From NCBI GenBank assembly GCA_030386875.1, contig CM059580.1:3190838-3254837 (forward strand): DNA of 64,000 nt, in the 5' to 3' direction. Each line of letters starts with the position of its first letter. Within the stretch, counting starts at the first letter, position 1. The notes under the pieces are model-generated. The model was not told where the DNA came from, did not search any database, and saw only the letters and a program-made list of their open reading frames with translations. The stretch comes from Morinoia aosen (lineage: Eukaryota; Arthropoda; Malacostraca; Amphipoda; Talitridae). The position numbers and the translations under genes were made by a program. Below are positions 1-64,000 of this stretch, in pieces.

Positions 1-1147
1 ACTGGCTGCGTGCAGTGCGTGCAGTGCGCGGTGACTGGCTGCGTGCAGTGCGTGCAGTGCGCGGTGATTGGCTGCGTGCAGTGCGTGCAGTGCGCGGTGA
101 CTGGCTGCGTGCAGTGCGTGCAGTGCGCGGTGATTGGCTGCGTGCAGTGCGTGCAGTGCGCGGTGACTGGCTGCGTGCAGTGCGTGCAGTGCGGGAAGTG
201 TGCGGTGACTGGCTGCGTGCAGTGCGTGCAGTGCGCGGTGACTGGCTGCGTGCAGTGCGTGCAGTGCGCGGTGACTGGCTGCGGGCAGTGCGTGCAGTGC
301 GCGGTGACTGGCTGCGGGCAGTGCGTGCAGTGCGCGGTGACTGGCTGCGTGCAGTGCGTGCAGTGCGCGGTGATTGGCTGCGTGCAGTGCGTGCAGTGCG
401 CGGTGACTGGCTGCGTGCAGTGCGTGCAGTGCGCGGTGACTGGCTGCGTGCAGTGCGTGCAGTGCGCGGTGACTGGCTGCGTGCAGTGCGTGCAGTGCGC
501 GGTGACTGGCTGCGTGCAGTGCGTGCAGTGCGCGGTGACTGGCTGCGTGCAGTGCGTGCAGTGCGCGGTGACTGGCTGCGTGCAGTGCGTGCAGTGCGCG
601 GTGATTGGCTGCGTGCAGTGCGTGCAGTGCGCGGTGACTGGCTGCGTGCAGTGCGTGCAGTGCGGGAAGTGTGCGGTGACTGGCTGCGGGCAGTGCGTGC
701 AGTGCGCGGTGACTGGCTGCGGGCAGTGCGTGCAGTGCGCGGTGACTGGCTGCGTGCAGTGCGTGCAGTGCGCGGTGACTGGCTGCGTGCAGTGCGTGCA
801 GTGCGCGGTGACTGGCTGCGTGCAGTGCGTGCAGTGCGCAGTGATTGGCTGCGTGCAGTGCGTGCAGTGCGCGGTGACTGGCTGCGTGCAGTGCGTGCAG
901 TGCGCAGTGATTGGCTGCGTGCAGTGCGTGCAGTGCGCGGTGACTGGCTGCGTGCAGTGCGTGCAGTGCGCGGTGACTGGCTGCGTGCAGTGCGTGCAGT
1001 GCGCGGTGACTGGCTGCGTGCAGTGCGTGCAGTGCGGGAAGTGTGCGGTGACTGGCTGCGTGCAGTGCGCGGTGACTGGCTGCGTGCAGTGCGTGCAGTG
1101 CGCAGTGATTGGCTGCGTGCAGTGCGGGAAGTGTGCGGTGATTGGCA
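1..1147. repeat. 33-bp minisatellite, about 34 copies
   Basis: Units of 33 bp contain two GTGCAGTGCG blocks followed by CGGTGACTGG. A few units carry a GTGATTGG, GCGGGCAG or GCGGGAAGTGTGCG variant. The left end is cut by the window. Because 33 is a multiple of 3, two frames stay open for about 400 codons; the predicted peptides are pure 11-residue repeats and I do not regard them as genes. Confidence 0.97.
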
Positions 1148-1218
1148 GGTGCCTGACCCGCGCCGCTGCGGTCCAACAAAAATAAAAATAGATTTTTTGT
1201 GCCGGCCTTCGGAGGCTG

Positions 1219-1256
<38 letters not shown>

Positions 1257-1490
1257 GTTGTGTAGATCTGCTGTGTGTGCGTGTGTGGCTGTGTGGGGCG
1301 TGTGTGTTTGATTTGTGTGTGTTGTGTGATTTGTATGTGTGTGGCTGTGTGCTGTGTGATGTGAGCGTGTGTGGCTGTGTGCGTGTGGCTGTGTGGCTGT
1401 GTGCGTGTGGCTGTGTGCGTGGCACGCAACATTCTTCAGTGAAGCCAAGAATTTGATGCTGGTGGTGATATGGCGGGTGGTGGTGGTTTC
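1148..1490. repeat. TG-rich microsatellite region
   Basis: A (TG)n run at about 1,219-1,258 continues into a degenerate TGTGTGGC-rich tract to about 1,430. The remainder (1,148-1,218 and 1,431-1,490) is unremarkable single-copy sequence. Confidence 0.9.
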
Positions 1491-2310
1491 TAACGGTTTC
1501 ATCAAGTCACTAACGGTTTCATCAAGTCACTAACGGTTTTATCAAGTCACTAACGGTTTCATCAAGTCGCTAACGGTTTCATCAAGTCACTAACGGTTGC
1601 ATCAAGTCACTAACGGTTTCATCAAGTCACTAACGGTTTCATCAAGTCACTAACGGTTGCATCAAGTCACCAACGGTTTCATCAAGTCACTAACGGTTTC
1701 ATCAAGTCACTAACGGTTTCATCAAGTCACTAACGGTTTCATCAAGTCACTAACGGTTGCATCAAGTCACTAACGGTTGCATCAAGTCACCAACGGTTGC
1801 ATCAAGTCACCAACGGTTTCATCAAGTCACCAACGGTTTCATCAAGTCACCAACGGTTTCATCAAGTCACCAACGGTTTCATCAAGTCACCAACGGTTTC
1901 ATCAAGTCACCAACGGTTTCATCAAGTCACCAACGGTTTCATCAAGTCACCAACGGTTTCATCAAGTCACCAACGGTTTCATCAAGTCACCAACGGTTTC
2001 ATCAAGTCACCAACGGTTTCATCAAGTCACTAACGGTTTCATCAAGTCATTAACGGTTTCATCAAGTCACTAACGGTTTCATCAAGTCACTAACGGTTCC
2101 ATCAAGTCACTAACGGTTCCATCAAGTCACTAACGGTTCCATCAAGTCACTAACGGTTCCATCAAGTCACTAACGGTTCCATCAAGTCACTAACGGTTCC
2201 ATCAAGTCACTAACGGTTCCATCAAGTCACTAACGGTTCCATCAAGTCACTAACGGTTCCATCAAGTCACTAACGGTTCCATCAAGTCACTAATGGTTTC
2301 ATCAAATCTT
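1491..2310. repeat. 20-bp minisatellite, about 41 copies
   Basis: The unit is TAACGGTTTCATCAAGTCAC. There is regional variation: CAACGG units cluster at about 1,790-2,025 and TTCC-ending units at about 2,090-2,290. This block-wise variant distribution is typical of local unequal exchange or slippage. Confidence 0.97.
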
Positions 2311-2435
2311 TAACATGTATCTCTCATATCTCCTATCTCTCATATCAGCAAAATATGATAGGTAAAATACTTATGTATAACATAATGTTTGTTTAAAACA
2401 TTTGTCTTAATAAAATACATAAAAATAAGTGCTGG

Positions 2436-2724
2436 CTGTTAGGTAGGCCTACCTTGTGTAGAAATAAAATAGGTTTTTGTTTTGTTACGGACCATCTTTT
2501 TTCGGTTGACTGCTGTCCTGTTTTTCAGCACCTATTGCTTTCTTCTTCTACTTTTGTCTTGTTTCATGAACTTCTTTCTTAGCTTACTGTTTCTGTGCAC
2601 CTTGTGCGTAGATTCCGCGTTCCCTCAACTCCATACTAAATGGTGCCTTCCTCTCTTGGGAAGGCTTTTGTTGCTATTAATGAGGCTTAAAATAACTTGT
2701 AACGTAATCTGTGTCTTGTAATCC
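2436..2724 (+). repeat. R1 dispersed repeat, 5'-truncated copy
   Basis: This copy begins within the TTAGGTAGGCCT box. It contains the family's conserved CGGTTGACTGCTGTCC and TTTCATGAACTTCTTTC segments and ends near GAGGCTTAAAATAACTTGTAA. The short hydrophobic open frame in it recurs in most R1 copies and is a by-product of the repeat, not a gene. Confidence 0.85.
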
Positions 2725-2764
2725 AGCCATTTCCTGTATGTTAACACCCGTTGTGTAGCTGTTG

Positions 2765-2925
2765 GTTAATAATGTTAAATTCATGCTTAACTAACAACAA
2801 ATGAATAAATTTATGCTTAACTATAATGTTAAATTCATGCTTAACTATAATGTTAAATTCATGCTTAACTATAATGTTAAATTCATGCTTAACTATAATG
2901 TTAAATTTATGCTTAACTAACAGCA
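2765..2925. repeat. 24-bp AT-rich minisatellite
   Basis: Five to six units of AATGTTAAATTCATGCTTAA plus CTAT, flanked by degenerate units. Confidence 0.9.
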
Positions 2926-3400
2926 ATGAATCAAAATACTACAGGGACAAAGAAAATTGTATGTTGCATAGCGGGGGAGAGAAGGGGTTAGTATATACAA
3001 TAGCATAACCTAGTATACAATATGCATTGTGTACTAATGTATGCTTAAATTTTCCCTTCTTCCCCTCTTTTTGGGGCAGTGGGGGATGGAGGGAGGGGCT
3101 GGGGGTGGGGGCTAAAGAGGGAAAAAGGGGTCCAAAAATTTTCCAAATGAAAGTAACGAGAGGTCTGAAATTCCTCTGCCCCTATTTTTTAGACTTACGT
3201 TGGCCTAAATTTTCGGTAGCATTGGACTGAGTTTTGCGTTTGTGTGGATTACGAGGGCTAATTTTGTATGGGGGTTGATTTAGCGTGCATTATGATGGAT
3301 GATTTTGCGTGTATTGCAGAGGGCGCTGCGAGAGTGGGCTGTGGCTGCCCTTTGTTGGGTAGTGCTGTCGCTCTCCCCTCGGTACCTGCCCGCCCTGTCC
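2926..3400. other. Single-copy-looking spacer
   Basis: No gene, RNA or splice structure is evident. A purine-rich G tract lies at about 3,060-3,135. Confidence 0.5.
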
Positions 3401-3692
3401 TCCCTAGTGCTGCTAGTGCTCGCACTAGTGCTAGTGTCATTCCTCTAGTGCCCTTCCTAGCGTCCATTACCCCTGGTGTCTTTCTTAGTGTCCATCAACT
3501 AGTATCATTTTTAGTGTCCATCACCTAATGTCCATCTGCCTAGTGTCCATCACCTAGTGTCCTTCTAGTGTCCGTCGCTTGATCCGTCACCTATTGTCCA
3601 CCAATTAGTGTCCTTTAACTAGTGTCCATCGCCTAGTGTCCATCACCTAGCGTCCTTCACCTAGTGTCCATCATCTAGTGTAGGGAAGCAAA
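3400..3692. repeat. Degenerate CTAGTGTCC repeat
   Basis: Many short, irregular copies of a motif like CTAGTGTCCATCAC, about 14-16 bp apart. It decays at both ends. Confidence 0.75.
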
Positions 3693-3879
3693 CCTTACAC
3701 ATGAACTAGGGACTAGTTAGCTAACACTAGTGGCTGGTTCACCTAGGTCTAGGAAGGTTGAAAAGATACTAGTTAAGTGTAGGTATATTGTATTATATGG
3801 TAATGTATTGTAAATAGTTCAACTATCATCTAGCCATGTAGATCTAGTGTAAATAGGTGGGTAATTTTGTAAGGCAGGC

Positions 3880-4325
3880 ACCCTCAGGGGGAATACTGTT
3901 AGGTCCCTCAGCTGTAGATAGGCCTTCGGGACTTGTGTCTACCGTGCCCACTTTGCTTCTTTCAGTTGTCATGCCTTCTTCGCTATCTCTTCTTTGTCTT
4001 TTGTTCCTCTTCCTTCCTGACTTGCTGTTTGTGAGGGGACCTTGTGCATAGATTCCTTCCTTCCTGACTTGCTGTTTGTGTGGGGACCTTGTGCATAGAT
4101 TCCTTCCTTCCTTCCTGACTTGCTGTTTGTGTGGGGACCTTGTGCATAGATTCCTTCCTTCCTGACTTGATGTTTATGTGCACAGGGTGTGGGGACACAC
4201 CTTGTGTATAGATTCCCCGTTCTCTTTACTCCATTCCAAGTGGTGCCTTCATCCTTCCTCCTTTTGAAACGTCTATTTGGAGTTAGGGCAGCCTAAAATA
4301 ACTTATAATATAGTCCTATAACGAA
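3880..4325 (+). repeat. R1 dispersed repeat, variant with internal tandem expansion
   Basis: The copy starts with CCCTCAGGGGGAATACTG and has the variant middle TAGGCCTTCGGGACTTGTGT. It has about three tandem copies of a roughly 46-bp segment built from TTCCTTCCTGACTTGCTG and GGGGACCTTGTGCATAG (4,010-4,200), then the usual R1 3' end with a CCTAAAATAACTTATAAT tail. The same subfamily appears at 32,515-33,200. Confidence 0.8.
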
Positions 4326-5020
4326 AAATTATGAATAACTTATGATTTAGTCGAAGAGTCTAAGCCATTAGGCAAATATTGTGTAGTTTAGAAGCAGGAA
4401 AGTTACCCCTCTAATTGCTAGTTTTCTTTGACGAACAGAAAACGGAAAACCGAAAATTTTATTTCAGATTTGGGTTATTTTTGAGAAATAATTATTTTCG
4501 TATTAGACAATGCGTTTGTAGGAATATTGGATTAGAGACTTAGTAGTAGCGAAGTTATGAAATTCTGGTTTGTGGCGTAGAATTTAAAAAATAGGGTTTG
4601 AAAGTTGAAGAATATATCTGCAAACGGCAAAGTTAAAGTTATGCTAAAGTTACGTTAAAATTATGTATAAGTGATGTAAAAGTTGAAAAAAATTCAATAA
4701 TATCGATGAAGTGACGACATCGACTGACTACAAATCTTTAAATTACTAAAAAAATTAAAATTGGTTCATAAAATATGGTAACGATTTCTTCCAATTAACA
4801 GTTTTAATGGCTTGAACCTCAGGAATTGGCTTCCATTTAACGTTTGTGAAATAACTGATAATTTCAGTTACGAGTGCAAATATTAACAAATTCTTACCCT
4901 CCAAATTTTGTCAATTTGTGAATTTTTGCAATTTTTGGGTCTTGAACTGATTTTTTTTCTTAGATTTGTGAATAATGAAAAAATGAACCATCGGCTGTTG
5001 CTCTCTTGCCTCCATGCAAC
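4326..5020. other. AT-rich spacer, nothing recognised
   Basis: AT-rich and without repeats or plausible coding sequence. I see no feature here. Confidence 0.5.
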
Positions 5021-5026
5021 CACTGC

Positions 5027-5990
5027 GCACACACACCACTGCACACACACCACTGCACACACACACCACTGCGCTCACACCACTGCACACACACCACTGC
5101 ACACACACCACTGCACACACACCACTGCACACACACACCACTGCACACACACACCACTGCACACACACACCACTGCACACGCACACCACTGCACACACAC
5201 CACTGCACACACACCACTGCACACACACACCACTGCACACACACACCACTGCACACACACACCACTGCACGCACACCACTGCACACACACCACTGCACAC
5301 ACACCACTGCACACACACACCACTGCACACACACACCACTGCGCTCACACCACTGCGCACACACACCACTGCACACACACCACTGCACACACACCACTGC
5401 ACACACACACCACTGCACACACACACCACTGCACACACACACCACTGCACACGCACACCACTGCACACACACCACTGCACACACACACCACTGCACACAC
5501 ACACCACTGCACACACACACCACTGCACACACACACCACTGCACACACACACCACTGCACACGCACACCACTGCACACGCACACCACTGCACACACACAC
5601 CACTGCACACACACACCACTGCACACACACACCACTGCACACACACCACTGCACACACACCACTGCACACACACCACTGCGCACACACCACTGCACACAC
5701 ACCACTGCGCACACACCACTGCGCACACACCACTGCACGCACACACACACCACTGCGCTCACACCACTGCGCACACACACCACTGCACACACACACCACT
5801 GCACACACACACCACTGCACACACACACCACTGCACACACACACCACTGCACACACGCATACCACTGCACACACACACCACTGCACACACACACCACTGC
5901 ACACACACACCACTGCACACACACACCACTGCACACACACACCACTGCGCACACCCCACTGCGCACACCCCAACACACACACACACACCA
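5027..5990. repeat. CA-rich minisatellite (CACTGCACACACAC)
   Basis: Units of 14 to 16 bp, differing by CA steps, with occasional CGCTCACAC or CACGCACAC variants. It is open in several frames on both strands only because the unit lacks stop codons. Confidence 0.97.
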
Positions 5991-6061
5991 CAGTTAATAC
6001 AGCCTAAATTGCAGTGTACTAACGTCCATACATAGAAGCTACATGCAAAGTACATTTGCCT

Positions 6062-6757
6062 ATTTAAGGGGAGCTACTACCCTCGACTAGACTTAATTTG
6101 TCAAATTTCACGGTTTATTTCACTGTTGCATCTAGAGAAACGAAAATACCTACAGTTATGTAAAATTAAATTCTGAACACATTTGCTTCTATAATATTTT
6201 TCAATTTTCGCAATAGAAAAAATTTATTGTGCATACATAGAAATTATATATATTCGCTCAAAACCCTACTCCTTCTACAATTTTTAACTTAAAAGCTTGA
6301 TTTTTGTCTCATTCGTCGTGGAAAGACTGTGGGAACAACGTGTAGAAGCAAAATTAAATTTGAACTTCAAATTAGATTTTTTAATGGAAAAAATCAGCTA
6401 TTAAAAAAAAATTTTTTAACAAAAAAATCATAAAAAATTGTTCAATTCCAAATTTAAAAAACTCTTCATTTTCGACGTGCATGAGTCTTTCCGCATCGAA
6501 CGAGATCAAAATCAAGCTTCTAAGTTAAAAATTGTAGAAGGAGTAGGGTTTTGAGCTGATATATATAATTTGTATGTTTGCACAATAACTTTTTTTCTAT
6601 TGCGAAAATCGAAAAAATTTATAGAAGAAAATGTGTTCAAAATTCAATTTTACATAACTGTAGGCATTTTCGTTCCTCTAGATGCAACAGAAACGTGAAA
6701 AGTGATGTTTGAAAAATATTTGGTATAGTCGAGGGTAGCGCCTACCCTTGAGTACAC
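6062..6757. mobile_element. Foldback-type MITE with about 265-bp inverted arms
   Basis: The left arm (about 6,065-6,330) and right arm (about 6,475-6,755) are imperfect inverted complements. Shared blocks in order are TACCCTCGACTA, GATGCAAC/GTTGCATC, TACATAACTGTAG versus CTACAGTTATGTA, and AACCCTACTCCTTCTACAA versus its complement. There is no coding capacity. Outer ends pair as AAGGGGAGC with the complement of GCCTACCCTT. I could not fix the target-site duplication. The element lies about 85 bp left of the mariner-like transposon. Confidence 0.8.
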
Positions 6758-6844
6758 ACAGTAGGCCTATTCCGTTAATAAAATCCCTCTGTATATGTAA
6801 TTCCAATTCGTACGTACATATATGCTTACTTGTACGCGTATGTA

Positions 6845-8338
6845 TACAGGGTGTTTCAAAAATACACGGCATAATTTCAGGTATGTATTTCCCACATGTA
6901 GACAATCAAAATAGTTCATTACAACATATGTCCGGAAATGCTTCATTTCCGAGTTATGGCCTTCACAACATTGAAATTCACCGGAACGTTTTTCTTTCCG
7001 CAGGTCGTTGCCGTCAAAGGACACATTAAGAGGGCACTCTGACAGATCATTCCTAGGCGAAGGTTAAATTCAGTGTTGTGTTTGGCGTTCGACTGTGTGT
7101 CATGTACACAAATCAGGAGCTGGCAGAGATGCACTTGATCTACGGTAAGGCAGACGGCAATGCTGCGCTGGCTCGTCGTTTGTACCAGGAGAGGTACCCA
7201 CAGCGACAATGTCCAGATCGGAAGACATTTGTAAGTCTCCATCAGCGTCTGTGCGAGTATGGAAAATTTGACTCTCCTGGATTGGGAAGGGGACGACCAA
7301 GATCTACAACTCCAGAAGAACAGGAGGAGATTCTGGAGATTGTGAACAGAACTCCTTCTATCAGCACACGAAGGTTAGCGTTGCAAGTGAATGTTCCCCA
7401 TACGACTGTCTGGAGACTGCTGAAAGAGTATCAATTGTATCCTTACCATTTGCAACGTGTACAGGCGCTGTCACCAGCAGATTACCCTGCACGAGTTAGG
7501 TACTGTCAGTGGTTCTTGCAGCAATGTGCTGCAAATCCGAACTTTCCTGCCTTAGTATTATTTACAGATGAAGCACAGTTCACACGAGATGGCATAACAA
7601 ATCTCCACAATCAGCATGTATGGGCGTATGAAAACCCAAATGCAACTGTTGTATCTCATCACCAGGTGCGGTTCTCCCTCAACATGTGGGCCGGTATCAT
7701 TGGTGATCGGTTAGTTGGACCCCATGTACTTGTAAACAGACTTACGGGGCAGGCGTACACAAACTTCCTGGAAAACATCATACCTGATGTTTATGACGAC
7801 ACTCCACTGATCGATCGTCAGCACGCTCACTTCTTGCATGACGGCGCTCCTGCACACTTCAGTCGTACGGCTCGCCGGTACTTGGATCGAAGATTTCCTG
7901 ATCGATGGATAGGTAGAGGTGGCCCAATTGCTTGGCCTCCACGCTCACCTGATCTGAACCCTCTCGATTTCTACTTGTGGGGCCATTTAAAATCATTGGT
8001 TTATTCGTCTCCGGTGCCTGATTTGGAATCCCTTCGGAATCGAATTGTGGCACGCTCTGAGGACATACGCAACATTCCTGGAGTGTGGGATCGTGTTCGC
8101 AGGTCAATGAGACATCGATGTGAGGTCTGTATTCAAGCAGGAGGTGGTCATTTTGAACATCTTCTGTAATGGCAACGACCTGCGGAAAGAAAAACGTTCC
8201 GGTGAATTTCAATGTTGTGAAGGCCATAACTCGGAAATGAAGCATTTCCGGACATATGTTGTAATGAACTATTTTGATTGTCTACATGTGGGAAATACAT
8301 ACCTGAAATTATGCCGTGTATTTTTGAAACACCCTGTA
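6845..8338 (+). mobile_element. Intact Tc1/mariner-type transposon with long TIRs
   Basis: Terminal inverted repeats at 6,843-7,012 and 8,171-8,340 (including the flanking TA target duplication) match base for base over 170 bp by eye. Each begins TACAGGGTGTTTC. The interior contains one uninterrupted transposase gene, whose stop codon ends one base before the right inverted repeat. TA duplication, transposase class and TIR position all agree. Perfect TIR identity implies a very recent insertion; autonomy is inferred, not shown. Confidence 0.93.
7102..8169 (+). CDS. Mariner-like transposase, 355 aa, intact
   Basis: This is a cut-and-paste DDE/D-family transposase that would bind its own 170-bp inverted repeats and insert at TA. 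The first ATG (7,102) opens MYTNQELAEM. Residues about 4-50 form an N-terminal helix-turn-helix of the arthropod DUF4817 type. A GRGRPR AT-hook-like linker follows at about residue 64, then a second helix-turn-helix (TRRLALQVNVPHTTVWRLL, about 92-110). The catalytic triad reads FTDEAQF (D156), HDGAPAH (D247) and SPDLNPLD (D284). This leaves 36 residues between the last two acids, against 34 in classical mariners. The length is normal for the superfamily and there is no frameshift or stop. The start could be a few codons upstream only if a GTG were used, which is unlikely in a eukaryote. Confidence 0.93.
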   Translation: MYTNQELAEMHLIYGKADGNAALARRLYQERYPQRQCPDRKTFVSLHQRLCEYGKFDSPGLGRGRPRSTTPEEQEEILEIVNRTPSISTRRLALQVNVPHTTVWRLLKEYQLYPYHLQRVQALSPADYPARVRYCQWFLQQCAANPNFPALVLFTDEAQFTRDGITNLHNQHVWAYENPNATVVSHHQVRFSLNMWAGIIGDRLVGPHVLVNRLTGQAYTNFLENIIPDVYDDTPLIDRQHAHFLHDGAPAHFSRTARRYLDRRFPDRWIGRGGPIAWPPRSPDLNPLDFYLWGHLKSLVYSSPVPDLESLRNRIVARSEDIRNIPGVWDRVRRSMRHRCEVCIQAGGGHFEHLL

Positions 8339-8340
8339 TA

Positions 8341-9140
8341 GTAATTTGTGTAGCATTATTGAAATGTTAAAAATATTATTGATGTCTTCATCCATATAAA
8401 GATATCATATAAATAATGATTTCCTATCACAAATATAAATGTATCACATATAATGAAGATATCACATAAATAAAGATATCTTATGACACATAAATAAAAA
8501 TATCATATATATATATATATATATATATCTTCGGTTATTCTACACAAAATTCCTCTTCTGTAAGTATTCATACTCTTGAAGAAATCATGTAAAAAGTTCC
8601 ATTTATTCACGCATCTTAATTGTGTCTAAATAATTCAAAGTTGGAACGACCCTTTCTGTTTTTACAAAAAGTTGAACACCTCAATTTACGTCAACTGCAA
8701 ATTGACGCATCAAAAAATTATATTAAATTATTTTTATAATCATAAATAGTTATATCACTTTCCATTATAATAAAGCAGTCTGATCTCTCCTAAATAATTA
8801 TAGACTTTAATTCTTACAATAAATGCAAGTACCGTGTAGGTGTACATGTAGGTGTGCATAGGCCTCCCTATACGTGTGAGTTTCGAGGTGTGCGTATCTG
8901 GATGTAAATATATATACATATTATACTATTATATATATATATATACTATTATATATATACATATTATACATAGAGTAGAATTTATATTCCTTAACTTTCT
9001 TGTAGAAAGAAAAAGTCTCTATAAACAGTTGCACAATTTCCCGTACTACTGATGTACGAAATAATAAATTATTTTATTTAAGATGGGTTTCTTTATTATT
9101 ATTGAACGAGTTGCATCATTTAAGTATATTGCTTCACGTT
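8341..9140. other. AT-rich spacer with TA microsatellites
   Basis: (TA)n runs lie at about 8,503-8,528 and 8,930-8,960. Short TATCACATAAATAAAGATAT-like repeats lie at 8,395-8,510. No gene is seen. Confidence 0.6.
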
Positions 9141-9410
9141 CGCTCATTTCAGTTCCATTTAGTTCGCTCATTTCATTTATTTTCGTGTTCTCATTTCATT
9201 TATTTTCGTGTTCTTATTTCATTTATTTTCGTGTTCTCATTTCATTTATTTTCGTGTTCTCATTTCATTTAATTTCGTGTGCTCATTTCATTTAATTTTC
9301 GTTCGTTCATTTTCTTTTTCGTTCGCTCATTTCATTTAATTTCGTTCGCTCGTTCCATTGATTTTCGTTCGGTCGTTTCATTAATTTTCGTTCGCTCATT
9401 TCATTTCTGT
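9140..9410. repeat. 22-23-bp TTCGTGTTCTCATTTCATT repeat
   Basis: About ten degenerate units alternate between TTTTCGTGTTCTCATTTCAT and TTTTCGTTCGCTCATTTCAT forms. Confidence 0.85.
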
Positions 9411-9479
9411 CATTCACATGCGTTCATTTCTGCGTTGCATACACCCCTACCTACTTTTTCACATAGTAGATACTACGCA

Positions 9480-9634
9480 CACAAATCTCGCTACACATAC
9501 ACTCACAGTAGACACACCGGACATGTGCAAGATTAATTGTGGCTCATTCCTATTCCCATCGAGAAGATACACTTGGGGGAATTGAATGGTCGACCTTCCA
9601 TGGTGAGCTCGGTAACCACTAAGCCATGGAGACC
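9480..9634 (-). mobile_element. tRNA-derived SINE head (minus strand)
   Basis: On the minus strand, 9,634 to 9,573 read like the first two thirds of a tRNA. A consensus Pol III A box, TGGCTTAGTGGTTACC, lies at 9,626-9,611, followed about 35 nt later by a weaker B-box-like CATTCAATTCCC. The 3' body continues leftward, but I could not fix its end. It is not a functional tRNA, because no acceptor-stem partner is evident. Confidence 0.6.
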
Positions 9635-9639
9635 ATTAT

Positions 9640-10280
9640 TTCGTGATCTATTTGACCATGACCTTGCAATTGTGATGCCAAAGTTGACAATGAATGCATG
9701 CATGAATTACTTAATTACTTTCAACAAAAATAATTTTTTTTTCTTTCATTTGGCAAAATTTCTCAGACCTTCACGAGTATTGCTCTCATACACACCGCAT
9801 ACACGCTTGTACGCGCTCATGTACGTGTACTCATACTCCTACATGTCGAACGTGCACTCGCACTTACACATCAAACGCTCGCACGTACCCCAAACTGTCA
9901 CCTTGCATGCACCCCAGATCATAACAGAAGCATGCACGACTCCCCCCCACCCCACCTCTACTACACTCCCCCTCACCCTCACTACACTCCCCCTCACCCC
10001 CACCCCTACTATACTCCCCCCCCCCTACTGCACTTCCCCCCTCCCTCCCAAGCACCGGCCGTGGCACCAGCTCTCAAATGCAAGGTTTGATGCAAGAAAA
10101 TCAACCTGATATGAAATAAAGCATGTTGTGATGAGACGCAATAAGTTTCGTTTTGATTAATGTTAAATTAAATATATAGTCAGTGTTTTGTGAAATGTTT
10201 TGAGTTCTTTCGGTCATTTGAGTTGCTTTTTGTGGTGGTTGTTAGCTCAGAGCTTGGTAGATTTCGAGCTGAAAATTGTT
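9640..10280. other. Spacer with a C-rich tract
   Basis: No gene is recognised. A pyrimidine/CCCC-rich stretch with irregular ACACTCCCCCTCACCC repeats occupies about 9,930-10,045. Confidence 0.55.
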
Positions 10281-12430
10281 GCCTTGATTTGGACATGGTT
10301 GTCTTAATTTCGGCTTGGTTGCCTTGATTTGGACATGGTTGTCTTAATTTCGGCTTGGTTGCCTTAATTTGGACTTGGTTACCTTAATTTGGGCTCGGTT
10401 ACCTTAATTTGGACTTGGTTACCTTTATTTGGACTCGGTTGCCTTAATTTGGACTCGGTTGCCTTAATTTGGACTTGGTTACCTTAATTTGGACTTGGTT
10501 GCCTTAATTTGAATTTGATTACCTTGATTTGGACTTGTTTGCCTTAATTGTAACTTGGTTACATTACAGTTGAACTTGGTTACATTACAGTTGAACTTGG
10601 TTACATTACAGTTGGACTTGGTTACATTACAGTTGGACTTGGTTACATTACATTTGGACTTGGTTACATTACAATTGGACTTGGTTACATTCAAATTGGA
10701 CTTGGTTACATTACAATTGGACTTGGTGACATTACAATTGGACTTGGTTACATTACAATTGGACTTGGTGACATTACAATTGGACTTGGTTACATTACAA
10801 TTGGACTTGGTTACATTACAATTGGACTTGGTTACATTACAATTGGACTTGGTTACATTACAATTGGACTTGGTGACATTACAATTGGACTTGGTGACAT
10901 TACAATTGGACTTGGTGACATTACAATTGGACTTGGTTACATTACAATTGGACTTGGTTACATTACAATTGGACTTGGTTACATTACATTTGGACTTGGT
11001 TACATTACATTTGGACTTGGTTACTTTACATTTGGACTTGGTTACTTTACATTTGGACTTGGTTACATTACATTTGGACTTGGTTACATTACATTTGGAC
11101 TTGGTTACTTTACAATTGGACTTGGTTACATTACATTTGGACTTGGTTACATTACATTTGGACTTGGTTACTTTACATTTGGACTTGGTTACTTTACATT
11201 TGGACTTGGTTACTTTACGTTTGGACTTGGTTACTTTACGTTTGGACTTGGTTACTTTACGTTTGGACTTGGTTACATTACGTTTGGACTTGGTTACTTT
11301 ACGTTTGGACTTGGTTACATTGCGTTTGGACTTGGTTACATTACGTTTGGACTTGGTTACATTACGTTTGGACTTGGTTACATTACGTTTGGACTTGGTT
11401 ACATTACATTTGGACTTGGTTACATTACATTTGGACTTGGTTACATTACATTTGGACTTGGTTACTTTACATTTGGACTTGGTTACTTTACATTTGGACT
11501 AGGTTACTTTACATTTGGACTTGGTTACTTTACATTTGGACTTGGTTACTTTACATTTGGACTTGGTTACTTTACATTTGGACTTGGTTACTTTACATTT
11601 GGACTTGGTTACTTTACATTTGGACTTGGTTACTTTACATTTGGACTTGGTTACTTTACATTTGGACTTGGTTACTTTACATTTGGACTTGGTTACTTTA
11701 CATTTGGACTTGGTTACTTTACATTTGGACTTGGTTACTTTACATTTGGACTTGGTTACTTTACATTTGGACTTGGTTACATTACAGTTGGACTTGGTTA
11801 CTTTACATTTGGACTTGGTTACTTTACATTTGGACTTGGTTACTTTACATTTGGACTTGGTTACTTTACATTTGGACTTGGTTACTTTACATTTGGACTT
11901 GGTTACTTTACATTTGAACTTGGTTACTTTACATTTGAACTTGGTTACTTGACATTTGGACTTTGTTACTTGACATTTGGACTTTGTTACTTGACATTTG
12001 GACTTGGTTACATTACATTTGGACTTGGTTACATTACATTTGGACTTGGTTCCATTACATTTGGACTTGGTTCCATTACATTTGGACTTGGTTCCATTAC
12101 ATTTGGACTTGGTTCCATTACATTTGGACTTGGTTACTTAATATTTGGACTTGGTTGCCTTAATTGTAACTTGGTTACTTAACATTTGGACTTGGTTGCC
12201 TTAATTGTAACTTGGTTACTTTACATTTGGACTTGGTTGCCTTAATTTGAACTTTTTACTAAATTTGAACTTGGTTACTTTAAATTTGAACTTGGTTACT
12301 TTAAATTTGAACTTGGTTACTTTAAATTTGAACTTGGTTACTTTAAATTTGAACTTGGTTACTTTAAATTTGAACTTGGTTACTTTAAATTTGAACTTGA
12401 CTACCTAAAATTTGGACTTGGTTGCCTTAA
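10280..12430. repeat. 21-bp minisatellite (GGACTTGGTTACATTACATTT), about 100 copies
   Basis: The 21-bp period gives a 315-codon frame of the heptapeptide LDLVTLH, which is repeat-derived. Sub-blocks are homogeneous: CAATT units at 10,660-10,975, CATTT at 11,000-11,215, CGTTT at 11,215-11,400, and TTTACATTT at 11,460-11,930. Units decay into TTAATTTGGACTTGG and TTTAAATTTGAACTTGG forms at the two edges, the usual picture of an array growing from its middle. Confidence 0.97.
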
Positions 12431-12689
12431 ATTGGTTTAACTTCTTCGTTGCTTCGTTGCCTTACATTATATATTCGAACTTGGTTGCTTCAAAATTGAA
12501 CTTGGTTGTTTTAAATGCAAGCATGGTTGTTTAAAGATTAAACTTTGATACTTTAAACTTGACCTAACTTGATCGGAATTTAAAATCATTATAATTTTAA
12601 ATATAAAGGTATAATAAAAACATATAACATATTCAACATTAATTCTAAATATAATCCTGTCACGTCACTTTAAAAAATGAAAACCTCCC

Positions 12690-12812
12690 TTCTGCATAGA
12701 TTCCACGTTCTTTTATCTCCATACTAATTGGCGCCTTCCTCCTTCCTCTCTCCGAAACGCTTTTCTTTTTAGTTGTTAGGGATACTTAAACTAACATAAT
12801 CTAATCTAAATA
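12690..12812 (+). repeat. R1 dispersed repeat, 3' fragment
   Basis: It matches the R1 3' end from CTGCATAGATTCCACGTTC through TGGCGCCTTCCTCCTTCC to a CTTAAACTAACATAATCTAA tail. Confidence 0.75.
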
Positions 12813-12905
12813 TAAAAACTAAGTTAATATGTAATGGTAAATGTTGATAGCCAATTTATGCATGTTCTCCGGTACTTAATTTAGAAAGCTAATTATTTTT
12901 TTGTA

Positions 12906-13175
12906 GTTTCATTATTTATTTATTTATTATAGAGGAGACTTTATTTATCTATTATTTATTATAGAGGAGACTTTATTTATTTATTATTTGTTATAGAGGA
13001 GACTTTATTTATCTATTATTTATTATTGAGGAGACTTTATTTATTATTTGTTATAGAGGAGACTTTATTTATCTATCATTTATTATAGAGGAGACTTAAT
13101 TAATTATTTAAGAGGAGGCTTTATTTATTTATTAATTATTATAGAGGAGACATTATTTATTATTCATTATAGAGG
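12906..13175. repeat. AGAGGAGACTTTATTTAT minisatellite
   Basis: About nine units of 25-32 bp containing AGAGGAGACTTTATTTAT and ATTATTTATTAT. Length variation comes from TTTA steps. Confidence 0.85.
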
Positions 13176-14273
13176 AGCGTGTGTTTCTTAGGTATTAATA
13201 AATACGTGAAATATGCTCAATTTTCTGGTCACTATTCCCTAAGTATAATATTTGACCGATATATTTTTTCAGGTAATTATTCCCTATGTATAACATATAG
13301 CCGGTATTTTGTTAACGGTGAAGTTAGTCTTTATTTTCCTTTGACGTATAAAGGTGCCGTACCGCACTAGCAATCTACACTCCATATATATTTATATTTT
13401 CAAATTTATGCAAAATAAGCAAATATTTCCTAATTGGCTTCTTTAATTTAATTCTACTCTACTTTTGCTATTTTTACTAGAATTCTTTACTCATCTTTAT
13501 GACTATAGAATTTTGGTTGTAAGTTTTTTTTTTGACTGTTTTATTTTTTTGAATGGGTAATGACCTTGTAAATACTTGAAATATTTTCTTTTCGAACGTA
13601 GCGTTAGTAAAATCGGTTTCTTTTTTTAAACTTTATACGTCCAGCCAATTTTCCCTCACTTTACCCTCGGATCACCTACACGTATTTCCCTCTTTTTATT
13701 ATTCCCGATTCCTCTAACTTTTCAAGCCCCAAGTCCGTCCCCTCTCTTTATCTTTTTAAAATTGTTCTTCCAGTTTTGATTTTATGTACATTTGTCTCAT
13801 TCCCTTTCGGTTTGTGCCAATAATTACCTAGTTCAGCGAGTGTAGTATTTTCTCAGACTTTTTATTCTTTTATTTTTCTCTGAATTTTTCAATCTTTTGT
13901 TTTCTCCGAATTTTTTATTTTTTATTTTCTCTTAATTTTTTTGTTTTTCATTTTCTCTGAATTTTTTTTTCTCTGAATTTTTTTATTTTTCATTTTCTCC
14001 GAATTTTTTTACTTTTTATTTTTTCTGAAAAATCATACTGGAGGGGAAACTTCTTTATCTTAGGTTCATTTGGGACGTCAAAATGAAGTTTTTGAGCCGA
14101 TTCTTTTAGCACTTACTCCTACATTTCTGATACTAGTTTTATTTGTCAATTCTTGATCCGCCATGTGCATATATTCCTTCATCACCATGTTGACATAAAC
14201 CCAACATCCACTATGTGCATTGGTTCTTTGGTCCCATTTCGACATGACCACAACTTTTGCTTATCTTTTACAG
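13176..14273. other. AT/T-rich presumed intron upstream of the large exon
   Basis: From 13,840 to 14,035 there is a degenerate TTTTCTCTGAATTTTTTATT repeat. The stretch ends with a strong acceptor: a T-rich tract, then CTTATCTTTTACAG at 14,260-14,273. No upstream exon of the same gene is visible in the window. Confidence 0.6.
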
Positions 14274-16679
14274 TCCGGAGAGCGCTGCAGCGTGAACTTG
14301 ATGGGCCGATCCATGCCGTCCCTCCAGTACACCTGCCTCCTGCCGACGTCAGAACCCAAGCTGGTGACCAGAGACTCCCTTCTACAGGAGCGAAGAGGAT
14401 CCAGGTCACGTCGACCGTCCGTGGATTCGTCGAGAAGGTCCTCGATATCCAGCATGCATGGGGACTACAGTTACGGGGGCTCCTACAATCCTCTAGCGGT
14501 CGCCCCATACGAACCCTCGTCTTTGATGTCCATTGATCCAACAACGTACGTGCCCAACTCGGGGTACGCTGCCAATACGGGGTACGTGCCCCCGTATTCG
14601 GATGCCATGTATGCCACCGAAGCTCCGTATGTCCCCGAGCCCGTGTATTCGAATGGCTACGAAGACCCTTCGATGTATGGTGCAGTTGTCCCCTACCAGG
14701 TCCCGGATATTGAACCCATAGGTCCCGTTAAACGGTCTGACACCGTGGGTCGTCTATTGGACAAGTATTGTAATTTTTCCACTGAAAGGGAGTTTTACCA
14801 TCCCCCCACAGCGGCGTACTCCAAGTACGCTCGCAAGTCGGGGGTAGTCCCTGAGTCTGACGAAGACGGTGCGCCGGAGACGAAGTCCTACACTAAAGCC
14901 CGCGCGCGTCGTAGCAGTAAGGACAGGGGAGCGCATGACCGGGATTACCATTCAGGATTTTCGAACATTTACGAAGAAGACGAAGAAGCCTCGTGTTCTC
15001 CGCCCAATAAACGATCTGTGCAGAAGAGTTCCCAAGGTATGTCCCCGGAAGCCATAGACGGTCGGCAAAACTCGGCTGATCCTGAAAGCAGGCAGTCCAG
15101 ATACAAAGGATCTCCTACCTCAAGGAACATCAATGCAGAACCTCTGGAAGCTCGGGCCACGAATGTTCTGTCTAACGTCATGGCTGATCCATTCGCTGTC
15201 AATGCTGGATATTTCAATCTCGGTCGCTTCGATGACCCCGTAGCAGATAGGTATTCCAGAAATGTGACCGCTTACAGCCTTCCTGAAGATTTGGATGCGA
15301 AGTATGGAAGGTCAAGGTATGGGTACCAAAACCCAATTATAGGCGATCCAGCAACCTATGGGATGCAGGGAGTATCGGATTTATTCACCCCAAATTATAA
15401 TAGCAGGTACTCGCGCACTCACACTGATGAACCCTATTATCAACGTGGAATGATGCCTTTTCAAGGCCCCGTGAATGGTGAAAGGGGAGACCAGGGTATG
15501 CATAGAGGAGCTACTTACGAGAATCCAGACGAAGAGCAATATTCCGTCAAGAAGAAGTCGTCTGGTTACGACAGCCCTCTGTCTTCCAGAAAGTTCAATG
15601 GCGCTTCTGAAGAAGGAGGCGAGCAGCCGAACCTCGGCAGTAGAATAAGTAGGTTTTTGAAATCGAAGGACGAGCGGGAAAGTGGTGGACGCAAACCTGC
15701 CAGGTACGGAAGAACATCATCCCGATATTCCCCTGAGAAGTATAAGCCCCGACTAAACTCTAGTGAGAGACCACAGTACGGCCACAACGATCTTGAACTC
15801 GAGGATGAATATGCCTCTCCCAGATCTCGTGCCCCGCAGAAAACGTACGGGAGTGGCCGTTCCAAAAGGACCATGACCACTCCCGGACTGTCATCTTACT
15901 TGGACGGAGAAGATGCGGCATCTTCACCTGTTCGGTACACATCTAGAGCCAGTGCGGTTCGAGACCCCGTCTCGCGTCTAGAGGGGGAGAACTCATACGT
16001 AGGGAGACCGTATGGTAGGCCTGGCAGAAGGCCAGATGCTGGTAGACTGAGTTCTTCTCGAGACAACGCGTCTCCGATGTACGGACAATCTTTGCGTCAG
16101 AAGTACGGGGTATCTCCCGATCGCGGAGGTGAACCGGAATCGCTACGAAAGAGATACGGCGTATCCCCTGATGCCGGTCGTGAGCCTGAATCGCTACGAA
16201 AGAGATACGGCGTGTCTCCAAGCCACGGCGGTGAATCTGAATCTCTACGAAAAAGATCCGGAGTATCTCCTGGAGGCGAACCCGAATCCTTCCGGAAGAG
16301 ATACGGAGTATCTCCTGGAGGCGAACCCGAATCCTTCCGGAAGAGATACGGAGTATCTCCTGGTGGAGAACCCGAATCCTTCCGCAAGAGATACGGTGTG
16401 TCTCCCGATCGCGGCGACACGTTGGGTTACAACCCAAGGAGTTCTGCCATCAGAACGGGACCTGCCCCTAACCCTTACAACGAACTCATTCCTGACGAAG
16501 ACAGACCGTGGCGTCGACACACGTCGGTCACCCGAAGAAAGCCTTTCGTTCTGCCAACCTACGATGACGACGACGGCGACGACTCGTCTTACAATCCTAA
16601 GCAGACAGAGCGGCAGCTCGCAGCTAGGATTGCTAAGCAGTATTTAGGCAACGGAGTGCAGGATGACGACGAGGAATAA
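14274..16679 (+). CDS. 3'-terminal coding exon of an unidentified Ser/Arg/Tyr-rich protein (801 codons)
   Basis: A single long frame without tandem-array character starts in phase 0 after the acceptor CTTTTACAG and ends at TAA 16,677-16,679. Numbering from the exon start, residues about 40-62 are Arg/Ser-rich (RRGSRSRRPSVDSSRRSSIS). Residues about 65-150 are Tyr/Pro-rich. The centre is charged and disordered with many SP, RxxS and RY motifs. Residues about 607-710 hold seven tandem 15-17-residue repeats (KRYGVSPGGEPESFR type). The C-terminus is acidic (DDDDGDD near 764, DDDEE at the end). I see no folded domain, signal peptide or membrane segment. Balanced codon use and lack of stops over 2.4 kb argue for a real protein. 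The composition would suit a cytoskeletal or scaffold protein. It could be an upstream or alternative exon of the unc-89 gene 10 kb downstream, since a weak phase-0 donor (GGA|GTGCAG) precedes the stop, but I cannot show this. Confidence 0.8.
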   Translation, partial: SGERCSVNLMGRSMPSLQYTCLLPTSEPKLVTRDSLLQERRGSRSRRPSVDSSRRSSISSMHGDYSYGGSYNPLAVAPYEPSSLMSIDPTTYVPNSGYAANTGYVPPYSDAMYATEAPYVPEPVYSNGYEDPSMYGAVVPYQVPDIEPIGPVKRSDTVGRLLDKYCNFSTEREFYHPPTAAYSKYARKSGVVPESDEDGAPETKSYTKARARRSSKDRGAHDRDYHSGFSNIYEEDEEASCSPPNKRSVQKSSQGMSPEAIDGRQNSADPESRQSRYKGSPTSRNINAEPLEARATNVLSNVMADPFAVNAGYFNLGRFDDPVADRYSRNVTAYSLPEDLDAKYGRSRYGYQNPIIGDPATYGMQGVSDLFTPNYNSRYSRTHTDEPYYQRGMMPFQGPVNGERGDQGMHRGATYENPDEEQYSVKKKSSGYDSPLSSRKFNGASEEGGEQPNLGSRISRFLKSKDERESGGRKPARYGRTSSRYSPEKYKPRLNSSERPQYGHNDLELEDEYASPRSRAPQKTYGSGRSKRTMTTPGLSSYLDGEDAASSPVRYTSRASAVRDPVSRLEGENSYVGRPYGRPGRRPDAGRLSSSRDNASPMYGQSLRQKYGVSPDRGGEPESLRKRYGVSPDAGREPESLRKRYGVSPSHGGESESLRKRSGVSPGGEPESFRKRYGVSPGGEPESFRKRYGVSPGGEPESFRKRYGVSPDRGDTLGYNPRSSAIRTGPAPNPYNELIPDEDRPWRRHTSVTRRKPFVLPTYDDDDGDDSSYNPKQTERQLAARIAKQYLGNGVQDDDEE
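16089..16405 (+). repeat. Coding tandem repeat inside the large exon
   Basis: Seven in-frame units encode RYGVSP followed by GGEPES plus LRK or FRK. The first three units are 17 codons and the last ones 15 codons. The 45-bp units at 16,257-16,385 are nearly identical in DNA, so they duplicated recently. All changes keep the frame, unlike the non-coding arrays around the gene. Confidence 0.9.
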
Positions 16680-17280
16680 ATTGTCGTTTTTGGTGCCATT
16701 AGGTAGGGTGTTTCTCTTGAACATGTCCGTAGGTACCCGCTTGGTGGAACACGTTGGGTAGACAACTTGGGTGTGGAACACCTTGGAGGAACGCCTTTTG
16801 TGACATATGGTAGAACATGATTTTTCTTTTACATCGCTGAATAGATTTCGAAGTACTATCGTGTTTTGTACTGGCATTTTAGGTTTGAGGTTGATGTGGG
16901 TTTTACTTGATTGGTGGGTTTGACATGACACCCGACTTTTGAGTAATTACTTATAGTTACGAAACTACTCTTTTTTGATAAGGTTGAGTGTGGTGTTTAC
17001 TTCAAATAAGTAAACTTTCTCACTTTGAAACAGGGATGATGTCGTTTATAATTCTGTTTGTTACGGTTTTGATCTTGATTAGGTTTACCTAGGTGTTTTT
17101 TCCCTTTTTATCTATTTATTCAGTAGATTACTGGTGTTGATTTTTAGGTGTACATGTTATTGTCCTTAACGCGTCCTGGTTACTGACGGTTATTTTCATC
17201 CCTATTTTTTCGTTCAGTTCATTTTCCTGTCCCCGGTGACCACGTTCTAGTTACTCGATTTTCTTGAGTTGGTGAATAAA
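16680..17280 (+). other. Probable 3' UTR of the large exon's gene
   Basis: One AATAAA (16,675-16,680) overlaps the stop codon. It is too early to serve, because cleavage would fall immediately after the coding region. A better placed AATAAA lies at 17,275-17,280, giving a UTR of about 600 nt. No repeats occur in between. Inference only. Confidence 0.4.
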
Positions 17281-17621
17281 ATGAATTTCACTAGATGTTT
17301 AATGTGAAAATTTTTGTAGATCTTCTATAGTACGCATACTTTTCACTAGATGGTGCCTTAGTGTGATCTTACTTGTTTATTATTTTTATTTTGTGGTATG
17401 AAGTAGTATGGAACTAATTTATCTGTGAACTATTTGAAGAGTTCTAATATTTGTGGTTCAGTTGGGTTTGGTTACGCATCTTACGCAACATGCAGCTTTT
17501 ACGCGCAATATTACGTGACCCGATGTCCATATTTTATTGTGAAAATTACAGGAATACGGTCATTGACTTCTGCTATTTTCAGCTATATTTGGACAGAAAC
17601 TTTATTTCATGATTTTTTTTA
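17281..17621. other. Spacer, nothing recognised
   Basis: AT-rich, with no repeat, RNA or coding signal. Confidence 0.5.
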
Positions 17622-17815
17622 GTTTTAATGTATGGTATGCATAATTGTAGAGCATACGGAAATTTATGTATGGTATACATGAATGTAAAGCATGCGTAAA
17701 TTTGTGCATTGTATACATGAATTTATGTGTGGTGTACATGAAGTAATGTATGGTATACATAAATTTATGTATGGTATACATAAATTTATGTATGGTATAC
17801 CTAAATTTAGGACTA
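17622..17815. repeat. 21-bp ATGTATGGTATACATAAATTT repeat
   Basis: About nine units. Each contains the palindrome ATGTATGGTATACAT or a variant. Confidence 0.88.
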
Positions 17816-18004
17816 GGTTTTATCTGTTCATATTTCATTCATTTCTTTTTGTGATTTACATTGCCAAATATCCATCGATGAGCATATCGTGGTTTTATTG
17901 AATGATTAAACTTTAATTCATTGCTGCACAATTTTGTAATTTTATGTATGTTATAAAAATGGCTACCGATTGCCGCTCGAGTATCCTAGAGACTCTAGAC
18001 CAGC

Positions 18005-18275
18005 CCTAGATACGCTGGGTTGACCTCGTATCCTAAATGCGCCTGGTTGACATCCTACGTAGGTACGCTGGGTTGACATCCTAGATACGCTGGGTTTACA
18101 TCCTAGACACGTAGGTTTGACATCCTAGACACGTAGGTTTGACATCCTAGACACGTAGGTTTGACATCCTAGACACGTAGGTTTGACATCCTAGACACGT
18201 AGGTTTGACATCCTAGATACGTAGGGTTGACATATCCTAGACACGTAGGTTTGACCTCTTCATATCCTAGATACG
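18005..18275. repeat. 22-bp CCTAGACACGTAGGTTTGACAT repeat
   Basis: About twelve units. Edge units carry GATACGCTGGGTTGACATC, the presumed older form. The central six are almost identical. Confidence 0.9.
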
Positions 18276-18568
18276 CACGATGCCTGGACCTCGTTTTTGA
18301 CCTTTTTATTTAGTAGAACAAAGCTGTAAAAATGACTTAATAACTATTGAGTGTTGCCCTCACTTAAATAGGCTTAGGAGTACCCTCACGTCACTCTACT
18401 CAGTTTCGCATGTACAGTTTTGTCGTCACTTGTGAACATTAAAGTTCCAAGTTTATTCATCACGCGTCCTACATTTTATCTTTGTTTGAAATGCGCGTCC
18501 ATTTATTCACTAGGACGGGCGCAGGTAAGAAGAAAGGAGCCGTTGTAGTTGTATAGGTAAACTGTGGT

Positions 18569-18840
18569 CACGGTAGAAGAAACAAGGTAACGTTAAGCCA
18601 GTCTTTCTGTCGTCCACCGTGTCACAATGGTGACGTCATGGCAACGAACCAATAGCAGCGCTCATATTGCATCTGGCAACACTGCTACCCCCAAATCTGG
18701 CTCCACTATTGGCCTAACGACATGGCGTTTTGGTGACGTCATAAAGTTTGTTTGAAATAAAGCCTTTCTATTGGCTAGCCGAACAAGAGGAGGTGTATTT
18801 TCTCCCATAGAAATGACCCTACCTTGTTTCCTCTACCGTG
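18569..18840. mobile_element. CRE-MITE, copy 1 (272 bp)
   Basis: The ends are inverted: CACGGTAGAAGAAACAAGG on the left and CCTTGTTTCCTCTACCGTG on the right. The interior is non-coding and nearly identical to copies at 50,481-50,745 and 57,731-57,997. It holds two perfect TGACGTCA palindromes (18,631-18,638 and 18,734-18,741), a CCAAT box (AACCAATAGC) and an inverted one (CTATTGGCTAG). The target-site duplication is not clear. It is a non-autonomous DNA transposon of unassigned superfamily. Confidence 0.88.
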
Positions 18841-19054
18841 ACTGGGGTATAGGTTGTCTCTAGGGGATGTAGGTGCACGATAACTTGGGCTATTTTCGAA
18901 GAGTGTAAATTGAAAAAAAACTGGAATACAGAGTTGCTGGTGATCTTACGCACTCAAATTTGGAATAAAAGATCATTCAAAGCTAAGCCAATGAATTCTT
19001 CGGAGAGCCTCTGGGACTCGCCTGTTACAATTATAATTAGGATTTTACTAGGCG

Positions 19055-19136
19055 AATAGTAATTAGCATTGTCCCGGGAGAATAATAATTAGCATTGTCC
19101 CGGGAGAATAATAATTAGCATTGTCCCGGGAGAATA
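19055..19136. repeat. 26-bp repeat, three copies
   Basis: Three copies of AATTAGCATTGTCCCGGGAG followed by AATAAT. Confidence 0.9.
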
Positions 19137-19344
19137 ATTGAGGTTGACAACATGGGAAGAACTAGACCATATTTACATCAGAAATAGCACCGGTGTAGTC
19201 GAGCCATCAGTGATACATGATTCTAACTGTAGGACTGTCTGTAGGCTGCAGGATACACGTCCTAGAGGTGACCTATACCCTACATGTAGGGACTGATGCT
19301 GCTACATATGTCATGATTGTTGCTGCTGATTGTTGCTGAGTATT

Positions 19345-19700
19345 TTTTGGTGATTATCGATCAGTATCATAATCGATAGTTTTCATAATCGTTAGTTTTC
19401 ATGATCGATAATTATTATAATCGATAATTATCACAATCGATAATTATCACAATCGATAATTATCACAATCGATAATTATCACAATCGATAATTATCACAA
19501 TCGATAATTATCACAATCGATAATCATCACAATCGATAATCATCACAATCGATAATTTTCACAATTGATAGTTATCGTAATCGATAGTTATCGTAATCGA
19601 TAGTTATCATAATCGATAGTAATCGTAATCTATAGTTATCGTAATCTATAGTTTTCATAATCGATAATTATCATAATCGATAATTCTCATAATCGTAGGT
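19345..19700. repeat. 16-bp AATCGATAATTATCAC repeat
   Basis: About 22 units. Each carries ATCGAT and TCGATAATTATC, which is close to self-complementary. Variants ATAGTTATCGT lie toward the right edge. Confidence 0.93.
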
Positions 19701-20180
19701 CTAATGTTGATTGATTATGCGATGGTTAATCAAATATATGGTTGCTACTACAGCACATAATTATGCCGTTACTTCAAATGATTGGATGATGATTGCTGTT
19801 GATTATCGGCAGATTTGCTTCTTGCGTTGATTTTTGATTACCTACGGATTTTTCGATTAGTAGCTTTATTTCGAATTTAACTTAAATTCAAAGTTTCTTT
19901 TGGAAATATTAATTAATCACTCAAAATGATAATAGAAAAACCAGAAAACCGGTTGCAGTTGAAATATAAATGTACGAACTTGAAGTATACTCAAATGATT
20001 ACCTAACTCCAGTGATTAGCAGCAGTTAATCACGGTAATAATCGTGATTTGTGTGTGCGCAACAGTTCTTTTAAAATTTGTATTGTTTTTTTACGGATAT
20101 ATATAGGTTTACCCTTTAATTTTACCCCATTTTCCATGTTTTACATTTTATTCTGTTTATAGGTTTGCATCGGTACGATA
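19701..20180. other. Spacer, nothing recognised
   Basis: AT-rich single-copy-looking sequence without a supported feature. Confidence 0.5.
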
Positions 20181-20560
20181 CCAGGTATCTGTTCAGATAC
20201 CAGGTATCTGTGTCGGTTTAGATACCAGGTATCTGTATCGGTTAACACGTTAGTTGCGATGGGTTAAACCGAAGTTCAATATTCAACTTGAATTTAAAGT
20301 CAAAAGTGATAAGCAAATTTATAAATATCAAACATTAACTGGGCCTGTTAAATACCACTAATTTAGAAAGGTTGTTAGAATTTTTCAAAACGACCCATCG
20401 ATGGGTCGTTTCGCAGCAGGAAAAACCTAAGCACGACCCACCGGTGGGTCGTGTCGCAGTCAACGTGTTGAGATACCAGGTATCTGTATCGGTTAAGATA
20501 CCAGGTATCTGTATCGGTTTAGATACCAGGTATCTGTATCGATTAAGGTACCAGGTATAT
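20180..20560. repeat. GATACCAGGTATCTGTATCGGTTAA repeat, interrupted
   Basis: Units of about 24-25 bp contain the near-palindrome GATACC-A-GGTATC. There are three units left (20,180-20,245) and four right (20,471-20,560) of an inserted MITE. Confidence 0.9.
20246..20467. mobile_element. piggyBac-like MITE (222 bp) inserted at TTAA
   Basis: It is flanked by TTAA (20,242-20,245) and TTGA (20,468-20,471), the latter presumably a mutated TTAA. The pre-insertion site is visible because the host tandem unit contains CGGTTAAGATACC. The ends CACGTTAGTTGCGA and TCGCAGTCAACGTG are inverted relatives. Sub-terminal CGACCCACCGGTGGGTCG palindromes are present. There is no coding capacity. The superfamily call rests on TTAA targeting and end sequence only. 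Confidence 0.75.
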
Positions 20561-20675
20561 GTATGAGGTAAATACTCGGGTTCAGGATCGACCAGGGATG
20601 ACTCAGCAGTTTTGCACATACAATTTTGTGTGGTCGAGGCTGTATGTGAGCCTTACCTTCCCTGTAATCATGTAC

Positions 20676-20836
20676 GTGTTTGCATGTACGTGTTTTCATG
20701 TACGTGTTTTCATGTACGTGTTTTCATGTACGTGTTTTCATGTACGTGTTTTCGTGTACGTGTTTTCATGTACGTGTTTTCATGTACGTGTTTTCGTGTA
20801 CGTTTTATCATGCACGTATCATCATGTACGTATTAA
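20676..20836. repeat. 14-bp CATGTACGTGTTTT repeat
   Basis: About eleven units. Confidence 0.92.
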
Positions 20837-20921
20837 ATAATACACAGTAAACGCACACAGTGTGTTAATGAACGTACAGCATGCGAAGTATGGCATGTAA
20901 ATTCACTTTTTGCTTGAAAAT

Positions 20922-21035
20922 GTTTTTTTGCTTAAAAATGTACTTGCTTGGAAATGTACTTGCTTGGAAATGTACTTTTTAATTGGAAATGAACTTGCTT
21001 GGAAATGTACTTGGTTGGACATGTACTTTTTGGTT
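20922..21035. repeat. 16-17-bp TGCTTGGAAATGTACTT repeat
   Basis: Six to seven degenerate units. Confidence 0.8.
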
Positions 21036-21277
21036 GCAGTGAAAACTGAATGTGGATGAATCATTCGTTATTAGACACGTTCATGAATTAACTGGATTTT
21101 TTTTTAATTTGTTAAATTTTTGCGGATGCCGCGGGTAGCTTTATAACTTAAATTTATAACATTTGGGGAGGTGTTCCCCTCATCGAAACAGGGTAATTTC
21201 TTCCTTAATTTGTAACTCTCTCCTCAGTGCTTTTGAAATTGAGTTGTATTACGAACAAATTTGTAGAATGAAATCTT

Positions 21278-21580
21278 GAACGAAGTTTTCTGGAAATGTC
21301 GCGAACGAAGTTTTCTGGAAATGTCGCGAACGAAGTTTTCTGGAAATGTCGCGAACGAAGTTTTCTGGAAATATCGTGAACGAAGTTTTCTGGAAATGTC
21401 GTGAACGAAGTTTTCTGGAAATGTCGCGAACGAAATTTTCTGGAAATGTCGTGAACGAAGTTTTCTGGAAATGTCGCGAACGAAATTTTCTGGAAATGTC
21501 GTGAACGAAGTTTTCTGGAAATGTCGCGAACGAAATTTTCTGGAAATGTCGTGAACGAAGTCTTCTGGAAATGTTCTTTT
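21278..21580. repeat. 25-bp minisatellite (GAACGAAGTTTTCTGGAAATGTCGC)
   Basis: Twelve units with GTGAAC/GCGAAC and AAGTT/AAATT alternation. Toward the right the pair (GCGAAC...AAATT, GTGAAC...AAGTT) repeats as a 50-bp dimer. Confidence 0.93.
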
Positions 21581-21667
21581 TTCTAATAGTCGTCTGTTTC
21601 ACTCAAAACAAATTTCTTCAGTAACATTTCTGAATTCTCGTATTTCTTGCGGACTTTTGCCTCCCAT

Positions 21668-22235
21668 GCTCCATTTCCGGCTTGCCATTTCCGGCCAGCC
21701 ATTTCCGGCCAGCCATTTCCGGCCAGTCATTTCCGGCCAGTCATTTCCGGCCAGCCATTTCCGGCCAGCCATTTCTGGCTTGCCATTTCTGGCTTGCCAT
21801 TTCTGGCTTGCCATTTCCGGCTTGCCATTTCCGGCTTGCCATTTCCGGCTTGCCATTTCCGGCTTGCCATTTCCGGCTTGCCATTTCCGGCTTGCCATTT
21901 CCGGCTTGCCATTTCCGGCTTGCCATTTCCGGCTTGCCATTTCCGGCTTGCCATGTCAGGCTTGCCTTTTCTGGCTTGCCTTTCCCGGCCTGCCATTTCC
22001 AGCTTGCCTTTTCCGGCCTGCCATTTCCGGCTTGCCTTTTCCGGCTTGCCTTTTCCGGCTTGCCTTTTCCGGCCTGCCTTTTCCGGCCTGCCTTTTCCGG
22101 CCTGCCTTTTCCGGCTTGCCTTTTCCGGCCTGCCATTTCCGGCTTGCCTTTTCCGGCTTGCCTTTTCCGGCTTGCCTTTTCCGGCCTGCCTTTTCCGGCT
22201 TGCCTTTTCCGGCCTGCCATTTCCAGCTTGCTATT
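21668..22235. repeat. 14-bp TTCCGGCTTGCCAT minisatellite
   Basis: About 40 units. GCCAGCCATTTCCG forms lie at the left, GCTTGCCATTTCCG in the centre and GCCTGCCTTTTCCG/GCTTGCCTTTTCCG at the right. Open frames on both strands are repeat-derived. Confidence 0.95.
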
Positions 22236-25200
22236 TTTCTGATCGCTATTTATTTTTTTTTGTGAATTGCAAACACGATTGACATCGTACTGATAAATTG
22301 CAGACACGATCTATGGGACTAATTTCCTGTAGAAATTACGACATTGGAGGCTAATCACGACTGCAGGTACGATTTGCGCTCATGATTTATTTCTAAAAAC
22401 GAATCGTAAAGGGCACCACGATTGATGTGATTGAATAAATAAATAAATAATTCGGAAAAACTGAATTTTTTTATTCCTTTTCGCTGTCAAACTCGCGCTT
22501 AGGAATTGTTTGCTTTGTTATTCCTTGTGTTTATTGAATATTAATATTTATATTATATTCATTGAAGTTTCTATTTGAACTGCAGACTCGATTTGGATTT
22601 TGTATTTGAACTGCAGACTCGATTTGGATTTTGTATTTGAACTGCAGACTCGATTTGGATTTTGTATTTGAATTGCAGACACGATTTGGATTTTGTATTT
22701 GGACTGCAGACACGATTTGGATTTTATATTTGAACTGCAGACTCGATTTGGATTTTGTATTTGAATTGCAGACACGATTTGGATTTTGTATTTGGACTGC
22801 AGACACGATTTGGATTTTGTATTTTAACTGCAGACACGATTTGGATTTTGTATTTGAACTGCAGACACGATTTGGATTTTGTATTTTAACTGCAGACACG
22901 ATTTGGATTTTGTATTTGAACTGCAGACACGATTTGGATTTTGTATTTTAACTGCAGACACGATTTGGATTTTGTATTTTAACTGCAGACACGATTTGGA
23001 TTTTGTATTTGGACTGCAGACACGATTTGGATTTTATATTTGAACTGCAGACACGATTTGGATTTTGTATTTTAACTGCAGACACGATTTGGATTTTGTA
23101 TTTTAACTGCAGACACGATTTGAATTTTGTATTTGGACTGCAGACACGATTTGGATTTTATATTTGAACTGCAGACACGATTTGGATTTTGTATTTGAAT
23201 TGCAGACACGATTTGAAGCTTATATCAAAACTGCAGATACGATTTGAAGTTATATTTAAACTGCAGACACGATTTGATATATGAACTGCAGACATGATTT
23301 GAAGTTTATGTGTGAACTGCAGATACGATTTAATATATATATATAAACTGCAGATACGATTTGAAACCTGTCATTGAACTGCAGGAACGATTTGAGGTTT
23401 AAATTTGAATTGCAGACACGATTTGGAACCCGTTATTGAACTGCAGGCACGATTCGAAATCCGTTATTGAACTGCAGACACAATTTGAAGTTGATATTTG
23501 CAATGCAGATACGATTGGAAGTTGCTATTTGAAATGCAGACACGATTTGAAGATAATACTTGAACTGTATAAACAACTTAAGATTTGATTCAGTTGCAGA
23601 CACGATTTGAAGCCTGTTATTGAATTGCAGACAGGATTTGAAGCATATTATTGAGCTGCAGACACGATTTGAAGCCTATTATTGAGCTGCAGACACGATT
23701 TGAAGCCTATTATTGAGCTGCAGACACGATTTGAAGCCTATTATTGAGCTGCAGACACGATTTGAAGCCTATTATTGAGCTGCAGACACGATTTGAAGCC
23801 TATTATTGAGCTGCAGACACGATTTGAAGCCTATTATTGAGCTGCAGACACGATTTGAAGCCTATTATTGAGCTGCAGACACGATTTGAAGCCTATTATT
23901 GAGCTGCAGACACGATTTGAAGCCTATTATTGAGCTGCAGACACGATTTGAAGCCTATTATTGAGCAGCAGACACAATTTGAAGCCTATTATTGAGCTGC
24001 AGACACGATTTGAAGCCTATTATTGAGCTGCAGACATGATTTGAAACCTATTATTGAGCTGCAGACACGATTTTAAGCCTATTATTGAGCTGCAGACACG
24101 ATTTGAAGCCTATTATTGAGCTGCAGACACGATTTGAAGCCTATTATTGAGCTGCAGACATGATTGAAACCTATTATTGAGCGGCAGACACGATTTGAAG
24201 CATATTATTGAGCTGCAGACACGATTTGAAGCCTATTATTGAGCTGCAGACACGATTTGAAGCCTATTATTGAGCTGCAGACACGATTTGAAGCCTATTA
24301 TTGAGCTGCAGACACGATTTGAAGCCTATTATTGAGCTGCAGACACGATTTGAAGCCTATTATTGAGCTGCAGACACGATTTGAAGCCTATTATTGAGCT
24401 GCAGACACGATTTAAAGCCTATTATTGAGCTGCAGACACGATTTGAAGCCTATTATTGAGCTGCAGACACGATTTGAAGCCTATTATTGAGCTGCAGACA
24501 CGATTTGAAGCCTATTATTGAGCTGCAGACACGATTTGAAGCCTATTATTGAGCTGCAGATATGATTTGAAACCTATTATTGAGCTGCAGACACGATTTA
24601 CAATCTATTATGGAGAAGCAAACATGATTTGACAGTTTGATTCAGTTGCAGACACGACTTGAAATTCATATTCGAATTGCACACACGATTCGAAGTTTCA
24701 TTCAGATGCATACATGATTTGGAATTTGAATTAGTTGTAGAGAGGTTTTGGATTTTGAAGTTGGACTACAGACACCATTTAAATTTTGGGATTGAATTGC
24801 TGACACGATGTGAAGCCTATTACGGAATTGCAGACATGATTTTAATTTCATTTTTGAATGCAGATACGATTTCAATTTTCTATACACGTTCAAAATTGAA
24901 TTGATTTGCAGACACGATTCAAAGTAATGGTGGAACTGCAGACACGATTCAAAGTAATGGTGGAACTGCAGACACGATTCAAAGTAATGGTGGAACTGCA
25001 GACACAATTCAAAGTAATGAAACTGCAGACATAATTCAAAGTTCATATTGGAACTGAAAACACGATTTGATGTTCACTATGGAACTGCAGACACGATTCT
25101 GTGTTCATAATAGAACTGCCGACACGATTCTATGTTCATAATGGCACTGCCGATACGATTCAATGTTCATAATGAACTGAGACACGATTCTGTGTTCATT

Positions 25201-26690
25201 ATGGAACTGCAGACACGATTCTGAGTTCATAATGGAACTGCAGACACGATTCTGAGTTCATAATGGAACTGCAGACACGATTCTGAGTTCATAATGGAAC
25301 TGCAGACACGATTCTGAGTTCATAATGGAACTGCAGACATGATTCTGAGTTCATAATGGAACTGCAGACACGATTCGAAGTTCATAATGGAACTGCAGAC
25401 ACGATTCATTGTTCATAATGGAACTGCAGACACGATTCATTGTTCATAATGGAACTGCAGACACGATTCATTGTTCATAATGGAACTGCAGACACGATTC
25501 ATTGTTCATAATGGAACTGCAGACACGATTCTGAGTTCATAATGGAACTGCAGACACGATTCTGAGTTCATAATGGAACTGCAGACATGATTCTGAGTTC
25601 ATAATGGAACTGCAGACATGATTCTGAGTTCATAATGGAACTGCAGACACGATTCGAAGTTCATAATGGAACTGTAGACACGATTCGAAGTTCATAATGG
25701 AACTGCAGACACGATTCATTGTTCATAATGGAACTGCAGACACGATTCATTGTTCATAATGGAACTGCAGACACGGTTGGAAGTTCATAATAGAATTGCA
25801 GACACGATTGGAAGTTCATAATAGAATTGCAGACACGATTAGAAGTTCATAATGGCACTGCAGACACGGTTGGAAGTTCATAATAGAATTGCAGACACGA
25901 TTGGAAGTTCATAATGGCACTGCAGACACGATTGGAAGTTCATAATGGCACTGCAGACACGATTGGAAGTTCATAATTGAATTCCAGACACGATTGGAAG
26001 TTCATAATAAAATTGCAGACACGATTGGAAGTTCATAATGGCACTGCAGACACGATTGGAAGTTCATAATGGCACTGCAGACACGATTGGAAGTTCATAA
26101 TAGAATTGCAGACACGATTGGAAGTTCATAATAGAATTGCAGACACGATTGGAAGTTCATAATGGCACTGCAGACACGATTGGAAGTTCATAATGGCACT
26201 GCAGACACGATTGGAAGTTCATAATAGAATTGCAGACACGATTGGAAGTTCATAATAGAATTGCAGACACGATTGGAAGTTCATAATGGCACTGCAGACA
26301 CGATTGGAAGTTCATTATAGAATTGCAGACACGATTGGAAGTTCATAATGGCACTGCAGACACGATTGGAAGTTCATAATAGAATTGCAGACACGATTGG
26401 AAGTTCATAATGGCACTGCAGACACGATTGGAAGTTCATAATGGCATTGCAGACACGATTCGAAGTTCATAATAGAATTGCAGACACGATTTGAAGTTCA
26501 TAAAGGAACTGCAGACACGATTGGAAGTTCATAATGGAACTGCAGACACGATTCGAAGTTCATAATAGAATTGCAGACATGATTGGAAGTTCATAATAGA
26601 ATTGCAGACACGATTGGAAGTTCATTATAGAATTGCAGACACGATTTGAAGTTCATAAAGGAACTGCAGGCACGATTCAAAGTTAATCAT
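22236..26690. repeat. 4.1-kb satellite with conserved TGCAGACACGATT core
   Basis: More than 130 units of about 29-33 bp occupy 22,568-26,690; degenerate TGCARACACGAT-like precursors start at about 22,265. Every unit keeps the core CTGCAGACACGATT, but the other half differs by block. It is TGGATTTTGTATTTGAA at 22,568-23,215, TGAAGCCTATTATTGAG at about 23,630-24,580, CTGAGTTCATAATGGAA or CATTGTTCATAATGGAA at 25,080-25,770, and GGAAGTTCATAATAGAATT or AATGGCACT at 25,770-26,640. Uneven conservation inside the unit is unusual for neutral satellite evolution. Confidence 0.95.
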
Positions 26691-26854
26691 AATGGAGATT
26701 AAATTAACCAGTCCTGTTGATATAATTGACTAAACTTGCAGATGGAGATCCACTTCACCAAAAAATAACCTAGCAACATACTCTCAAGTTACGTAATGTA
26801 TCCTTCCTTTATATGAACAAGTACGGGTTGCTGTAGGTTGATTTTACCCCGCAG

Positions 26855-27039
26855 CCCGTGGAGGCGCGGTCTGGCAAGGTGCCCCCACCGCCTCCCCCGC
26901 CCCCGCCACCCGCGCCCCCGCCCCCGTCGGTGACGTCGCAGCGCTACGTCGTCACGACGCCCTTCACGACGCCGGGGGGCCTCAGGGTGGCTGTGGGGGA
27001 CGCCTTCGTGCTCCTCACCACGTCTGCTGCAGCGCCGCC
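26855..27039 (+). CDS. unc-89: unc-89/obscurin exon A: proline-rich stretch and first half of SH3
   Basis: The acceptor ATTTTACCCCGCAG (ends 26,854) opens the exon in phase 0 with codons for PVEARSGKV, a run of about ten prolines (PPPPPPPPPPAPPPPS) and SQRYVVTTPFTTPGGLRVAV, then GDAFVLLTTSAAAP. The last part reads as the N-terminal half of an SH3 domain (RT loop and the GDxxxLL strand). Unc-89/obscurin is a giant M-line protein of striated muscle whose invertebrate forms carry SH3-DH-PH at the N-terminus. The donor I chose is GCC|GTCAGT (27,040), leaving phase 2, which fits both exon B and exon C. GC content is far higher than in the surrounding DNA, as for the other exons. The protein start must lie upstream and I could not find it. 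The gene identity rests mainly on exons E-G. Confidence 0.68.
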
Positions 27040-27049
27040 GTCAGTAGCG

Positions 27050-27605
27050 CTTGAGGGGTTCTTCAGTTTTTTGGAGGGTCTTTAGATTTATGGGTCGTCA
27101 GGTTTTTGGGGTCTTCAGTTTATTGGAGGGCTTTCTGATTTTTTGGGGGTCTTCAGCTTTTTGGGGGTCTTCAGTTTATTGGGGGGTCTTCAGTTTGTTG
27201 GGGTCTTCAGTTTATTGGAGTCTTCTATTTTTTGGAGGGTTTTCGGATTTTTTGGGGGTCTTCAGCTTTTTGGGGGTCTTCAGTTTATTGGGGGGTCTTC
27301 AGTTTGTTGGGGTCTTCAGTTTATTGGAGTCTTCTATTTTTTGGAGGGTTTTCGGATTTTTTGGGGGTCTTCAGCTTTTTGGGGGTCTTCAGTTTATTGG
27401 GGGGTCTTCAGTTTGTTGGGGTCTTCAGTTTATTGGAGTCTTCTATTTTTTGGAGGGTTTTCGGATTTTTTGGGGGTCTTCAGCTTTTTGGGGGTCTTCA
27501 GTTTATTGGGGGTCTTCTGTTCTTTGGGGATGTTCAAGTTTTTGAGGGGTATTCATGATCTTTTGGGGGTCTGCTGTTATTTTTTTGGGGGGGGATTCAG
27601 GGGGT
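27050..27605. repeat. Intron A-B repeat (GGGGGTCTTCAGTTTATTG; 109-bp higher-order unit)
   Basis: Short units of GGGGTCTTCAGTTTATTG are arranged in a 109-bp block repeated about 3.5 times (starts near 27,139, 27,248, 27,357 and 27,466). The first degenerate units begin about ten bases inside the intron, immediately after the exon A donor. Confidence 0.9.
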
Positions 27606-27612
27606 TGTCACC

Positions 27613-27715
27613 TACATGTTGCCACCTCCACGTGTTGCCACCTCCACGTGTTGCCACCTCCACGTGTTGCCACCTCCACGTGTTGCCACCTCCACGTGTT
27701 GCCACCGCCTCCGTT
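27613..27715. repeat. 16-bp CACCTCCACGTGTTGC repeat abutting an acceptor
   Basis: Six units run directly into the exon B acceptor (CTCCGTTTCAG). Each carries a CACGTG E-box palindrome, so six E-boxes sit within 100 bp. Confidence 0.93.
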
Positions 27716-27719
27716 TCAG

Positions 27720-27875
27720 GTCGCTGAGGCTGGACGAGGAGGCGGAGGCGCGGCTGCTGGACAACACGGCCGCCAAGCACAAGATGGCAATTAGGCCTAA
27801 AAAAACTAGGCCTGACTCGCGCTCCGCTGCTGCCTCCCCCGCACCGCCCCCCGACCCCGCACCCTACGACGAAGA
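27720..27875 (+). CDS. unc-89: unc-89 exon B: charged linker or cassette exon, symmetric phase 2-2
   Basis: The acceptor CCGTTTCAG is followed by one base completing a codon, then SLRLDEEAEARLLDNTAAKH, KMAIRPKKTRPDSR and a Pro/Ala tail ending PAPYDEE. The donor GAAGA|GTGCGT at 27,876 leaves phase 2. Both ends are phase 2, so the 156-nt exon can be included or skipped without changing frame. Its position, between the two halves of the SH3 domain, is odd: included, it would insert 52 residues into the domain. The sequence looks like a helical acidic/basic linker and would suit the region between SH3 and DH better. The phase would equally fit between exons D and E. Assignment to this gene is by position, phase and GC content; I recognise no domain. 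Confidence 0.55.
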
Positions 27876-28215
27876 GTGCGTATATTACATTCATTTCACT
27901 ATATATATTTGATATGTATGGTTAGTTATGTACACGACGAAAAGTGGATCTACTACATTTATTTCAATATGAATACACATATATATATTTAGTATGTATA
28001 ATGAGTTATATATACGATGAAGAGTTCGTTATATATATATATATATTTGATATGTATATTTAGTTATATATACGATGAAGAGTACGTCTGTTACATTTCT
28101 TTCAATATGTATATGTATAGGTATGGATTTATATTTGTAGGTATAGATATATAAGTAGAAATATGGATATAGAAAGATGTAGTTAGATATATATATATAT
28201 GTACAGGTATAGATA
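27876..28215. repeat. Donor-derived degenerate repeat, intron B-C
   Basis: Copies of the exon B end plus donor (TACGACGAAGAGTGCG at 27,865) recur as TACACGACGAAAAGTGG (27,931), TACGATGAAGAGTTCG (about 28,013) and TACGATGAAGAGTACG (28,071). Each is followed by TATTACATTTATTTCAATATG-like or TA-rich sequence. Units are 58-80 bp and diverged. The stretch ends in TA-rich microsatellite. Confidence 0.7.
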
Positions 28216-28226
28216 CAGATATAGAT

Positions 28227-28585
28227 CCCCTGAAGGGGATACAACTATTGTATCTATGGGAATTCGCGCTCCCAGGGGGACTATGTGAGGTCCCGAGCAC
28301 AAGGTTAGGTAGGCTTTCATTTTTTTAAAATACCATAGGTTTTTGTTTTGTTACGGACCATCTTTTTTCGGTTGACTGCTGTCCTGTTTTTCAGCACCTA
28401 TTGCGTTCTTCTTCTACTTTTGTCTTGTTTCATGAACTTCTTTCTTAGCTTACTGTTTCTGTGCACCTTGTGCGTAGATTCCGCGTTCCCTCAACTCCAT
28501 ACTAAATGGTGCCTTTCTCCTTCCTCTCTTAGGTACGCTATTTTTAGCGGTAAGGGAGGCTCACACCAGCATCTAATCTAATCTT
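28227..28585 (+). repeat. R1 dispersed repeat, full-length copy
   Basis: Complete from the 5' hairpin boxes (CCCCTGAAGGGG, GATACAACTATTGTATC, GGGAATTCGCGCTCCC) to a CATCTAATCTAATC tail. It lies in the unc-89 intron between exons B and C. Confidence 0.88.
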
Positions 28586-29035
28586 TTGCAAAAGTGTGTT
28601 CGTGATAAAAAAAATATGCCATTTTTCCAAAACAAAAAAACAACAACCGCTAATCGTTCAAAACGTCATTGATTCTTAATAAATAAATATGAAATACTTC
28701 ATAAAAAAAAGCGTTTTCGAGCGCTTGATATGGCACGGAACGTCATCATTCAACGATGAATTCCTGCCGAGTTCTCAAGGGAGTTTTTGGAATGGTTTAA
28801 TCCTTTTAAGCAATTAATTTAATTAAAATCGAATGATTTAATGGAAATTTTTGGAAAGGTTGAGAAACCGCTGCGTGGTTACGACGCTTCTCAAAAACTG
28901 TAATAATGTCCTATGGAAAAAAAAATTCATTAAAGTCAAAGTCGGTTGACTGCCATTTATGGTCGTGGACGCCCCTTAATACTTTGGGAGGCCATATATG
29001 GTAGTGGACGCCCCTAACAGCTTGTGTCGTTGCCA
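28586..29035. other. Intron sequence, nothing recognised
   Basis: AT-rich, without repeats or coding signal. Confidence 0.5.
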
Positions 29036-29272
29036 AATTTTGTGATGGACAGTCCTGCCAAATTTTGTGATGGACAGTCCTGCCAAATTTTGTGATGGAC
29101 AGTCCTGCCAAATTTTGTGATGGACAGTCCTGCCAAATTTTGTGATGGACAGTCCTGCCAAATTTTGTGATGGACAGTCCTGCCAAATTTTGTGATGGAC
29201 AGTCCTGCCAAATTTTGTGATGGACAGTCCTGCCAAATTTTGTGATGGACAGTCCTGCCAAATTTTGTGACA
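29036..29272. repeat. 25-bp minisatellite (CAAATTTTGTGATGGACAGT)
   Basis: Nine to ten near-identical units. Open minus-strand frames are repeat-derived. Confidence 0.95.
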
Positions 29273-29802
29273 GGCAGGCGTGCCAAAACTGGACACATCA
29301 GAACGGAGGCGTCTGAGTTGTAAAGGTCCTGTCATGGTGTGGGGTGCCGACATTGCATTCAGTAGAGTTTCACTATTACAATCATTACAAGGAGCTAATA
29401 CAATGAATAGGACGAGATACAATTATTTGTGGGCCTGAATTTATTCGATGACATTTAGGGTGCCTTATTGGAACTTTATTCTGTTTACAATTCCAAATGT
29501 CGTGTGAAATATAACAATGAACTAAACCAAACGAGAAGTTTTCACTTTCTAATCGAACGAGGATGGGAAAAGGAATTAGAAAACTTTAGGTAATTCGTAT
29601 ATAATTACTTCTAGGTAATTCGTATACAATAACTTTTAGGTAATTCGAATATAATTACTTGTAGGTAATTCGTGTACAATTACTTTTAGGTAATTCGTGT
29701 ATAATTACTTGTAGGTTACTGATACGTAATTACTTGTAGGTTACTTATGCATAATTACTTCTAAGTAACTGCTAAGTATTCTAAAGACCCGGCACATGAC
29801 AG
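29273..29802. repeat. Intron with TAGGTAATTCGTATATAATT repeat
   Basis: 29,273-29,585 shows nothing recognisable. 29,588-29,765 holds about seven degenerate 26-27-bp units of TAGGTAATTCGTATATAATT plus ACTT. It ends at the acceptor CACATGACAG (29,802). Confidence 0.8.
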
Positions 29803-29876
29803 GTACCTCCTGCAGTCTCTGGACGGCAAGACGAGCGTGTGGCTGCCGAAGTATGTGGTGACCCTCGATACTTCCG
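29803..29876 (+). CDS. unc-89: unc-89 exon C: second half of SH3
   Basis: The exon starts in phase 2 and encodes YLLQSLDGKTSVWLPKYV then VTLDTS. This is the C-terminal half of an SH3 domain: the strand before the DGK turn, the conserved W-L-P-x-x-Y ligand-groove motif and the last strand. Joined directly to exon A, it gives GDAFVLL-TTSAAAPP-YLLQSLDG with normal SH3 length (about 57 residues). The exon ends ACT TCC G with the strong donor GTGAGT (29,877), phase 1, matching exon D. The 21-bp array that follows repeats the last seven exonic bases and the donor many times, so the exact exon end used in vivo could vary. The GW of typical SH3 domains is VW here. Confidence 0.75.
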
Positions 29877-30617
29877 GTGAGTGGCGCCCACTTCCGGTGA
29901 GTGGCCCCACACTTCCGGTGAGTGGCCCCCCACTTCCGGTGAGTGGCCCCCCACTTCCGGTGAGTGGCCCTCCACTTCCGGTGAGTGGCCCCCCACTTCC
30001 GGTGAGTGGTCCCCCACTTCCGGTGAGTGGTCCCCCACTTCCGGTGAGTGACCCTCGATACTTCCGGTGAGTGGCGCCCACTTCCGGTGAGTGGCCCCCA
30101 CTTCCGGTGAGTGGCCCCCCACTTCCGGTGAGTGGCCCCCCACTTCCGGTGAGTGGCCCCCCACTTCCGGTGAGTGGCCCCCCACTTCCGGTGAGTGCCC
30201 CCCACTTCCGGTGAGTGGCCCTCCACTTCCGGTGAGTGGCCCTCCACTTCTGGTGAGTGGCCCCCCACTTCCGGTGAGTGGCCCCCCACTTCCGGTGAGT
30301 GGCCCCCCACTTCCGGTGAGTGGCCCCCCACTTCCGGTGAGTGTCCCCCCACTTCCGGTGAGTGGCCCTCCACTTCCGGTGAGTGGCCCCCCACTTCCGG
30401 TGAGTGGCCCCCCACTTCCGGTGAGTGGCCCCCCACTTCCGGTGAGTGGCCCTCCACTTCCGGTGAGTGGCCCTCCACTTCCGGTGAGTGGCCCTCCACT
30501 TCCGGTGAGTGGCCCTCCACTTCCGGTGAGTGGCCCTCCACTTCCGGTGAGTGGCCCTCCACTTCCGGTGAGTGGCCCTCCACTTCCGGTGAGTGGCCCT
30601 CCACTTCCGGTGAGTGG
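29870..30617. repeat. 21-bp splice-donor minisatellite, about 35 copies
   Basis: The unit is ACTTCCGGTGAGTGGCCCCC plus C. Its first seven bases are the end of exon C and the next eight are the intron start, so every unit holds a consensus 5' splice site (CCG|GTGAGT). At 30,048-30,070 a longer stretch of exon C (GTGACCCTCGATACTTCCG plus donor) reappears. This shows that a segment of about 190 bp including exon sequence was itself duplicated. Because 21 is a multiple of 3, use of a later donor can add TSGEWPP heptads. Confidence 0.95.
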
Positions 30618-30860
30618 CAAGGGTTCTTCCGACTCCATCTAAATAGTTTTTATGAATAAGATTGACGTTTATAAATCTAATTTTTCTTCCCCCCGCGGCT
30701 TAGCAAGGTAATCTGAGTTATACTGTTATGGTTCTTGTTATTTTTGAATGAAGATTTCTTCATGTTATTGTTAGTGAATATGCATTAGTGCACGTATATG
30801 TGATCCCAGAAAATGCATGTTTAAATGAATTTTTGCTTGAGCCTGAGCTACCTCAACATG
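30618..30860. other. Intron sequence, nothing recognised
   Basis: No repeat or coding signal. Confidence 0.5.
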
Positions 30861-31030
30861 GATGTTCCAAAGAGAGGAAGGTGCCTTTCAGCAAAAAGTT
30901 AAGGGAACGGGGAATCTATGCTCAAAAACAGGACAGCAGTCAACCGAAAAAAGATGGTCCGTAGCAAAACAAAAACCTATTCTATTTCTACACAAGGAAG
31001 GCCTACCTAACCCTCAGCTCGGGACCTCAC
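30861..31030 (-). repeat. R1 dispersed repeat, minus strand, internally deleted
   Basis: Reads in the minus direction from GGTCCCGAGCTGAGGG through GTAGAAATAGAATAGG and CGGTTGACTGCTGTCC. A deletion then joins it to the 3' GAATCTATGC/CCTTCCTC region. Confidence 0.8.
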
Positions 31031-31189
31031 GTCTTTTACTCTTCACAATCTTTCAATAACTCTAACGAATTAGTTCATTGTATGTTAATTTATGCATCTT
31101 CATACAATACATAAAAGTCCAACGCTCGCATGACTCAACGCTCGAGTATCGGCCTTATTTTCTGTTGATGTTTGCGAATGAAAACGAGT

Positions 31190-31290
31190 TGTGCATAGAT
31201 TCCCCGTTATCTAAACTTCATAGTGAAAAGTGACTTCCTCCTTCCTCTCTTGGTAGCACCTTAGTTGGGGCTTGTACCTCTTAAACTAAC
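31190..31290 (+). repeat. R1 3' fragment
   Basis: GTTGTGCATAGATTCCCCGT to CTTAAACTAACATATGG matches the R1 3' end. Confidence 0.65.
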
Positions 31291-31380
31291 ATATGGAATA
31301 ATAATAATTATGTAAATAATATTAAAGATATGCCTGGCAATGATATTGAAAACAGTATTAATTTGCTATCAACGCGCAGG

Positions 31381-31408
31381 ATGGCAACACTCAGTGTTGC
31401 CATCCCGC
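31381..31408. other. Perfect 13-bp-stem palindrome GGATGGCAACACT/AGTGTTGCCATCC
   Basis: The two arms are separated by one base and flanked by CGCGC on both sides. The arm contains the same CGCGC-GATGGCAACAC motif that forms the 30-bp array at 41.7-43.6 kb. Confidence 0.8.
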
Positions 31409-31470
31409 GCGCTGTCCACGAGAAGACCTAACGTTCCACGGTGATCTCTGACACTCCACATGTTCCCCAG

Positions 31471-31663
31471 CGCCCCCACCGCCGCCCCCACCGCCCCCCG
31501 CCCCCAAGCGCCCTGCGGAGGACGAGGTGGGGCCGCTGCCCCCCGGGGGGGACGCCCTCAGGGCTGCCATGCTGGCCGAGATCCGCAGTTTTCAGCCCAA
31601 GAAGAAGAGGAGCAGTTCAAAACTCGGGCCCAGCCCTGAGGAGGAGGCTAGGACCAAGCGCAG
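31471..31663 (+). CDS. unc-89: unc-89 exon D: proline-rich and basic linker between SH3 and DH
   Basis: The acceptor ACATGTTCCCCAG (ends 31,470) opens phase 1. With the G left by exon C it reads A, then PPPPPPPPP, APKRPAEDEVGPLPPGGD, ALRAAMLAEIRSFQPKKKR and SSSKLGPSPEEEARTKR. ALRAAMLAEIRSF resembles a short WH2-like helix found in actin-binding proteins, but I would not call it on this alone. The donor CGCAG|GTGGGG (31,664) leaves phase 2, matching exon E. GC is high, and the poly-proline at the exon start mirrors exon A. It is most likely a flexible linker with possible SH3- or actin-ligand properties. The gene is assigned through phase continuity with C and E. Confidence 0.65.
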
Positions 31664-31875
31664 GTGGGGCAAGTGGTGGAAATGGGGCAAGGGGACAAGT
31701 AGGGGTAATGTGGGGCAAGTTTGAGGCAATTAGATGTAATGTGGGACAAGTAGGAGTAAAGTGGGGAAAGTTTGAGCCAAGTAAGGTTAATGTGGGGCAA
31801 GTTTTGGGGCAAGCAGGGCAAGAAGTATGTGTGAGGGGCAATTGAAGCAAGGAAGGTGTGTGGCAAGTTTGGGGC
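31664..31875. repeat. Donor-derived GTGGGGCAAGT repeat, intron D-E start
   Basis: From the first intron base, degenerate units of GTGGGGCAAGTTTGAGG or GTGGGACAAGTAGGAGTAA repeat about ten times. The unit begins with the donor (GTGGGG). Confidence 0.8.
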
Positions 31876-31880
31876 AAGTG

Positions 31881-32240
31881 CCCCTCAGGGGGACACAACT
31901 ATTGTATCTATGGGAATTACCGCTCCCAGGGGGACTATGTGAGGTCCCGAGCTGAGAGTTAGGTAGGCCTACCTTGTGTAGAAATAGAATAGGTTTTTGT
32001 TTTGTTACGGACCATCTTTTTTCGGTTGACTGCTGTCCTGTTTTTCAGCACCTATTGCTTTCTTATTCAATTTTCATATTGTTTCATTAACTTCTTTTTC
32101 AACTTTTTGTTTCTATGCCTCTTCTGCATGGATTCCCCATTCTCTCATCTCCATACTAAATGGTGCCTTCCTCCTTCCTCTCATCGATACGCTCGTTCTT
32201 GTAGCGGTTAGAGAGGCTTAAACACATATAATTTTATTTT
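31881..32240 (+). repeat. R1 dispersed repeat, full-length copy
   Basis: 5' hairpin boxes CCCCTCAGGGGG and ACAACTATTGTATC, the shared middle, and a diverged 3' half (TTATTCAATTTTCATATTG) ending GAGGCTTAAACACATATAAT. Confidence 0.87.
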
Positions 32241-32304
32241 TCTTGATGTGTTGCCATCATCGGATTGCTTCCATTATTTGTTTTCTCGCTGTTCCCTATT
32301 TTAT

Positions 32305-32360
32305 CAACATATCTCGTGGGCCAAGGAAGACACGGGTTCGATTCCAAGCACCATCCGGGG
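32305..32360 (+). other. B-box-like tRNA remnant
   Basis: GGGTTCGATTCC (about 32,334-32,345) matches the Pol III B box exactly. Upstream GTGGGCCAAGGA is only weakly A-box-like. It is probably a SINE or tRNA pseudogene fragment. Confidence 0.35.
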
Positions 32361-32514
32361 TATTTTTCCTCTAGCGTACGCAGCTTCTTCGAGGATCAAA
32401 GAAATTAGAAATGGCGGGCAAACGACGTTAGATTTGAACATTTCAGCAATTGAACTTTCACTTCGCTGTATACGTCTCTTCTTCTTCCATTTGAGTTAGT
32501 TATCTTGGAAGCGC

Positions 32515-33200
32515 GTCTCTAGGGGAAATACTGTTAGGTCCCAAGCTACAAATAGGCCTTCGGGACTTGTGTCTTTCGTGCCCACTTTGCTTCTTTCAGT
32601 TTTCTTGCCTTCTTTGCTATCTCTTCTTTGTCTTTTGTTCCTCTTCCTTCCTGCCTTGTTGTGTGGGGACCTTGTGCATAGATTCCTTCTTTCCTGACTT
32701 GCTGTTTGTGTGGGGACCTTGTGCATAGATTCCTTCCTTCCTGACTTTCTGTTTGTGTGGGGACCTTGTGCATAGATTCCTTCCTTCCTGACTTGCTGTT
32801 TGTGTTGGGACCTTGTGCATAGATTCCTTCCTTCCTGACTTGCTGTTTGTGTGGGGACCTTGTGCATAGATTCCTTCCTTCCTGACTTGCTGTTTGTGTG
32901 GGGACCTTGTGCATAGATTCCTTCCTTCCTGACTTGCTGTTTGTGTGGGGACCTTGTGCATAGATTCCTTCCTTCCTGCCTTGCTGTTTGTGTGGGGACC
33001 TTGTGCATAGATTCCTTCCTTCCTGACTTGCGGTTTGTGTGGGGACCTTGTGCATAGATTCTTTCCTTCCTGACTTGCTGTTCGTGTGCGCAGGGTGTGG
33101 GAAAACACTTTGTGCATAGATTCCCCTTTTTCTACACACTCTGTAGGAAATGGTGCATCCTCTCCGCTCTCTTGAGATCACCCGTGTTGTGGCTAGGGTT
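32515..33200 (+). repeat. R1 variant with about nine internal 46-47-bp repeats
   Basis: Starts CTAGGGGAAATACTGTTAGG and shares TAGGCCTTCGGGACTTGTGT with the copy at 3,880. Between 32,650 and 33,090 the segment TTCCTTCCTGACTTGCTG-TTTGTG-GGGACCTTGTGCATAGA is tandemly repeated. The minus-strand frames of about 170-210 codons come from it. Confidence 0.85.
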
Positions 33201-33294
33201 ATGAAGTTATAAAAGTTATAAGAAGACGTTCCAACATCACGACTGGAGCGAACAATACGTTGGGGGTAAATTCACTTTTCTATGAATATAACTC

Positions 33295-33466
33295 CTCCAC
33301 CTCCACCGTAGAGTGGTCGCGAGCGCGCCCTTCGCTGGAAAAGGTCGGCAGTTCGAATCCCGGCAGTGGCGCTCGGGGTTTCTCCCCGTTGGGAAAAGGG
33401 AGAACTCAGCCACAATTCCCCACTCTACCCAGGTGTCGGAAATGGGTACCGGCTTGACCGGGAGTA
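33295..33466 (+). mobile_element. tRNA-derived SINE
   Basis: A tRNA-like head carries an A-box-like TAGAGTGGTCGCGAGC (about 33,309) and a B box, GTTCGAATCCCGG (about 33,352-33,364). It is followed by a conserved-looking body, GGGAAAAGGGAGAACTCAG and CCAGGTGTCGGAAATGGGTA. The 46-bp array starts immediately after. No full tRNA fold is obvious. I infer an invertebrate tRNA-SINE. Confidence 0.6.
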
Positions 33467-36400
33467 ACCGTCATGGCGTCCTGGTGTTAGTTATGAGGCA
33501 TTTGATATACCAACCGTCATGGCGTCCTGGTGTTAGTTATGAGGCATTTGGTATACCAACCGTCATGGCGTCCTGGTGTTAGTTATGAGGCATTTGATAT
33601 ACCAACCGTCATGGCGTCCTGGTGTTAGTTATGAGGCATTTGGTATACCAACCGTCATGGCGTCCTGGTGTTAGTTATGAGGCATTTGGTATACCAACCG
33701 TCATGGCGTCCTGGTGTTAGTTATGAGGCATTTGGTATACCAACCGTCATGGCGTCCTGGTGTTAGTTATGAGGCATTTGATAAACCAACCGTCATGGCG
33801 TCCTGGTGTTAGTTATGAGGCATTTGATATACCAACCGTCATGGCGTCCTGGTGTTAGTTATGAGGCATTTGATAAACCAACCGTCATGGCGTCCTGGTG
33901 TTAGTTATGAGGCATTTGATATACCAACCGTCATGGCGTCCTGGTGTTAGTTATGAGGCATTTTGTATACCAACCGTCATGGCGTCCTGGTGTTAGTTAT
34001 GAGGCATTTGGTATACCAACCGTCATGGCGTCCTGGTGTTAGTTATGAGGCATTTGGTATACCAACCGTCATGGCGTCCTTGTGTTAGTTATGAGGCATT
34101 TGATATACCAACCGTCATGGCGTCCTGGTGTTAGTTATGAGGCATTTGGTATACCAACCGTCATGGCGTCCTGGTGTTAGTTATGAGGCATTTGGTATAC
34201 CAACCGTCATGGCGTCCTGGTGTTAGTTATGAGGCATTTGGTATACCAACCGTCATGGCGTCCTGGTGTTAGTTATTAGGCATTTGGTATACCAACCGTC
34301 ATGGCGTCCTGGTGTTAGTTATGAGGCATTTGATATACCAACCGTCATGGCGTCCTGGTGTTAGTTATGAGGCATTTGGTATACCAACCGTCATGGCGTC
34401 CTGGTGTTAGTTATGAGGCATTTGGTATACCAACCGTCATGGCGTCCTGGTGTTAGTTATGAGGCATTTGATAAACCAACCGTCATGGCGTCCTGGTGTT
34501 AGTTATGAGGCATTTGATATACCAACCGTCATGGCGTCCTGGTGTTAGTTATGAGGCATTTGATAAACCAACCGTCATGGCGTCCTGGTGTTAGTTATGA
34601 GGCATTTGATATACCAACCGTCATGGCGTCCTGGTGTTAGTTATGAGGCATTTGATATACCAACCGTCATGGCGTCCTGGTGTTAGTTATGAGGCATTTG
34701 ATATACCAACCGTCATGGCGTCCTGGTGTTAGTTATGAGGCATTTTGTATACCAACCGTTATGGCGTCCTGGTGTTAGTTATGAGGCATTTGGTATACCA
34801 ACCGTCATGGCGTCCTGGTGTTAGTTATGAGGCATTTGGTATACCAACCGTCATGGCGTCCTGGTGTTAGTTATGAGGCATTTGATATACCAACCGTCAT
34901 GGCGTCCTGGTGTTAGTTATGAGGCATTTGATATACCAACCGTCATGGCGTCCTGGTGTGAGTTATGAGGCATTTGATATACCAACCGTCATGGCGTCCT
35001 GGTGTTAGTTATGAGGCATTTGGTATACCAACCGTCATGGCGTCCTGGTGTTAGTTATGAGGCATTTGATATACCAACCGTCATGGCGTCCTGGTGTTAG
35101 TTATGAGGCATTTGGTATACCAACCGTCATGGCGTCCTGGTGTTAGTTATGAGGCATTTGATATACCAACCGTCATGGCGTCCTGGTGTTAGTTATGAGG
35201 CATTTGATATACCAACCGTCATGGCGTCCTGGTGTTAGTTATGAGGCATTTTGTATACCAACCGTTATGGCGTCCTGGTGTTAGTTATGAGGCATTTGGT
35301 ATACCAACCGTCATGGCGTCCTGGTGTTAGTTATGAGGCATTTGGTATACCAACCGTCATGGCGTCCTGGTGTTAGTTATGAGGCATTTGATATACCAAC
35401 CGTCATGGCGTCCTGGTGTTAGTTATGAGGCATTTGATATACCAACCGTCATGGCGTCCTGGTGTGAGTTATGAGGCATTTGATATACCAACCGTCATGG
35501 CGTCCTGGTGTTAGTTATGAGGCATTTGGTATACCAACCGTCATGGCGTCCTGGTGTTAGTTATGAGGCATTTGATATACCAACCGTCATGGCGTCCTGG
35601 TGTTAGTTATGAGGCATTTGGTATACCAACCGTCATGGCGTCCTGGTGTTAGTTATGAGGCATTTGATATACCAACCGTCATGGCGTCCTGGTGTTAGTT
35701 ATGAGGCATTTGGTATACCAACCGTCATGGCGTCCTGGTGTTAGTTATGAGGCATTTGGTATACCAACCGTCATGGCGTCCTGGTGTTAGTTATGAGGCA
35801 TTTGGTATACCAACCGTCATGGCGTCCTGGTGTTAGTTATGAGGCATTTGATATACCAACCGTCATGGGGTCCTGGTGTTAGTTATGAGGCATTTGGTAT
35901 ACCAACCGTCATGGCGTCCTGGTGTTAGTTATGAGGCATTTGATATACCAACCGTCATGGCGTCCTGGTGTTAGTTATGAGGCATTTGATATACCAACCG
36001 TCATGGCGTCCTGGTGTTAGTTATGAGGCATTTGATATACCAACCGTCATGGCGTCCTGGTGTGAGTTATGAGGCATTTGATATACCAACCGTCATGGCG
36101 TCCTGGTGTTAGTTATGAGGCATTTGGTATACCAACCGTCATGGCGTCCTGGTGTTAGTTATGAGGCATTTGATATACCAACCGTCATGGCGTCCTGGTG
36201 TTAGTTATGAGGCATTTGGTATACCAACCGTCATGGCGTCCTGGTGTTAGTTATGAGGCATTTGATATACCAACCGTCATGGCGTCCTGGTGTTAGTTAT
36301 GAGGCATTTGGTATACCAACCGTCATGGCGTCCTGGTGTTAGTTATGAGGCATTTGGTATACCAACCGTCATGGCGTCCTGGTGTTAGTTATGAGGCATT

Positions 36401-37195
36401 TGGTATACCAACCGTCATGGCGTCCTGGTGTTAGTTATGAGGCATTTGATATACCAACCGTCATGGGGTCCTGGTGTTAGTTATGAGGCATTTGGTATAC
36501 CAACCGTCATGGCGTCCTGGTGTTAGTTATGAGGCATTTGATATACCAACCGTCATGGCGTCCTGGTGTTAGTTATGAGGCATTTGATATACCAACCGTC
36601 ATGGCGTCCTGGTGTTAGTTATGAGGCATTTGATATACCAACCGTCATGGCGTCCTGGTGTTAGTTATGAGGCATTTGGTATACCAACCGTCATGGCGTC
36701 CTGGTGTTAGTTATGAGGCATTTGATATACCAACCGTCATGGCGTCCTGGTGTTAGTTATGAGGCATTTGGTATACCAACCGTCATGGCGTCCTGGTGTT
36801 AGTTATGAGGCATTTGGTATACCAACCGTCATGGCGTCCTGGTGTTAGTTATGAGGCATTTGGTATACCAACCGTCATGGCGTCCTGGTGTTAGTTATGA
36901 GGCATTTGATATACCAACCGTCATGGGGTCCTGGTGTTAGTTATGAGGCATTTGGTATACCAACCGTCATGGCGTCCTGGTGTTAGTTATGAGGCATTTG
37001 ATATACCAACCGTCATGGCGTCCTGGTGTTAGTTATGAGGCATTTGATATACCAACCGTCATGGCGTCCTGGTGTTAGTTATGAGGCATTTGATATACCA
37101 ACCGTCATGGCGTCCTGGTGTTAGTTATGAGGCATTTGGTATACCAACCGTCATGGCGTCCTGGTGTTAGTTATGAGGCATTTGATATACCAGCG
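33467..37195. repeat. 46-bp satellite with higher-order structure, about 81 copies
   Basis: The unit is ATGGCGTCCTGGTGTTAGTT, ATGAGGCATTTGATATACCA, ACCGTC. Variants (GGTATA, GATAAA, TTGTATA, CCGTTATGG, GTGAGTT, ATGGGGTCC) recur in register. GTGAGTT units lie at about 34,957, 35,462 and 36,062, and ATGGGGTCC units at about 35,868, 36,466 and 36,922. Blocks of about 10 to 13 units were therefore themselves duplicated. Confidence 0.96.
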
Positions 37196-37309
37196 TACCA
37201 GGTGGTGTGTGCAGGGCTTGGTTGGGATAAAACAACTTTGTCTGTCCATGTCTTCTACCAGCGCGATCCATTTAATCCACCACTCCATCCACCCTATCCA
37301 CTCTATTCA

Positions 37310-38062
37310 GCACCTTGACCCCCTTATTTACCACCCTGTCCACCACCCTGTCCACCACCCTATCCACCACCCTATCCACCACCCTATCCACCACCCTATC
37401 CAACACCCTATCCACCACCCTATCCAACACCCTATCCAACACCCTATCCACTCTATTCAGCACCTTGACCCCCTTATTTACCACCCTGTCCACCACCCTG
37501 TCCACCACCCTATCCACCACCCTATCCACCACCCTATCCACCACCCTATCCAACACCCTATCCAACACCCTATCCAACACCCTATCCAACACCCTATCCA
37601 ACACCCTATCCAACACCCTATCCAACACCCTATCCAACACCCTATCCAACACCCTATCCAACACCCTATCCACCACCTTATTCATCTTATCCCCCACACT
37701 ATCTACCATTCTATCCACCCTATCCACTCTATTCAGCACCTTGACCCCATTATTTACCACCCTATCCACCACCCTATCCACCACCCTATCCACCACCCTA
37801 TCCACCACCCTATCCACCACCCTATCCACCACCCTATCCACCACCCTATCCACCACCCTATCCACCACCCTATCCAACACCCTATCCAACACCCTATCCA
37901 ACACCCTATCCAACACCCTATCCAACACCCTATCCACCACCTTATTCATCCTATCCCCCACACTATCTACCATTCTATCCACCCTATCCACTCTATTCAG
38001 CACCTTGACCCCATTATTTACCACCCTATCCACTACTCTATCCACCCTCTCCACTCTCTCCA
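37310..38062. repeat. 12-bp CACCACCCTATC repeat abutting the exon E acceptor
   Basis: Units CCACCACCCTAT and CCAACACCCTAT, with three larger blocks each headed by CTCTATTCAGCACCTTGACC (37,300, 37,447 and 37,727). The last units provide the pyrimidine tract and AG of the exon E acceptor (CTCTCTCCACCAG). The in-frame run-on into exon E is a consequence of the 12-bp period. Confidence 0.95.
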
Positions 38063-38066
38063 CCAG

Positions 38067-38237
38067 CGCCACAATCAAGGAGCTGCTGGAAACGGAGGAG
38101 GAGCTCATACGCGACCTCCACTACGCGGTGGATAACTACTACCGGCACATGGACCTCACTTCCACCCCCCGCCACATCCGCGACCACAAGGAGATAATTT
38201 TCTCCAACTTCAACTTCTTCCCCGACTTCCATAAGAA
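38067..38237 (+). CDS. unc-89: unc-89 exon E: start of the Dbl-homology (RhoGEF) domain
   Basis: Phase 2 at both ends. It encodes ATIKELLETEEELIRDLHYA, VDNYYRHMD, then a loop and PRHIRDHKEIIFSNF-NFFPDFHK. This is the first helix (conserved region 1) of a DH domain, where the ELLxTEEExIxDL pattern is diagnostic, followed by the IFxNxxxxxxFHxN segment. DH domains catalyse GDP-GTP exchange on Rho-family GTPases. In invertebrate Unc-89/obscurin the domain follows the SH3. The donor AAGAA|GTGGGT (38,238) leaves AA, and with C from exon F this makes Asn, giving FHKNV as the family requires. The CRE of a 41-bp array starts four bases into the intron. Confidence 0.86.
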
Positions 38238-39553
38238 GTGGGTGGCGTGTGCATAGGGTTCCATGCTCCCTATGTAACGTTGGTGGCGTGTGCATAGGGT
38301 TCCATGCTCTCTATGTAACGTTGGTGGCGTATGCATAGGGTTCCATGCTCCCTATGTAACGTTGGTGGCGTGTGCATAGGGTTCCATGCTCCCTATGTAA
38401 CGTTGGTGGCGTGTGCATAGGGTTCCATGCTCCCTATGTAACGTTGGTGGCGTGTGCATAGGGTTCCATGCTCCCTATGTAACGTTGGTGGCGTGTGCAT
38501 AGGGTTCCATGCTCCCTATGTAACGTTGGTGGCGTGTGCATAGGGTTCCATGCTCCCTATGTAACGTTGGTGGCGTGTGCATAGGGTTCCATGCTCCCTA
38601 TGTAACGTTGGTGGCGTGTGCATAGGGTTCCATGCTCCCTATGTAACGTTGGTGGCGTGTGCATAGGGTTCCATGCTCCCTATGTAACGTTGGTGGCGTG
38701 TGCATAGGGTTCCATGCTCCCTATGTAACGTTGGTGGCGTGTGCATAGGGTTCCATGCTCCCTATGTAACGTTGGTGGCGTGTGCATAGGGTTCCATGCT
38801 CCCTATGTAACGTTGGTGGCGTGTGCATAGGGTTCCATGCTCCCTATGTAACGTTGGTGGCGTGTGCATAGGGTTCCATGCTCCCTATGTAACGTTGGTG
38901 GCGTGTGCATAGGGTTCCATGCTCCCTATGTAACGTTGGTGGCGTGTGCATAGGGTTCCATGCTCCCTATGTAACGTTGGTGGCGTGTGCATAGGGTTCC
39001 ATGCTCCCTATGTAACGTTGGTGGCGTGTGCATAGGGTTCCATGCTCCCTATGTAACGTTGGTGGCGTGTGCATAGGGTTCCATGCTCCCTATGTAACGT
39101 TGGTGGCGTGTGCATAGGGTTCCATGCTCCCTATGTAACGTTGGTGGCGTGTGCATAGGGTTCCATGCTCCCTATGTAACGTTGGTGGCGTGTGCATAGG
39201 GTTCCATGCTCCCTATGTAACGTTGGTGACGTGTGCATAGGGTTCCATGCTCCCTATGTAACGTTGGTGGCGTGTGCATAGGGTTCCATGCTCCCTATGT
39301 AACGTTGGTGGCGTGTGCATAGGGTTCCATGCTCCCTATGTTACGTTGGGGGCGTGTGCATAGGGTTCCATGCTCCCTATGTAACGTTGGTGGCGTGTGC
39401 ATAGGGTTCCATGCTCCCTATGTAACGTTGGTGGCGTGTGCATAGGGTTCCATGCTCCCTATGTAACGTTGGTGGCGTGTGCATAGGGTTCCATGCTCCC
39501 TATGTAACGTTGGTGGCGTGTGCATAGGGTTCCATGCTCCCTATGTAATGTTG
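38238..39553. repeat. 41-bp minisatellite beginning at the exon E donor, about 32 copies
   Basis: The unit is GTGGCGTGTGCATAGGGTTC, CATGCTCCCTATGTAACGTT, G. The first unit starts at intron position 5. Units are almost identical (single changes near 38,330, 39,229 and 39,341), so the array is young. Confidence 0.97.
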
Positions 39554-39756
39554 GTGGCGGGCCCTAAGGGTTAAATAAAGGCTCCCTATGTAAAGGGTAG
39601 CGCCTTCCAATGCTTCTCGGAATTCCATAAGAAGTTGGTGTGGGGATACACCTTGTGCATAGATTCCACTTTTCATAACGGTCCTTTTTCTTCGCTATTT
39701 CGAGGGTGGCGCAAAAAGAACGCATGGATTTGACCGTCCTTTTTGCACCAGCCTGT
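39554..39756. other. Decayed exon E/donor duplicate and spacer
   Basis: At about 39,624-39,640 TTCCATAAGAAGTTGGTG repeats the end of exon E plus its donor (TTCCATAAGAAGTGGGTG at 38,227). The array therefore appears flanked by two copies of the exon border. The downstream GTGTGGGGATACACCTTGTG resembles R1. Confidence 0.6.
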
Positions 39757-40265
39757 TTAACACTTTGACTGCGACGTGCACCACCGGTGGTACACGGAGG
39801 CAATTTTCACAACGCTGCAGACCGACCAGTAGTCACAAACACAATTTCCATAAATACTTAATCAAAGCTAAATGAAGGCACGATCCAGTTCATGTTTGCT
39901 ATTTTCAACATCGCGCGCTGCAGTTGACTTTGTGTTGGAGTTTGGTATTGAACTTAATATTTAGTAGTCGCTGTTGAAGTGATAAATTTCCGGTACATAG
40001 CGTATGTATATGACTAGATCTCTCGGAATGTAAAGTATATATAAATATAATGTAGTTTCAGGTTTCAACTTGAACTGAAGTAAAACATTCAACTCAAACA
40101 CAAAGTCAACTGTGGTAAGCAATGTTGAAAATAGCATCTGGATCGTGCCTTCATTTAGCTTTGATTAAGTATTTATGGAAATTGTGTTTGTGACTACTGG
40201 TCGGTCTGCAGCGTTGTGAAAATCCCTTCGTGTACCACCGGTGGGTCACACTGCTGATAACATGT
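39757..40265. mobile_element. piggyBac-like foldback element (about 0.5 kb)
   Basis: It begins TTAACACTTTGACTGCGACG followed by CACCACCGGTGGTACACG. The left arm (39,757-39,890) and right arm (40,143-40,260) are inverted complements over about 110 bp, sharing TCACAAACACAATTTCC, TACTTAATCAAAGCTAAATG and AAGGCACGATCC. There is no coding capacity. The right terminus is diverged, and an extra CGTGTACCACCGGTGGGT copy lies at about 40,275. The same arms bound the larger element at 56,732-58,303. Confidence 0.7.
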
Positions 40266-40499
40266 AACAAAATCCCCTCCGTGTACCACCGGTGGGTTCC
40301 TTTCGAAGGAGGAGTATGTTGCAACAGGGCACACAGCAAGAATGTTTTATAGCCACCAACATTGCTTAATGCCTCATGTGCTCTATTCAACATTTATTTT
40401 GAGACAACTTGCATCTCAAGTAACCAATGTTGCAAAATTATCTACAAGTGTACGTACATATAAGAGCTCTTTCTATTTGGCTATGTAGATGACGCTCCG
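40266..40499. other. Intron spacer
   Basis: No feature beyond the extra CACCGGTGG copy. Confidence 0.5.
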
Positions 40500-40855
40500 C
40501 CCCTCAGGGGGATACAACTATTGTATCAATGGGAATAAGCGCGCCCAGGGGAATATGTGAGGGCCCGAGCTGAGAGTTAGGTAGGCCTTCATTTTGTTGA
40601 ATAAAAATGGTTTTGTTATGCTAAGAACCATTTTTTTCGGTTGACTGCTGTCATGTTTTTTTTGTAGCACCTACTACTTTGTTCTTCAACTTTGATCTTG
40701 TTTCATGAACTTCTTTCACAACTTACTGTTTCTACGCCCTTACTGCATAGATTCCGCGTTCCTTTAACTCCGCACTAAATAGTGCCTTCCTCCTTCCTCT
40801 CTTTGGATCGCCTTTGTTGCGGATAGGGAGGCTTAAACTAATAATAAACTAACTA
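40500..40855 (+). repeat. R1 dispersed repeat, full-length copy next to exon F
   Basis: 5' boxes CCCCTCAGGGGGATACAAC and TATTGTATC are intact, and the tail GAGGCTTAAACTAATAATAA ends about 20 bp before the exon F acceptor. The repeat tail therefore lies in the region where the branch point and pyrimidine tract of this intron are expected. Confidence 0.85.
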
Positions 40856-40874
40856 ATAATATGGTCTGTTGCAG

Positions 40875-40944
40875 CGTGTTGATTGAAGGCATCAAGTACA
40901 ACGCTGAGGTGCCACGCATGATCGGCAAGACTTTCCTCAGGCTG
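40875..40944 (+). CDS. unc-89: unc-89 exon F: DH domain, second segment
   Basis: The acceptor GGTCTGTTGCAG (ends 40,874) is followed by one base, then VLIEGIKYNAEVPRMIGKTF and LRL. The donor CTG|GTGAGT (40,945) leaves phase 0. The segment continues the DH helix after FHKN. The pattern LxGxxYxxxxxxxGxTFxRL is the one known in Unc-89-type DH domains, and this short exon is the most specific evidence for the gene name. Only 70 nt long, it has no start codon and would be missed by frame-length searches. An R1 element ends 20 bp upstream. Confidence 0.86.
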
Positions 40945-41588
40945 GTGAGTGGTGACGGTTTTTCCCATTGTGAATAAATTCCCGTGTTCGATGTAGTTCC
41001 TCAAATGGGAGTTTTCCCTTGACGAATAAATTTCCGTTTTTCATTTCCGGAAATGAAATTTTTTACGTGGTTAATAAATTCTTTTTCCGGTCTCCTTAAA
41101 TGGGATTTTCCCACGGTGAATACATTTCTGTTTTCTGTTTTCTTAAGGGGAATTTCTCCCATTGGGAATAAATTCCCGTTTTCTGTTTCCTTAAATGGGC
41201 TTATAATGTTGGCTTTGAGTTCACGATGGCATTACAGTCTTTCATATATATCATTCATATACTCTGTTGTAATTTCTTATGTAAGAAACTGTCTCTTATT
41301 CGTAAACTTAGAATTATTTCGTGTTTTTTTTAGGAATGTTTGTATGATTGAAACCAAATCCAGTGTAGGTGTGTTTTTGTTTCGTGCATATGTCTGAGTC
41401 ACATGTATCTTAGATACATATATCTCGTATTGTTTTATGTTCATTTTAGATTTAACCTAGCGAAGAATTTTTAAAAAATCAATGTTTTCTAATATTTCTA
41501 ACTTCAGAAAGTATGTTTCAAAAAATGGGTAAAGAATTTCTGGTACAAATTTTGTACGAGCGTTAAAATGCGTTTTTTCCTGGCGTAG
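40945..41588. other. Intron F-G with degenerate repeat
   Basis: 40,955-41,205 carries four to five degenerate units (about 50-60 bp) of TTTTCCCATTGTGAATAAAT and TTCCGTTTTCTGTTTCCTTAAATGGG. 41,206-41,588 has nothing recognised up to the acceptor TTTTTTCCTGGCGTAG. Confidence 0.7.
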
Positions 41589-41684
41589 GAACGAGACTTC
41601 GACCAACACGCCGAGTACTGCAGCAGCGAGCCGCTAGCTCAAGAATTTCTTGAGAACAACGCGCCCGTCAGGGAATATTTTGAG
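41589..41684 (+). CDS. unc-89: unc-89 exon G: DH domain, third segment
   Basis: Phase 0 at both ends, 32 codons: ERDFDQHAEYCSSEPLAQEF, LENNAPVREYFE. It continues TFLRL from exon F as TFLRLERDFDQHAEY, the conserved pattern in obscurin-type DH domains (xxLExDFExHxxY). The donor GAG|GTGAGT at 41,685 is strong. No later exon of this gene is visible in the remaining 22.3 kb, so the next intron is very long or the following exons are beyond the right edge. A 30-bp array begins inside the donor consensus. Confidence 0.85.
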
Positions 41685-41689
41685 GTGAG

Positions 41690-43600
41690 TACGCGGTGGC
41701 AACACTGCTTTCGGGGGGACCGTGCGACGGCAACACTGTTCTTTTCATCAGATCGCTCGACGGCACCACCGTATTACAATGAACGCGCGATGGAAACACT
41801 GCCTTTTATTGAACGTGCGATGGCAACACGGCCTTTTATTGAACACGCGATGGCAACACTGCCTTGAAACGAACCCGCTATGGCAACACTGCATTGAAAT
41901 GAACGTGCGTAGGCAACACTGCATTGAAATGAACGCGCGATGGCAACACCGCATTGAAATGAACGCGCGATGGCAACACCGCATTGAAATGAACGCGCGA
42001 TGGCAACACCGCATTGAAATGAACGCGCGATGGCAACACTGCATTGAAATGAACGCGCGAAGGCAACACCACATTGAAATGAACGCGCGATGGCAACACC
42101 ACATTGAAATGAACGCGCGATGGCAACACCGCATTGAAATGAACGCGCTATGGCAACACTGCATTGAAATGAACGCGCGATGGAAACACCGCGTATTGAA
42201 ATGAACGCGCGATGGCAACACCGCATTGAAATGAACGCGCGATGGCAACACCGCATTGAAATGAACGCGCGATGGCAACACCACATTGAAATGAACGCGC
42301 GATGGCAACACCACATTGAAATGAACGCGCGATGGCAACACCACATTGAAATGAACGCGCGATGGCAACACCGCATTGAAATGAACGCGGGATGGCAACA
42401 CCTCATTGAAATGAATGTGCGATGGCAAAACCACATTGAAATGACCGCGCGATGGCAACACCGCATTGAAATGAACGCGCGATGGCAACACTGCATTGAA
42501 ATGAACGCGTGATGGCAACACCGCATTGAAATGAACGCGCGATGGCAACACCACATTGAAATGAACGCGCAATGGCAACACCGCAGTGAAATGAACGCGC
42601 GATGGCAACACCGCATTGAAATGAACGCGCGATGGCAACACCGCGTTGAAATGAACGCGCGATGGCAACACTGCATTGAAATGAACGCGCGATGGCAACA
42701 CCGCATTGAAATGAACGCGCGATGGCAACACCGCATTGAAATGAACGCGCGATGGCAACACCACACTGAAATGAACGCGCGATGGCAACACCGCATGGAA
42801 ATGAACGCATGATGGCAACACCGCATTGAAATGAACGCGCGATGGCAACACCGCATTGAAATGAACGCGCGATGGCAACACCACATCGAAATGAACGCGC
42901 GATGGCAACACCGCATTGAAATGAACGCGCGATGGCAACACCACATTGAAATGAACGCGCGATGGCAACACCACATTGAAATGAAAGCGCGATGGCAACA
43001 CCACATTGAAATGAACGCGCGATGGCAACACCACATTGAAATGAACGCGCGATGGCAACACCGCATTGAAATGAACGCGCGATGGCAACACCGCATTGAA
43101 ATGAACGCGGGATGGCAACACCGCATTGAAATGAACGCGCGATGGCAACACCGCATTGAAATGAACGCGCGATGGCAACACTGCATTGAAATGAACGCAT
43201 GATGGCAACACCGCATTGAAATGAACGCGCGATGGCAACACCACATTGAAATGAACGCGCGATGGCAACACCGCATTGAAATGAACGCGCTATGGCAACA
43301 CTGCATTGAAATGAACGCGCGATGGAAACACCGCGCATTGAAATGAACGCGCGATGGCAACACCGCATTGAAATGAACGCGCGATGGCAACACTGCATTG
43401 AAATGAGCGCGCGATGGCAACACCGCATTTAAATGAACGCGCGATGGCAACACTGCTTTGAAATGAACGCGCGATGGCAACACTGCATTGAAATGAACGC
43501 GCGATGGCAACACCGCATTGAAATGAGCGCACAATTGCAACGCATCGTCGAAGTGAACACTTGATGGCAACACCGCATAAAAGGAACGCGCGATGGCAAC
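41690..43600. repeat. 30-bp minisatellite (AACGCGCGATGGCAACACCG), about 62 copies
   Basis: The unit is AACGCGCGATGGCAACACCG followed by CATTGAAATG. The first units (ACGCGGTGGCAACACTGC at 41,690) are diverged and start five bases after exon G; the middle is homogeneous. It contains no stop in several frames, giving spurious frames up to 620 codons on the minus strand. A CCGCGTATTG insertion variant recurs at about 42,190 and as CCGCGCATTG at about 43,330, pointing to block duplication of about 1.1 kb. Confidence 0.96.
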
Positions 43601-43849
43601 CCTGCAAAAAGTCCTCGTGAGAAACATTACCGCCATTTCTCACATTTTCTACTGTGGATAAAAATGTATTTGAAATATTCAATTACGAGTGAGCTCGTAC
43701 TTACTTATAAATTACGTAAGGTATTATTTAAACAGAAAATATTAGATTAATTAAATATATTAAATTAATCATAACGAGTTAACAGTACGTGGGTGAGGAA
43801 ACATGATGCAGCGCTTTGTAGGCATTGTGCACTGTCCCAGTACACGAGA
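43601..43849. other. Spacer, nothing recognised
   Basis: AT-rich, with no feature. Confidence 0.5.
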
Positions 43850-45958
43850 ACCTGTACGTGGTACCCAGTACGTGGTACCCAGTACGTGGTACCCAGTACG
43901 TGATACCCAGTACGTGGTACCCAGTACGTGGTACCCAGTACGTGGTACCCTGTACGTGGTACCCAGTACGTGGTACCCAGTACGTGGTACCCAGTACGTG
44001 GTACCCAGTACGTGATACCCAGTACGTGGTACCCAGTACGTGGTACCCAGTACGTGGTACCCTGTACGTGGTACCCAGTACGTGGTACCCAGTACGTGGT
44101 ACCCAGTACGTGGTACCCAGTACGTGGTACCCAGTACGTGGTACCCAGTACGTGGTACCCAGTACGTGGTACCCAGTACGTGGTACCCAGTACGTGGTAC
44201 CCAGTACGTGGTACCCAGTACGTGGTACCCAGTACGTGGTACCCAGTACGTGGTACCCAGTACGTGGTACCCAGTACGTGGTACCCAGTACGTGGTACCC
44301 AGTACGTGGTACCCAGTACGTGGTACCCAGTACGTGGTACCCAGTACGTGGTACCCAGTACGTGGTACCCAGTACGTGGTACCCAGTACGTGGTACCCAG
44401 TACGTGGTACCCAGTACGTGGTACCCAGTACGTGGTACCCAGTACGTGGTACCTAGTACGTGGTACCCAGTACGTGGTACCCAGTACGCGGTACCCAGTT
44501 AGTGGTACCCAGTACGTGGTACCCAGTACGTGGTACCCAGTACGTGGTACCCAGTACGTGGTACCCAGTACGTGGTACCCAGTACGTGGTACCCAGTACG
44601 TGGTACCCAGTACGTGGTACCCAGTACGTGGTACCCAGTACGTGGTACCCAGTACGTGGTACCCAGTACGTGGTACCCAGTACGTGGTACCCAGTACGTG
44701 GTACCCAGTACGTGGTACCCAGTACGTGGTACCCAGTACGTGGTACCTAGTACGTGGTACCCAGTACGTGGTACCCAGTACGCGGTACCCAGTTAGTGGT
44801 ACCCAGTACGCGGTACCCAGTTAGTGGTACCCAGTACGCGGTACCCAGTACGTGGTACCCAGTACGTGGTACCCAGTACGTGGTACCCAGTACGCGATAC
44901 CCAATACGCGGTACCCAGTACGCGCTACCCAGTACGCGCAACCCAGTACGCGCTACCCAGTACGCGCTACCCAGTACGCGCTACCCAGTACGCGCTACCC
45001 AGTACGCGGTACCCAGTACGCGGTACCCAGTACGTGGTACCCAGTACGTGGTACCTAGTACGTGGTACCCAGTACGTGGTACCCAGTACGCGGTACCCAG
45101 TTAGTGGTACCCAGTACGCGGTACCCAGTTAGTGGTACCCAGTACGCGGTACCCAGTTAGTGGTACCCAGTACGCGGTACCCAGTACGTGGTACCCAGTA
45201 CGTGGTACCCAGTACGTGGTACCCAGTACGTGGTACCTAGTACGTGGTACCCAGTACGTGGTACCCAGTACGCGGTACCCAGTTAGTGGTACCCAGTACG
45301 CGGTACCCAGTTAGTGGTACCCAGTACGCGGTACCCAGTACGTGGTACCCAGTACGCGATACCCAATACGCGCTACCCAGTACGTGGTACCCAGTACGCG
45401 GTACCCAGTACGCGCTACCCAGTACGCGCAACCCAGTACGCGCTACCCAGTACGCGCTACCCAGTACGCGCTACCCAGTACGCGCTACCCAGTACGCGCT
45501 ACCCAGTACGCGGTACCCAGTACGCGGTACCCAGTACGCGGTACCCAGTACGCGGTACCCAGTACGCGGTACCCAGTACGCGGTACCCAGTACGCGCTAC
45601 CCAGTACGCGCTACCCAGTACGCGCTACCCAGTACGCGCTACCCAGTACGCGGTACCCAGTACGCGGTACCCAGTACGCGGTACCCAGTACGCGGTACCC
45701 AGTACGCGGTACCCAGTACGCGCTACCCAGTACGCGCTACCCAGTACGCGCTACCCAGTACGCGCTACCCAGTACGCGCTACCCAGTACGCGCTACCCAG
45801 TACGCGCTACCCAGTACGCGCTACCCAGTACGCGCTACCCAGTACGCGGTACCCAGTACGCGGTACCCAGTACGCGGTACCCAGTACGCGGTACCCAGTA
45901 CGCGGTACCCAGTACCCAGTACGCGGTACCCAGTACCCAGTACACGACACCCAGTACA
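43850..45958. repeat. 14-bp minisatellite (GTACCCAGTACGTG), about 150 copies
   Basis: Left two fifths: CGTGGTACC units, almost uniform. Middle: mixed units with TTAGTGGTACC variants in a recurrent block. Right: CGCGGTACC and CGCGCTACC units. The changes are ordered along the array rather than scattered. Confidence 0.97.
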
Positions 45959-46640
45959 TTACGCCTCTCGCAGTACACGGTACATTTGGCAACGCTGTCA
46001 TTCTGCGCGTGTGCCAAATGTCTAGCTTGGTCTTCTGTGTGCGTGCTTTTTGTGTGTGTGTGTGTGTGTGTGTCTGGCCCTGTGTATGTGTATATTTCTG
46101 TTTGTATATACCTCTGTATCTTCATCTGAATTTATGTGTCTGTATTTCTGTGTGTTTGTGTGTGTATTATGTGTTTGAGAAGTAAAAAAAAATCAATTTT
46201 CAACGTTTTCCAAATTCACGACAGTTTGCAAATTTGCGTGAGTGGAAATCAAAATCAAAAGGCGGCTTTTTTAAATATATTCCCTACTTACAAACGCCAT
46301 GTTTAGCATTTACACAGCGATCTTCTCCTCATAATTATCTTATAATTATTTGCCCTACGCACATCGCTTGGCGCCCTCTCAGTCCTTTTTATTTTATTTT
46401 TTTTCCCCGATTCGAAAATGCAACCCAAAAACGACTCGATCTTATATCGTGAACTCACAAAGAGAAAGAAGGTCGTAATGTCGCCAAAGAAACAGCTTCA
46501 GCACCTCAACAAAGCCTATTTTTATTGATAAACACATAACTAATGAAAGTATATAAATAATTATTTGAGTTGGAAAATGGGAGTGACCTTAAGAAAAATT
46601 TCGACTTCCATAGGATTTGTGTTTAAAATTTTAGACCACA
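45959..46640. other. Spacer with TG-rich microsatellite
   Basis: (TG)n at 46,053-46,073 and TGTGT-rich sequence to about 46,170. Nothing else is recognised. TTTGGCAACGCTGTC at about 45,984 is a relative of the TGGCAACACTG motif. Confidence 0.55.
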
Positions 46641-46644
46641 TTTC

Positions 46645-46775
46645 GTGTACGTGTTTGTGTGTACACAGTCGCGTGTACGTATTTTCCTGTGTACATGTAC
46701 ACCTACACATTTATATGTGTACATGTGTATGTACACGTACACATTGTTAATGAGTGCATGTACGTGTACACGTTT
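46645..46775. repeat. GTGTACATGTACAC palindromic repeat
   Basis: Irregular copies of GTGTACATGTACACGTACAC, strongly self-complementary. Confidence 0.75.
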
Positions 46776-46778
46776 TTT

Positions 46779-47105
46779 AAGCTTCCCTATACCAAGACGA
46801 AGATGTTCCAAGAGAGGAAAGGAGGAAGGCACCATTCAGTATGGAGTTGAGGGAACGCGGAATCTACGCACAAGGTGCACAGAAACAGTAAGCTAAGAAA
46901 GAAGTTCATGAAACAAGACAAAAGTAGAAGAAGAAAGCAATAGGTGCTGAAAAACAGGACAGCAGTCAACCGAAAAAAGATGGTCCGTAACAAAATTTTT
47001 TATTTCAACAAAAAGAAGGCCTGCCGAACTCTCAGCTCAGGACCTCACATCTTCCCCCTGGGAGCGCCAATTCCATAGGTACAATAGTTGTGTCCCCCTG
47101 AGGGG
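46779..47105 (-). repeat. R1 dispersed repeat, minus strand, near full length
   Basis: Minus-strand copy with 5' boxes (CCCCTCAGGGGG, ACAACTATTGTACC, GGAATTGGCGCTCCC) at its right end and AGGAGGAAGGCACC at the left. It lacks the CTAATC tail. Confidence 0.87.
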
Positions 47106-47638
47106 TTGAATTCGAAGTTCGTCTACTCAAACAAACTGACTAACAATAAAAAAAATGAAGTCTACGGTAAATGCTCCCAGCATTTCAGTATCTCTAAGCT
47201 TCTGAAATGTTCTCCCAACTCTACGGAAAATGCTCCCAGTATTTCACTACGCCATAATATGCATTGTATAATTTTGATTCATTAAAAGAAATTTATTCAA
47301 GAACAGCTTTCACAGATGAGATTCATCCCTAACTTTGCCACAACTTTGTCCCAACTTTGCCGCAACTTTAAATAAACTTTGCCTTATGGCTTCAATCATG
47401 GTCAATAAAGCTGATAATGACTATCATCATCTTGATGATTATGGTAGAACAGGTTATGAGGTAATTGACAAATATAATGCTTTATTCTGCATTATAAACC
47501 TAAATAAAGAGCCGCGTATTATATTATCTGTCCTGCAAAACTGTACGATAACTGCGGCGTCCGATCTCTGAGCGGGTGCCCAACGTACGATAAATTTTTT
47601 ACCCTTCGGAAAAATGTTTTTCTATATTTCCCGACTCT

Positions 47639-47677
<39 letters not shown>

Positions 47678-48080
47678 TTTCTATGTGCCATATACGCCCC
47701 TCCATGTGCCATATCTCCCCCCTCCGTGAGCCACATCTTCCCCCTCCATGTGCCTCATCTCCTATAACAAAACCACGTAAAATCCATCAGAAGGTCGCAG
47801 GACAAGGCCGCAAATCGCGGATTTTTGCATTACTGCGACGACAGCTATGCGCTAAACTTGGCAACGTCGCAACCAAGGCCGGCGGAGATGTGGCACACGA
47901 GCGGGTGCTTGCTATTTGGCAACGCTGCGCTCTGCTCGGTAGAAATAGACTTCCTTCTGCAGTTGTGTTTTTTTTCTTTTTGTTCGGCTGGTGTTATTGT
48001 TGGTGGGAGTCGGAGATAACGCGTTGCGTTATGCCAAGCTGCCTCCAGCCAATGGGAGCCGAGATTGATGGTTTATGGCC
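47106..48080. other. Spacer with short simple repeats
   Basis: A direct duplicate, ATGCTCCCAGCATTTCAGTA versus ATGCTCCCAGTATTTCACTA, lies at 47,172 and 47,229. (TC)n lies at 47,641-47,674, followed by CCCCTCCATGTGCCATATCT repeats to 47,760. 47,770-48,060 is GC-richer and contains TTTGGCAACGCTGCGC, but no gene is supported. Confidence 0.5.
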
Positions 48081-48235
48081 AATCCAATATGGCGGCAATC
48101 AAGATGGTAGTAACAAAAGTGATGATAATCCAAGATGGCGGCAATAAAGGTGGTGGCAATCCTTAATGGCGACAATCAAGATGGTGGCAATCAAGATGGC
48201 GGCAACAAGATGGCCGCAATCAAGATGGCCGCTGT
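48081..48235. repeat. AATCAAGATGGCGGCAA repeat
   Basis: About nine degenerate units of 15-17 bp. AAGATGGCGGC resembles the YY1/Pho core, but the array context makes function speculative. Confidence 0.75.
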
Positions 48236-48687
48236 AACGATATTCGTCGAGAACATCGTAAAGGTTTTAAGGTTCATTTGAAATTTTAACGGTCGCTGCC
48301 GTTGACAAATGATGTATACTTAAATTGGAACGTAGAATGAACGTGAATATGAATATATACACAAAATTTTCCGCCATAAAACTCTGAATGGAGCAAATTT
48401 GGAAACAAAACTTAGTTTTTGTGTAACACTCATTTTGAGAGTTTTAATTTACGAAAAATTCAAATAGCAATACAAATAACTCAAAATAATTTAAATAAAT
48501 ATTTAAAACAAAATATAATTTTACAACTGATGGTAAATATATCGAGTGTGAGTGTTGGTATATATTGTGGTGGGGCTGTGTTGGGAAGAAGTTACGAGTA
48601 AAATAACCAATAGATAGTTAGCACTAATGAGGTATGAATCAATATGATGTATCTATAGCGTTGATGGTAGACTTTCACCTATCTGTG
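48236..48687. other. AT-rich spacer
   Basis: Nothing recognised. Confidence 0.5.
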
Positions 48688-48689
48688 AA

Positions 48690-49222
48690 GCGGACCATAG
48701 ACGGTCAATTTTATTGTCAATATCATTGACAATAATGAATATTGACAATTTTATTGTCAATATAGTTGACAATAATGAATATTGACAATTTTTTTGTCAA
48801 TATAGTTGACAATGATGAATATTGACAATTTTATTGTCAATATAATTGACAATAATGAATATTGACAATTTTATTGTCAATATAGTTGACAATGATGTAT
48901 ATTGAAAATTTTATTGTCAATATAGTTGACAATTTTATTGTCAATATAGTTGACAATGATGCATATTGACAATTTTATTGTCAATATAGTTGACAATGAT
49001 GCATATTGACAATTTTATTGTCAATATAGTTGACAATGATGTATATTGACAATTTTATTGTCAATATAGTTTACAATGATGAATATTGACAATTTAATTG
49101 ATCGTCTGTGGGCTTTATTGACGACCGTCAAATAATTGACTTAGTGGGCAAAAAAAATTCCATCAATATATTGAGTCAAGATATTGACAATTATATTGAT
49201 TTTCTATGGTCCATTTAAGCCT
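48690..49222. mobile_element. MITE whose interior expanded into a palindromic array
   Basis: The outer ends are inverted: GGACCATAGACGGTCAAT at 48,692 and ATTGATTTTCTATGGTCC at about 49,196. Between them lie about ten units of 40-41 bp made of ATTGACAATTTTATTGTCAAT (itself a hairpin) and ATAGTTGACAATGATGAAT. There is no coding capacity. Confidence 0.7.
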
Positions 49223-49600
49223 TCATTAATTACATAGGGGGTAACTTAGAGCGGCATTCTACTTTTTTTTCTTAGTTACGAGGAATAAAGTTGAATAACT
49301 ACCGTTACCGGCAGAGACGGTTTTTTTTATTATTTTGTATATATATAATCAAATATTTAATTAGTTATTTGAATAATTGAATAATCAATAATTCAAATAA
49401 TTATTTGAATAATTAATTAATGGAATAATTATTTATTTCAATAAATAATTTAATTATATAATTATAATTAATATAATTAAAGCGATTTAATTACTTGGGC
49501 GGCGAAAAACATGCATGCAGGCGGCGATAAAGTTAAGACTGCGTTATAATGAAACCCGACGACCGTGGGTCGGTCAGGAACAGATTTATTCGTTTTATCT
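49223..49600. other. AT-rich spacer
   Basis: 49,345-49,480 is dense in ATTAATTGAATAATT-type self-complementary sequence. No gene. Confidence 0.5.
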
Positions 49601-49601
49601 A

Positions 49602-49910
49602 AAGATGAGATGGGGAAGATGGGGAAGAGGATGGGAAAGATAAAGGATGAAGAAGATGTAGAAAGGATGGGGAAAATGGGAAGGTTGGGGACGATGGGGA
49701 GGATGGGGAAGAGGATGGGGAGAAGAATGTGGAAGATGTGGTAGATGTGGAAGATGTGGAAGATGTGGAAGATGTGGAAGATGAGGAAGAGGATGGGGAG
49801 AGGAATGTGGAAGATGTGGAAGATGTGGAAGATGTGGAAGATGAGGAAGAGGATGGGGAGAGGAATGTGGAAGATGTGGAAGATGGGGAAGAGGGTGGGG
49901 AAGGGTGTGG
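49602..49910. repeat. Purine-only minisatellite (GGAAGATGTGGAAGATGAGG)
   Basis: GGAAGATGT and GGAAGAGGATGGGGA units run for 300 bp with almost no pyrimidines except T. A 66-bp block repeats twice at about 49,745-49,870. Confidence 0.9.
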
Positions 49911-49968
49911 GGGTGACTGCATGGCTAAAGTTAGACCTTGACGCCCGCGCTCTGGGGACTCTAAATAT

Positions 49969-50325
49969 CCCCGCTCGAGGGGGATGCAAATATTCTATCT
50001 GAAGGATTTAGCTCCAGAGAAAGATGTGAGGTCCCGAGCTGAGGGTGAGGTAGGCCTTCCTTGTGTAGAAATAGAATAGGTTTTTGTTTTGTTACGGACC
50101 ATCTTTTTTCGGTTGACTGCTGTCCAGTTTTTCAGCACCTATTGCTTTCTTCTTCTACTTTTGTCTTGTTTCATGAACTTCTTTCTTAGCTTACTGTTTC
50201 TGTGCACCTTGTGCGTAGATTCCGCGTTCCCTCAACTCCATACTGAATGGTGCTTTCCTCCTTCCTCGCTTTGGAACGCTTTCGTTGCCGTTAGGGAGGC
50301 TTAAAACCAATAAATAATCTACATC
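49969..50325 (+). repeat. R1 dispersed repeat, near full length, diverged 5' box
   Basis: 5' CTCGAGGGGGATGCAAATAT and TATTCTATC replace the usual boxes. The remaining sequence matches the consensus very closely. Confidence 0.85.
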
Positions 50326-50480
50326 AATTCAATACCAGTATTCTGCAACCCTCCCCCCCTTTTCCTTTGTCATTGATTTATGTATATATATATATTTATG
50401 TATATATACATATATATAGATCACGCAAAAAACGTTGTAGAAATACTTCAATTCCATACCGTAAAACCGTTACTCAACAC

Positions 50481-50745
50481 CAAGGTAGCTGAAACAAGGT
50501 AGGTTCAAACCCGTCTTTTTTTCGTTGACGGTGTGGTTTTGCTGACGTCACGGCAACGAACCAATAGCAGCGCTCATATTGCATCTGGTAGCACTGCTAC
50601 CCCCAAATCTGGCTCCACTATTGGCCTAACGGCATGGCGTTTTGGTGACGTCATAAAGTTTGTTTGAAATAAAGCCTTTCTATTGGCTAGCCGAACAAGA
50701 GGAGGTGTATTTTCCCCCATAGAAATGACTTGTTTCCTCTACCGT
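50481..50745. mobile_element. CRE-MITE, copy 2
   Basis: Ends CAAGGTAGCTGAAACAAGG and CTTGTTTCCTCTACCGT. Both TGACGTCA sites are kept (about 50,545 and 50,645). The interior is more than nine tenths identical to copy 1 by eye. Confidence 0.88.
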
Positions 50746-51174
50746 TATTCTACACCCCCAACACCTCCCCCCCCTGCCCCCCATTGCGGGTCCCCCACAC
50801 TCAGAGCTCAGTGTGTCTCTAGCTGCGGTGGGGTGCGTGTGTGCCGCGCGTTGTCTGCCTGGGAGACCAGATCTGCCTCTAGTCAGGTTTGTTATATATA
50901 TTATTATATATGTGAGACGTGTCATGGTGTATGGAGTTATAGTATCGAATACTTAACATACGACGGGGGGCGCGTAGCTTCAACGCATTTCTATATCTGT
51001 TTTTCTAAGTAATGTAGTAAATAATGAAGTTGTAAAAAATAGAGTAAATCATAAAGTAAATAACCTATTCTTCCATTTTATCTTCTCCTAACTCATTCAT
51101 GCCGTTTCTGAGTATATGAGTTAATGATCAGTCTATAAGTCAAGGGTTCGTCATCAGCATATCGTCATCATATC
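50746..51174. other. Spacer, nothing recognised
   Basis: C-rich at 50,752-50,800. No supported exon. Confidence 0.5.
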
Positions 51175-51435
51175 TTCATATGATATCATTTCATATATCA
51201 TATCATCATCATCATTTCATATATCATAACATATCATGTCATATATCATATCATCATATAATTTCATCATCATATCATAATCATTTATCATCATATCATA
51301 TCATATCATATACCATATCATATAATTTCATCATCATATATCATCATCATATATCATCATATCATCATATATCAACATATCATATCAGATATCATATCAT
51401 CAAATAATTTCATCATCATATCATATCATCTTACC
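51175..51435. repeat. ATCATATCATC microsatellite-like repeat
   Basis: Irregular ATCATATCAT and ATATATCATCATC units over 260 bp. Confidence 0.85.
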
Positions 51436-51914
51436 TGATTATGACTATCATAAAATTTTCACCCTAATTAGGACAACGTATAAATTACAAAAAATAAACA
51501 TTACTCAGTAATTTTCAAAAATTATTTTGAGATCGAAATGTTAGAAAAAAAAATATTTAAATTAAGAACAGTTAGAAACAGCATTATTTTCCGTACACAA
51601 CTGACTGTGGCTCAGTTCTTACCAACTGCAAAATAAGTATAGGTAACTATGGACAATGGAGGTAATGACAGACAATTTAGGTTAATATGAACATAGGTAA
51701 TTGTGAAAAATATATATTATAAAAAAATAGCTACATATGGAAAATATAGGTGATTATGAAGGATTTTGTAGAAAATACGTATGTGTGCACAGAAGACGAT
51801 TGTGTATCTCCTGAGGTGATACTTGAGAATACTTGAGGTACTCTGAGAGGAGACAGCAAGTTGTGTCTGTACATGTGCGTCATAGTGGTCATGTGCGTGA
51901 GACATACACGTACA
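51436..51914. other. Spacer, nothing recognised
   Basis: AT-rich. Short TAGGTAATTATGGA-like repeats lie at 51,640-51,760. Confidence 0.5.
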
Positions 51915-54582
51915 TGCACCGTACACACACCTACAACACACACACCTGTAACGCACACACCTGCAACACACACACCTGCAACACACACACCTGCAACACA
52001 CACCTGCAACACACACACCACACACCTGCAACACACTCACCACACACCAGCAACACACACACCACACACCTGCAACACACCACACACCAGCAACACACAC
52101 ACCACACACCTGCAACACACACACCACACACCTGCAACACACCACACACCAGCAACACACACACCACACACCTGCAACACACACACCACACACCTGCAAC
52201 ACACACCTGCACACACACACCACACACCTGCACACACACACCACACACCTGCAACACACTCACCACACACCAGCAACACACTCACCACACACCAGCAACA
52301 CACACCACACACCTGCGACACACACACCACACACCTGCGACACACGCACCACACACCTGCGACACACGCACCACACACCTGCGACACACACACCACACAC
52401 CTGCGACACACGCACCACACACCTGCAACACACACACCACACACCTGCAACACACACATGACACACCTGCAACACACGCACCACACACCTGCAACACACG
52501 CACACCACACACCTGCAACACACGCACCACACACCTGTAACACATGCACCACACACCTGCAACACACGCACCACACACCTGCAACACACGTACCACACAC
52601 CTGCAACACACGCACCACACCTGAAACACACACCACACACCTGCAACACACACACCACACACCTGCAACACACACACCACACACCTGCAACACACACACC
52701 ACACACCTGCAACACACGCACCACACACCTGCAACACACGCACCACACACCTGCAACACACGCACCACACACCTGCAACACACACCACACACCTGCAACA
52801 CACACACCACACACCTGCAACACACACACCACACACCTGCAACACACGCACCACACACCTGCAACACACACACCACACACCTGCAACACACGCACCACAC
52901 ACCTGCAACATACGCACACCACACACCTGCAACACACACACCACACACCTGCAACACACGCACCACACACCTGTAACACATGCACCACACACCTGCAACA
53001 CACACACCACACACCTGCAACACACACACCACACACCTGCAACACACGCACCACACACCTGCAACACACGCACCACACACCTGCAACACACGCACCACAC
53101 ACCTGCAACACACACACCACACACCTGCAACACACACACCACACACCTGCAACACACACACCACACACCTGCAACACACGCACACCACACACCTGCAACA
53201 CACACACCACACACCTGCAACACACGCACCACACACCTGTAACACATGCACCACACACCTGCAACACACGCACCACACACCTGCAACACACGCACCACAC
53301 ACCTGCAACACACGCACCACACACCTGCAACACACGCGCCACACACCTGCAACACACGCGCCACACACCTGCAACACACGCACCACACACCTGCAACACA
53401 CGCACCACACACCTGCAACACACACACACACACCTGCAACACACGCACCACACACCTGCAACACACGCACCACACACCTGCAACACACGCACCACACACC
53501 TGCAACACACGCGCCACACACCTGCAACACACGCACCACACACCTGTAACACATGCACCACACACCTGCAACACACGCACCACACACCTGCAACACACGC
53601 ACCACACACCTGCAACACACGCACCACACACCTGCAACACACGCGCCACACACCTGCAACACACGCACCACACACCTGCAACACACACCACACACCTGCA
53701 ACACACACCACACACCTGCAACACACGCACCACACACACCTGCAACACACACCACACACCTGCAACACACGCACCACACCTGCAACACACACACCACACA
53801 CACCTGCAACACACACCTGCAACACACACCTGCAACACACACACCACACACACCTGCAACACACACCACACACCTGCAACACACGCACCACACCTGCAAC
53901 ACACACCACACACACCTGCAACACACACCTGCAACACACACACCACACACACCTGCAACACACACCACACACCTGCAACACACACCACACACCTGCAACA
54001 CACCCACCACACACACCTGCAACACACGCACCACACACTTGCAACACACACACCACACACACCTGCAACACACACACCACACACCTGCAACACGCACCAC
54101 ACACTTGCAACACACGCACCACACACCTGCAACACACGCACCACACACCTGCAACACACACACCACACACCTGCAACACACGCACCACACACACCTGCAA
54201 CACACACACCACACACCTGCAACACACACACCACACACTTGCAACACACACACCACACACCTGCAACACACACACCACACACCTGCAACACACACACACA
54301 CACACCAGCAACACACGCACCACACACCTGCAACACACACCACACACCTGCAACACACACACCACACACACCTGCAACACACACACCACACACACCTGCA
54401 ACACACCCACCACACACACCTGCAACACACACACCACACACACCTGCAACACACCCACCACACACACCTGCAACACACGCACCACACACCTGCAACACAC
54501 ACACCACACACACCAGCAACACACACACCACACACCTGCAACACACGCACCACACACCTGCAACACACACACACACACACAA
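51915..54582. repeat. 22-bp minisatellite (ACACCTGCAACACACACACC), 2.7 kb
   Basis: About 120 units of ACACCTGCAACACACGCACC plus AC, varying as ACGCACC/ACACACC/ACACC. Near 53,680-54,000 units shorten to 18-20 bp. Frames of up to 873 codons on both strands, including a Cys/Val-rich one, are products of a stop-free CA/TG repeat and not genes. Confidence 0.97.
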
Positions 54583-54892
54583 ATCGCTGGCTGCCACCAG
54601 ATGGCAGTGTGACAAAAATGTCGAGTTGTAGACGCTCTTTCTTCCTAACTTGCTTCATTCTTTAACTCGTTTTTCGCCTTATCTTTATCTTTCGTAGTGA
54701 CCATCTGCTAATATTTTCGTCTCTTTCCGTTGGGTTACTATTTTAATGTTATGTGCTGATTTTATTTAGTAAAATAGGCACTTTGTGTACTTGCTAAGCT
54801 ATTTCCAGATTTTTCGTTTCTTAAACTTCTGTTTTGTGTAGTTTTAGAGTCATCCATATAATTATCTTTTGTTATAGTTGATTTTTTTACGC
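54583..54892. other. Spacer, nothing recognised
   Basis: No feature. Confidence 0.5.
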
Positions 54893-55179
54893 AATGAGGA
54901 TCCAAGCTGGCAGTTAGGTAGGCCTTCTTTGTGTAGAAATAGAATAGGTTTTTGTTTTGTTACGGACCATCTTTTTTCGGTTGACTGCTGTCCTGTTTTT
55001 CAGCACCTATTGCTTTCTTCTTCTACTTTTGTCTTGTTTCATGAACTTCTTTCTTAGCTTACTGTTTCTGTGCACCTTGTGCGTAGATTCCGCGTTCCCT
55101 TGACTCCATACTAAATGGTGCCTTCCTCTTTCCTCTCTTAGAACATCTTTGTCGTGGTTCAGGGTGGCCAAAACTTTCT

Positions 55180-55256
<77 letters not shown>

Positions 55257-55272
55257 TATAATAATAATAATT
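54893..55272 (+). repeat. R1 copy (5'-truncated) with long (TAA)n tail
   Basis: Starts at GATCCAAGCTGGCAGTTAGG, keeps the consensus middle and ends at about 55,180. A (TAA)n microsatellite of about 85 bp follows directly. Confidence 0.85.
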
Positions 55273-55499
55273 GTTTCAACGAAATTCAAACGGGCTTTGA
55301 CATGGTGGCGTATTAGTATCGGTACTGTCCTTGGTGATCTTGAAACGAAGCTAGTTGGACTTAAAGCTCTACTAAAGGTATCCTTGCTTTCTTCAATCCT
55401 AGCTCCTTTGAGGTCGGTTGGAATTTCAGAACGGGTATAGAAAGTTAATTTCTGTACCTTTCTCCTTATCCACCTTGTGTAGCTTTCTTATATGTTTTT
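55273..55499. other. Spacer
   Basis: Nothing recognised. Confidence 0.5.
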
Positions 55500-55868
55500 C
55501 CATCTCAGGGGGACACAACTATTGTATCTATGGGAATTGGCGCTCCCAGGGGAAAAATGTGAGGGCCCGAGCTGAGAGTTAGGTAGGCCTTCATTTTGTT
55601 GAAATAAAATGTTTTTTGTTATGTTAAGGACCACCTTTTTTCGGTTCACTGCTGTCCTGTTTTTCAGCACCTCTGACTTTCTTCTTCAACTTCTATCTTA
55701 TTTCATGAACTTCTTTCCCATCTTACTGTTTCTGTGCCCTTTCTGCATAGATTCCTCATTTTCTTATCTCCATACTAAATGGTGCCTTCCTCCTTCCTCT
55801 CTTCGATACGCTCTGTTTTTGCAGCGGTTAGGGAGGCTTAAACTAACTTATAATCTAATCTAATCTTA
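55500..55868 (+). repeat. R1 dispersed repeat, full-length copy
   Basis: 5' hairpin boxes (CATCTCAGGGGG, ACAACTATTGTATC, GGGAATTGGCGCTCCC) and the tail ATAATCTAATCTAATC. Only about 320 bp separate it from the previous R1 copy, in the same orientation. Confidence 0.88.
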
Positions 55869-56590
55869 TATGTTTTTTGGTGGACCAGTTCTTGCAAGGG
55901 TTGTAGTTATGTGACCTAACTTTTTATACGTTACCATTGTTTTCTACAGTATTTAGTGGTAGATTCATTTTTTGCATACTAAGGCAATATCGATGTTTTT
56001 TTGCAATGTTAAGTAATTTTATTGCGCATAACGTTTGATAATTTTTTAGGTTGTGCTGTTTTTCAATTGCACTCTCCAGATTGAACTTCTATGAGTTAGT
56101 TAGACAACAAAACGAAATTATTTTGGTATCTATTTAGTGCATTTTTAATTGGTCGGTCGTTCAAAATAAAAATTTTTTTTTTCTGAAAATCTATTTTTTT
56201 ATACAACTTGAAAAATAATTTTTTTTATGAAACTTGAAAAATTAAAAATTTCCATGAATCATTGGAAATTAAAATTTCTATAAAACTTGAATATTAAAAT
56301 GGTAATAGTGCCATGTGTCTGATACTTTCGAGTGGGATAATTTTTTGATTTTAATCAATATTATATTTCACCACTGATATCCTACTTGTTTCATGTACTA
56401 GTGTAAAAACTATACAGGATAACGCTGACCATGTATTAGGTGAAATTGTACATAATACTGGCCAAGTATTAGGTGAAATTGTACATAATACTGGCAAAGT
56501 ATTAATACTGACAATTAATCACTAAAACTTAAGTAATTACGAAAATTGTAATTATCCTCAAATATAGTTTGTCACTTTATACAAAGTGTC

Positions 56591-56635
<45 letters not shown>

Positions 56636-56731
56636 ATGATCTTGAAATTTAATAATGTGTGTCTATGTTACTTTAAGAAGAGAATAAAAGTCAGATATAT
56701 TTACTCAACTTAAATCCCTTTTAAGTGAAGC
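55869..56731. other. AT-rich spacer with TA microsatellite
   Basis: A direct duplicate of AAGTATTAGGTGAAATTGTA lies at about 56,430-56,500. (TA)n at 56,597-56,632. No gene. Confidence 0.6.
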
Positions 56732-58303
56732 TCAACACTTCGAAAGCAGCGTGGGTCACCGGTGGCCACGGAAATTATTTTCATAATTATGCTGACCGAC
56801 CAGTAGTCACAAACTCAGTTTTCTAAAATACTTTATCAAAGCTAAATGAAGGCACGACACGATCTATTTAACGCTCGATATAAAAAAATGAAATATAATC
56901 TAATTCCAGTTAGATACTTGAATTTTCTGTTGAACTTATAAAAAACGAAAAAACTGAAATAAAAATTGAGTCATGTGCCCTTAATCAGTGAGTACATTTT
57001 TCTGAGACACTATGTCTATATGATGGGAGTCTGCTGATAAGTAAAGCTGAGATCTGGCGCAAGTTTAGCGTAAGAGATGCGGGTGTGTGTCTGCAGTTAC
57101 CCTTGTTTACCTCGCAGCTGGGTATTTATAGAGGCTTATTCCTGTCGCACTCATCACACTCACCACACGCACCACACACACCCACACACACACACACACC
57201 ACCCACCACACACCACCCACCCACACACACACATACACCACACACCACACACTACACACCACACAGGTGTGTGTGTGTTTGTGGCCAGAATGGCCAGAAT
57301 TAGACACGGTGTATCGAGCGCATACTTCTGCCGTGCGATCGCATATGTATGCAACATATATTTATGATACAAGAAGTTTTTTTAGATACATGACCCGATA
57401 AAATACCTAATCTTTATATATATATTTTAAATTTTAAAAACTCATCTTTGATTAAACTCATTTTTTGACAAAAACTCATTTTTTTTTTCGAAAGAAAAAA
57501 ATCCTCAACTTATGGTACAATGCACGGATTCTCGGAAACAAAACTGCAGTAGAATTTTTGAATTTATATCTTTAATTTGGTTCATACGTATTCATGATGC
57601 AACAGTCAAAATAAGAATCAAAGTACACAGTGAAATTCATCCTGCTTTGAAACTGCCGCCATGATGACGAACTGGACAAAGGAACAATGAGCTCTAACGG
57701 ACTACTCTAATGGAAGGAGCATTGTTGAACCCACGGTAGAGGAAACAAGATAGGTTCAAACCAGTTTTTTGTTGACGGTGTGGTTCTGCTGACGTCACGG
57801 CAACGAACCAATAGCAGCGCTCATACTGCGTCTGGTAGCACTGCTACCCCCAAATCTGGCTCCACTATTGGCCTAACGACATGGCGTTTTGGTGACGTCA
57901 TAAAGTTTGTTTGAAATAAAGCCTTTCTATTGGCTAGCCGAACAAGAGGTGTATTTTCTCCTATAGAAACGACCCTACCTTGTTTCCTCCACCGTGGTCG
58001 AACCCCAGCAAAGTTTCAGGAGAGAGGATAACTTGCGAAGTTCTGGTGGGTAGGACAACGAGTAATCATTAACATTTAAAATCACGCTAAGTGCAGAGGA
58101 TTGAACTGAAGTTCAATATTCAATGTGAATTAGAGTTGTTTTGAAAGATCAATTTTGAAAATAAAGAACTTCAGATTGGTCGTGCCTTCATTTAGCTTTG
58201 ATTAAGTATTTATGGAAATTGTGTTTGTGACCACTGGTCGGTCTGCAGCGTTGTGAAAATCCTTCCGTGTACCACCGGGGGCCCACGTTGCACTCAAAGT
58301 ATA
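56732..58303. mobile_element. piggyBac-like non-autonomous element (1.57 kb) carrying a nested MITE
   Basis: Left end TCAACACTTCGAAAGCAGCG then GTCACCGGTGG. The right end is its complement, CCACCGGGGGCCCACGTTGC then ACTCAAAGTATAA. The sub-terminal 110 bp are inverted between ends and match the 39,757-40,265 element (GACCGACCAGTAGTCACAAA, ATCAAAGCTAAATGAAGGCA). The interior has no transposase. It contains a CA-rich tract (57,150-57,265) and CRE-MITE copy 3. TTAA sites have decayed to TCAA and TTAT-like sequence. Confidence 0.65.
57731..57997. mobile_element. CRE-MITE, copy 3 (nested)
   Basis: Ends CCACGGTAGAGGAAACAAG and TTGTTTCCTCCACCGTGG. TGACGTCA at about 57,791 and 57,893. Inserted inside the piggyBac-like element, so it is younger than that element. 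Confidence 0.88.
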
Positions 58304-58329
58304 AAGGTTGCTGATTGTGTATTTGTTTC

Positions 58330-58633
58330 TCAGGGGGGACTGTGAGGTCCCGAGCTGAGGGTGAGGTAGGCCTTCCTTGTGTAGAAATAGAATAGGTTTT
58401 TGTTTTGTTACGGACCATCTTTTTTCGGTTGACTGCTGTCCTGTTTTTCAGCACCTATTGCTTTCTTCTTCTACTTTTGTCTTGTTTCATGAACTTCTTT
58501 CCTGACTTTCTGGGGGGACACCACGTGCATAGATTCCCCGTTCCCTCAACTCCGCACTAAATGGTACCTTCCTCCTTCCTCTCTTTGAAAGTCCTACGTT
58601 ACGGCAACGGGGACTAAGACTAACATATAATCG
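58330..58633 (+). repeat. R1 copy with altered middle
   Basis: Begins at CTCAGGGGGGACTGTGAGGT, lacking the second hairpin. After TTTCATGAACTTCTTTC it switches to CTGACTTTCTGGGGGGACAC, the signature of the expanded subfamily, then returns to the common 3' end. It looks like a recombinant or intermediate between the two R1 types. Confidence 0.8.
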
Positions 58634-59384
58634 TTAATAAATCAATCACACATGGTAAACATAAGCCTCATCTGTATTTCATAGCATTTTAGCCCGTATG
58701 CTAATAACAATAAAGTCGATAATCGCACGCTGGCAATTCGCCCAATAAGCCCTTGTATTTCCCTAGCAAATCGCGGCCTTCTCGTATTGGTTTAATTAAC
58801 AAAAGAATGAGGGAAGCTCCGCTGCCAAATGAATGGAAATTAGAAACGCAGCGTCCCTATTGGTCAGTTGTAATACGATCTGCGACGTTGCCACGCTTCC
58901 GTCCGTCCTCGACATTTGGCACATTTGGCACCCATCGCATACTGACCAACCGCTTCGGTGCTGCTGTTGTTGCTGTTGATACTGTTGCTGTTATTATTGA
59001 TTCATAGATTTTCTCCCCCGTTATTTTCTGACAATTACCTAACGGAAAACCTTTTGAAAGAGCTTATACGTCACGGAAATTTAAGGGTTACTTTTTTTTG
59101 ACGAAAAAAAAAGAGTTTTCAATAAGGTAGGTAATGCTTAAATTTTGTCTAGGAAAAATTGACAGTTAAATACTGTAAGCTCTGATAGGCCTAAGGCTTG
59201 ACACGGGATAGGATAATAGAATGTTTATAATAGGACGTAAATTTGAATTAATTAAATTTGAAATAGTACTTACAGAATACAGGCGAGGAAAGGGCAGAAA
59301 ATAGTGGTGGCTTGCTTTTTTTTCATAGGCCTATGTGATATTTAAAAATTTGAGACGGAGCGACGTTGGTTTAACGAATGTTTA
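58634..59384. other. Spacer, nothing recognised
   Basis: No feature with support. An 84-codon frame at 58,753 lacks any family resemblance. Confidence 0.5.
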
Positions 59385-60517
59385 TTTTGTGTGTATGTAT
59401 ATCGTGCATGTATATCGTACATGGATATCGTACATGGATATCGTACATGTATATCGTGCATGTATATCGTACATGTATATCGTACATGGATATCGTGCAT
59501 GTATATCGTACATGAATATCGTACATGGATATCGTGCATGGATATCGTGCATGGATATCGTGCATGGATATCGTGCATGGATATCGTGCATGGATATCGT
59601 ACATGGATATCGTACATGGATATCGTACATGGACATCGTACATGGATATCGTGCATGGATACCGTGCATGGATATCGTGCATGGATATCGTGCATGGATA
59701 TCGTGCATGGATATCGTACATGGATATCGTACATGGATATCGTACATGGATATCGTACATGGATATCGTACATGGATATCGTGCATGGATATCGTGCATG
59801 TATATCGTGCATGGATATCGTGCATGGATATCGTACATGGATATCGTGCATGGATATCGTGCATGGATATCGTGCATGGATATCGTTCATGGATATCGTA
59901 CATGTATATCGTACATGGATATCGTACATGGATATCGTACATGGATATCGTACATGGATATCGTACATGGATATCGTACATGGATATCGTGCATGGATAT
60001 CGTACATGGATATCGTACATGGATATCGTACATGGATATCAAACATGGATATCGTACATGGATATCGTGCATGTATATCGTGCATGTATATCGTACATGT
60101 ATATCGTACATGGATATCGTACATGGATATCGTACATGGATATCGTACATGGATATCGTGCATGGATATCGTGCATGGATATCGTGCATGGATATCGTAC
60201 ATGGATATTGTACATGTATATCGTACATGTATATCGTACATGTATATCGTGCATGGATATCGTGCATGGATATCGTGCATGGATATCGTGCATGGATATC
60301 GTGCATGGATATCGTGCATGGATATCGTGCATGGATATCGTGCATGGATATCGTGCATGGATATCGTGCATGGATATCGTGCATGGATATCGTGCATGGA
60401 TATCGTACATGGATATCGTACATGGACATCGTACATGGACATCGTACATGGACATCGTACATGGACATCGTACATGGACATCGTACATGGATATCGTACC
60501 TGGATATCGAACACAGA
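59385..60517. repeat. 13-bp CATGGATATCGTA minisatellite, about 87 copies
   Basis: Units CATGGATATCGTA and CATGGATATCGTG, with CATGTATATCG and CATGGACATCG variants in blocks. A 13-bp period without stops leaves frames open on both strands. GATATC and (G)CATG(C) palindromes recur in every unit. Confidence 0.97.
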
Positions 60518-60986
60518 TATTATTGAGATATATAAACAGAAGAAAAGAACTAGTGTTTTCTACCGTGTAATGTGTCCATAAAAAACTGAACAAACAAAAA
60601 CATTATTTTTATATAAAAATTTTTGTAGGCGAGTGTAGTATTGAATCATACTAGTCTTTTCTTCAGATTTACATGTTTATTGAACTGAAATGCCAAAAAT
60701 CATTTGTTATATAGCAGTTTATATTGAACAAACGTTTTTTCTGTAGGATATCATAGAATAAGAAAGAAGATAAACACAGCGTTGAGATATAAAATCTACG
60801 GAATTTACTCCGAGCATTTAACTTACTCCTAGGGAGACGATGTGGAGTATGTTGTCTGTGTAACTAATTTCTTGTAATAATAAATATAACATATTAAAAA
60901 TATAAATAAATATAAATATCATGAAACTAGAGGGAATTAAAAGTAATGTAAGAAGTTCATTTTAAGAATTTTCTTGATTTAATACG
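60518..60986. other. AT-rich spacer
   Basis: Nothing recognised. Confidence 0.5.
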
Positions 60987-61348
60987 CCCCTCAGGGGAAT
61001 ACAACTATTGTACCTATGGGAATTGGTGCTCCCAGGGGGACTATGTGAGGTCCCGAGCTAATCTTTAGGTAGGCCTTCCTTGTGCTGAAATGGATTAGGT
61101 TTTTTGTTGTGTTGTCACGGACCATTTTTTTCCTGTTGACTGCTGTCCTGTTTTTCAGCACCTATTGCTTTCTTCTTCTACTTTTGTCTTGTTTCATGAA
61201 CTTCTTTCTTAGCTTACTGTTTCTGTGCCCCTTTTGTGTTGATTTTACGTTAATTTAACTCTGTCCTAAAAGGTGCCTTATTTCATCCTCTGTTTGGAAC
61301 GCCTGTACTGCGGTCAGGGAGGCTTAAACTAACCTATCAAGTTTAATA
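60987..61348 (+). repeat. R1 dispersed repeat, full-length copy
   Basis: 5' boxes CCCCTCAGGGG, ACAACTATTGTACC, GGGAATTGGTGCTCCC. The middle contains TGTTGTCACGGACC, and it ends GAGGCTTAAACTAACCTATC. Confidence 0.87.
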
Positions 61349-61522
61349 AGCCCGTCTCCATAATACAGAATTACCTCAATAAATTGGAACAAGATCAAAG
61401 CAAATTTTTTCTTCGATAATAGTGAGAGACCAGTAATGGTGAAAGTAATTGTGAAGTACTTCACTTATCTGCAGTTTGAAAATAGAATTGATGTTTTCCG
61501 CTGGTTATCAGTGAAAGTTGGG

Positions 61523-61854
61523 TGTAAAAGTCTGCAACTATGTTATCACTGAAAGTTTTTTGTCAGCATCTGCAAAATATACAATTTTGCCCTGCGTTAT
61601 TTCTAAAAGTGAAAATAATGAAAGAAAAGCGAACAAATAAGCAAGCTCGCTCAGAGACCAGCCAGATCGGCATGTGCGGCCATCTCTGCACATGTCTGTA
61701 TTCCGCGTCGTTCTGTATCTGTACGTCACTTATATAAAGGCTGCTAATGTCGAAGCCAGTTGCTCAATCCCTCAACATCTCGCCTTCTGTCAACATCTAG
61801 CTAAATAAACTCCGCGCCAAGCTCACAAGTGTTTCCTGTTCACCTGCACGTACA
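61523..61854 (+). mobile_element. 5' LTR of an LTR retrotransposon (left boundary tentative)
   Basis: A TATA box TATATAAA (61,731-61,738) is followed by AATAAA (61,804-61,809), and the LTR ends in ...CACGTACA at 61,854. The left edge is a guess: TGTAAAAGTCTGC at 61,523 would pair TGTA with the terminal TACA. The partner LTR lies beyond the window, so the boundary cannot be checked here. Confidence 0.5.
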
Positions 61855-61856
61855 TT

Positions 61857-61875
61857 TGGTGGCACAGCATGTGGT
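61857..61875 (+). other. Primer-binding-site-like sequence
   Basis: TGGTGGCACAGCATGTGG begins two bases after the LTR end, as a tRNA primer-binding site would (TGG pairs with the CCA end). I cannot name the tRNA. Confidence 0.5.
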
Positions 61876-63284
61876 GAACTCAACCCACGTTCGTGAACTC
61901 ATAAGTGATAACTGAAGATCAAAGGCTCCGTGAAAATAGTTTTGAACAGTATAAAATCCAAATGTGTTCCAGCGAAAACAACCAGCTCTGGCAGCCTCAA
62001 CAAACAGTTATTGTGTTTGGAATCACCATCTCTAGAGAATTGTTGACGGAAGCTTACTGTAGATTTACAGTATTTCTTAATTTATACTCACCACTTCGTA
62101 CAAAAATTTTGGTCTACGAGTGTGAAAACGACACTATCGAATTCGTTTTTCAAGTCAAAATTGCAGCGTTCCCAGCGTCAACCATTGAGTGAATTCTACA
62201 TCTACAATTCTACAAGAAGTGAATTCTAAATCTACAAGTGCTAAAAACAATTTTATTAAGTGGAGATACATTATTACGATTGCACCAAAAACAGTAGCAG
62301 TGGCTGTAGCAGTGAAGTGAAACGTACTTTCATTTTACAAAGTGTAATTTCTTCACGTGGTGCACAGTAAACGCAGTATAATCTTGCTGTACCAGCCGAC
62401 AGCACCACAGCATCAAAGCATCCCGTCATTGCTGCAGGAGACGCTGTCAGCGTGTTCGCGTGTTCAGCGTGTCAGCGTGTTCGGCTGTCTTCAGTGTTCA
62501 CAGTTAAGTCCTTTGTGGAAAAATTTTTTTTTGCTTTGTTTAGTGCTATCTCGCTCTGTCCCGAGCAGCTAGTCTCTTTTTGTGGCACTTATTGCCGTGG
62601 TTTTTTTTCTTACCACGCCCGCTCCCTGTACAGCTGAAAGCGCTGAGTCGCAGTAGGTTGCAGTTGCATTCAAAATCAGTTACACTCTGAGCACTGTGAG
62701 AGAGACACGTATGTCCACCGTATCTGGAACGTAGCTGGATACCAGTTTTTCACCTCAAATTGCATCGTAAGTGGCAAATTTTACTCTTTAGTGAATAGGA
62801 GTGTCAGTAGAGGTGTCTGAATCACTTTGATTTCAAAGTTTGAAGCATTAATTGATAGAAATTCACGTTTTTGCTGTTGCTGTAGAGCGGCAATATTTTT
62901 TTCTTCTTTTGACGCCTGGTAGAAATCTGTTCGTGAGTTGAAGCAGTCACGTGTGGACTGAGTATTATTGTTGACCATCTTAACCGTATAATTGTGCTGC
63001 TAAAAATTTTAATTTGCAGGATTAGGGCCGCTAATTCTTTATATTCATTGGAAGTTGGGGATAACGAACTGTTTTTTTTGCTATGGTTCTTCAATGTGTG
63101 TGATTAATTAATTTTGTGTGTTCTAACTGCTTTTACGTTGGTTATTACCATTCTAACTGTTTTTAAGGGTGGTTATTATCATTCTCGGTGTACGATATTA
63201 ATTTTTAAGGGAATTTTAAGTGAATTTTGGTAGTGAATTGTTAATTGTTAGTACAATAGGACATTTTTCGAAGAAACACGACAT
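61876..63284 (+). other. Long untranslated leader of the LTR element
   Basis: About 1.4 kb without a convincing gene. Short frames (for example 61,905-62,192) start without ATG. AT-rich and T-rich runs, with TTCAGCGTGTCAGCGTGTTC short repeats at 62,440-62,490. Confidence 0.5.
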
Positions 63285-64000
63285 ATGTCGGATTTCTCTG
63301 ATTCCTTGGACAGTGAGGACGAAGTAGTACGAACAAAACCTACTGTAACTAAATACGGAAGAGTGAGTAACCCAGTAGTCAGCAAGATGACGACTCCTAA
63401 CACAGCGGCAGGGCCTAGTGTTCCTAGTAATGTTAACACGACACAGCTTGCACGTGATATTGCTGCAAATATAGTTGTGCCTCCTGTCGGAACGATAATG
63501 ACGAACGCTGAGCTTCCCATATTCAGGGGAAGAAGACGAGTCCATGATGGGGAGTTCCTAGAGAATAAGACATTTTCGACACATATTCAAAATCTTAAGG
63601 CCTATATGAGCCTATTACCAGATGCCACTAGTGATGAGCGTAGAAAGGAATTTTTGGTACGTTCTGCAAACAAGAACATCGGTGACTTCAATAGTGTAGT
63701 AACTAAGCTAGTTAACGCGGACTTGAATTATTCTTTCGATCAGGTCGTTCAAATACTTGAGGACATTTACGTCTCGAAAGGAGAAAAGAGTATCCATGCA
63801 TTGGCTTGCGATCTCAACGAGTTAAAATTAGTTAAAAATAATGCACTTGCTGCTCAGATCGTGAACGCATTTTCAAAAATAAGGAAGCTAACAGAGAGTA
63901 TTCTTAGTTCAAACTCACTCGGATGGCAGCGCCACGCTTATTTCCAGAACTGCACCACGCAGGCTGAATTAAAAAAATTCGTAGGCGACAGCATGTCGTA
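63285..64000 (+). CDS. gag-like protein of an LTR retrotransposon, 5' part (238 codons, open at the edge)
   Basis: The ATG at 63,285 opens MSDFSDSLDSEDEVVRTKP and stays open to the window end. The first 80 residues are polar and disordered. From about residue 85 (LPIFRGRRRVHDGEFLENKT) the sequence becomes helical, with FSTHIQNLKAYMSLLPDATS, a VRSANKNIGDFNSVVTKLVN stretch, an IYVSKGEKSIHALACDLNEL helix and SLGWQRHAYFQNC. This resembles the capsid part of retrotransposon gag proteins (F..HI..L..Y...LP...DE...FL). No zinc knuckle or protease is reached. The position, downstream of LTR, primer-binding site and leader, supports gag. I cannot separate Ty3/gypsy from BEL/Pao on this fragment. There are no stops or frameshifts in the visible part. 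Confidence 0.72.
   Translation, partial: MSDFSDSLDSEDEVVRTKPTVTKYGRVSNPVVSKMTTPNTAAGPSVPSNVNTTQLARDIAANIVVPPVGTIMTNAELPIFRGRRRVHDGEFLENKTFSTHIQNLKAYMSLLPDATSDERRKEFLVRSANKNIGDFNSVVTKLVNADLNYSFDQVVQILEDIYVSKGEKSIHALACDLNELKLVKNNALAAQIVNAFSKIRKLTESILSSNSLGWQRHAYFQNCTTQAELKKFVGDSMS

Follow-up and report, generated by a model that had tools for sequence, protein, structure and literature searches.

A 36-copy minisatellite spanning the 5' splice site of exon C in an unc-89/obscurin-like gene of the amphipod Morinoia aosen

Minisatellites that lie across exon-intron boundaries are called mirages in amphioxus, where they reportedly leave splicing undisturbed (PMC3087553). They have been found in Adh3, in the globin genes BflGb6 and BflGb9 and in TnC, with similar repeats in PGBD5 (excerpts of PMC3087553 and PMC3902484), and the excerpted text of PMC3902484 states that the Adh and TnC mirages yield no aberrant mRNAs. 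In humans, the IFI6 minisatellite provides splice donors, and its downstream units are used, giving three mRNA species (PMC4526556, in excerpt). A tandem duplication across an intron-exon boundary (PMC4974935) and human tandem repeats at exon-intron boundaries (PMC2812944) have also been reported, as far as the excerpts of these two papers go. Among the matches listed in the literature, no arthropod case of such a junction minisatellite was found by title.

The window analysed here is a stretch of 64,000 nt of Morinoia aosen DNA (C25:3,190,838-3,254,837), from a genome assembled into 29 contigs (1.99 Gb). At the end of exon C of an unc-89/obscurin-like gene, it harbours an array that resembles the amphioxus mirages, which are tandem units straddling an exon-intron boundary, each partly exonic and partly intronic and many of them carrying splice signals (excerpts of PMC3087553 and PMC3902484). 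Each unit spans the boundary, with about seven exonic bases and a donor (19 exonic bases in one copy), and an origin at its own locus, a trait that we read into the excerpted description of mirages, is found as well, with 30/30 exact matches of the unit core inside the array. By its anatomy in the sequence, the exon C array is a mirage. An earlier note on this DNA had held that donor satellites of this kind had no named class, a view that the amphioxus name (PMC3087553) and the donor-supplying minisatellite of human IFI6 (PMC4526556), both in excerpt, overturn. The array differs from amphioxus mirages in its arthropod rather than cephalochordate host, in its 36 copies and in being one of nine cases in a single gene. 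What is new is that at least four junction copies stand at 9/41 donors of one gene and at 0/42 acceptors, whereas duplication of both boundaries is reported in the excerpts on amphioxus. Splicing neutrality and length instability, also somatic, are likewise reported there, whereas the present array is known from the sequence of a single assembly. As in IFI6, the repeat units match the 5' splice site consensus (36/36 GGTGAGT), their donor role here being predicted; unlike in IFI6, where downstream units are used, 0/35 extra donors are predicted to give an open product. Tandem duplication or repetition across an exon-intron boundary is also shared with the cases of PMC4974935 and PMC2812944, as excerpted, but no new intron is evident here, and the copied junctions remain within one existing intron.

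A single array was delimited by TRF at 29,870-30,618 (period 21, 35.8 copies, 95% matches, 749 bp). Where about 35 tandem consensus donors had been claimed after exon C, we counted 36 GGTGAGT motifs from 29,876 to 30,609, including the original junction, which confirms the array, and the GT is still intact in 36/36. The features on which the analysis relies are the following.

29803..29876, + strand: exon C of the unc-89/obscurin-like gene, reading YLLQSLDGKTSVWLPKYVVTLDTS (open frame, AG/GT borders, phase fitting exon D, which itself fits exon E)
29870..30618, + strand: junction minisatellite, unit ACTTCCG joined to GTGAGTGGCCCCCC, 36 donors (TRF, donor count, unit map; exact core at one locus)
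29877..29882, + strand: donor 1 (GTGAGT), the sole donor among 36 giving an open frame through exons D and E
30048..30098, + strand: repeat of the final 19 exon C bases (30,048-30,066) plus 32 intron bases, exactly identical to 29,858-29,908
30068..30070, + strand: TGA ending the exon C frame upon extension into the array or intron retention (splice-frame computation)
31471..31663, + strand: exon D, proline-rich (phase agrees with exons C and E)
38067..38237, + strand: exon E, start of the DH (RhoGEF) domain (phase; DH likeness)
41589..41684, + strand: exon F, a further part of the DH domain (DH likeness)

In the commonest unit, ACTTCCG, the final seven bases of exon C, precedes GTGAGTGGCCCCCC; units start with ACTTCCGGTGAGT in 35/36 cases and with ACTTCTGGTGAGT in one. 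The 21-bp periodicity reported in the earlier note holds for 30 of the 35 donor-to-donor spacings, but four are of 20 bp, including the first one (donor 1 to donor 2), and one is of 23 bp, which is relevant to the frame. The order of unit variants is CEAABADDFCGAAAAHBBIAAAJBAAABBBBBBBBK; the 3' end is the most uniform part of the array, which suggests that recent growth may have occurred there. The exon C tail GTGACCCTCGATACTTCCG (29,858-29,876) is repeated exactly at 30,048-30,066 together with 32 identical intron bases (51 in total), bearing out the claim that exonic DNA took part in the duplication. At the join between array and exon tail, the array GTGAGTG abuts the exon GTGACCC, with a short GTG in common, as seen by eye. 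A single duplication of the entire 190 bp that separate the two exon tails is not supported, as 101/190 positions match without gaps and only the 51 bases are securely duplicated. Pairing with the 5' end of U1 was scored for seven of the 36 donors and is equal among them (-10.2 to -10.5 kcal/mol); the remaining GTs inside exon C score -7.1, for the GT at the first base of the exon, or weaker.

The call of exon C rests on its frame, splice signals and place in the gene, and no homologous protein scored for exons B-D in the homologue search. Exons E and F match the DH domains of Trio and Kalirin, and the model probably lacks a piece between them. Joined exons correspond to the Pfam entries RhoGEF (E 6.5e-07) and SOS1_NGEF_PH (E 5.8e-12) and to the Trio DH-PH pair (1.4e-15). 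The downstream DNA (pieces L009-L034) harbours the rest of the DH domain, then a PH domain and six Ig-motif exons, all on the same strand, and more Ig, Fn3 and kinase exons were seen by eye further along that strand, a second kinase by eye only. Pfam searches of joined downstream pieces identified I-set in 3/3 of the pieces given, fn3 and Pkinase, and the best solved-structure match of the first kinase is Obscurin 8ak2 (E 7e-68; 1.6e-48 for twitchin). This succession of DH-PH, Ig and Fn3 domains and obscurin-like kinase supports the assignment of the array-carrying gene to unc-89/obscurin, as the earlier note had proposed. Upstream, exons B0 and C together had no Pfam match up to E 10 and no match to an SH3 chain; an SH3 likeness was seen by eye, and position before the DH-PH pair is the one argument for the SH3 label of exons B and C. 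A WH2-like stretch in exon D scores well below the Pfam cut-off (E 0.11, 12.6 bits vs 23.1). Exons B1 and B0 are tentative because the donors of both are weak; the putative exon B1 (27,720-27,875), in what is expected to be an unc-89 gene, just reaches the family threshold for DUF4592 (27.1 vs 27 bits). Further upstream, an 826-aa terminal-exon ORF (14,199-16,676) contains an in-frame coding minisatellite with 51- and 45-bp units (16,104-16,405). It has one homologue, P0001, 41% identical; as the ORF ends in a stop and this homologue aligns to its end, it represents another gene or an alternative end. A 370-aa open ORF (7,057-8,166), with a helix-turn-helix match above the cut-off (DUF4817) and DDE_3 just below its own, is probably a transposase.

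Each of the 36 donors was joined in silico to exons D and E, and the frame was read. Donor 1 gives an open frame. Donors 2-9 shift the frame by +2, and translation would end in exon E; for donor 10 it would end in exon D, and donors 11-36 run into the TGA at 30,068 within the exon extension, which intron retention meets as well. Donor 11 alone keeps the frame with exon D relative to donor 1, yet the same TGA lies in its extension. None of the 35 extra donors is therefore productive, i.e., open and in frame.

The unit core ACTTCCGGTGAGTGGC has 30 exact matches in the 1.99-Gb genome, all inside the exon C array, with 0 for the control pattern; since every exact match falls there, the array arose in place at the exon C/intron junction. 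A dispersed-repeat origin is rejected for exact core copies, and the unit map together with this single-locus distribution upholds the view that the array was built from the junction itself. Three tandem GGTGAGT motifs gave 15,226 + 14,164 matches genome-wide against 16,294 + 15,332 for the reversed control, with no excess over a control that is itself contaminated, TGAGTGG sitting in GGTGAGTGG.

Donor-like sites number 171 in the 64,000-nt window against 52.6 expected, the excess coming mostly from an unrelated minus-strand array. This large array (51,923-54,580) holds 113 donor-like sites of the CAGGTGTGT type, away from any placed exon. High-scoring donors on either strand were found in 3 of the 65 merged tandem arrays of the window, namely the exon C array (36), the array at 51,923-54,580 (113) and a single-site array. 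As the second of these lies away from any placed exon, donor-like arrays can arise without one, and the distinguishing mark of the exon C array is the exon tail within its units.

We surveyed the 321 kb that begin with the window and end at C25:3,512,300, and listed 41 exons of the unc-89/obscurin gene, found mostly by eye as GC-rich open frames mostly outside arrays, by the Ig motif and by domain likeness. The donor retained was the best GT within 90 nt of the coding motif according to a weight matrix, arrays being disregarded, and junction copies were defined as downstream copies of the 16-mer spanning the exon/intron junction. Donors in a TRF array or within 15 bp of one amount to 31/41 (24/33 when just the donors scoring 2 or more are counted), against 108/1500 random and 67/600 GC-rich anchors treated by the same procedure in the locus. 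At least four junction copies follow 9/41 donors, against 27/1500 random and 17/600 GC-rich anchors (Fisher 1.5e-7 and 1e-5, respectively). Besides exon C with 35 copies, the donors concerned are outside the window, with coordinates given as last exon bases.

L019:1813: K3, 8 junction copies
L024:7928: K10, 9 junction copies
L025:1255: Ig3, 24 junction copies
L025:4228: Ig4, 8 junction copies
L027:2902: K15, 5 junction copies
L027:5627: K17, 11 junction copies
L028:3079: K18, 18 junction copies
L030:8027: K22, 38 junction copies

Two of the nine array donors, K10 and Ig3, have scores below 2. Units are unrelated among the eight further arrays. In the copies examined (at most 12 per array, nine arrays), the exon-side identity is mostly 8 to 51 nt, with a few shorter. 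Only 7/156 extra donors over the nine arrays are productive (K18 has six of them, K15 the other), so the frame is not kept. After the Ig4 exon (L025, about 4194-4862), each 88-bp unit has 21 bases derived from the exon, along with a pyrimidine-rich CAG and a GTGGGAC donor, and could in principle be a candidate 7-residue microexon. A 41-bp array with 32 copies (38,241-39,559) begins 3 nt past the exon E donor; it repeats the first 16 intron bases 31 times, without an exon tail.

The acceptors of the same gene (n=42, 16 placed by hand and 26 by score) have at least four junction copies in 0/42 cases, at least two in 1/42, and an array within 15 bp in 13/42; donors and acceptors differ with p values of 0.001 and 6e-5. 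Exon E is preceded, at a distance of 2 nt, by arrays built from a pyrimidine-rich 12-bp unit and from related units (37,330-38,064), which apparently provide its polypyrimidine tract.

Taken with a probability of roughly 60%, our preferred explanation is that a short segment running from the last part of exon C into its intron was tandemly duplicated in place and grew to 36 copies, much as in mirages. The copies would all be equally strong donors, as far as scored, but the first one would make the protein, and the later copies would sit within the intron as mostly silent passengers. After a duplication spanning a donor, the added donor would lie downstream of the original; provided that the original is preferred, its copy becomes part of the intron and does little harm, which would be why copies persist. 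At acceptors, the first AG tends to be taken, so that a duplication placing a copy ahead of the old acceptor would be harmful, which fits the 9/41 donors and 0/42 acceptors. The single-locus core, the exon tail in the array, the absence of productive extra donors, their scarcity over the nine arrays, the recurrence at donors only, the reported splicing neutrality of amphioxus mirages and the high repeat cover of the locus all speak for silent passengers, and from this pattern we infer that donor 1 would be the donor used and its copies close to neutral. Other observations point the other way. All 36 donors keep their GT, with no decay to mark disuse, although homogenisation would also explain this. 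In vitro, the intron-proximal donor is favoured when U1 sits on all sites, a rule that would predict the use of late donors; Hodson 2012 is said to concern surplus U1. Donor 1 seemed structurally freer than the copies at one setting, a candidate distinction that we dropped, as it ranks 7, 14, 2, 2, 2, 6 and 1 of 36 over seven settings and is thus not consistently the most accessible. Finally, amphioxus has acceptor mirages, according to the excerpt of PMC3087553.

A possible but doubtful alternative is that donors themselves nucleate minisatellites in this gene, through a mutational process tied to donors that would keep duplicating the exon end with its donor; that copies survive at donors and not at acceptors would then reveal, as a natural test, that in vivo the first among many equal donors prevails. 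One cause might be structures that arise when the G-rich strand downstream of donors is transcribed. From 20 to 420 nt after donors, the coding strand is G-rich (skew +0.33, positive in 33/41), and from 40 to 420 nt before acceptors it is C-rich (skew -0.19, negative in 26/42), against +0.03 in random windows; the flanking arrays therefore resemble the adjoining splice signals. The slip-prone form GTGNGTG is present in 17/41 donors.

It is unlikely that mere crowding accounts for the pattern, with minisatellites growing across the locus until they meet an exon and donors playing no special starting role. Tandem repeats do occupy roughly half the sequence in both the window and the 321-kb stretch, and arrays end near acceptors too (13/42 within 15 bp). 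As a rough control, since its exons differ in conservation and repeat density, we used kinase donors elsewhere in the genome: from 135 matches to the family, 40 ending inside the domain were chosen and 28 examined, with 501 nt each. There, where repeats are sparse, just 2/28 donors lie within 15 bp of an array, as crowding would have it, 0/28 have at least four junction copies and one has at least two; the corresponding values for unc-89 donors in equal windows are 31/41, 8/41 and 14/41 (p 1.4e-8, 0.018 and 0.0025). Mean tandem-repeat cover of the 501-nt windows is 11% for kinase exons elsewhere, 60% for unc-89 donors and 49% for 150 random windows of the locus. Within this kinase sample, junction arrays characterise this locus or gene and not genes in general. 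Inside the locus itself, the excess of arrays at donors over random and GC-rich anchors argues against crowding, which alone does not predict exon-tail units at donors yet not at acceptors.

Quite unlikely is a regulated sink, in which donors 2-36 would give frameshifted, degraded transcripts, or the row of donors would hold U1, setting splicing or expression. The 36 intact donors are consistent with it, as is the fact that every extra donor meets a stop in the extension, in exon D or in exon E, and the RNA of the array has strong structure (five consensus units fold at -50.8 kcal/mol, 200 shuffled versions at -36.5 +/- 3.2). Arrays of unrelated units at eight further donors of the gene nevertheless point to a common mutational cause, and the minus-strand array shows that 113 donor-like sites can accumulate away from any placed exon.

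We consider it very unlikely that the array or its length is an assembly artefact: an amphioxus mirage was misassembled in the draft genome (PMC3087553, in excerpt), but the 749-bp array has interspersed variant units, and 1.99 Gb in only 29 contigs suggests long reads. Least of all can donor choice be thought to add TSGEWPP heptads to the protein, as the earlier note had it: 30/35 spacings are multiples of three, but the 20-bp first interval breaks the frame and ends the TSGEWPP reading, the other exceptions are of 20 or 23 bp and 0/35 extra donors are productive, so that such isoforms are refuted for the present allele, barring other alleles in which the frame is restored.

A row of 36 equal donors behind a single exon represents a natural experiment on how the spliceosome chooses among identical 5' splice sites, a question usually posed with two or three. 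The cluster of junction minisatellites at the donors only of one gene makes it possible to tell mutation bias apart from selection acting on duplicated splice sites, and the exon C array extends mirages, described in amphioxus, to an arthropod.
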